Source of the DNA: a virus
IMG/VR virus record: IMGVR_UViG_3300042485_004775
Coordinates: 1-28,341 of that record
DNA: 28,341 nt
Direction: 5' to 3' (one strand)
Shown here: piece after piece, positions 1 to 28,341 of the stretch
How the letters are laid out: the number at the start of each line of letters is the position of its first letter
How positions within the stretch are numbered: position 1 is the stretch's first letter
The notes under the pieces: generated by a model
Database searches by the model: none
What the model was told of the DNA's origin: nothing
What the model saw: only the letters and a program-made list of their open reading frames with translations
Program-made: the position numbers and the translations under genes

Positions 1-354
1 ATGATGGACGCCACCTATTTCCGGAAGGCGCTGGTCAAGCTTATGCCGGGCTACAACTGGACCGTGCATCGTGTGCCGAAGGGCGCGAGCAAGATCGTTG
101 CCACGGGCATTCAGTCCAGCGGCTCCAACCGCCTGTCCACGCTGGAAGTCACCTATGCTCCTGACGACAAGGGCGACTGGTTCAAGGCTCGCTCCGCTGG
201 CTACGGTCGGCGCGCGCCGTGGCTGTATGAGAACGGTGACGCGACCCTGGCACGCGCCCTTCGCGGATTGCAAGATTACTACCGTCACATGGAGAACATC
301 TATCGCGGCCACGCCTGCTCTCTAGAGGCTGGCCGGAAGGCGGTAGCTGCATGA
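1..354 (+). CDS. Hypothetical phage protein, 117 aa
   Basis: I do not recognise this protein. It is a small, soluble, basic protein with no membrane segment or cysteine motif. The reading frame begins with two consecutive ATG codons at bases 1 and 4. No upstream sequence is available, so the start could lie further left and the gene may be 5' partial. Its TGA stop overlaps the ATG of the next gene (ATGA at 351-354), which shows that it belongs to the same translationally coupled early operon. The aromatic, charged composition and uniform high-GC codon use match the neighbouring phage genes. No function is proposed. Confidence 0.7.
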   Translation: MMDATYFRKALVKLMPGYNWTVHRVPKGASKIVATGIQSSGSNRLSTLEVTYAPDDKGDWFKARSAGYGRRAPWLYENGDATLARALRGLQDYYRHMENIYRGHACSLEAGRKAVAA

Positions 355-914
355 AGATCGCCGCGCACCACATTGCCGGCACGGCCGAGCATCGTCTTTC
401 ATCGCTGCTCCATAGCAACCCCGATTACACGCCAACCTGCGCCTGGCCTGACGACTGCGTGGTTCAGTGGGGCAATGGCCTCGTGCCAGCCGTGCCGTTC
501 TTCGAGGCGTTTCCCGTCGGCACTTTCATTCGTGGCGAGGGCGAGACAATCGCGGCGGCCGAGCAGCAGGCATTCGAGAAGTATCAGCGCGACCTAGCGT
601 GCGATCATGTCTGGGGCCGGCATCGAGAAGGCCGCGGCGCCTACACCAACGGCGCAGCCTTCTGTCGGAAATGCGGCGGGTTCCGGGGAAACATGTTTCG
701 CCCGGTCATCGTGCTCGGACACATGCGCAAGCCGCTCAGCAATTGGGAGCGCGATTGGCTCGACGATCTCGAAAACGATCACGAGATGAATGCGCACATG
801 GACCGGAAATATCCCGCTGATGCGCCTGGCCGACGCCGATCCGCGCGGGCGCTGCGCATCCGCTTCAACTTGTTCGGCGTGGCGCCGACTGCAACCAAGG
901 AGGCTACAGCATGA
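351..914 (+). CDS. Hypothetical protein with a CxH/CxxC zinc-binding motif, 187 aa
   Basis: The start is fixed by the ATGA overlap with the gene before it, and its own stop overlaps the next ATG at 911 in the same way. The central part carries Cys84-x-His86 and then Cys105-x2-Cys108 within a segment reading TNGAAFCRKCGG. This spacing suggests one structural zinc site, of a kind seen in short phage proteins of unknown role. The C-terminal 40 residues are rich in Arg and Ala and could contact nucleic acid, which is inference only. There is no membrane segment or signal peptide. It lies in an early-type operon of nucleic-acid-related genes, but nothing in the sequence identifies a reaction. Confidence 0.75.
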   Translation: MKIAAHHIAGTAEHRLSSLLHSNPDYTPTCAWPDDCVVQWGNGLVPAVPFFEAFPVGTFIRGEGETIAAAEQQAFEKYQRDLACDHVWGRHREGRGAYTNGAAFCRKCGGFRGNMFRPVIVLGHMRKPLSNWERDWLDDLENDHEMNAHMDRKYPADAPGRRRSARALRIRFNLFGVAPTATKEATA

Positions 915-1444
915 AGGCGCTCACCCTCTGGCAGCCATGGGCCTCGCTGATCGTCGTTGGCGCCAAGCCCTTCGAGTTCCGCAAGTGGAAGGCGCACCGC
1001 TCCGTCATTGGCCAGCGCATCGTCATCCACGCGTCGGCCCGGCCGATGGTGGCCGAAGAAATCCGGCAGATCGTCAACAACCTGAAATGGGGTGGCGCGA
1101 ACGCGGCGGCAACCTGCCTGCATGTCGACGCGGCGCTGGAACTGCTGATGCCGCTCTACCACCTCAAGAAGCCTGACGGCCTGCCCCTGTCGGCTGGCGT
1201 GGGCACCGCGATCGTGGGCGAGCCGCGCGACGGCATCGACATCGCCATCCAGGACTTCGGCTTCCCGCGCGAGGCAGTGGGCGAGCTGCCCGGCCTGCCT
1301 GGTTTCGACAGCGAGCGGGGCGAACACGCCAACTACGGCTGGCCCATGCTGGAGATCGAGAAGTGGGACGCGCCCCAGCCGATGCGTGGCGCGCAGGGCC
1401 TGTGGAATTGGCCCGACGCTCAGAAATTTGCGGAGGATTTGTAA
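911..1444 (+). CDS. ASCH domain protein, 177 aa
   Basis: The N-terminus reads LTLWQPWASLIVVGAKPFEF followed by RKW, the signature opening of the ASCH (ASC-1 homology) fold, a PUA-like beta barrel that binds RNA or modified nucleosides. Bacterial members such as YqfB hydrolyse N4-acetylcytidine, while others are RNA-binding or of unknown role. Here a lysine (GAK) and downstream Glu and Arg occupy the place of the charged residues of the family. The protein is longer than minimal ASCH domains (about 100-140 aa) because of a central insert around residues 60-110. The ATG overlaps the stop before it, and the TAA at 1442-1444 shares one base with the next ATG. A role in handling modified nucleotides is inference from the family and from its neighbours. 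Confidence 0.85.
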   Translation: MKALTLWQPWASLIVVGAKPFEFRKWKAHRSVIGQRIVIHASARPMVAEEIRQIVNNLKWGGANAAATCLHVDAALELLMPLYHLKKPDGLPLSAGVGTAIVGEPRDGIDIAIQDFGFPREAVGELPGLPGFDSERGEHANYGWPMLEIEKWDAPQPMRGAQGLWNWPDAQKFAEDL

Positions 1445-1683
1445 TGGCGAGACTGAACGATCCCAAAGCGCAGCAGCGCAAGGTCGACGACTGGAACGAG
1501 CGCTATCCGGTCGGGCAGGCGGTCAACATGCGCCTCGACGATGGCGGCACCGCCCAGACGAAGACGCGTGCGCCGGCCGAGCTGCTGTGCGGCCATTCGG
1601 CGGTGATCTGGCTGGAGGGCGTTAGCGGGTGCTTCCTGCTCAGCCGGGTGTCGGCAGTGGAAGGGGAGGTGGCCCATGGCTGA
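1444..1683 (+). CDS. Hypothetical small phage protein, 79 aa
   Basis: The start at 1444 is chosen because a strong GGAGG (1432-1436) precedes it by seven bases and the ATG overlaps the TAA of the ASCH gene by one base. The open frame continues further upstream, but that part only shadows the ASCH gene. The protein begins MARLNDPKAQQRKVDDWN and contains a compact core, TKTRAPAELLCGHSAVIWLE, ending in a short beta-like segment. This pattern is familiar from small conserved phage proteins of unknown function that sit in early operons. The stop lies eight bases inside the next gene, indicating coupling. There is no cysteine pair, membrane segment or signal peptide. Confidence 0.75.
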   Translation: MARLNDPKAQQRKVDDWNERYPVGQAVNMRLDDGGTAQTKTRAPAELLCGHSAVIWLEGVSGCFLLSRVSAVEGEVAHG

Positions 1684-2830
1684 CACCTCTATCGAATGGA
1701 CCGAGCGCACCTGGAATCCGATCGTCGGCTGCTCGCTCGCATCCCCCGGCTGCACCAACTGCTATGCAATGAAGATGGCCGGCCGGTTGGAGGCTATGGG
1801 CGTCGAATGTTACCGGGGGACGACGCAGAAGACGAAGGCCGGCTTCGTCTGGACCGGCAAGATCGCCACCAACGATAATGCGCTGATGGAGCCGCTGCGC
1901 CGTCGCGCACCTACGATGTGGTTCGTCAACAGCATGTCGGACCTGTTCCATGAGGACGTCTCCGAGCAGGCGATAGACCGCATCTTTGTGGTGATGGCGC
2001 TTCGCCCGCAGCACACCTTCCAGATGTTGACCAAACGCGCCGACCGGATGCGGGCTTATGTCGAAGGGTTCAACTGGCAACGGGCCGTCGAGAATTGCCG
2101 CGATGCCGCCGGTTCGTCGCTGATCCTGAAGCACAGCATTGCCGACCTGCGCCGGAAGTTCGGTCTGGCTCAACGGTTCAGCTACGATCAGGATTGCAGC
2201 GTCTGGCCGCTGCCCAATGTTTGGAAAGGCGTATCGGTCGAAGATCAGAAACGTGCCGACGAGCGCATTCCAGATCTACTCGCTACGCCAGCCGCGATCC
2301 GATGGCTGTCGTGCGAGCCCCTGCTCGGCACGGTCCGCCTAGATCGCATTCACCAAACATTCGACGACGGCCTGGGCCACTCTTGGGAAAGCTGCCTGAA
2401 TGGCAAGCGGTTCAATGAGTGGGGAGGTTCGGACGGAGAAGGGGGAGACGTAGACGGATGCCCTAAGGTCGACTGGGTCATCTGCGGAGGAGAGAGCGGC
2501 GCACGCGCCCGGCCCATGCATCCGGACTGGGCGAGAAGCCTGCGCGACCAGTGCGCCGATAATGGCGTGCCGTTCTTCTTCAAGCAGTGGGGAGACTGGG
2601 CGCCGCATGTGGCGGTCGGCAACGAGCATGGCGGGATCGACATGGTGCCGCCGGTTTCGTTCAAGGCCGCCCATCGCTGGCGCCGCTGGGATCACGGCAG
2701 GAGCCGCGTGGCCCGCGCAGATGAATCAGTCAGCGAGTTTCTGGCGCCGGGCGTCATCTCGGTCCCAGTCGGCAAGAAGGCGGCCGGCCGACTGCTCGAC
2801 GGCGTCCAGCATGACGGGGTGCCGGCATGA
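1676..2830 (+). CDS. DUF5131 family (phage Gp37/Gp68-type) protein, 384 aa
   Basis: The N-terminus has the family signature TWNPIVGC, then PGCTNCYA, giving cysteines 19, 26 and 29 in a radical-SAM-like iron-sulphur arrangement. The middle contains LSCEPLLG, and the C-terminal half contains CGGESGARARPMHPDWARSL and VPFFFKQWG, all hallmark blocks of DUF5131. The biochemical activity of the family is not established. The cysteine cluster resembles radical-SAM lyases, so a nucleic-acid repair or modification reaction is a reasonable inference. The ATG at 1676 follows an AAGGGGAGG ribosome site, and the stop overlaps the next ATG. A family insert rich in Gly and Asp lies at about residues 225-265. 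The gene appears intact. Confidence 0.92.
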   Translation: MADTSIEWTERTWNPIVGCSLASPGCTNCYAMKMAGRLEAMGVECYRGTTQKTKAGFVWTGKIATNDNALMEPLRRRAPTMWFVNSMSDLFHEDVSEQAIDRIFVVMALRPQHTFQMLTKRADRMRAYVEGFNWQRAVENCRDAAGSSLILKHSIADLRRKFGLAQRFSYDQDCSVWPLPNVWKGVSVEDQKRADERIPDLLATPAAIRWLSCEPLLGTVRLDRIHQTFDDGLGHSWESCLNGKRFNEWGGSDGEGGDVDGCPKVDWVICGGESGARARPMHPDWARSLRDQCADNGVPFFFKQWGDWAPHVAVGNEHGGIDMVPPVSFKAAHRWRRWDHGRSRVARADESVSEFLAPGVISVPVGKKAAGRLLDGVQHDGVPA

Positions 2831-4032
2831 GTGCAGTCGATAATCTGTTCGCCGGCGGCGCCCGCATGGTGTCGGAAGAGGCGATCGAGCTGACGCTGCA
2901 GTCGCTGCGCGCCTATTGGGATCGGCATGGGCATGTCGCGATCGCCTGGTCGGGCGGCAAGGACAGCACGGCAACACTGACGCTGCTGATTCACCTGATC
3001 GAGGCAGGTGAGCTGCCACGCCCCGCCAAGCTGTTCGTTTTCTATGCCGACACCCGGCAGGAGCTGCCGCCGATCCAGATCGCCGCCGAACAGGTGATTG
3101 CGCTTCTCCGTCTGCGCGACTGGATCGAGGTCGTGGTCGTGCGCGCGCCGCTCGATAAGCGCTTCATGGTCTACATTCTGGGCCGTGGAGTGCCGCCACC
3201 GAACAATAACACCCTCCGCTGGTGCACACGCCAGATCAAGGTCGATCCGATGGCGGAGGCGCTGGGCGCCGCGATCGCGCACATGCCGGGCACGGCGCTG
3301 ATGCTGACCGGCGTTCGCCAGGGCGAAAGTGCGGTGCGCGACGGCCGGATCGAAATGTCCTGTTCCAAGGATGGCGCCGAATGCGGGCAGGGCTGGTATC
3401 AGCAGGCGCTGCCGGAGGCGAAGGGCGTGCGTGGCCGGATCGCGACGTTGGCGCCGATCCTGCACTGGCGGGTCTGCATCGTGTGGGACTGGCTCAAGGT
3501 TTATGCGCCTCAGCCGGAATTTGGCGGATGGCCGGTCCGCATCCTTGCCGATGCCTATGGCGGCGATGATGCTGAAGAGATCAACGCGCGCACCGGCTGC
3601 ATCGCGTGTCCGCTGGCGGTCAAGGATACCGCGCTCGACTATCTCGTCGGTACTGACGCATGGGCGCATCTGGCGCCGCTCAAGGAACTGAAACCGCTCT
3701 ATCGCTGGATGCGCGAGCCGGCGCAGCGCCTGCGCAAGGCCGGCGCTGAGACGCTGAAGGATGGCAGCCTCGCCAAGAACCCGCAGCGCATGGGCCCGCT
3801 GACGCTCGCGGCGAGGGAAGAGGCGCTTGGGAAGATCCTCGATATCCAGGCGCGGGCGCAGGTCGACCTCATCAACGATGAGGAAGAGGCGCGGATACGG
3901 GAATTGATCGCCGCGCGGACCTTCCCGGACAAATGGGACGGCAGCGAGCCGAACGCCGCCGCCTGGCTGGATCGGGTCAATCAGGATGGTTCGATTGAGC
4001 CGATCCTCTTCCGCGACATGGTGGGCGCATAG
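2827..4032 (+). CDS. PAPS reductase / DndC-like PP-loop protein, 401 aa
   Basis: The P-loop-like pyrophosphatase motif SGGKDS lies at residues 42-47 within AIAWSGGKDSTATLTLL, which marks the adenine-nucleotide alpha-hydrolase superfamily (PAPS reductase, TtcA, DndC). Cys133 in TLRWCTRQIK, cysteines 179 and 186, and the pair RTGC258-x2-C261 could together bind a 4Fe-4S cluster, as in DndC and TtcA, which transfer sulphur to nucleic acid. Simple assimilatory PAPS reductase is shorter (about 240-270 aa) and lacks this pattern. The last 120 residues form a helical extension. No DndA, DndD or DndE partner is in the window, so DNA phosphorothioation cannot be claimed. The start is in an ATGA overlap, and the TAG stop shares its last base with the next start. 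Confidence 0.88.
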   Translation: MSAVDNLFAGGARMVSEEAIELTLQSLRAYWDRHGHVAIAWSGGKDSTATLTLLIHLIEAGELPRPAKLFVFYADTRQELPPIQIAAEQVIALLRLRDWIEVVVVRAPLDKRFMVYILGRGVPPPNNNTLRWCTRQIKVDPMAEALGAAIAHMPGTALMLTGVRQGESAVRDGRIEMSCSKDGAECGQGWYQQALPEAKGVRGRIATLAPILHWRVCIVWDWLKVYAPQPEFGGWPVRILADAYGGDDAEEINARTGCIACPLAVKDTALDYLVGTDAWAHLAPLKELKPLYRWMREPAQRLRKAGAETLKDGSLAKNPQRMGPLTLAAREEALGKILDIQARAQVDLINDEEEARIRELIAARTFPDKWDGSEPNAAAWLDRVNQDGSIEPILFRDMVGA

Positions 4033-4703
4033 TGGGCCGCGTTCTGATCGCCTGCGAGCGCTCCGGCGTGGTGCGCCGCGCCTTCGAGGCGGTGGGGCAC
4101 GATGCATGGTCGTGCGACATCGAGGCCGCCGACGACGGCAGCAACCGCCATATCCGGGGCAACGTCCTCGATCACCTCGATGACGGCTGGGACATGATGG
4201 CCGTCATGCATCCACCCTGCACGATCCTGTGCAACAGCGGCTCGAAGCACCTGTATCTCGGCATGAAGAAGGTGAACGGGATCAACCCCGAGCGCTGGGC
4301 GAAGCTGGAGGAGGCCGCCGCCTTCTATCGCTCGCTGCGCGATGCGCACCAGATCCCGCGCCGCGTCGTCGAGAATCCGGTGATGCACGGCCACGCGATC
4401 CGGCTGACCGGGCGCGGGCGGACGCAGTTCGTGCATCCCTATTTCTTCGGCGAGCCCTTCTTCAAGAACACCGGGCTGGAGCTGATCAACCTGCCGCCGC
4501 TCCAGCCGACCAACATGCTGAAGCCGCCCCGGCCGGGCACGGCCGAGCATAAGGCATGGTCGCGTTGCCATCGCGAGCCACCTGGGCCTGATCGCGCTCG
4601 CCGGCGCAGCGAGACATATCCGTCGATCGCCGCCGCCATGGCGGACCAGTGGGGCGCGCTGTTGCCCGACCCGCAATTCGAGCTTTTCGAGGTGGCAGCA
4701 TGA
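4032..4703 (+). CDS. C5-cytosine DNA methyltransferase-like protein, 223 aa
   Basis: The opening, VLIACERSGVVRRAFEAVGH, matches the SAM-binding motif I region of C5-cytosine methyltransferases. HPPCTILCNSG places a candidate catalytic Cys63 in motif IV, and ENPVMHG (Glu114-Asn115-Pro116) corresponds to the motif VI ENV. At 223 residues it is much shorter than a full methyltransferase (over 300 aa) and has no obvious target-recognition domain. Short proteins of this type are common in phage early regions. The C-terminal SETYPSIAAAMADQWG is typical of them. They may modify DNA or a nucleotide, but activity is unproven. The start is GTG at 4032, overlapping the stop of the PP-loop gene. The stop overlaps the ATG at 4700. 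Confidence 0.87.
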   Translation: MGRVLIACERSGVVRRAFEAVGHDAWSCDIEAADDGSNRHIRGNVLDHLDDGWDMMAVMHPPCTILCNSGSKHLYLGMKKVNGINPERWAKLEEAAAFYRSLRDAHQIPRRVVENPVMHGHAIRLTGRGRTQFVHPYFFGEPFFKNTGLELINLPPLQPTNMLKPPRPGTAEHKAWSRCHREPPGPDRARRRSETYPSIAAAMADQWGALLPDPQFELFEVAA

Positions 4704-4876
4704 AGCGCGCCTATTTCACCACCTGCGCCGAGTGCGGCGGCCCACATCCCAACGAGAAGGGCGTGTGCGCGCACTGCGAGGTGACGCACGGCTACGCCAA
4801 CGACAATCGCGCGCCGGTCGCCTTCAGCGATGATGTTCAGCCGACCGACCGCGAACCTTCGGAGATGAAGCCATGA
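4700..4876 (+). CDS. Small zinc-ribbon protein, 58 aa
   Basis: This is a 58-residue protein with CAEC near residue 9 and CAHC near residue 23, i.e. two CxxC knuckles about 14 residues apart, as expected for a zinc ribbon. The rest is acidic and probably disordered. The ATG at 4700 overlaps the stop of the methyltransferase-like gene, and its TGA (4874-4876) overlaps the next ATG, so it is embedded in the operon. A longer frame begins upstream at 4649, but that part lies inside the preceding gene. Small ribbons like this often bind nucleic acid or polymerase; the actual partner is unknown. Confidence 0.75.
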   Translation: MKRAYFTTCAECGGPHPNEKGVCAHCEVTHGYANDNRAPVAFSDDVQPTDREPSEMKP

Positions 4877-5265
4877 GCCGCCTCGTCCACGTCAGATGCT
4901 GCCGCTGCGATGTGTCGTTCGGCTTGGAGCAAACCAGCTACGACCATTTGAAGCGCAGCTCGCAAGAATTCCACTGCCCATATGGGCACAAGCAGCATTT
5001 TCCACAGGGTAAGTCCGAGGTGGAGAAGATGCGGGACCAACTGGACGCGGAGCGCCGACGTCGCGAGCGTGCGGAGCAGGAGAGCGCATATCAGATCGAT
5101 GCGCGCAACACCGCCGAGCGCAGCGCGCGGGCCTATAAAGGGCAGGTTACCCGCCTGCGCAACAGAGCAAAGGCAGGCGTCTGCCCGTGTTGCAATCGCC
5201 ATTTCAGCCAGTTGGAACGCCACATGGCGAGTCAGCACCCGGAATTTAAGGTGGAGGCGGAATGA
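4873..5265 (+). CDS. Coiled-coil protein with N-terminal Cys/His cluster and C-terminal C2H2 zinc finger, 130 aa
   Basis: Residues 9-39 hold Cys9, Cys10, Cys12, Cys35 and His39, a probable zinc site. Residues 45-100 are a highly charged Arg/Glu-rich helix with coiled-coil character. Residues 104-122 are a classic C2H2 finger (Cys104-x2-Cys107-x9-His117-x4-His122) reading CPCCNRHFSQLERHMASQH. Such two-ended zinc proteins recur in phage early regions without known function. The layout suggests a dimer that binds DNA or RNA, which is inference. The start is set by the ATGA overlap at 4873, and the stop overlaps the DUF1643 gene at 5262. Confidence 0.82.
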   Translation: MSRLVHVRCCRCDVSFGLEQTSYDHLKRSSQEFHCPYGHKQHFPQGKSEVEKMRDQLDAERRRRERAEQESAYQIDARNTAERSARAYKGQVTRLRNRAKAGVCPCCNRHFSQLERHMASQHPEFKVEAE

Positions 5266-5837
5266 GCGCGCCATCCCCCACCGACCTGTTCGGGCACGAG
5301 ACCATGCAGCGCAGCGCCGTCTTCAGCGGCGAAGAGCGCATCGAGCTTGTCCGCCGCTGGGGGGAGGGCCGGACGGCTTGCGTGATCGGCTGCAACCCCT
5401 CGACCGCCGATGCATGCCGGGATGATCCGACCACGCTGTGGTGGATCAATTGGTTCCAGCTGTTCGGATTCGGCGGCTTTCGAGCGGTCAATCTCTACCC
5501 CTTCTGCACCTCAAGCCCGGCCGAATGCCGGCAGCGCGCGAACTGGCACGAGCGTGACGATTGGTATGCGCGGGACCAGATGCTGATGACGAACCTGCCC
5601 CACGTCGCCCAGGTCGCGAAGGAGGCCGATCAGGTTTTCGTTTGCTGGGGCAACATCGCGTGGGACGACATGTGGATCGAGCATGTCATCGAGGAGATCC
5701 AGGGCGGTGTCGAGCCATGGCCCGACCTTTGGTGCTGGGGCAAGACGAAGAGTGGCGCACCGACGCATCCCATGGCGCGCGGCAAGCATCGTATCCCGCG
5801 CGATCAGAAGCCGATCCCGTGGCGCTGGGCAGTATGA
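5262..5837 (+). CDS. DUF1643 family protein, 191 aa
   Basis: The signature of the family is clear: VIGCNPSTAD (residues 41-50), then DDPT (54-57), FGFGG and VNLYP (76-80), followed by VCWG-type and WPDLWCWGKT blocks and the terminal region PMARGKHRIPRDQK. DUF1643 proteins are widespread in phages and bacteria and have no established activity. The conserved Asn-Pro-Ser and Asp residues suggest a ligand-binding pocket. The length of about 190 aa is normal, so this copy seems intact. The start is in an ATGA overlap with the preceding gene, and the stop overlaps the next ATG. The 3' end of this gene is duplicated as a decayed fragment about 190 bases downstream. Confidence 0.9.
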   Translation: MSAPSPTDLFGHETMQRSAVFSGEERIELVRRWGEGRTACVIGCNPSTADACRDDPTTLWWINWFQLFGFGGFRAVNLYPFCTSSPAECRQRANWHERDDWYARDQMLMTNLPHVAQVAKEADQVFVCWGNIAWDDMWIEHVIEEIQGGVEPWPDLWCWGKTKSGAPTHPMARGKHRIPRDQKPIPWRWAV

Positions 5838-6022
5838 AGCGCCGCCGGCCGGCGCGTCCACCAGCCGCCCCATGGACGCCCGAGGAAGACGCGAAGCTGC
5901 GCGAGGTCAACGATATCGGCCTTCGCGTGGAATACTGGCAACTGGCACTGCCCGAGCGGCGGGAAAGCGAAATGCTCAACCGCCGCTACGAGCTGGGCCT
6001 TAAACCCCCGAGGTTCCTATGA
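5834..6022 (+). CDS. Small SANT/Myb-like helical protein, 62 aa
   Basis: The start is ATG 5834, in an ATGA overlap with the DUF1643 stop. The protein begins with a strongly basic tail (MKRRRPARPP) followed by WTPEEDAKLREV and two further predicted helices, a pattern like a SANT/Myb helix-turn-helix as found in small phage regulators. DNA binding is therefore plausible but inferred. It is the last gene of the coupled early operon; the chain of stop/start overlaps ends here. The DUF1643 relic continues directly downstream in the same frame after its TGA, which hints that this junction was made by recombination. Confidence 0.7.
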   Translation: MKRRRPARPPAAPWTPEEDAKLREVNDIGLRVEYWQLALPERRESEMLNRRYELGLKPPRFL

Positions 6023-6118
6023 CAGAGCAGGGCTCCAACGCAACCCATGGCGCGAGACAAGCATCGCATCCGCCGGGATCAGAAGCGGATCCTGTGGATC
6101 GCACCCAATAACCCTTGA
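6023..6118 (+). pseudogene. Decayed 3' fragment of a second DUF1643 gene
   Basis: Translated from base 6023, this stretch gives a peptide containing APTQPMARDKHRIRRDQK, which aligns with APTHPMARGKHRIPRDQK at the C-terminus of the intact DUF1643 protein. Over 25 aligned residues I count 18 identities, and the following TGA (6116-6118) sits near the expected end. Nothing upstream of 6023 matches, because the preceding frame is the small helical protein. This is the tail of a diverged DUF1643 homologue, not a recent copy, and it was probably left by recombination when the region to its right was exchanged. No start or ribosome site supports expression. Confidence 0.8.
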
Positions 6119-6173
6119 CCGAATCGAGATCGTTGCGTGATTTCCTATCACCCCTCCCACCACAGGAATTTTG

Positions 6174-7100
6174 ATGACCGATTTTACGCGTTTGAACGAA
6201 GCCGGGTCTATTGTTGTTGGGGAATGGCAAAATCCCGGATGCATTTCTCCCGATGGTGTGGCGATCGTTGGTCATGATGACCGGATATTTCTCCTCAAGG
6301 GCAGCAACGATTATCATGATGCCTACCACCAGGACGTTGCAGAGGCAGACGTCCAGGCGGAAGAGTATCTGAATTATGCCTATTCCGCCTTATCGGCCTG
6401 TAACAATGTCGCAGCAAAATTCCTTCTCACCATCGTGCCCAACAAAGCTACGGTTCTGAATAGCAGTTACCCTCTACCGCTGGGAGCTGGTATTACTCCG
6501 CGGTTGAGCAGGATTCTCGATGCAAAGAAGGGGTACATCCATAGCCCCGTTGATCTCATGCGGGCCGGCGGGGAATGGTTCAGGCGGAACGACACGCATT
6601 TTACCTATGGCGGCAATATCGCCTATGTGAACTTGCTTATGCGCGAGCTGGGTGTCGACGTCGAATTGGGATGGAGCGACGACCTGCGCACCGTCGAACA
6701 TCCTGGCGATCTTGGTGGCAAGTTCGATCCCCCAATGGCGGAAACCGTGCAAATTCCGGGGGGATACCAAGAGAGCGGGACTGTCTACAAGATGGGCGAT
6801 CCAGAGCGGCAGCATACCGGGTCCATGTTCGCGACTTACAATCCGAAATCTTTAGTAGATAAAACCCTAATGGTGTTCGGCAATTCGTTCAGTGAAGCCG
6901 TTCCGAGCTGGGGCATGAGCCCTTATTTCGCACATGTCTTCAAGCGCTATTTCTTCCATTGGGGGAATGAGATCGACGTAAATTTGATCGAGCGCCTGCG
7001 GCCTGATTTTGTCGTGCTGCAAACATGTGAACGGTTTTTGTCTACGCCGCCGAAAAGGCTCTACCCCGAATTGGCGAATATAGAGGGCTGGCCAGAATAA
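6174..7100 (+). CDS. AlgJ/AlgX-type SGNH hydrolase-like protein, predicted O-acyltransferase, 308 aa
   Basis: Blocks in order match the AlgJ/AlgX (DHHW) branch of the SGNH fold. IVGHDDRIFLLKGSNDY near the start corresponds to the usual DGWLFL...ND. TIVPNKATV follows. FRRNDTHFTYGGN carries Asp140 and His142, and FGNSFSEA carries the candidate nucleophile Ser238. VVLQTCERFL is the closing ER motif. Known members acetylate exopolysaccharides in the periplasm. This protein shows no signal peptide or membrane anchor, so it would act in the cytoplasm or be exported by another route. ATG 6174 is preferred, with AGGA six bases upstream; a TTG at 6171 is the alternative. The gene is visibly AT-richer than its neighbours, is not overlapped by them, and is probably cargo. 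Confidence 0.8.
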   Translation: MTDFTRLNEAGSIVVGEWQNPGCISPDGVAIVGHDDRIFLLKGSNDYHDAYHQDVAEADVQAEEYLNYAYSALSACNNVAAKFLLTIVPNKATVLNSSYPLPLGAGITPRLSRILDAKKGYIHSPVDLMRAGGEWFRRNDTHFTYGGNIAYVNLLMRELGVDVELGWSDDLRTVEHPGDLGGKFDPPMAETVQIPGGYQESGTVYKMGDPERQHTGSMFATYNPKSLVDKTLMVFGNSFSEAVPSWGMSPYFAHVFKRYFFHWGNEIDVNLIERLRPDFVVLQTCERFLSTPPKRLYPELANIEGWPE

Positions 7101-7109
7101 ATCTGGCCA
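7089..7109. terminator. Inverted repeat between convergent genes, possible terminator
   Basis: TGGCCAGA (7089-7096) and TCTGGCCA (7102-7109) form a perfect 8-base-pair stem around the 5-base loop ATAAA. It spans the stop codon of the acyltransferase-like gene and lies just beyond the 3' end of the spanin gene on the other strand, where a two-way terminator would be expected. No T-run follows on either strand, so it is not a canonical rho-independent terminator. Confidence 0.4.
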
Positions 7110-7128
7110 ACCAGCGATCTGGTGCGGG

Positions 7129-7635
7129 CTAGGGGGGGTTGCTCATCAGCGCGGTGTAGCTGGCTTCACAGGCGCGGCCGGCGATGCTGGCTTCGTCAGC
7201 GTATCGAGCAATTCCGTCCGCACTCTCATCAAGCCGCTGCTGCACGTAGGCGAGCAGATCGGCGGACGCGGCGGCTGCTTCGCCGCCTGCGGGAGTTCGG
7301 GCACCACTGGCGGCGAGGGACAGGGTAAGGTTGCGGACCTGTTGACGCAGCCGCTCACCGCTAAGGGCAGCAGCATCAGCAGCGTCGCGCGCCGCATCAC
7401 GTTCCTGGACGGCATTTTCGGCGATCTCCTTTTGTGTGGTCAGGCGTCGCGCGCTTTCGTCGTCGTTCGCCTTTTGCTGGGCGGCGCGGGCCGCAGCTTC
7501 CTTGCCCTGCGCCTTTTCCCAGCGGCCGCGCTCGGTGGACACGCCGTGCGAATAGGCGAACCAGATCGCGACGGCGGCGAGCGCCAGCGCTGCAGCCCAC
7601 AGATAGGGGCGGATCGGATCGAGGAGCCGGCTCAT
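7129..7635 (-). CDS. Rz: Rz-type inner-membrane spanin, 168 aa
   Basis: An N-terminal membrane anchor (about residues 11-28, LWAAALALAAVAIWFAYS) is followed by a long, charged, alanine-rich helix with coiled-coil character, the usual i-spanin architecture. The i-spanin pairs with the Rz1 lipoprotein to bridge and fuse inner and outer membranes at lysis. The position at the end of the lysis cassette, after the endolysin, agrees with this. The ATG at 7635 overlaps the stop of the tiny membrane gene (ATGA). An outer-membrane partner (Rz1) is nested in another frame inside this gene. A longer upstream open frame exists but has no ribosome site and overlaps the holin-like gene. Confidence 0.85.
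   Translation of the reverse strand: MSRLLDPIRPYLWAAALALAAVAIWFAYSHGVSTERGRWEKAQGKEAAARAAQQKANDDESARRLTTQKEIAENAVQERDAARDAADAAALSGERLRQQVRNLTLSLAASGARTPAGGEAAAASADLLAYVQQRLDESADGIARYADEASIAGRACEASYTALMSNPP
7146..7415 (-). CDS. Rz1: Rz1-type spanin lipoprotein nested in Rz, 89 aa
   Basis: The protein begins MPSRNVMRRATLLMLLPLAV and continues SGC, a lipoprotein signal peptide with lipobox AVSGC (modified Cys23). A proline-rich stretch (PSPPVVPELP, QPPRPP) follows, as expected for an outer-membrane o-spanin. It lies entirely within the Rz gene in a different frame, like Rz/Rz1 of lambda. The start may be the Met at 7415 or Met7 at 7397; the shorter form still keeps the signal peptide. The context after endolysin and Rz makes the assignment firm. 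Confidence 0.82.
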   Translation of the reverse strand: MPSRNVMRRATLLMLLPLAVSGCVNRSATLPCPSPPVVPELPQAAKQPPRPPICSPTCSSGLMRVRTELLDTLTKPASPAAPVKPATPR

Positions 7636-7718
7636 GACGCCATCCAGTGAATGGCGCCGACGATCAGCGCCAGCCACAGCGCAGCCGAAACTGGGATCCC
7701 GATCAGGAGACCCTTCAC
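7632..7718 (-). CDS. Tiny single-span membrane peptide in the lysis cassette, 28 aa
   Basis: A GTG at 7718 begins a 28-residue peptide, VKGLLIGIPVSAALWLALI then VGAIHWMAS, almost all of it one membrane helix. It is too short for routine gene calling. Three facts support it: a GGGGG ribosome site seven bases upstream of the GTG, a GTGA overlap with the stop of the holin-like gene before it, and an ATGA overlap of its own stop with the Rz start. A role as a lysis accessory or antiholin-like peptide is inference from position and topology. Confidence 0.55.
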   Translation of the reverse strand: MKGLLIGIPVSAALWLALIVGAIHWMAS

Positions 7719-7984
7719 GACTGCACCCCCTGTGCGGATGGATCGGCCGGCGGCGCGTTGGCCAGGCTCTGCCCCATTCGGTCGACGCTGCGCTGGGTCC
7801 AGCGCCCCTGCACCGCCTCGATGATACGCTGAAGCACCAGCAGGAAAGCCGCGACATCGAACCCGGTGCCGACCAGGCCGCGCTCGATCGCGCGCCAGAG
7901 CAACAATACGACGCCCACGGCGATCGCCGACAGCAACGCGATCTCGCTGCCATGGTCGGTCAGGCGGATAGTGGGCAGCTTCAT
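7715..7984 (-). CDS. Holin-like membrane protein of the lysis cassette, 89 aa
   Basis: The protein has one clear transmembrane helix at residues 14-31 (EIALLSAIAVGVVLLLWR) and a second amphipathic hydrophobic helix at about 41-58, followed by a polar tail. Size and topology fit a small holin or a holin-associated protein. It sits between the endolysin and Rz. The start overlaps the endolysin stop (ATG at 7984, stop from 7981), and its TGA overlaps the GTG of the 28-aa membrane peptide. Because a second holin-like protein lies upstream of the endolysin, which of the two makes the lethal hole cannot be told from sequence. Confidence 0.65.
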   Translation of the reverse strand: MKLPTIRLTDHGSEIALLSAIAVGVVLLLWRAIERGLVGTGFDVAAFLLVLQRIIEAVQGRWTQRSVDRMGQSLANAPPADPSAQGVQS

Positions 7985-8523
7985 GCCGCGACCCTCGCCA
8001 GCCAGCCGAACAGGAACGACTCATTCGCGCTGCGCCCTTCGCACAGCGACAGATAGCGCTCGCCCTGGAGGGCATTGAGCAGCGCGAGCAGCCGGCGCTC
8101 ACCTTCAGCGCCGCGCTTCTTCAGGAAGGCGGTCAGCGCGTCGCGCGTCTTCTGCCCGGCCGCGCCGTCGACCAGCAGGTCGGCATAGTCCTTGCCCTGA
8201 TTGTTGAGGCCATTGAGCGCGCGCTGCAGGAACTGCGCCGACACCTTGGGCCCCATGTTGACGCCGGTGTCGACCAGCTCAGCGCCGATCGCCTGCGAGA
8301 TAGCCGCGATCTTGTCGAACCCGGGCGCCACCACATATTGCTTGTTATAGACGCCGCGCGCGAAGTCGCGGGTCAGATCCTTCATCGGACCAGTGTAGCC
8401 GTTGGCGCGCGCCGTCGCGATCGTCAGGCCGAAGTTAGTTTCGCCGCCGGCGTCGCGCGGATCGTTCACATAGCCACCCTCTTTGGCCAGCACCTCTTCG
8501 ATGATTCCGTTGATGGTCGCCAT
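7981..8523 (-). CDS. Endolysin, glycoside hydrolase family 108 (muramidase), 180 aa
   Basis: The N-terminal block KEGGYVNDPRDAGGETNFGL is the signature of the GH108 lysozyme family, with Glu15 as the expected catalytic acid. It cleaves the glycan backbone of peptidoglycan at the end of infection. The second half (QAIGAELVDTGVNMGP, FLQRALNGLN, VDGAAGQKTRDAL) is the predicted peptidoglycan-binding domain that accompanies GH108. At 180 aa it has normal family length. There is no signal peptide, so release depends on a holin. Two tandem ATGs occur; the second (8523) lies six bases after GGAGG and is preferred over 8526, which would leave only three bases. It is coupled to the genes on both sides. 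Confidence 0.92.
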   Translation of the reverse strand: MATINGIIEEVLAKEGGYVNDPRDAGGETNFGLTIATARANGYTGPMKDLTRDFARGVYNKQYVVAPGFDKIAAISQAIGAELVDTGVNMGPKVSAQFLQRALNGLNNQGKDYADLLVDGAAGQKTRDALTAFLKKRGAEGERRLLALLNALQGERYLSLCEGRSANESFLFGWLARVAA

Positions 8524-8954
8524 CATTCGCCTCCCATGGGCCGCTTGCCCGTTGCGATGTCGGTCAGGTTGCGCTCGGCGCTCAGCTCCATCTGAGCCGT
8601 CTGCCGGATCTCCGCCTTGACGTGCTGCTGCAGCTCGGCGTCCACGCGCTTGAGGAACCAGACGCGCACCATGCGGATGAGGCGATCGGAGGAAAGGCCG
8701 ATCAGCGCGGCGGCCGTCGCGGCGTCGGTTGGGTTAAGGCCCAGACGGGCGATCACCCAGCGCGCCAGCAACACGACCATGCCCATCAGCAGCACGTCGA
8801 TCAGCAGCACCTTGAGCGTCACCCGGCGCCCTTCGCCGAGCATCAGGCCGTATTTGGCGGCCGTGCCGATCGCCCAGCCTGTCAGAATCGCGCCGTACTT
8901 GGCGATCAACGCCTCACCCCATGGCGTCATCGCCGCTCCCCTGTAATTGTTCAT
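8523..8954 (-). CDS. Putative holin, multi-span membrane protein, 143 aa
   Basis: Hydrophobic helices occur at about residues 20-40, 47-67 and 77-90, followed by a cytoplasmic charged helix (LKRVDAELQQHVKAEIRQ). The helix reading AAALIGLSSDRLIRMV resembles the LydA-like phage holin group. Located directly before the endolysin, it is the more likely true holin of the cassette. ATG 8954 is chosen because GGAGG lies seven bases upstream; the frame extends to 9017 without a ribosome site. Its stop overlaps the first endolysin ATG. The assignment rests on topology, position and one motif, so it is moderate. Confidence 0.65.
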   Translation of the reverse strand: MNNYRGAAMTPWGEALIAKYGAILTGWAIGTAAKYGLMLGEGRRVTLKVLLIDVLLMGMVVLLARWVIARLGLNPTDAATAAALIGLSSDRLIRMVRVWFLKRVDAELQQHVKAEIRQTAQMELSAERNLTDIATGKRPMGGE

Positions 8955-9079
8955 GTCCCAACCTCCCTTCGCCCCAACCACAGTGCGAAGAGCGGATCGG
9001 CGAGGTGTGCCTGCCATTGCCGCTCACTCATCTGGCCGGAGCGGTAGCAGGCAAGGATCATTCCGAAGTCGCGGGACAT
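8951..9079 (-). CDS. Small conserved-type phage protein, 42 aa
   Basis: A 42-residue peptide starts MSRDFGMILACYRSGQMSER and ends in LADPLFALWLGRREVGT. The pattern of an N-terminal helix, then GQMSExQWQAH and an aromatic tail, is one I associate with tiny proteins near phage lysis genes. Its TGA overlaps the ATG of the putative holin (8954), and its start lies inside the 3' end of the 58-aa gene, so it is fully packed in the operon. The ribosome site is weak (GGGTGAAG). There is no membrane segment, and the function is unknown. Confidence 0.55.
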   Translation of the reverse strand: MSRDFGMILACYRSGQMSERQWQAHLADPLFALWLGRREVGT

Positions 9080-9234
9080 TCTTCACCCTTTTCGATCGGG
9101 ATGGTGGTGATCTCACCGTTCGCAAGCGCCTGCGCCTTCGCCCGGAAGGCTACCGCCATGTCCAGTCCTTCCCCCGGAAACTGAGACACGCGAAAAAGCT
9201 GAAGGATTGCCGCACCGAATTTCACGTCGTCCAT
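9058..9234 (-). CDS. Small hypothetical phage protein, 58 aa
   Basis: ATG 9234 lies seven bases after the tail-fibre stop and is preceded by TGAGGAT as ribosome site. The protein (opening MDDVKFGAAILQLFRVSQFP) has a hydrophobic/aromatic first half, FPGEGLDMAVAFRAKAQAL in the middle and an acidic tail with one cysteine. Small proteins of this pattern occur downstream of phage tail-fibre genes; their role is unknown. A longer open frame running to 9459 only shadows the fibre gene. Confidence 0.65.
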   Translation of the reverse strand: MDDVKFGAAILQLFRVSQFPGEGLDMAVAFRAKAQALANGEITTIPIEKGEECPATSE

Positions 9235-9241
9235 TTTATCC

Positions 9242-12200
9242 TCACGCGATGATTGCAACTTTGCGGACGGTGCCGCCCGCGTCCTTGATCTCAATTGACC
9301 CGGTGATGGGGGCATCCGCGCTGGCGGCGAATGTGCCGAAGCGAATGCGCCCGGTGCCTTTCGAATTGAGGCGCAGATCGATGTTGGTATCGTCACCTGC
9401 CGCGTCGATCTGCGGTGGCACGCCCGCCGCCCCTGAAGTGAATTGCATGCGGTTGACATCGTTCGCAGCGGCCGACACGAACAACACCGATTTCCCTGAA
9501 TTATTCAGCAAGTTGAGGCCGCCGCTCTGGAACTGGAGCGTCAGCTTTCCGCCAGCTGTATTGTTGGCCGACTTGATCGACGCAGAAATTCCCCCACTGC
9601 TTTCATACCAGTTGAAGGCGTATCCGTTGGCCAGCGAGATCGCCTCGCCGGTCGGGATCGAGCCGGAGCGGAACTCAATGCCGGTATTCCAGCCAAGCGC
9701 GTGATTGGTGGTGAAGGTGATCCCCACTGTGGACGGGTGCGTAGCAGCTGGGCCGAAGCTGTTGTCGCCACTTCCAACCAACATGATCCCGCGGGAGGCT
9801 GCGACCGGGCTGCTATAGGGCGTCGAGAAAACGTTCACCCCAGAGGCGTGCTTGATCGCGAACTCCATCCCCCAGGTGGTGGTTGTGGTACTGGTGTGCT
9901 GCGCCTCGATTATGCCGCCCCAGCCATGGCCCGAACCATTGTTGATGATGATCGATCCGAAGCCAATCGCTTCCCCAGCACCCGCTGACAGCCCCGTTTT
10001 CGCTGCAAACACGCCGGCATAACGGCGCTCGGAAGTCATCGAGAGAAATTGCGCGTTCGCCGCCAGGTAGGCCGGGCCATCAGCAGAGGTTTTAAGCCAT
10101 GAGTCCCCCGCGTCCGGCAGCGAGCCGCTGCCTGCAAAATGTGCGGCGGCATGGCCCACGAACAATCGATCGGAGAGACGCCAAATATTCGCACCATTTC
10201 CTGACCCGGCAAAGAAGCCGCGCGTCATATCGAACTTGCCGCCGTCCGTTAGCTGGTCCCATGTCATGGATGGGTCAGGCAACCATGCGGCGGATGTCGT
10301 GGCGAAGGGGCTAGACTGCTTATACTTGCTGGGCGGCTTCGGGATGAAGTTCAGCCCACCGCGTGTGTTCGCTGACACGAAAGCCGCCCGGTCATCAGCG
10401 GCATTATCGCCTTGCGCACCGAAATCCTGCGGAGTCACGAACTCTTTCGCTTTGTCCGTCAGCGTGCGAGTGACCGCACCTGCCCCAGCCTGCCGGAAGC
10501 CGACGCGATCCGCGCCGGCAGGCGCGGCCAACTCGGTCGACACGACAAAGCCAGGCGCACCCGCGCTGCTGTAATAGTCCTCCGGAATATCCGTGCCGTT
10601 GGACAGTCGGAATTTAGGCAGGCCGACAGGCCAGTTATGGAACACGCAATCGCGGATGCGCAGATTGGTGGCGGCGACATCGAAAAAGCCGCCGCCGGCA
10701 ATCGTCGCAGAGCCCTCATATACGAAGGTCAGATTTTCCAGTAGGATGTCATCGCAGCCGGAGAGCGCCGCCAATACCCATTCGAGTTCCGCCCCGTCAA
10801 AAATCCTGAATGTCTGACTGCGGATAGCCACCTTGCGGGCGTTGGTGAGCTGGATTTGGTTCAGCGACGGGGAGCCTGGCAGCGCGGTATCAAATGCGTG
10901 CCAGCCGCCACCGTCGATCGTCAGGCCTTCGATGCCGTCGAAATGAGCGATTGCACCGGTGCCCTGATAGTTGAAACCAGCCCCGATCGAGAAGAACGGC
11001 GGCTTCCACCCGCCCTGTTCGACCTTGAAATCAATCAGAGGGCCGATGTTCGTTCGGCCGCGCAGGTTGGTGAAGGTGATGCCTTCCAGAGACCCGCTAT
11101 TGCCTGGAGGGCCGAGCACCTCAAACTTGAACGCCGTGTCCTCGATCTCGGCCAGGACGTCCTCGAAAACATATTCGTAGGATTTGTCAGCATTGTCATG
11201 GCTGATGAGATGCACGCCGATTTGGGGCCCGGCGGCGCGCTCGGCTTCAGTGCCGAACACATTACCCTGGAAGCGGACCGAGCGCATGGTCGACCGCGTC
11301 GCGCCCGTGAGCTCCACAAACTTGTTGAAGCCATAGCCGCCGTTGAAAGTCCCGAACCGCACATTCTCGAAGAACACGCCCGGCCCGCTCTTGTCGAACT
11401 TCGCCTTCACTGCCGTCTGCGAGGTACCGATGCCAGCGCCCGCCGCAGATATTCCAAGGTTTTTTAGCGTCAGGCTGGCGAAATATTCCTGGCTATCGAG
11501 GCCGTGCTCGATCGCGCCATGGGTGCCGGACACGAGCAGACGTGTCGCGAGCATCCCCGCGCCCTGATATTCGATCGCCTTCCCGCCCGACTGCAACGGT
11601 GCATCAAGCGGATAGTCCTGCTTGACCAGCTCGACGCGCTGGCCATTGTCCGCCGGCGCTTCTGCGCGGGCCTGGATCGCCTCGCCGGTTGGCGCGCTGG
11701 CCAAATCAAGCTGGCCGACACGCTTGCCGATGGTGTCGGGATCATATTCCTCGCCATCCACAAAGCCGATGAGGCCAGCGCCCGTCATCGGATCGGCGAG
11801 TTCCTGGCGGAGAAACGGATCGGAATCCGTGCCCGGCTGAAATTCCCAGCTGCCGTCTTCCTTGACGCGAGGAAACAGGCCAGCCGCCGAGCCGCCGCCG
11901 ATCGGCGCGCGGGGCGCTCGCTCGATCTCGCGCTTGAGATAAAGGGCGCGCGTGGCCGACCGGTCATTGGCCTCGTTGACGACGGAAGGCAGGAACGGCT
12001 GGCCACTTGCAAAATCGATCGACTGAAGGAACGACGGCTCGGAAATGACATAGACCGACCCGGACACGGGCGCGGCAGAGAAGGTGGCCGTGCCGCCCTC
12101 GGCGGCGAGCGTGACGGTATAGGCGGACGGGTTGATCCAGTCATCGACACCATCAGCGTCGCGCAAGATGACAGCAACGTCGTCGACAGACACCGCCTTG

Positions 12201-12277
12201 AACGTGAACGGGAACGCGACCGTCACCCCGTTGGCCTCATATGGCCCGGAAAAGGTGTCGGTCGATGAAACTGCCAT
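9242..12277 (-). CDS. Tail fibre / tailspike with T7 gp17-type N-terminus, 1011 aa
   Basis: Residues 1-130 (FPFTFKAVSVDDVAVILRD, NEANDRSATRALYLKREIE) match the T7 tail-fibre N-terminal domain, which attaches the fibre to the tail tube. Residues about 200-580 carry repeated strand/turn units typical of a right-handed beta-helix. A second beta-helix entry, DFGAQGDNAADDRAAF (about 616-631), is the pectate-lyase-3 style opening of many tailspikes. The C-terminus (NIDLRLNSKGTGRIRFGT and ADAPITGSIEIKDAGG) is of a kind shared by alphaproteobacterial phage fibres. The protein recognises, and may cleave, surface polysaccharide; no catalytic residue can be assigned. GGAGG five bases before ATG 12277 sets the start. 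A copy of the GTCGATTCAA motif lies 48 bases upstream. Confidence 0.9.
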   Translation of the reverse strand: MAVSSTDTFSGPYEANGVTVAFPFTFKAVSVDDVAVILRDADGVDDWINPSAYTVTLAAEGGTATFSAAPVSGSVYVISEPSFLQSIDFASGQPFLPSVVNEANDRSATRALYLKREIERAPRAPIGGGSAAGLFPRVKEDGSWEFQPGTDSDPFLRQELADPMTGAGLIGFVDGEEYDPDTIGKRVGQLDLASAPTGEAIQARAEAPADNGQRVELVKQDYPLDAPLQSGGKAIEYQGAGMLATRLLVSGTHGAIEHGLDSQEYFASLTLKNLGISAAGAGIGTSQTAVKAKFDKSGPGVFFENVRFGTFNGGYGFNKFVELTGATRSTMRSVRFQGNVFGTEAERAAGPQIGVHLISHDNADKSYEYVFEDVLAEIEDTAFKFEVLGPPGNSGSLEGITFTNLRGRTNIGPLIDFKVEQGGWKPPFFSIGAGFNYQGTGAIAHFDGIEGLTIDGGGWHAFDTALPGSPSLNQIQLTNARKVAIRSQTFRIFDGAELEWVLAALSGCDDILLENLTFVYEGSATIAGGGFFDVAATNLRIRDCVFHNWPVGLPKFRLSNGTDIPEDYYSSAGAPGFVVSTELAAPAGADRVGFRQAGAGAVTRTLTDKAKEFVTPQDFGAQGDNAADDRAAFVSANTRGGLNFIPKPPSKYKQSSPFATTSAAWLPDPSMTWDQLTDGGKFDMTRGFFAGSGNGANIWRLSDRLFVGHAAAHFAGSGSLPDAGDSWLKTSADGPAYLAANAQFLSMTSERRYAGVFAAKTGLSAGAGEAIGFGSIIINNGSGHGWGGIIEAQHTSTTTTTWGMEFAIKHASGVNVFSTPYSSPVAASRGIMLVGSGDNSFGPAATHPSTVGITFTTNHALGWNTGIEFRSGSIPTGEAISLANGYAFNWYESSGGISASIKSANNTAGGKLTLQFQSGGLNLLNNSGKSVLFVSAAANDVNRMQFTSGAAGVPPQIDAAGDDTNIDLRLNSKGTGRIRFGTFAASADAPITGSIEIKDAGGTVRKVAIIA

Positions 12278-12325
12278 TCTTGCCTCCGAGCGGATGGCAA
12301 GTGGGTAGGGTGGCTGTCAGCTATC

Positions 12326-12338
12326 TTGAATCGACGGG
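12326..12338 (-). promoter_or_regulatory. GTCGATTCAA motif, copy 1, before the tail-fibre gene
   Basis: On the minus strand this reads CCCGTCGATTCAA, ending 48 bases before the tail-fibre ATG. The same 13 bases occur at 25728-25740 before the tail tubular A gene. It lies in the 152-base gap between the divergent fibre and zinc-ribbon genes. It is a candidate late promoter or another control site. Confidence 0.5.
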
Positions 12339-12429
12339 GGTAATGTTGACCGCTTCTTATTGAGGAGGGGCATGACTCGACTCTGAGATCTACCTCTGCC
12401 GTAATGCATCGACGAGTCGGGAGGGATTT

Positions 12430-13044
12430 TTGCAGCACTTAAGAGCAGTCTGTCTGAGCTGCGGCCACACATTTGAAGTGCCCAACATTGGCTTTGGTGG
12501 CGGGATGATGATGACGCTTGCCGCCGAGGCAACGATCTCCACTAAATGCCCAAAATGCGGCCAGGAAGCCCGCATCCCGAGCGGCACATATACGGTGATA
12601 GATGACGCCCTTCATCACCTAGATGGCCAGATTTTCAAACGTGTCCAAGTTGATCGCTTGCGCGCGTATCGTGATGCCCTTCTTGCTCAGGGCAAGCAGT
12701 CGGGAGACGCGATCCCTGATGAAGTCATCGATGCAGTGTCGAGTATTTCGCCTGTCTTTGGAGCCTCGATCAAGTTGCTTAAAGAGGGCAAAGGCAGCTG
12801 GATATTATTGATCCTGCTGCTTCACCTCGTCCTTTTGCGGTGCGATGGCGGGGACGGTGGAAGCTTTGTCACGATCAACAACGACCGGCGGACTGAGATC
12901 GTGCACAACTACAACGTCACGAACGTGACGAACATCTACAGTCTCAAGCCTCCCACGGTCAGTGATGTTCACCAGGCCAATCAGGGCGTAGGCGCCGAAT
13001 GCCCCAAGCCCGCCGGCAAAGGCGCCGGTCCCAAAAAGGATTAG
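12430..13044 (+). CDS. Zinc-ribbon membrane protein, plus-strand cargo gene, 204 aa
   Basis: Cys8-x2-Cys11 (CLSCGHTFEVPN) and Cys40-x2-Cys43 (CPKCGQEARIPSG) make an N-terminal zinc ribbon. Residues 50-120 are a helical region. Residues 123-138 (GSWILLILLLHLVLLR) form a membrane span, followed by an Asn/Thr-rich tail. The start is TTG 12430, five bases after GGGAGG; a later ATG would delete the first zinc knuckle. It runs against the surrounding virion genes and is AT-richer, both signs of a moron. From base 12805 on it overlaps a minus-strand frame of 92 codons. I do not recognise the family; an immunity or exclusion role would be inference. Confidence 0.7.
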   Translation: MQHLRAVCLSCGHTFEVPNIGFGGGMMMTLAAEATISTKCPKCGQEARIPSGTYTVIDDALHHLDGQIFKRVQVDRLRAYRDALLAQGKQSGDAIPDEVIDAVSSISPVFGASIKLLKEGKGSWILLILLLHLVLLRCDGGDGGSFVTINNDRRTEIVHNYNVTNVTNIYSLKPPTVSDVHQANQGVGAECPKPAGKGAGPKKD

Positions 13045-13083
13045 CCCAGTACGCGTAGTTATCAAATTCTTGGCCTGCGGCAT
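12805..13083 (-). CDS. Small membrane protein coupled to the ejection gene, antisense to the zinc-ribbon gene, 92 aa
   Basis: ATG 13083 shares one base with the TAA of the upstream virion gene (TAATG) and has AGAGGA nine bases before it, so translation by coupling is credible. Residues 12-39 (TGLILFGTGAFAGGLGAFGA, YALIGLVN) form a glycine-rich membrane helix. The rest is polar, Val/Asp-rich and ends in a charged Gln/Lys tail. It overlaps the plus-strand zinc-ribbon gene tail-to-tail by 240 bases, so one of the two may be an artefact or both may be real. No family is recognised. A virion or lysis-related membrane role is possible from position only. Confidence 0.5.
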   Translation of the reverse strand: MPQAKNLITTRTGLILFGTGAFAGGLGAFGAYALIGLVNITDRGRLETVDVRHVRDVVVVHDLSPPVVVDRDKASTVPAIAPQKDEVKQQDQ

Positions 13084-15794
13084 TACTGTGATTCCTCTTT
13101 GATCTTACCCTTCGTCAGCCCGCGATACCATTCAGCAGCCGTCGCGGGATCCTGCTCGCCATTGGCGACGTCGACCAGGAACTGGGTAGAGGTAGCGATC
13201 TGCCCCGGCACAAGCCCGGTCCAATAGCCCGCCACCTCCAGCGCGTTGCGCACCGGCCGCTTCGCATCCTCGCCTTCGATCATCTTGTGGACGTCGCGCG
13301 CAGATTCCACCAGCGACTGGAACGAGCGCTGGATCGGCGTGAACTGATAGTCGAACGGCTTGCCCCCGGTCAGGCCCTCGACGAGCGGCGAGGCCACATC
13401 GCGCACGCCAGGGATCGGGCCGAGCGACTGGAACAGCATCTGCTTGAACGCCCAGAAGCCCCAGTCCTCATCATCGTCGGGGCCATTGCCGCCCAGGATC
13501 TGCGCCATGAGCGGCGGCACAACGATCACCCACCAGGCGCGCGCCAGCACCGCCGGCACATCGCCGACCTTGCGGATGCCGGCGATATCGCGGCCCAGCG
13601 TCCGCTGGCGCTGATAGAAGGCACTCATATAGCTGTAGAACATGGTCATGAGCTTGAGCGCCTGACCCCATTGCCCGGTACCCCGCGCGATCGCCGCGAG
13701 ATCCTTGGGCGATCCTGACCCCTGCGACATGCGCACCGCCTTGTCAGCGGCATAGACCGACGCCTCTTCATCCATCCCGGCGGCCTGCGCCTTGTTATAG
13801 GCGCCGATCCAGGTCGGGACCACGACCATGCGGTCCATATAGCCGATGCCGTGGAAGGCGAACCGCTTGGCCGCGTCCAGCTTCTGCCCGCGCCCCTGCA
13901 TCTGCTGGAGCGTCAGGCGGATGTCGCGATCGAGCGTGTCCATCCGCGATCGCACCTCGCCCGATTTGGCCATGACGGTGTTGAAAGTGTCGATCGGGTG
14001 CGCGGTCGCCTGCGCGATGGCGGCCGTCACCCACTTCGAACCGACATATTCGAAGCTGTTGGAATAACCGGCGAGCTGCGTCACCATCGTGGTGAAGCGG
14101 AAGCCCATGCCCACGACGGTGGCATTCGAGCGCAGCTTCTGCATGAAGGCGCCCACGCCCTCATTGCCCGCGCGCTCCATCGCCCAGCTGTTCGCGACAT
14201 ATTTGAGCCAGGGGCGGAACTGCTTGCGGATCTCGGGCCCGAGCGTGTCGTCGATCGCGCGCATGACGCGCTCGGCGCGCAGGAACTTGTCAGCCTGGAT
14301 GATCGCTTCGCGGTGGGTGATATCGTGGATCACCTCGCCCAGGTGGCGATTGATGACGCCCAGCTGCAGCAGGATCGGTCGCTTGACCTTCTCGCTGCGA
14401 TCCTTGGTCGACGAGGCGCGGGTGCTGGCGCGCGTGTACCCCGCTTCGAGCAGGTCAGACCCCTTGCCGGCATGCTCTTCAGCTGCATAGCTTTTCGCGC
14501 TGTCATAGATGGCGGGATAATAGCCGCCGCGGAACGTGCCGTGCGGCGTCACCACCTCCAGCGCCTCGACCTTGTCCGGCTCCACGCCGTTGACGCGCCG
14601 CTCCATCGCCGCGGTTTCGGGCCAGAGCGTTTCGACGATGTCCCAGATATTCTGGACGAACTGCCAGTCCTGCTCGGTCAGTTCGCGGTTGAGCACCTCG
14701 CGCACCGATGTCTCGCGCCAGCCGTAGCCGTCGACCAGGCGCTGGATATTGCCCTCGTTGCCCATGTTGAGCGCCATGGCGATCAGCTGCTCGCGCTTCA
14801 TCTGGTAAGGCTGGCCGGTGTCACGGTTGAACAGTGCCGGATCGGAGAAGCGCTCCGACCAGCGTCGCAGCTGCTTCCGATCAAGCTTGGCGAACTCGTC
14901 GCGGACACGAGCATGATAGTCCGCGACCATGGCATTCTCGCGGTCCTGCGCGTCGGCTAGCGGCCGGAACACGATCCGGTTGAACACGCCGTTGCTGTTG
15001 CCGGCGTCGAGCCAGTCGAACACCTGCTCCATCTTCAGCAGGGAGGCGTCGAACGCCGCGATCTTGCCCTTGATGTTGTCCCACTGGCTGGGCTCCATCA
15101 GGTCGGACGGCGGGCGCTGCTTCATCGCGGACAGGCCGGTCACCGCCTCCGACACGACCATCTCGAAATCGGCATGCTCCCGGCCATCGATCAGCGTCTG
15201 CTTGAGCTTGCCCAGGTGAATGATCTGCTTCACCGCCTCATCGAGACCGATCAGCTTTTCGACCGTCAGGCGCGACCAGTGCGTCTTGCCGAGCGATTCC
15301 GCGAAGGACGGCGGCACCACGACATCATAGCCCTCCGCCTGGCGCTGCGCGGCCCAGGCCTCGAAACTTTCCTGCCGGTTCAGCGAGCGCTGGGTGCGCT
15401 CCTTCATCTCGACCTGTTCGAGCAGCAGCTGCGCCCGCTCCAGATAATCCTGATCGACCGACTTGACGGTGCGGCGCTTGGCCCATTTCTCCAGCCGGCC
15501 GACCGCCTCATCGACCATGTCGGCGCCGCGCCGGGCGGCTGCGACCAGCGCATTGTTGAGCATCTGGCTCTGCTTCTGGCGGAATGCTTCGTCATGGTCG
15601 CCGGCGATCACCGCTTCCATCGCCGACTTGCCGGCCTTCGCCGCGGCGCGCTCATAGCGGATGATGGCCGAACGGCTGGCAACTTCGCGGACCTTGCCCT
15701 CCATCACCTGCCGCTCGGCCCAGCTTTTCGCCACGCTATAGGGGGTGACGCGCTGCCCGGTCATCCGGCCCAGCACGCGCAGCTCAGCACCCAT
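13083..15794 (-). CDS. Giant ejection (gp16-like) protein, C-terminal part, 903 aa
   Basis: This is a large helical protein with long charged helices in the first 400 residues. A C-terminal region (MTMFYSYMSAFYQRQRTLGR, then AWWVIVVPPLMAQILGGNGP) contains a hydrophobic membrane-type segment, typical of the large internal virion proteins of podoviruses. Such proteins leave the capsid at infection and form the DNA-ejection channel across the cell envelope. Gene order (after the gp14- and gp15-like genes, before the fibre) supports the T7 gp16 analogy. The frame overlaps the preceding 1124-aa gene by 34 bases in a different frame, and homologous-looking sequence continues smoothly across that point. 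The two are therefore probably halves of one gene separated by a -1 shift. The ATG at 15794 is internal to that ancestral gene. Confidence 0.75.
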   Translation of the reverse strand: MGAELRVLGRMTGQRVTPYSVAKSWAERQVMEGKVREVASRSAIIRYERAAAKAGKSAMEAVIAGDHDEAFRQKQSQMLNNALVAAARRGADMVDEAVGRLEKWAKRRTVKSVDQDYLERAQLLLEQVEMKERTQRSLNRQESFEAWAAQRQAEGYDVVVPPSFAESLGKTHWSRLTVEKLIGLDEAVKQIIHLGKLKQTLIDGREHADFEMVVSEAVTGLSAMKQRPPSDLMEPSQWDNIKGKIAAFDASLLKMEQVFDWLDAGNSNGVFNRIVFRPLADAQDRENAMVADYHARVRDEFAKLDRKQLRRWSERFSDPALFNRDTGQPYQMKREQLIAMALNMGNEGNIQRLVDGYGWRETSVREVLNRELTEQDWQFVQNIWDIVETLWPETAAMERRVNGVEPDKVEALEVVTPHGTFRGGYYPAIYDSAKSYAAEEHAGKGSDLLEAGYTRASTRASSTKDRSEKVKRPILLQLGVINRHLGEVIHDITHREAIIQADKFLRAERVMRAIDDTLGPEIRKQFRPWLKYVANSWAMERAGNEGVGAFMQKLRSNATVVGMGFRFTTMVTQLAGYSNSFEYVGSKWVTAAIAQATAHPIDTFNTVMAKSGEVRSRMDTLDRDIRLTLQQMQGRGQKLDAAKRFAFHGIGYMDRMVVVPTWIGAYNKAQAAGMDEEASVYAADKAVRMSQGSGSPKDLAAIARGTGQWGQALKLMTMFYSYMSAFYQRQRTLGRDIAGIRKVGDVPAVLARAWWVIVVPPLMAQILGGNGPDDDEDWGFWAFKQMLFQSLGPIPGVRDVASPLVEGLTGGKPFDYQFTPIQRSFQSLVESARDVHKMIEGEDAKRPVRNALEVAGYWTGLVPGQIATSTQFLVDVANGEQDPATAAEWYRGLTKGKIKEESQ

Positions 15795-18700
15795 GACCTC
15801 GCCATGCGGTCGGACTGGACGGCGGCCAGCGCCTCTTCCTGGATGCTGCCGTCGGTGAACGGATCGCCATAGCGCTCCAGCATGATCTGGCTGACTTCCT
15901 GATCGATCATCGCCTTGCGAACCGACCGCTTGTCGCCATTCTCCCGCATCTCGCGCCGGCGGACCTCGATGCCCATAAGGGTGCGGACCATGTCGTCAGC
16001 CGACGGGAAGCCCGCCATCTCCGCGACGTCGTCGGGGCTGGCGCCGTTCTCGCGGTGGACCGGCGGCACCTGGCGCGGCAGCATGCCGGTGGCGTCCTCG
16101 CCATAATTGTCGCGGACCCACTCGCTGTCCATGGGGCTGACCTTGAGCAGCTGGAGCGCGCGGAACTCGGGCAGGGCGTCGATGCGGGCGGTGACGGTGT
16201 CGCGCACATCCTCCTCGCGCTCGCGCCATTCCTTGGTGACGCGGCGCTTCACCGCGTTCATCGTTTTGGCCAACATGCGGTCCTGCGCCTCTTCGCGCGC
16301 GGTTGCGGTCAGGCCCTGATAGGCGGCATATTCGGCCGCGGTCATCGATGCCGGCTTGTCGGGGAAGAGCGCCTCCAGATTCTGCGCGGCGATTGCGTCG
16401 GCCAGCTCTTCGTCCGATGCGACCAGCCGGTCCATCACCCCGCGGACATCGTCGCTGATCTCGGAGCGCAGGCGCGACACGCTGTTGTAGAGCGAGATCA
16501 TCCAGGCCTTGAAGGTCTGGAACATGCGCTGCATGCCGGGGGAGGGGGCCTTACCCTCCATCAAATACCGCTCGACGCCGCGCGCCCAAAGCTCATGGGC
16601 GTCGACCGGGATCTTGCCATCCTCGATCGGGTAGCCGGCGGCCGCGAACCAGTCCTGGACGATCTGCCAGTCATCGCGCACCTGCTGCGGCGCTTCCGGA
16701 TCGGCAGCATCCTCGCGCAGTTCCTCCAGCCATAGATGCCCGGCTTCATGAAGGAAGGTGGACTGGTCCTGCGTCTGGAACAGTTCGATGATGGCGCCGG
16801 CGCTTTGGCCGCCGGGGAACAGGATGCGACCGCGCGGGCTATCCTCACCCTGCATGAGGGCATCGCCCCCCGACTGTTCGGCGGCATAGGCTTCCACCGC
16901 GGCGCGGATATCGCGGCGGCTGGCCGCGTCCGGATCGATCCCGCGAGTTTCCAGCAGCGCGCGCAGCTCGTTGGCAGCGTCGCGCACCGAGCGCTCGCGC
17001 GCGACTAGGTGACGATCGCGGCCGGCAACCCCTTCGGCAACCGCGTCAAGCAGGTCGTTGGCGCTGGGGCGCTCCGCCATCTCCGGGAAATAGCCCGCTT
17101 CCCACGCGCGGGCCGCCCAGGCGTCGGCGCTATATTCATTCTCGCCGAGGCCGCCTTCGTCAATCAGCTCGCCCTGATCCTTCACCAGCTTGCGCCGGCC
17201 GGGCTTGCCCCTGTGCCAGGCGTCTGCGCCCATGGCGCGCAGGTCGCCGCCGGTGTCGACGATCCCGCCGCCGCGCGCGATGAAGTCCATCAGCGACGGG
17301 CCCAGATTCTGCGACGCGTCCTTCTGCCGCTTCATGACATCGATGGCGACGTCGAGCTGGTCCGCCTTCTGGATCGCGGCGATGTTCTCGGGCAGCACCT
17401 GGCGCACCTGCAGCGCGTCATATTCCTGGCCGGTCAGCTCGCGCCCCATGCGGCTGGCCCGCGTCACGGCGCGCTGGGTCAGAAACTCGGCGTTCTGCTG
17501 CGCCATCGATGGCGACATGCCGGCGGTGGACAGCTTCTCCACGATCGTCTGAAGCAGCTTTTCGCGCGGGGCGCCCAGCGCGCGGGCGGCGCGTTCCTCG
17601 TCGGCCATGCGATCGGTCAGGTCCGCCATGACGTCGGCCATGGCCTCGTCGAAGGTCTGCGCCTCGCGGCGGGACATGCCGCCAGCCGACAGGCGCATAT
17701 CCTCCTTCAGCGCATCCCATGCCGGCGTGCCCGCCAGTTCAGACACGGCCGTCTCGACGGGCAGCACCCAGTCGCCGCCGGTGACGACTGCGTCATCAAT
17801 CTCCGACCGCCAGCGGTCGAAGTCGCCGTCATAGGCGTCGCTCTGCATATAGGCCTGCACGGCCTCGGCGGGGATGTAGACATTGTCCGCGTCGGCATCG
17901 TCGGCCATCTCGCGCACCAGGTCCGCGAAGGCGGCAGTATCGCGTCCCTTGAGCTTTGACACGGTGACAGCTTCCCCCAGCTGATCAATCGCTGCACCTT
18001 CGCTCTGCGCCCGGCGTGAGGCGATGACACGATCGGCCATCTTGCCAGCCGCGCGCGCAGTGCGCTCGGTCGCCAACGTGATGCCGGCGGTCGCGCCAAC
18101 ACCGCCGACGGTAGCGACCAGCGTTGCGGCGGCCGCCTCCGGCCGCTCGGCCAGATATTCGCTAAACGGCTTGTCCGGATTGAGCGCCGCCCATTCATTG
18201 AGATCCTGAAGGATGGTCGCGATCTGTTCGCCGGGGATCTCGGACTTGATCTGATTCCAGAAGGTGCGAAGCAGCGGTGCTTTACCGGCGACGTCGTTGA
18301 CCAGATGTCCGATCGGCAGGCGCTCGGTGGCGACCTCGATGAGGCCCTGCGACAGCGCATAGACACCAGCGCCAAGGGTGGACAGCCCTTGATCGCGCGC
18401 CTTCACATATTCGCCGCCGCCCGTGCTAAGCCCGGCCACACTCGCGCCGGCCGTCGGGCCAGCGACCAAGCCGACGCCAACCGAGGCAAGTGATGTCGGG
18501 ACGCTCTCGATGCCCTGCAGCAGGTTGCGCGCGGTCCAGTTCTCAACCTGCGGTCGTGCGCTCGCCGACATCTGCTGCCCTTCGCGGGCGCGGCCGAGCG
18601 CGAAATCCGACACGATCTGGGGAAGCGTGCGCACGCCGGCGCGGCGCTCCGCATCCGAGCCAGGCGTGAGCAGGCCGATCGCGTCCGCCGCTCCGCCGAT

Positions 18701-19135
18701 CGCGCCCCAGATTCCACTGGTTGCCTGAAAGACGCCAGCCTCAAGCGAGCTTCCGATATTCTTCAGGCCGTAGAACGCTTTGCCGATCAGGTTGAGATTG
18801 TCATAATCATCCGCGGCGACGGTCGCATTGCCGGGCTTTGCCGACCAGCGCCCAACCGCTGGATATTGTTGCATGACTCCCTTCGCCTTTGCGGCGCGGG
18901 CTTCAGCTTCAAACGCCGGGAGATTGCCGGCGACGGTCGATGGCGGGAGGCCGCGGGCTTCGGCGATCGTGCGCGCGCGGGCCGCCTGATCCGGCTGGGC
19001 CACCTTGATCCTATAGGCCAGCTCGTCGTCGCGCTGCTGCTGGAGTTCAGCCTCAAAGGGGTCGGTCTCGGATTGTGCCGGCACCGTCGACCGGCTGCGC
19101 ATGGCGTCCAGATACTTATAGGGATCGGTCGCCAT
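15761..19135 (-). CDS. Giant ejection (gp16-like) protein, N-terminal part with HEAGH motif, 1124 aa
   Basis: Long, mostly helical, Ala/Arg/Asp-rich protein. The N-terminal third has hydrophobic glycine-rich stretches (GIWGAIGGAADAIGLL, GVGLVAGPTAGASVAGL) that may insert into membranes. Residues 793-803 read STFLHEAGHLWLEEL in context, with His796, Glu797 and His800 forming an HExxH zinc-peptidase motif, as seen in large polyvalent phage and prophage proteins. The ATG (19135) shares a base with the TAA of the M23 gene. The end looks abnormal: after AVQSDR the frame runs MARSWVLSCACWAG and stops, while the -1 frame gives HGEVMGAELRVLGR and stays open for 900 codons. The truncation is probably due to an indel or to frameshifting. 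Ejection function is inferred from position and size. Confidence 0.75.
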   Translation of the reverse strand: MATDPYKYLDAMRSRSTVPAQSETDPFEAELQQQRDDELAYRIKVAQPDQAARARTIAEARGLPPSTVAGNLPAFEAEARAAKAKGVMQQYPAVGRWSAKPGNATVAADDYDNLNLIGKAFYGLKNIGSSLEAGVFQATSGIWGAIGGAADAIGLLTPGSDAERRAGVRTLPQIVSDFALGRAREGQQMSASARPQVENWTARNLLQGIESVPTSLASVGVGLVAGPTAGASVAGLSTGGGEYVKARDQGLSTLGAGVYALSQGLIEVATERLPIGHLVNDVAGKAPLLRTFWNQIKSEIPGEQIATILQDLNEWAALNPDKPFSEYLAERPEAAAATLVATVGGVGATAGITLATERTARAAGKMADRVIASRRAQSEGAAIDQLGEAVTVSKLKGRDTAAFADLVREMADDADADNVYIPAEAVQAYMQSDAYDGDFDRWRSEIDDAVVTGGDWVLPVETAVSELAGTPAWDALKEDMRLSAGGMSRREAQTFDEAMADVMADLTDRMADEERAARALGAPREKLLQTIVEKLSTAGMSPSMAQQNAEFLTQRAVTRASRMGRELTGQEYDALQVRQVLPENIAAIQKADQLDVAIDVMKRQKDASQNLGPSLMDFIARGGGIVDTGGDLRAMGADAWHRGKPGRRKLVKDQGELIDEGGLGENEYSADAWAARAWEAGYFPEMAERPSANDLLDAVAEGVAGRDRHLVARERSVRDAANELRALLETRGIDPDAASRRDIRAAVEAYAAEQSGGDALMQGEDSPRGRILFPGGQSAGAIIELFQTQDQSTFLHEAGHLWLEELREDAADPEAPQQVRDDWQIVQDWFAAAGYPIEDGKIPVDAHELWARGVERYLMEGKAPSPGMQRMFQTFKAWMISLYNSVSRLRSEISDDVRGVMDRLVASDEELADAIAAQNLEALFPDKPASMTAAEYAAYQGLTATAREEAQDRMLAKTMNAVKRRVTKEWREREEDVRDTVTARIDALPEFRALQLLKVSPMDSEWVRDNYGEDATGMLPRQVPPVHRENGASPDDVAEMAGFPSADDMVRTLMGIEVRRREMRENGDKRSVRKAMIDQEVSQIMLERYGDPFTDGSIQEEALAAVQSDRMARSWVLSCACWAG

Positions 19136-21228
19136 TACCAGAAACGCCCCTTGCCATTTTGATAGGCGGTCGCGATCTGCTCGTCCGTCGGATCGCCGCC
19201 ATAGGTTTTTTTCCAGCCGGACACGATGCGCTGGCGGACATTGTCGGGCACGTCGCTCGCCTCCAGCTCAAAGCGCCGCTTGGTGCGCTGCGCCTGGCCA
19301 GTGGGAATGCCGGCGAAGGTGCGGTTGACGGTGAAGGTCACGTCGCGCGTGGCAGACTGATAGGCCCGATAAAGCTCGTCGTCGGTCGGATTGCGCTTGC
19401 CGCCCGTGAGGGCATTGATCTCGCTCTCCATGATCTTCTGTACGGCGACGCGCTTTTTGCGATCATCTTCCTTGCCGCCGGTCAGGCCATCCTCGACGCC
19501 AAATGTCGAGATGGTCGACGCGACCTTGCTGCGGATCGATTTGTCAGGATCGCCCTTGATGATCTTGGCCTGCTCGACCAGCAGCCCCTGCATCTCCGCG
19601 CGGGTGACCTGCCCGGCAAATTTGCCCAACGGGGTCGCCGCGAACTTTTCCGGCTCCAGGATGCGCAGCAGCTCCAGCGATGTCGCTGCCGAACCGTTGG
19701 CTTCGACGCTTTTGGGCTTGGCGTTCGATTTCGCGACGCCGATATAGGAGCGGGCCGCGTCGGGGGAGAGGGCGTTGCGGATCGCGGCAGGCATCTGCGA
19801 AATGTCGGTGAAGCCATCGCCCCGATTCAACACCCACTCGCTGGCGCGGCGGTCAGCATCGGCCTCTTCGCGGGCTTTCAGGCTATCACTGAGCGATACG
19901 CGTCGGCGGATCTCATCCTTGGCGCGCTCACGGCGCTCGAATGTCCAGTCGTCGCGAGCATCCACCTTGGCCAGCAGGCCGTCGAGATCATAGCGCGTGG
20001 CGGACTGCTGCGCCGATCCGATAACCTTCGTCGGGTCCACCGTCTTGCCGTTCTGCCGCACGACCATATGCAGGTGCGGGCCGGTCGACCGGCCGGTCGA
20101 TCCCACGCCGCCGAGCTTGGTGTCGGGCGTCACCATGTCGCCAGGCTTCAACGAACTGGCGGCCTGCATGTGCGAATAGCTCGACGTCGTGCCGTCGCCG
20201 TGATCGATGATGACGAAATTGCCGCTGGCCGAGTCATGCCCGGACTTGATCACCTTGCCGGCAGCGGTGGCGAAGATCGGCGTGCCAGCCGGCGCAGGGA
20301 AGTCGACGCCATTATGAGTGTGCCCGCCGCCGCGCGCCTCGCCATATTGGCCGGAGATACCGCGCCCCATGCCGCGCAGCGGATCGGCATAATTGACCGC
20401 GCGGTCGCCGCCATCGACCGAGGCGATGCCCATGAACGCATTGGCGTCAGAAGCCGCCTCGCGCGCCTGGAGCGGCGCTTTCAGGTCGGCCCAGCGCGAG
20501 GTACTGTCCTTCGACAGCATGTCGGCCTCATGGGCTTCGAGATAGGCCTTGGCCATCTCCACGTCCTCGCCAGCCATGTACCGGTCGAAGATCGCGGCAT
20601 GTGCGCCGGATACGGCGGAGCGCTCCTCCGCCTTGATCACTTCGGGATCAGCAAGGCCGGCGAGCTCCGCGTTCGTGCGCGACTGCGCCCTGATCTGGGC
20701 AAAGAACCCGTCCCGCTCGGCCGGATCGTCGGCGGCGATCGCGCTTTCGATGAAGTTGCCCAGCTTCGCCTTGCCGGTTTCCTGCTGATAGACGCGGCTC
20801 TGCTGTAGCGCATAGCTCGACATCTCATTGTCGGCCGACATGCGCAGGCGTGCGAGCTGCGGCTCCAGGTAGCGGCGCGTGCGGCGGTCAGCCTGCGCCA
20901 ACGTCGAAGCGAAAGCGTCCTCGATCGCTTTGCCGGCGGCTGGGCGATGCTCCAGCGCGCTCTTGCCCATGCGCGTCTTGAGGTCCGACACGGCGCCGTT
21001 CGCGGCAGAGCTGGCGCTCAGATACAGATTGTCGGCATTGGTGCGCGCCAGATCATCTTCGATCCGGGCCTGCACCTGCGCGGCATCGCCGATTGCGCCG
21101 CCCAGATGTTCCAGCCCTCGGGCTATGCCACCGGCTATGCCACCGCCATTATCGACGGGGCGGAAACGGGCACTGGTGGTCTGGACCGGCCCCACAGTGG
21201 GACTGCCATACTGAGGGATACGCGGCAT
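19135..21228 (-). CDS. Internal virion protein (gp15-like) with M23 peptidase domain, 697 aa
   Basis: Residues about 285-400 form a LytM/M23 endopeptidase domain. HNGVDF supplies His305 and Asp309, SYSHM follows, and GPHLHM supplies His385 and His387; these are the full zinc-ligand and catalytic set. It should cut peptide cross-links in peptidoglycan so that the ejection apparatus can cross the wall. The flanking regions are long helices with Arg/Glu repeats, as in T7 gp15-type internal core proteins. ATG 21228 follows GGGGCAAGAG, and a GTCGATTCAA motif lies 50 bases upstream. The gene is coupled by TAATG to the giant ejection gene. The peptidase sits here, whereas T7 carries its wall-cutting activity (a transglycosylase) on gp16. 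Confidence 0.88.
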   Translation of the reverse strand: MPRIPQYGSPTVGPVQTTSARFRPVDNGGGIAGGIARGLEHLGGAIGDAAQVQARIEDDLARTNADNLYLSASSAANGAVSDLKTRMGKSALEHRPAAGKAIEDAFASTLAQADRRTRRYLEPQLARLRMSADNEMSSYALQQSRVYQQETGKAKLGNFIESAIAADDPAERDGFFAQIRAQSRTNAELAGLADPEVIKAEERSAVSGAHAAIFDRYMAGEDVEMAKAYLEAHEADMLSKDSTSRWADLKAPLQAREAASDANAFMGIASVDGGDRAVNYADPLRGMGRGISGQYGEARGGGHTHNGVDFPAPAGTPIFATAAGKVIKSGHDSASGNFVIIDHGDGTTSSYSHMQAASSLKPGDMVTPDTKLGGVGSTGRSTGPHLHMVVRQNGKTVDPTKVIGSAQQSATRYDLDGLLAKVDARDDWTFERRERAKDEIRRRVSLSDSLKAREEADADRRASEWVLNRGDGFTDISQMPAAIRNALSPDAARSYIGVAKSNAKPKSVEANGSAATSLELLRILEPEKFAATPLGKFAGQVTRAEMQGLLVEQAKIIKGDPDKSIRSKVASTISTFGVEDGLTGGKEDDRKKRVAVQKIMESEINALTGGKRNPTDDELYRAYQSATRDVTFTVNRTFAGIPTGQAQRTKRRFELEASDVPDNVRQRIVSGWKKTYGGDPTDEQIATAYQNGKGRFW

Positions 21229-21266
21229 CTCTTGCCCCTGAAGCGGATGCTGGATACCTATGGGGC

Positions 21267-21626
21267 ATGGGACAGGGATTGAATCGACTGGCGATCATCG
21301 CCGTGCTTTTGCCACTCGCAGCGTGTGGACAAAGTCCTGCGAAGAATGGACAAGAAGCTGTCCAGCCGAAGATGACGGCATCAGACAGTCGCCGACTGGA
21401 TGATCTCTTGCGCAAATATGCTTCGATCAGATCCCAGTTTCGCGTCGCCGGCCTGCCGGAGAATTACTCCAATTTGCAGAGCGAGCGCCTGATTATAGAG
21501 CAGGAGATCGAGCGAATAGAGCCACTCAATCTCGACTTGGCCAAGCAACGAGAAGACGCCCTTGATGCCCAATTCCGCGCATCCGAGAATTCGCGGCAGG
21601 CCGATAAAATTCTCAAGGATAGTTGA
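21267..21626 (+). CDS. Small lipoprotein, plus-strand cargo gene, 119 aa
   Basis: The N-terminus MGQGLNRLAIIAVLLPLAAC is a lipoprotein signal peptide with lipobox LAAC and Cys20; the Gly after it favours outer-membrane sorting. The mature part is a charged helix pair (SDSRRLDDLLRKYASI and SERLIIEQEIERIEP) with coiled-coil character. It runs opposite to the virion genes and fits the gap almost exactly: it ends two bases before the 3' end of the gp14-like gene and starts 38 bases from the divergent gp15-like start. The ribosome site (TGGGGC) is poor. Phage lipoproteins of this size often block receptors or superinfection; here that is inference. The frame is open further upstream, but that part lies inside the gp15-like gene. 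Confidence 0.7.
   Translation: MGQGLNRLAIIAVLLPLAACGQSPAKNGQEAVQPKMTASDSRRLDDLLRKYASIRSQFRVAGLPENYSNLQSERLIIEQEIERIEPLNLDLAKQREDALDAQFRASENSRQADKILKDS
21279..21288 (-). promoter_or_regulatory. GTCGATTCAA motif, copy 2, before the gp15-like gene
   Basis: The minus strand reads CAGTCGATTCAATCC, ending 50 bases before the gp15-like ATG. The site falls within the first codons of the plus-strand lipoprotein gene, so it must satisfy both roles if both are real. Confidence 0.45.
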
Positions 21627-21628
21627 CC

Positions 21629-22132
21629 TTAGCTGAACCCCTGGCTTTTCATCTTGCTGTACTGCTGCGCCCCACCGAGCGCCGTTCCAGCAGCCGAGAA
21701 CAGGCTTCCAACGAAAGCACTATTCCCTCGCTGCTTCGCCGCCGAACCTTCTGCGCGATAGTTTGCGCCCTCGATATCGAACCCGCGCACATTCTCCGCA
21801 CCCTGCCGGTAGATCCGACCCGCGTCTTCACGCGCCAGCATCTGGGTGTCGGCCGTCAGATCAGCCGCATTGCCGAAGTTCACATCCAGTCCGCCGGCCG
21901 CCATGGCGACCCGCTGCTGACCCTGAAGCTGAGCAACCTTGCGATAATGCTGAAGAGCGGCTTCGCGCGTGTTTTGTTGCTCCTGCTGGCCCGATTCCGC
22001 CGCAAGCTTCGCGTTTTGCGCTGCAACCTGCGCCTGATAATTTCCCTGCGCGCGCGCCTGAAGCCCGCCGTAGACGGTACCAACGGCGGTGACAGCTGCG
22101 GCCGCGACCGCCAATGCAGCAGGCCCACACAT
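21629..22132 (-). CDS. Internal virion protein, gp14-like, 167 aa
   Basis: The protein starts MCGPAALAVAAAAVTAVGTV with a hydrophobic Ala/Val helix. A long Gln/Ala-rich helix (QARAQGNYQAQVAAQNAKLA) follows, then a glycine-rich end (FVGSLFSAAGTALGGAQQYS). This is the recognised pattern of podovirus internal core proteins equivalent to T7 gp14, which forms the outer-membrane part of the ejection channel. Its length is close to that of T7 gp14 (196 aa). ATG 22132 overlaps the stop of the gp13-like gene. The frame is open further upstream, but that only shadows its neighbour. It converges with the plus-strand lipoprotein, with two bases between their 3' ends. Confidence 0.82.
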   Translation of the reverse strand: MCGPAALAVAAAAVTAVGTVYGGLQARAQGNYQAQVAAQNAKLAAESGQQEQQNTREAALQHYRKVAQLQGQQRVAMAAGGLDVNFGNAADLTADTQMLAREDAGRIYRQGAENVRGFDIEGANYRAEGSAAKQRGNSAFVGSLFSAAGTALGGAQQYSKMKSQGFS

Positions 22133-22587
22133 CAGCGCGCCATCCAGAACTGTCGAAAGGGAACGCCGCCCACCATTTGCTCCTCCGGTTCGACGGTGAA
22201 GCCCCAGCGCTGCAGCAGCCCGATCGCCTTTCCGTTGGCGCTGGACACTAGGTTTCCGGCCCATCGGCTTGAATCGACAGCCTGCGCGATGAGGCCCGGC
22301 CCCCAGGACAGCAGCTCGCGCCCATGGCGGTAGACCTCGTCTGTCCCAAGAAACCAGACAGTGGACCGCCGATCGAGCGCAGACCAGGTGATCGCGCCGA
22401 ACATCGCCTCCGGCCGGCCGTCAACCAGCGCGGTCCAGCAACGATCCGACAGCAGGAAGCCCTGGCGCAACGCATGCTTGGGGGAATGGCCCATCGCCTC
22501 GCACTCCAGCCGGTCAATGGCACGGATGCGGCTGGCGATCGGACCGACATGGGTGATGCGGGCCGGAACGACCTCGACTTTAGGCAT
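22132..22587 (-). CDS. DUF2833 (T7 gp13-like) protein, GNAT-like fold, 151 aa
   Basis: The sequence has the plan of phage gp13-like DUF2833 proteins: a short N-terminal segment (PARITHVGPIASRIRAIDRL), a central ALVDGRPEAMFGAI strand pair, TVWFLGTDEVYRHGRELLSW, and a C-terminal GKAIGLLQRWGFTVEPEEQM that looks like the end of a GNAT acetyltransferase fold. In T7, gp13 is needed for virion assembly and sits in this same place between the tail tubular and internal core genes. Whether it retains any acetyltransferase activity is unknown. The start overlaps the 3' end of the tail tubular B gene by eight bases, and the stop overlaps the gp14-like ATG. Confidence 0.85.
   Translation of the reverse strand: MPKVEVVPARITHVGPIASRIRAIDRLECEAMGHSPKHALRQGFLLSDRCWTALVDGRPEAMFGAITWSALDRRSTVWFLGTDEVYRHGRELLSWGPGLIAQAVDSSRWAGNLVSSANGKAIGLLQRWGFTVEPEEQMVGGVPFRQFWMAR
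22269..22278 (-). promoter_or_regulatory. GTCGATTCAA motif, copy 3, inside the gp13-like gene
   Basis: The minus strand reads CTGTCGATTCAAGCC, 136 bases before the gp14-like start. It is the only copy of the motif placed wholly inside an upstream minus-strand gene, so it may be coincidental or an internal promoter. Confidence 0.3.
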
Positions 22588-24403
22588 TCACGATCGGATC
22601 CAGATAGACGCCGAGCAGGGTGAGGGGCAGGGGATCGGTCTGCTTCACATAGACGGAAGCCTGCCCACTCACGACGTTGGGCGAATCCATGAGATATTTG
22701 CCGTCCTTCAGCGTATCGACCGTGCCCCAGGGCTCATCACCGCGCGACTTGATCTCGAACAGCTGCGACGGCTCCGTGCCATTCTCGCGGCCGGCGCCGG
22801 CAAGGATGTTCCGGCTTTGACGGAGATGCAGGACGATCTCGCCCGGCTGTTGCTTGCGGGCGGCATTGGATCCCGCGCCGCCGCTGAATACCACCGGCAT
22901 CGTCTGAATCGCGACGTCGAACGGGATGCCAAACGTCGCCTTCCGTACCGATCCTGCTGATGCAGGCAGGGTGATGACGCCGTTCTCGACGGTCAGCCCC
23001 TTCAGAACGAAGCCATCGACCAACCCCCAGACCTCACGCCCCTCCAGGTGATACATGTTGCGGAAGACATTGCGAGGTTCCTCATATTCGAACGACACCG
23101 CGCAATCGAGAAAGCAGCAGTCGGCCACATCATCCCAGCGCGCCGACGCCATGCGCTCGATGAACGTCCGCTGCACCCCGCTCACCTCGCGGCGCACGAC
23201 GAGGTAGACGCGATCTTCGCCATGCTCGGATATGGCGCAACAGGATTGCACGAAGCCGTCAGTCTCGCAGACCGTCCAGCCCCAGACTTGCTGCGCCTGC
23301 TCCCAAGTGAAGGCGAGCAGCTTGCCGTCGTTTCGAACCGCCCAGATGATGGAGCGCGGTTCCTGCGCATAGCACCAGGACACTATGCTGAAGCCGTTGA
23401 ACATGTGCGGCGAGAAGATCGTCACGTCATCCGATGTCAGGCCGTCGACCTCGAACTTGTAATTGATCGACCGCACGCCCCCGCCGACCGATGGCGTGTA
23501 GAAGACGACATTGTCGACTACGAGCGGGGAGAGGCGCGAGGAGCCGCGACCGATCTGCCGGCGCACGGTGGCCGGTGGCGAGGCGGTGAGATATCCGCCG
23601 TCCGCGCCGCTATCGATCCGAAACAGGCTGTCGGACGTCAAGGCGAGAAGGCTGGTCGTGGCCACGAGCTGGTTGATCGCGTTCACCCGGCCGGCGTTCG
23701 CCGCGATCGCGATACTGTCGTCGGCGCGAAGGGGGATCGACTGGTCCATATTCTCGAAGTCGGCCGTGCGGCTTCCCCAGATCGCGTTCGGACTATTGCG
23801 CGATCGCCCAAGGAACAGGCGCTGCTCAAAGAATGTCACGGTCGACGGATAGTTGCCTGCGCCCAGGAACGGGTCATAGGCTTCAGGCGGCGCGGTGCTG
23901 AGATCCGGGCCGACATTGTCATCCACGAATTCAAGGGCGTTTGTGCTGCCGATATAGCCATAGAATTGGCTGCTATCGGCCTTGTAGACCTTGTAGCTCA
24001 CCGCCCCGGCAGCGGCGGACCATGTCAGGAAATTGTAATTCCGCTTGAGCGAAAGGTCATTGTAGGCCGTGATATCGGCCGGCGAGGCGCGACTTTCCTG
24101 CCCGTCCTCGTTGATCGACGTCACGCAGTATCGCGCGTTGCGGGGGAAATAGGCAGCGCCACCATTCTCGGAATCGGTGTTGGGTATATGCACCTCGACG
24201 GCGACACCGGTCGGGGGCTGGATCTTGGGCGCGAACGATACGGTGGCGAATGACCATGCGTCGTGCGCGGTGCGATTCAGGCGCTCGACCGGATGATCGA
24301 GATGCGCGAAATACATCGTATCGGCCTGCTGCTCGAAATCGATTTCGTCCAGCTCCACACCGTTATAGGGCGTGCCGGTTCGGAAGACGCGGGAAACGCC
24401 CAT
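22580..24403 (-). CDS. Tail tubular protein B (gp12-like), C-terminal part, 607 aa
   Basis: The start, MGVSRVFRTGTPYNGVELDE, followed by DFEQQADTMYFAHLDHPVERL, is a block that normally lies about 200 residues inside tail tubular protein B (T7 gp12). Later blocks (NYPSTVTFFEQRLFLGRSRN, ALTSDSLFRIDSG, IWAVRNDGKLLAFTW) are diagnostic of that nozzle protein, which forms the tail tip through which DNA leaves. Together with the preceding 217-aa gene the total is 824 residues, close to the 794 of T7 gp12. The ATG shares a base with the stop of the N-terminal part (TAATG), so the two chains would be made by coupled translation. The gene is otherwise intact. Confidence 0.88.
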   Translation of the reverse strand: MGVSRVFRTGTPYNGVELDEIDFEQQADTMYFAHLDHPVERLNRTAHDAWSFATVSFAPKIQPPTGVAVEVHIPNTDSENGGAAYFPRNARYCVTSINEDGQESRASPADITAYNDLSLKRNYNFLTWSAAAGAVSYKVYKADSSQFYGYIGSTNALEFVDDNVGPDLSTAPPEAYDPFLGAGNYPSTVTFFEQRLFLGRSRNSPNAIWGSRTADFENMDQSIPLRADDSIAIAANAGRVNAINQLVATTSLLALTSDSLFRIDSGADGGYLTASPPATVRRQIGRGSSRLSPLVVDNVVFYTPSVGGGVRSINYKFEVDGLTSDDVTIFSPHMFNGFSIVSWCYAQEPRSIIWAVRNDGKLLAFTWEQAQQVWGWTVCETDGFVQSCCAISEHGEDRVYLVVRREVSGVQRTFIERMASARWDDVADCCFLDCAVSFEYEEPRNVFRNMYHLEGREVWGLVDGFVLKGLTVENGVITLPASAGSVRKATFGIPFDVAIQTMPVVFSGGAGSNAARKQQPGEIVLHLRQSRNILAGAGRENGTEPSQLFEIKSRGDEPWGTVDTLKDGKYLMDSPNVVSGQASVYVKQTDPLPLTLLGVYLDPIVNA

Positions 24404-25056
24404 TATGGTATCTGCTCGTGCGGGTTGCCGGGTTTCCAGCCGCCGCCACCGGTGGACGGAGGTGGAGGAGGATCCACAGGCGGGGGCACCGGCGGCTCGA
24501 CCGGGTCAGGGTCTGGCGGCGAAGTGCGTGTGATGCCGCCGGTCGCGCCGGTGAATGCGGGCATCGCTGAGGTGTCAACGCCGATCCGAAAGTTATTGCT
24601 ATCCACGATGGCGACCACCGGGAAGAACCTGAAATTAAGCTGATCGCCCAGCGCGCCATCGATTCCAGATAGGAACACGTCCTGACCAACCGAGTAGCCG
24701 TGCAGCGCCGCGGTAACACGCGCCTGCGCCTCATTGCTGATGCCGGTGATTTCCAGCTCTTCGTTGAGAACGAGGCCGCCGCCAGACGCAACGCGCATAT
24801 AGCCCTGACCCATTTCGAGCGCATAGGTCTGCTCAATGGAGAACTGGAACGGTAGCAGGCGAACGGGCTTGGATGCGTCGTAAACTTCAGCGACCAGCCG
24901 AGTGCCCGGCCGCTTTGTGACGCCGCCATATTTGAGGATGACGACGTTGCGCGCAAGGCGCAGGCTTTGCGCATAGGCGTCCACATCGAACCGGCCATAC
25001 AGGTCCGGCGCGATCTCCCCCTTGCTGAACGATGGTTGGGCCAGCCGATATTCCAT
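24403..25056 (-). CDS. Tail tubular protein B (gp12-like), N-terminal part, 217 aa
   Basis: The protein opens MEYRLAQPSFSKGEIAPDLY and continues SLRLARNVVILKYGGVTKRP and VRLLPFQFSIEQTYALEMGQ, the standard N-terminal blocks of the podovirus tail nozzle protein. It ends in a proline-rich then glycine-rich linker (PPVPPPVDPPPPPSTGGGG) and stops at TAA 24403-24405. In most relatives the chain continues into the block found at the start of the next gene, so this is the N-terminal third of a split protein. The ATG at 25056 shares a base with the stop of tail tubular A. The break falls in a flexible linker, which makes a working two-piece nozzle plausible. Confidence 0.87.
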   Translation of the reverse strand: MEYRLAQPSFSKGEIAPDLYGRFDVDAYAQSLRLARNVVILKYGGVTKRPGTRLVAEVYDASKPVRLLPFQFSIEQTYALEMGQGYMRVASGGGLVLNEELEITGISNEAQARVTAALHGYSVGQDVFLSGIDGALGDQLNFRFFPVVAIVDSNNFRIGVDTSAMPAFTGATGGITRTSPPDPDPVEPPVPPPVDPPPPPSTGGGGWKPGNPHEQIP

Positions 25057-25697
25057 CAGATACCAGCCCCCATTCGGGCATATTCAGCCTCACTGATGTA
25101 GGATGTCGTGCGGCGAGGGGAGCGGTTCTCACTCTCCGCTATTGCCCGCTGTTTGGCGACTTCCGCCTGCTTGATCAGATCGCCCTTGAGGTTGCGGCTT
25201 TTCTTGATCGGCATGGCCAGCCGTGCGGCGAGCTCCAGCGCGCAGGCGCGCGCGGTGAGCGGATCGATGACGGCCGGGTCCACCGCGTTGACCTGATATT
25301 CCAGGATTGCGTCGGCGACGTTGGTGTAGATCGAGCCGCCGGCGATGATGAAGGGCAGCTTTCCCAGCGCATCCCATGACGGGAAATTATAGGGGCCAGC
25401 CGCCGGAAGGTCCGTGCGCTGCTCGTCCACCTTGGGGAGAACGGCGATGGCGTCAGCCAGATCGGCCGGCTTGCCATAGCGATACAGCCACTCGCCTTTG
25501 CGGTCGTTAGGCTGGAGGGCAAGGGCGGTGCGCCGGTTGAGGAAATCGAAATCGGTCCAGGTCATCATCTCCGCGATCACGCGTGGATAATGCTGCTTGC
25601 AGTTGAAGGCGCTGGGGGATGCTTCGTCGATCGAGTTGATCGGGTCCGCCGCTATCTCGGACAGCGCGTCGTTGCAGATGTCGAGTTGGGAAGCCAT
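25056..25697 (-). CDS. Tail tubular protein A (gp11-like), 213 aa
   Basis: The opening MASQLDICNDALSEIAADPI, then CKQHYPRVIAEMMTWTDFDF and YRYGKPADLADAI, is characteristic of the T7 gp11/adaptor family that forms the ring joining the portal to the tail nozzle. ELAARLAMPIKKSRNLK and the C-terminal helix with SYISEAEYARMG complete the match. Its length (213 aa) is near T7 gp11 (196 aa). No clear Shine-Dalgarno precedes ATG 25697. An 81-base non-coding gap upstream contains a stem-loop and the GTCGATTCAA motif, suggesting that a new transcription unit begins here. Confidence 0.9.
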   Translation of the reverse strand: MASQLDICNDALSEIAADPINSIDEASPSAFNCKQHYPRVIAEMMTWTDFDFLNRRTALALQPNDRKGEWLYRYGKPADLADAIAVLPKVDEQRTDLPAAGPYNFPSWDALGKLPFIIAGGSIYTNVADAILEYQVNAVDPAVIDPLTARACALELAARLAMPIKKSRNLKGDLIKQAEVAKQRAIAESENRSPRRTTSYISEAEYARMGAGI

Positions 25698-25727
25698 GGC
25701 GATGGGCTATCGCTCGGCGCGGTCTTG

Positions 25728-25740
25728 TTGAATCGACGGG
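25728..25740 (-). promoter_or_regulatory. GTCGATTCAA motif, copy 4, before tail tubular A
   Basis: The minus strand reads CCCGTCGATTCAA, ending 30 bases before the tail tubular A ATG and identical over 13 bases to the copy before the tail fibre. It follows a stem-loop in the only sizeable gap of the capsid-to-tail region, the expected place for a promoter of the tail genes. Confidence 0.5.
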
Positions 25741-25748
25741 CAGGGGAG

Positions 25749-25772
25749 GAGCGGGGACCGTAGCCCCCGCTC
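25749..25772 (-). terminator. GC-rich stem-loop after the capsid gene group
   Basis: GAGCGGGG (25749-25756) and CCCCGCTC (25765-25772) form a perfect 8-base-pair stem with an 8-base loop, starting six bases past the stop of the coiled-coil gene. No U-run follows on the minus strand, so it may attenuate transcription or stabilise the RNA end and not terminate fully. It lies where T7 has its Tphi terminator, between the capsid gene and gene 11. Confidence 0.4.
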
Positions 25773-25778
25773 GCTTCG

Positions 25779-26246
25779 TTACTTTGCCTTGACGGCCGCG
25801 GCCTTCAGCTTCTCGACTTCGGCCTTGAGCGCGTCGCGCTCCTTCTCGACCTCGGCGATGTGCTGGGTGGCCTTGTCGAGCACGGTGTCGGATTCCGACA
25901 GTTGCTTCTCGAAGCCGGCCTTCGCCTCGCTCAGCTGCTTCTCGGCATCGTCGGCGCGGGCCTTCTCTGCCTGAAGCTTCTGTTCGAAGTCGGCGCGCTG
26001 CTGGTCGAACACGACCTGCGCCTTTTCCGTCACCTCGCGGCGAACGGCTTCGATCGCCTCTTCGCTTGCAGCGCCGACCGGAACCGGCTGCTTCTTCTCC
26101 TTCGGGATCGGATTGCCCTTCGCGTCGAGCGGCTGCATCCAGGCGCCCTCCGGCGCATCCGTCGTCAACAGAGCGCCCGCATCGTGCCACACGCCGTCGG
26201 GCGTCTGGCCGCGCGTGATCGCGCGATAGCTTGCCGCGCCGCTCAC
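25779..26246 (-). CDS. Coiled-coil hypothetical protein between capsid and tail genes, 155 aa
   Basis: Residues 1-55 are a small folded-looking segment (YRAITRGQTPDGVWHDAGAL). Residues 60-155 are a continuous charged helix (Glu/Lys/Ala/Gln repeats, e.g. EKQLSEAKAGFEKQLSES) with strong coiled-coil character and no cysteines. ATG 26246 overlaps the stop of the cement-protein gene. Position suggests a virion or head-assembly role, but I do not recognise the family. The helical half resembles scaffolding proteins only in composition, so no function is assigned. Confidence 0.7.
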   Translation of the reverse strand: MSGAASYRAITRGQTPDGVWHDAGALLTTDAPEGAWMQPLDAKGNPIPKEKKQPVPVGAASEEAIEAVRREVTEKAQVVFDQQRADFEQKLQAEKARADDAEKQLSEAKAGFEKQLSESDTVLDKATQHIAEVEKERDALKAEVEKLKAAAVKAK

Positions 26247-26674
26247 AGGGCACCCGGACGGCCGGCGACGATCGCGGCAAAGACCTTGCCGGTGGTCGGG
26301 GCAGTGCCTGCCACAGTGAAGTAGAGCCGATAATAGCGCTCGCTGGCGCCTTCCGGGATGCTGTCGGGAATGCGGAAGCGATAGCCGGCCTTCAGATCAG
26401 CGAGCGGAACAGCCTCGGACGACACGATCGTCGACGGCGAGCCGAATACCGGGTCGCTGTCCATCTGAATCGCCACCTTGAGCGAGGTCAGATTGTTGAA
26501 CGTCTCGGTGACCTGAATCATCAGCTTGACGCCACTGAGGCCCAGATCTCCAAAGACGGCGCCAGCCCAGCCGATCGGCGTGCCGTTCTCGCCGAAGTCG
26601 AGCGCGTTCGTGGAAGCGGCCGAGGCGGTGATCGCCTGCCCTTCACTGAGAACGCCTGCGTTATCAACCAACAT
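26243..26674 (-). CDS. Bbp16-like capsid cement protein, 143 aa
   Basis: The opening MLVDNAGVLSEGQAITASAA followed by STNALDFGENG, then LKVAIQMDSDPVFGSPSTIV and a C-terminal RYYRLYFTVAGTAPTTGKVF, follows the pattern of the Bbp16 cement protein of Bordetella phage BPP-1. In that phage it binds the capsid surface and stabilises it. The predicted fold is all-beta, and the length is typical. It directly follows the major capsid gene, as in BPP-1. ATG 26674 is preceded by GAGAAGGAG in a 27-base gap. This gives a BPP-1-type capsid joined to a T7-type tail set. Confidence 0.83.
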   Translation of the reverse strand: MLVDNAGVLSEGQAITASAASTNALDFGENGTPIGWAGAVFGDLGLSGVKLMIQVTETFNNLTSLKVAIQMDSDPVFGSPSTIVSSEAVPLADLKAGYRFRIPDSIPEGASERYYRLYFTVAGTAPTTGKVFAAIVAGRPGAL

Positions 26675-26701
26675 AGTAAATCTCCTTCTCTATCCGGCTG
26701 A

Positions 26702-27733
26702 TCAGACCAGCGGCGCTTCGGTGCTCGTGATCCCGTCGGTCACGCGGATGGGCAGGCCGCGGAATACGGTGGTTTCCTCGCCCTGAATATCCTTGATGCC
26801 GAGCTGGAGGGCGGGGTTCAGATCCTTGTTGCGAGCCTGCTTATCCAGGATCTCGAACAGGTCCGCGTTCATGTACCAGCATGCGCGCGCGCCGAGGAAA
26901 GCCGAGTTTTCGACTTCCGCATTGTGCTTGGGCATGCGGGCGCGATGGTATGCGGTCACCATGTGTTCCATGATGTCCACCGTGTTCGCCTTGGCGTTCG
27001 ACACGTCGATGTTGGCGATGCGCGCGTTGGCGCGATAATCCTTGATCGCCACGCCGCTGTGCAGAGTGAACATTTCTTCCTGCACGTAGCGGACACCGCC
27101 TTCGTCGTCCGTGTCGCGCTGCTGACCCTTGTCCTCGCGCTGGATGCCCATGGAAATGTTCTTGGGCACGATCAGCGAAGTCTGCTGTTCACCATGGCGG
27201 ATCAGCCAGATCGACGAGTTATCGGAGCCGACCCCGCCAGCGTTCACTACCTGGTTGCTGGCGTTATTGTTGCCGACGGGCAGGGCATTATAATAGGCGC
27301 CCATGCCGTCGAAGCCGAGCGGGTTCGTCTTCGTGTTCCCATTAAAGAACATGAATTCGAATTCCTGAGCGATACCCTCCAGGTGCGGCGCAGCTTCCGA
27401 AAGCCGCAAGGCGGCTTCGTCGTCAGCCAGGTCAAGGATGTCCTGAGGCACCTGCGAGAGCGAACGGCAGAAGCCGGTCGTGAATTTCTGCGCACGGGTC
27501 TGACTCTTGGTCGGCTTCACATAGCCACCGACCTTCATCCACGCCGTTTCCGGCAGGCCGACGCGCACGAGCGTCTCATGCTCGGTGCCCTTGTTGGCGG
27601 TGATGAAAGCACCATCGCGCATGATGACGTTATGCTGGTTCAGCACCTCGGCGACGGTGCCGATAGTGCCATCCGGCCCCAGCTTGGTGATGAGGTCGGC
27701 CCACGTAAGGGCCTGGGACGAGAGAATTGCCAT
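26702..27733 (-). CDS. Major capsid protein (BPP-1-type), 343 aa
   Basis: The 343-residue protein has the HK97-fold capsid plan of BPP-1-like phages. The N-terminus MAILSSQALTWADLITKLGP is followed by an N-arm, EFMFFNGNTKTNPLGFDGMG in the middle, SSIWLIRHGEQQTSLIVPKN, and a C-terminal NADLFEILDKQARNKDLNPA before the final ILPIRVTDGI-like strand. Its position right after the scaffold-like gene and before the cement protein gene fits. ATG 27733 lies two bases after the scaffold stop with AGGGG nine bases upstream. There is no delta domain or protease, so a separate scaffold is expected. Confidence 0.9.
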   Translation of the reverse strand: MAILSSQALTWADLITKLGPDGTIGTVAEVLNQHNVIMRDGAFITANKGTEHETLVRVGLPETAWMKVGGYVKPTKSQTRAQKFTTGFCRSLSQVPQDILDLADDEAALRLSEAAPHLEGIAQEFEFMFFNGNTKTNPLGFDGMGAYYNALPVGNNNASNQVVNAGGVGSDNSSIWLIRHGEQQTSLIVPKNISMGIQREDKGQQRDTDDEGGVRYVQEEMFTLHSGVAIKDYRANARIANIDVSNAKANTVDIMEHMVTAYHRARMPKHNAEVENSAFLGARACWYMNADLFEILDKQARNKDLNPALQLGIKDIQGEETTVFRGLPIRVTDGITSTEAPLV

Positions 27734-27735
27734 AT

Positions 27736-28341
27736 TTACTTACCCCTACGGTTGTTCGGATACATGTCAGTCAGTGTGTCCACGACCTTCGCCCCGGCAT
27801 CCGCGCGGACGAAATCACCATCTTCGCCAACCATTTCCCCGATCCGCGCGAAGATGCGGATCATCTCGGGATGGTTACCGAAGCCGGTTTCATTGAGGGC
27901 GGTCCGGAACTCGGACCCTTCCGCATGGCCAAGCGCATCGAGCGCACGGCCGGCGCTGTCCAAGCTGGCATCCCATTTGGCGCCGCCGATCTGCGCGTCG
28001 GCCTTGGCGGCATCCAGCCATGCCTTGCGCTGCTGGTTGCCGGCATCGATCAGGTTCTGGACCGTCGACTGCTGGGTCTTTTCCACCAGGGACTTGGCGG
28101 CGGGCAGAATCGCCTGCGCCTGTTCGTTCGACAGCCCGGCTTCCTTGAAGATCGGCGTCGCCTCGGTGAGCAGGTCCGCGTCGATCGTCATGCCGTCGGG
28201 GGCGGTCAGCTCATAGGCTTCCGGGATGACGTGCGCGGGGGGCTCATTGGGATCAGCAGGATCAGCGGGCACCTCGGGCTTCTTGCCGCCCAGTGCCGTA
28301 TCATCGCTGTCATCCGGGTCGGCGGCAGGCGCCGGCGCGGC
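27736..28341 (-). CDS. Scaffold-like head assembly protein, 5' partial, at least 201 aa
   Basis: The frame stays open to the right edge, so the start is outside the window. The GTG at 28272 is an internal possibility, but the sequence before it (DPDDSDDTALGGKKPEV) belongs to the same protein. The acidic, Pro/Ala-rich N-terminus, EAYELTAPDGMTIDADLLTE, FKEAGLSNEQAQAILPAAKS and the helical remainder ending in MYPNNRRGK are typical of podovirus scaffolding proteins that lie directly before the capsid gene. It would guide procapsid assembly and then leave. The basic C-terminus is where scaffolds contact the capsid protein. Confidence 0.8.
   Translation of the reverse strand, partial: AAPAPAADPDDSDDTALGGKKPEVPADPADPNEPPAHVIPEAYELTAPDGMTIDADLLTEATPIFKEAGLSNEQAQAILPAAKSLVEKTQQSTVQNLIDAGNQQRKAWLDAAKADAQIGGAKWDASLDSAGRALDALGHAEGSEFRTALNETGFGNHPEMIRIFARIGEMVGEDGDFVRADAGAKVVDTLTDMYPNNRRGK

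Follow-up and report, generated by a model that had tools for sequence, protein, structure and literature searches.

The window, meaning the whole stretch of DNA analysed here, is a virus record of 28,341 bases and is probably an incomplete piece of a genome. A plus-strand reading frame at 351–914 is followed, consecutively and head to tail, by the eight genes listed in Table 1. Neighbouring reading frames in the operon share 1–17 nt, so region 911–5837 would be consistent with a single transcript; no promoter or terminator signal above the shuffled background was found in positions 1–7000 of the window. An earlier note had placed five named genes in one coupled plus-strand operon. All five are located there, in overlapping reading frames, and their identities are borne out by family searches (Pfam, PHROGs); the list had omitted the three small genes, encoding proteins of 80, 60 and 130 aa. 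Two of the proteins are referred to below in shorthand, the PAPS-reductase/DndC-like protein as PAPSr and the minimal C5-methyltransferase-like protein as MTlike. Directly past the operon, at 6171–7100 on the plus strand, a 309-aa protein without a PHROGs match is encoded. The minus strand beyond the operon carries virion genes, including those of tail proteins and the major head protein. At 13083–19135 on the minus strand, two adjacent genes encode proteins of 903 and 1124 aa whose matches lie one after the other along phrog_9880 (2231 positions), as though a single giant protein had been divided.

Table 1. Genes of the accessory operon; frame genes belong to its fairly stable part and cargo genes to its variable slot.
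Feature	Coordinates	Strand	Family match or note
ASCH-domain protein, 177 aa, frame gene	911..1444	+	PF04266, phrog_3193
80-aa protein, frame gene	1441..1683	+	phrog_9165
DUF5131 (Gp37/Gp68) protein, 384 aa	1676..2830	+	PF07505; predicted radical-SAM fold
PAPSr PP-loop protein, 401 aa, cargo gene	2827..4032	+	phrog_12882
MTlike, 223 aa, cargo gene	4032..4703	+	phrog_757
60-aa cysteine-containing protein, cargo	4694..4876	+	weak DZR_2, under cut-off
130-aa protein, C2H2-like, zinc-finger-like C-terminal stretch, cargo	4873..5265	+	phrog_33336; weak zf matches
DUF1643 protein, 191 aa, frame gene, last in operon	5262..5837	+	PF07799

The ASCH-domain protein passes the gathering cut-off of PF04266 (24.1 bits versus 21.2) with a partial match that covers only the first 53 of 103 model positions, and it matches phrog_3193 at 101 bits. 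It is kept at 82–98% amino acid identity in four relatives of the lineage. In a passage of PMC12707154, the ASCH proteins are described as including YqfB, a hydrolase of N4-acylated cytosines and cytidines. The 80-aa gene product is 66–89% identical in three relatives, with its position unchanged; the 60-aa and 130-aa genes have no counterpart in the lineage relatives searched. The DUF1643 protein scores 75.5 bits with PF07799 (gathering cut-off 22.5) and shows 80–96% amino acid identity across six relatives. Its predicted model (pLDDT 88.6) has an alpha/beta architecture. The best structural match is the SAVED region of Cap5, with a Z-score of 6.0 that lies within the range of common arrangements and is unconvincing, and a nucleotide-sensing role is not claimed for the protein. 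The titles and abstracts of papers on DUF1643 give no function for it.

The DUF5131 protein matches PF07505 at 314.8 bits. Its predicted model (mean pLDDT 83) has a radical-SAM barrel fold and is closest to spore photoproduct lyase (4rh0, VIA-align; Z 12.3, rmsd 3.1, 204 residues); the next matches are other radical-SAM enzymes with Z of about 9, and viperin, lysine aminomutase and lipoyl synthase stand beside the lyase among the top structures. Three nearly invariant cysteines are arranged as C19-x6-C26-x2-C29, a CX6CX2C spacing in place of the canonical CX3CX2C. Variant cysteine spacings occur in the radical-SAM superfamily. The original assignment as a radical-SAM-like cysteine protein survives these tests. 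Among solved structures, sequence searches detected no relatives of the DUF5131, PAPSr, MTlike and DUF1643 proteins, and a full-text literature search on DUF5131 and on pairs of the operon families gave nothing useful. The window DUF5131 protein also matches two candidate defence models of PADLOC, PDC-M41B and PDC-M30B. DUF5131 and DUF1643 genes adjoin in distant phages in either order, for example at L007:10004-11697 and in Mycobacterium phage Cracklewink (MK977701, 50580-51961).

PAPSr matches phrog_12882 at 723.8 bits and PF01507 at 31.7 bits, above the cut-off. It scores higher with DndC models, namely 86.6 bits with TIGR03183, far below the 290.4-bit cut-off of that model, and 90.7 bits with the DndC model of PADLOC. 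The SGGKDS motif (S42–S47), which follows the SGGxDS pattern of PP-loop ATP pyrophosphatases, is invariant among 28 representatives, as are six cysteines (C133, C179, C186, C217, C258 and C261). An ECG tripeptide lies at 185–187 rather than at the C-terminus, and no solved reductase was matched in the sequence search. The PP-loop assignment of the earlier note survives. Given the intact SGGKDS, the invariant cysteines, the better DndC scores and general knowledge of PP-loop enzymes, PAPSr would act in sulphur transfer and not as a reductase. Phage homologues of PAPS reductase are already known, and passages of PMC11437467 suggest that they deserve study and may have roles beyond sulphur metabolism. 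The usual literature view of phage PAPS reductases, as found in parts of PMC10269572, is that of auxiliary metabolic genes, and PHROGs places the PAPSr family among morons and auxiliary metabolism; together with the PF01507 match, this would make PAPSr an aid to the sulphate assimilation of the host with no link to DNA. Such a role is improbable. The intact SGGKDS and the additional conserved cysteines resemble those of ATP-using sulphur-transfer enzymes, the DndC models score 86.6–90.7 bits against 31.7 for PF01507, and PAPSr genes have DNA methylases, primases and integrases as neighbours instead of genes for sulphur assimilation.

MTlike matches phrog_757, annotated as 'DNA methyltransferase', at 160.7 bits and has no Pfam match, PF00145 included. 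C63 of its PPC and E114-N115-P116 are invariant in 32 sequences; the protein thus possesses the PC and EN motifs of C5 cytosine methyltransferases, and these residues fit the chemistry of such enzymes. Membership of the family is not borne out by profiles, as an hhalign comparison with the C5 set was not significant and the phrog_757 label is the sole support of this kind. The previous description as a C5-methyltransferase-like protein with PPC and ENP holds for the motifs. In Pseudomonas phage PA11 and Rhizobium phage RHph_I3_11, the MTlike gene adjoins ribonucleotide reductase genes, with thymidylate synthase nearby (L374:2029-5245 and L375:1067-3588); these neighbours hint that MTlike may act on nucleotides instead of DNA. 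In Microcystis phage Mae-JY29 (L256:6635-9071), a PAPSr gene is found with a 240-aa methylase gene and an ASCH gene, without DUF5131 between them, and the ASCH protein is 74% identical to that of the window. The 'DNA-methylase' beside this PAPSr was considered as a member of the MTlike family and was rejected on comparison as unrelated.

Relatives of the window were collected using a tail protein independent of the operon (G015 and G016 were added using operon genes), and the whole records were searched for every operon family. The relatives carry differing subsets of the genes. G007 has the order ASCH, 80-aa gene, DUF5131, MTlike and DUF1643, without PAPSr, and G015 has the same order with PAPSr in the place of MTlike. 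In G003, ASCH and DUF5131 are followed by a 663-aa C5 methylase, PAPSr, a 143-aa gene and DUF1643. G002 has ASCH as well, and there an HNH nuclease and an SNF2-type protein (helicase) stand between DUF5131 and DUF1643. G008 (L248:1090-7598) contains an ASCH-like gene, ParB, Prok_Ub, Prok-E2_D, ThiF and DUF1643. In G014, the first gene encodes another PAPS-reductase-domain protein, and DUF1643 comes next. Some records are fragments, in which a gene missing at a contig end is a weak absence; the genes absent from G007 and G015 are missing between two genes that are present, and not at a contig end. On the basis of about six lineage records, a variable slot is enclosed by a fairly stable frame made up of ASCH, the 80-aa gene, DUF5131 and DUF1643. 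Amino acid identity to the window shifts sharply between adjacent genes of a single record, G015 (ASCH 97%, DUF5131 62%, PAPSr 98%, DUF1643 94%), which points to mosaic exchange at gene borders. The slot ahead of DUF1643 in G008 holds a ubiquitin-conjugation-like set within a phage accessory operon, and in one relative (L242:1-1170) a second, distinct PAPS-reductase-domain protein lies immediately ahead of DUF1643.

The preferred reading, to which we give a probability of roughly two in three, takes region 911–5837 as an accessory operon of mosaic make-up, in which a fairly stable frame encloses a swappable slot and the cargo consists of independent conflict cassettes. A lineage of tailed phages would carry this early-type operon, with ASCH, the 80-aa gene and DUF5131 on one side of the slot and the terminal DUF1643 on the other, and recombination at gene boundaries would exchange gene cassettes within the slot. 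The analysis shows directly the frame, the exchange of cargo and the families to which the genes belong. The cargo, comprising cytosine methyltransferases, PAPSr enzymes, a helicase with a nuclease and ubiquitin-conjugation-like genes, would serve anti-restriction or other phage–host and phage–phage conflicts, each cassette on its own, a role suggested by the family names. PAPSr and MTlike of the window would then be two cassettes that are neighbours by chance.

The earlier note had proposed instead a single joint pathway, in which the five genes would produce a DNA or RNA modification or shield against one. The common coupled operon and the ties of several families to nucleotide, nucleic-acid or radical chemistry speak for this proposal, but the genes are gained and absent independently, both within the lineage (G007, G015, G003, G002 and G008) and in named phages, and the full five-gene set was not found outside the window among the relatives searched. 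Independent occurrence of the genes in related phages had been named in that note as an outcome that would count against the pathway, and this is what the co-occurrence check gave; a joint pathway is very improbable. Beyond the lineage, the families mostly do not co-occur across unrelated viral contigs. Among 80 viral loci of each family, PAPSr was found in 2 of the DUF5131 loci and MTlike in one (1/80), and PAPSr in 1/80 MTlike loci. The independence is incomplete, since DUF5131 is present at 20 of 80 PAPSr loci; MTlike is present at 4 of these 80. Searches of named phages returned 12 records for the PAPSr family, 123 for DUF5131, 143 for MTlike, 77 for DUF1643 and 16 for ASCH, counts that are partly listed and, as the E-value limits vary by family search, not directly comparable. 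The pairings ASCH–DUF5131 and DUF5131–DUF1643 were also considered, and their counts were not clearly above those of other anchor sets.

One pair of families does recur. A large C5 methylase (PF00145) lies within 1 kb of PAPSr on the same strand at 19/80 PAPSr loci by tblastn and at 22/80 by profile. The control loci have such a neighbour in 3/80 (DUF5131) and 0/80 (MTlike) cases by tblastn, or 3/160 together, and in 4/80 and 0/80 cases by profile. With near-copies excluded, 17/72 PAPSr loci have the neighbour and 3/139 control loci do (Fisher p about 1e-6); the control loci belong to other accessory genes of similar phages, and relatedness among loci is removed only in part. The C5 neighbour is scattered over the PAPSr tree, with at least 12 changes forced on well-supported branches, so the neighbour is not one inherited block. 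Reciprocally, a PAPSr-domain gene lies within 6 kb at 12 of 80 C5 methylase loci, always downstream and on the same strand. PAPSr is usually directly downstream of its C5 methylase neighbour. The pair recurs in Pseudomonas phages (Dobby) and Rhizobium phages (RR1-A), and in both Dobby and RR1-A the cytosine methyltransferase overlaps PAPSr by 4 nt; in phiC725A, PAPSr comes first, with C5 and adenine methyltransferases downstream. The optional association of the PAPSr family with C5 DNA methyltransferases is real, and the pair is plausibly an optional DNA-modification module. In the open-access literature, mostly at the level of titles, abstracts and selected passages, no description of this pair in phages was found.

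These data bear on a reading in which PAPSr and a cytosine-5 methyltransferase cooperate, the first adding sulphur to phage DNA or a nucleotide and the second marking or protecting the same DNA, with the other genes of the operon unrelated. PAPSr would activate its substrate with ATP and use an iron–sulphur cluster on the conserved cysteines. The enrichment, the scatter on the tree, the reciprocal loci with the named phages and the invariance of SGGKDS and the cysteines all argue for such cooperation. However, most PAPSr loci lack a C5 neighbour, including the nearest relatives of the window PAPSr, which has MTlike in place of a large C5 partner. MTlike is a minimal protein whose profile comparison with C5 methylases is not significant; its family is unassociated with PAPSr elsewhere, and the adjacency is not conserved. 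No gene like DndA, DndB, DndD or DndE was found among the operon genes (Pfam, PHROGs, NCBIfam, PADLOC) in a record that may be a fragment. We consider this cooperation unlikely. The more specific proposal, that a phrog_12882 PAPSr and its neighbouring C5 methyltransferase install a sulphur-containing DNA modification, such as a thiolated or altered cytosine, as a stand-alone anti-restriction module with no Dnd, Ssp or BREX partner, is more doubtful still. What stands of the earlier idea of a modification, possibly with sulphur, concerns the PAPSr–C5 methyltransferase pair and not the whole set: sulphur transfer together with methylation on DNA is a live hypothesis for that pair.

For the mosaic operon favoured here, the consequence is that a tight phage operon alone does not amount to a pathway and that relatives need to be checked; in this lineage the frame persists and the cargo is exchanged. 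A second outcome is a pair open to testing, in which a DndC-like enzyme lies immediately downstream of a C5 DNA methyltransferase. Compared with known systems, the DUF5131 protein has a predicted radical-SAM fold nearest to spore photoproduct lyase, the best structural match of its model, but shares 10% identity with it and has CX6CX2C in place of CX3CX2C. MTlike resembles cytosine-5 DNA methyltransferases (PF00145) in its invariant PPC cysteine and in ENP, which replaces ENV; it differs in its length of 223 aa, the lack of a Pfam match, an unusual motif I and the little space left for the usual target-recognition domain. PAPSr shares the SGGKDS PP-loop and conserved cysteines with the sulphur-transfer subunits DndC, SspD and BrxP. 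It is far under the DndC cut-off, however, and the operon has no DndD/E, SspB/C or BREX partners; according to passages of PMC12707154, PMC10853773 and PMC12839542, DndC-type enzymes work in DNA phosphorothioation with dedicated partners. Temperate rhizobial phages of the vTRX32-1 group (PMC8631192) also have variable early genes, mostly of unknown function, that differ among close relatives and are read as related to host defence. The text of PMC8631192 has no PAPS reductase, Gp37 or ASCH, and the likeness described is one of pattern; the present lineage is described here with a cargo slot inside a specific frame.

Follow-up and report, generated by a model that had tools for sequence, protein, structure and literature searches.

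Activator- or appropriation-dependent middle and late promoters in phages are exemplified by that of T4, in which a MotA box is combined with a sigma70 -10 element. Promoters of the T7-type polymerases appear as exact repeats ahead of virion genes. Phage sigma and ECF sigma promoters (phiEco32/7-11 type) use host core polymerase with a specificity subunit at bipartite or -10-type late promoters (PMC8948821). In Alphaproteobacteria, the methylated promoters of the GcrA/CcrM system carry GANTC within the promoter region (PMC7987155, PMC7403470); the motif reported for GcrA-activated promoters is YGAKTCG, and a prophage operon of Brevundimonas depends on GcrA (PMC7987155). CtrA-controlled genes of alphaproteobacterial phages illustrate that host-linked regulators are usable at phage promoters, and scans of such phages for GcrA motifs revealed no positional asymmetry (PMC9437464). 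For the phage group studied here, no late promoter was described in the open-licence literature that we searched.

We propose that the 10-mer GTCGATTCAA forms the -35-like half of a class of late promoters in temperate-type podoviruses of sphingomonads with a T7-type virion (more closely, a BPP-1/BcepC6B-like virion), used by host polymerase and probably a phage specificity factor, a reading to which we give a probability of about 0.82. The arrangement resembles the T4 MotA type in that a short phage-specific element takes the place of the -35 hexamer at several promoters on one strand; it differs in sequence and in a -10 element reduced to CMTA, and no MotA or AsiA relative was detected. It shares a bipartite layout with the sigma promoters, GANTC within the promoter with the GcrA/CcrM type, and exact repetition ahead of virion genes with the T7 type. 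Unlike CtrA sites, it contains no TTAA-N7-TTAA, being another motif in other phages.

The window, by which we mean the whole stretch of DNA analysed, is a virus contig of 28,341 bases recorded in IMG/VR. Its minus strand encodes a protease/scaffold protein, capsid, tail tubular A and B, gp13-, gp14-, gp15- and gp16-like proteins, a fibre and lysis functions, and its capsid and tail proteins are ~33-37% identical to those of BPP-1, BcepC6B, phiV10 and Vibrio and Caulobacter podoviruses; the nearest phages are of the temperate BPP-1/epsilon15 type and not Autographiviridae. Sphingobium xenophagum NBRC 107872 carries a closely related prophage. Searched for Rfam families and tRNAs, the window gave no match. 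Two features of gene structure may be recorded here. The gp16-like protein of ~2,000 residues (phrog_9880), a single ORF in relatives, is spread in the window over two overlapping minus-strand frames (13083-15794 and 15761-19135), which may reflect a sequencing error or a real frameshift. Tail tubular B consists of two minus-strand ORFs (22580-24403 and 24403-25056), the first ending with a proline-rich tail, in the window and in every relative inspected, whereas in BPP-1 it is a single ORF. The genes and the elements assigned to them are as follows:

9242-12277, minus strand: tail fibre/spike gene (PHROG tail families), served by the site at 12326-12335
12295, minus strand: predicted +1 of the tail fibre gene, with an 18-base leader containing Shine-Dalgarno-like CGGAGG
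12306-12307, minus strand: TA of the -10-like element of the putative tail fibre promoter
12326-12335, minus strand: GTCGATTCAA, -35-like element of the putative tail fibre promoter (exact match; orthologous class)
19135-21228, minus strand: gene, served by the site at 21279-21288, for a gp15-like virion protein that has an endopeptidase-like domain
21248, minus strand: predicted +1 of the gp15-like gene, with a 20-base leader containing Shine-Dalgarno-like GGGGCAAGAG
21259-21260, minus strand: TA of the -10-like element of the putative gp15-like gene promoter
21279-21288, minus strand: GTCGATTCAA, -35-like element of the putative gp15-like gene promoter (exact match; orthologous class)
21629-22132, minus strand: gene for a gp14-like internal virion protein (phrog_418), served by the site inside the gp13-like gene
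22132-22587, minus strand: gene for a gp13-like internal virion protein (phrog_308), with one putative promoter inside
22249-22250, minus strand: TA of the -10-like element of the putative gp13-internal promoter
22269-22278, minus strand: GTCGATTCAA within the gp13-like gene, putative promoter for the gp14-like gene (exact match; orthologous class)
25056-25697, minus strand: tail tubular A gene (phrog_394), served by the site at 25728-25737
25697, minus strand: predicted +1 of tail tubular A, the A of its ATG, which by geometry would give a leaderless mRNA
25708-25709, minus strand: TA of the -10-like element of the putative tail tubular A promoter (106 of the 117 sites have an A here)
25728-25737, minus strand: GTCGATTCAA, -35-like element (-40 to -31) of the putative tail tubular A promoter (exact match)

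An exact scan of the whole window returned four copies of GTCGATTCAA on the minus strand and none on the plus strand, at precisely the coordinates that the first-pass annotation had given, and the 48, 50 and 30 bases that it had counted to the starts of the fibre, gp15-like and tail tubular A genes, as well as the longer word CCCGTCGATTCAA that it had read at both the first and the last site, were correct. It had placed these three sites in minus-strand gaps; the remaining copy, at 22269-22278, falls within the gp13-like gene and hence in no gap, 136 bases ahead of the gp14-like start, and is encoded with the rare Ser codon TCA. Allowing one mismatch added no further copy in the window. The expected number of copies is 0.07, and at least four were seen in none of 100 shuffles; four-copy one-strand 10-mers as rare as this one arose in ~3 of 200 simulated windows (~1.5%). 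Taken alone, and counting this look-elsewhere effect, the window is suggestive and supplies only moderately strong evidence; it is the comparative data from relatives that settle the reality of the repeated site. Moron-like genes lie on the plus strand beside the late promoter candidates, by eye a zinc-ribbon protein (12430-13044) and a lipoprotein-like ORF (21267-21626), the latter containing the site at 21279-21288 so that its start overlaps the putative promoter.

The first-pass annotation had suggested looking for the motif and its position in related sphingomonad podoviruses, and such a search bore it out: seven IMG/VR relatives, found via tail tubular A or capsid, each carry two to seven exact sense copies of GTCGATTCAA at orthologous places and on one strand only, and the reversed control motif is absent from all seven (0 copies). 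A scan of the collection for the bipartite form yielded more contigs of the same group, with sense sites only, while contigs with a single bipartite match occurred at chance level. Over all fetched phage contigs, leaving out the duplicate contig G001 and a second prophage described below, we counted 95 sense vs. 0 antisense copies of GTCGATTCAA, and 117 sense vs. 3 antisense copies of its core CGATTCAA. The sites fall into seven orthologous classes (ahead of a small membrane gene, portal, tail tubular A, the gp15-like gene and the fibre, and inside bbp19 and gp13), found in up to 16 contigs and always in the sense of the virion genes; the tail tubular A site has orthologues in 15 further main-clade contigs and reads NNCGATTCAA in outgroups. 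Four contigs without GTCGATTCAA, recruited by a profile of the winged-helix protein discussed below, have the same gene order and ~60% portal identity, and carry two to seven sense copies of CGATTCAA at matching places, preceded by CC, TC, CG, AG or CA. Because these outgroup contigs, which keep the TA and the leaderless geometry, vary only the leading pair, we regard the element as an eight-base core whose first two bases are clade-specific. The genomes of BPP-1 and Caulobacter phage SR18 contain no CGATTCAA, which means that the wider virion group did not inherit the motif from its common ancestor. Separately, SR18 (45,260 bases) has 0 GANTC sites vs. 81 in BPP-1, which is of similar length.

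Alignment exposed a second element. Across the first 40 aligned sites of the main clade, the 10-mer is invariant and the upstream sequence is unconserved apart from a C at -2, while 16 bases past the 10-mer comes C, A or C, T, A (CMTA). The A at motif position 30 is present in 40/40 of these sites and in 106/117 over all clades; it is preceded by T or C, the sequence between the two elements is unconserved, and at the bbp19-internal site CA or CC replaces TA, which counts against the proposed form. The ATG of tail tubular A begins at motif position 41 in 16/16 main-clade contigs, a placement that recurs in the outgroups and in contig G231, and that is seen in one contig each for two more genes (G002 for gp14, G229 for a gene ahead of portal). 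Taking the invariant A as -11 makes position 41 the +1, which implies that the tail tubular A mRNA would start at its own ATG and be leaderless. In the fibre and gp15 classes, position 41 is an A in the majority of contigs, and a short leader containing a purine-rich, Shine-Dalgarno-like sequence comes next; a few bases ahead of the motif, several of the portal sites show the end of a T run (CCCTTTTTCGTTG, for example) that resembles a terminator tail. The frame in which the motif is translated differs between the two in-gene classes, and both retain uncommon synonymous codons (TCA, 3.9% of Ser; ATT, 14% of Ile; CAA, 12.7% of Gln), which argues that the constraint acts on DNA and not on protein.

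We infer promoter function, the +1 and late timing from sequence, and the promoter would take the form NN-CGATTCAA-N18-TA-N10-(+1), NN being GT in the clade of the window, each copy starting transcription of one virion gene or short operon. The motif had been described as unlike sigma70, and a consensus scan agrees, with no sigma70-like pair (TTGACA/TATAAT) on the minus strand at the sites; a plain sigma70 -10 also fits poorly, since the second element is short (CMTA) and has no conserved T at -7. That it marks transcription starts is strongly supported by its bipartite form, its fixed distances to a TA and to the start codon, and its orthologous placement across the phage group. Of the roles that had been listed for it, an activator (or sigma-like) site at -35 is the best, and a phage polymerase promoter and an RNA processing site are unsupported. 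The sites provide a site-by-site predicted map of late transcription for sphingomonad phages, and predict leaderless virion mRNAs.

The motif is essentially confined to prophages in host DNA. All eleven copies of the 10-mer in the S. xenophagum genome (4.5 Mb) fall within two prophage regions, which makes it a practical flag for this prophage group, and among 200 genomes of the Sphingobium family the full motif occurred three times in the known prophage and once elsewhere, in one other genome. When the second half is loosened, matches to the core in the genus Sphingobium stem mostly from a palindromic repeat or from prophages; with these sources and the near-absence of the motif from the 200 genomes, a host regulon with this exact promoter is unsupported. 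The repeat itself, AGAGCATGATCCGATT..AATCGGATCATGCTCT, is intergenic, contains CGATTCAA and recurs across Sphingobium genomes.

That the promoter class is real and group-wide we hold with high confidence, and our confidence as to its reader is low. Most likely, host RNA polymerase would initiate with a specificity factor occupying -40 to -31, and this factor would probably be phage-encoded and come from the last part of the early operon. When the contigs are compared by gene content, one phage candidate remains by elimination: a winged-helix protein whose gene lies directly before those for terminase, and which is the sole non-virion protein in all contigs covering that region. In its model, the winged helix is extended by a helical tail, with weak similarity to the DNA-binding domains of LexA and MarR, and its gene position at the end of the early operon would suit a late activator. 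Yet this universally shared regulator diverges down to ~40% identity, and its recognition helix differs from clade to clade although the eight-base DNA core stays constant, for which reason we do not claim it as the direct reader; that the phage-encoded factor is this protein we would guess at even odds. If the winged-helix protein does read the core, it would be an unrecognised late activator.

Two further phage proteins were considered and set aside. A GapR-like early protein, weighed as the reader, is absent from some contigs; in an early protein at 8017-8658 of contig G004, and in relatives, a GapR-like DNA-binding domain is fused to an FtsK gamma domain. A phage N6 methyltransferase related to DpnA/CcrM-type enzymes was rejected as a required partner, as no relative of it was found in the motif-bearing contigs G007, G212 and G222.

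The main rival to a phage-encoded factor, raised by the GATTC in every site, is a methylation-read promoter, in which host CcrM would methylate the invariant GATTC (GANTC) and GcrA-sigma70 would activate, tying late genes to the cell cycle. The GATTC lies within CGATTCAA at all sites, GANTC is depleted ~3- to 6-fold relative to dinucleotide expectation in these contigs, and GcrA is encoded by both hosts and, in a search of the phages, gave no match above the cut-off; a host-encoded reader would explain an identical core despite diverged phage regulators, and the GcrA-dependent operon of the Brevundimonas prophage (PMC7987155) offers a precedent. Against this, the whole of CGATTCAA is conserved and not GANTC alone, the flanks CG..CAA being invariant, and the activating motif YGAKTCG ends in G (PMC7987155) whereas the sites read CGATTCA, always with A. 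Comparable promoters are also missing from the host family, and the GcrA-motif scans of other alphaproteobacterial phages (PMC9437464) lend no positional support. We consider activation by GcrA-sigma70 unlikely, if still the best of the alternatives, and slightly less likely again the broader proposition that late genes throughout the group are switched by CcrM-methylated GATTC, read by GcrA-sigma70 or a phage factor, so coupling virion production to the cell cycle. Were GcrA with CcrM methylation the reader, a link between phage late genes and the host cell cycle would follow.

Recognition by a host alternative sigma factor of the ECF kind is more doubtful. With its -35/-10 layout and the 16 bases that separate GTCGATTCAA from CMTA, the element looks like an ECF promoter, and sigma region 4 was not found in the phages: among 14 contigs, PF08281 gave nothing above the cut-off (the best match covered 27 residues, at E 0.008), which equally separates these sites from phage sigma-factor promoters, as no phage-encoded sigma factor was found. 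However, the family host genomes are without the motif outside prophages, and the additional core matches in the genus have the repeat and prophage origins given above. A promoter for a phage single-subunit RNA polymerase, to which the exact repetition upstream of virion genes would point as in T7-like phages, is very improbable, because a gapped -35/-10 layout with one-base spacer variation is of sigma type and the nearest phages are not Autographiviridae; PF00940 had 0 matches in 17 contigs, several of them fragments, in a search whose control gave no signal. No better placed is an RNA processing, packaging or Chi-like site without promoter activity, which a repeated word with strand bias might suggest, since the distances to TA and to the ATG are fixed, the tail tubular A start codon coincides with the predicted +1, and sites recur at seven shared gene boundaries throughout the group. 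Chance repetition within one window, for which the ~1.5% of simulated windows could be cited, is refuted by the 95 exact sense vs. 0 antisense copies among relatives and has a negligible probability.

The second of the two S. xenophagum prophage regions belongs to a different prophage-like element (contig C138:222000-240000), in which we found four sense copies with the spacing shifted by one base. It encodes an integrase, an AlpA-like regulator (by eye), CHC2-type primase-like and helicase-like proteins, TerS, TerL and gp15/gp16-like proteins, and the winged-helix protein was not found in it, a point against the proposed reading. The putative promoter precedes the AlpA-like gene, TerS, TerL and another gene, and the element may be a remnant, or a satellite, that draws on the same late regulator.
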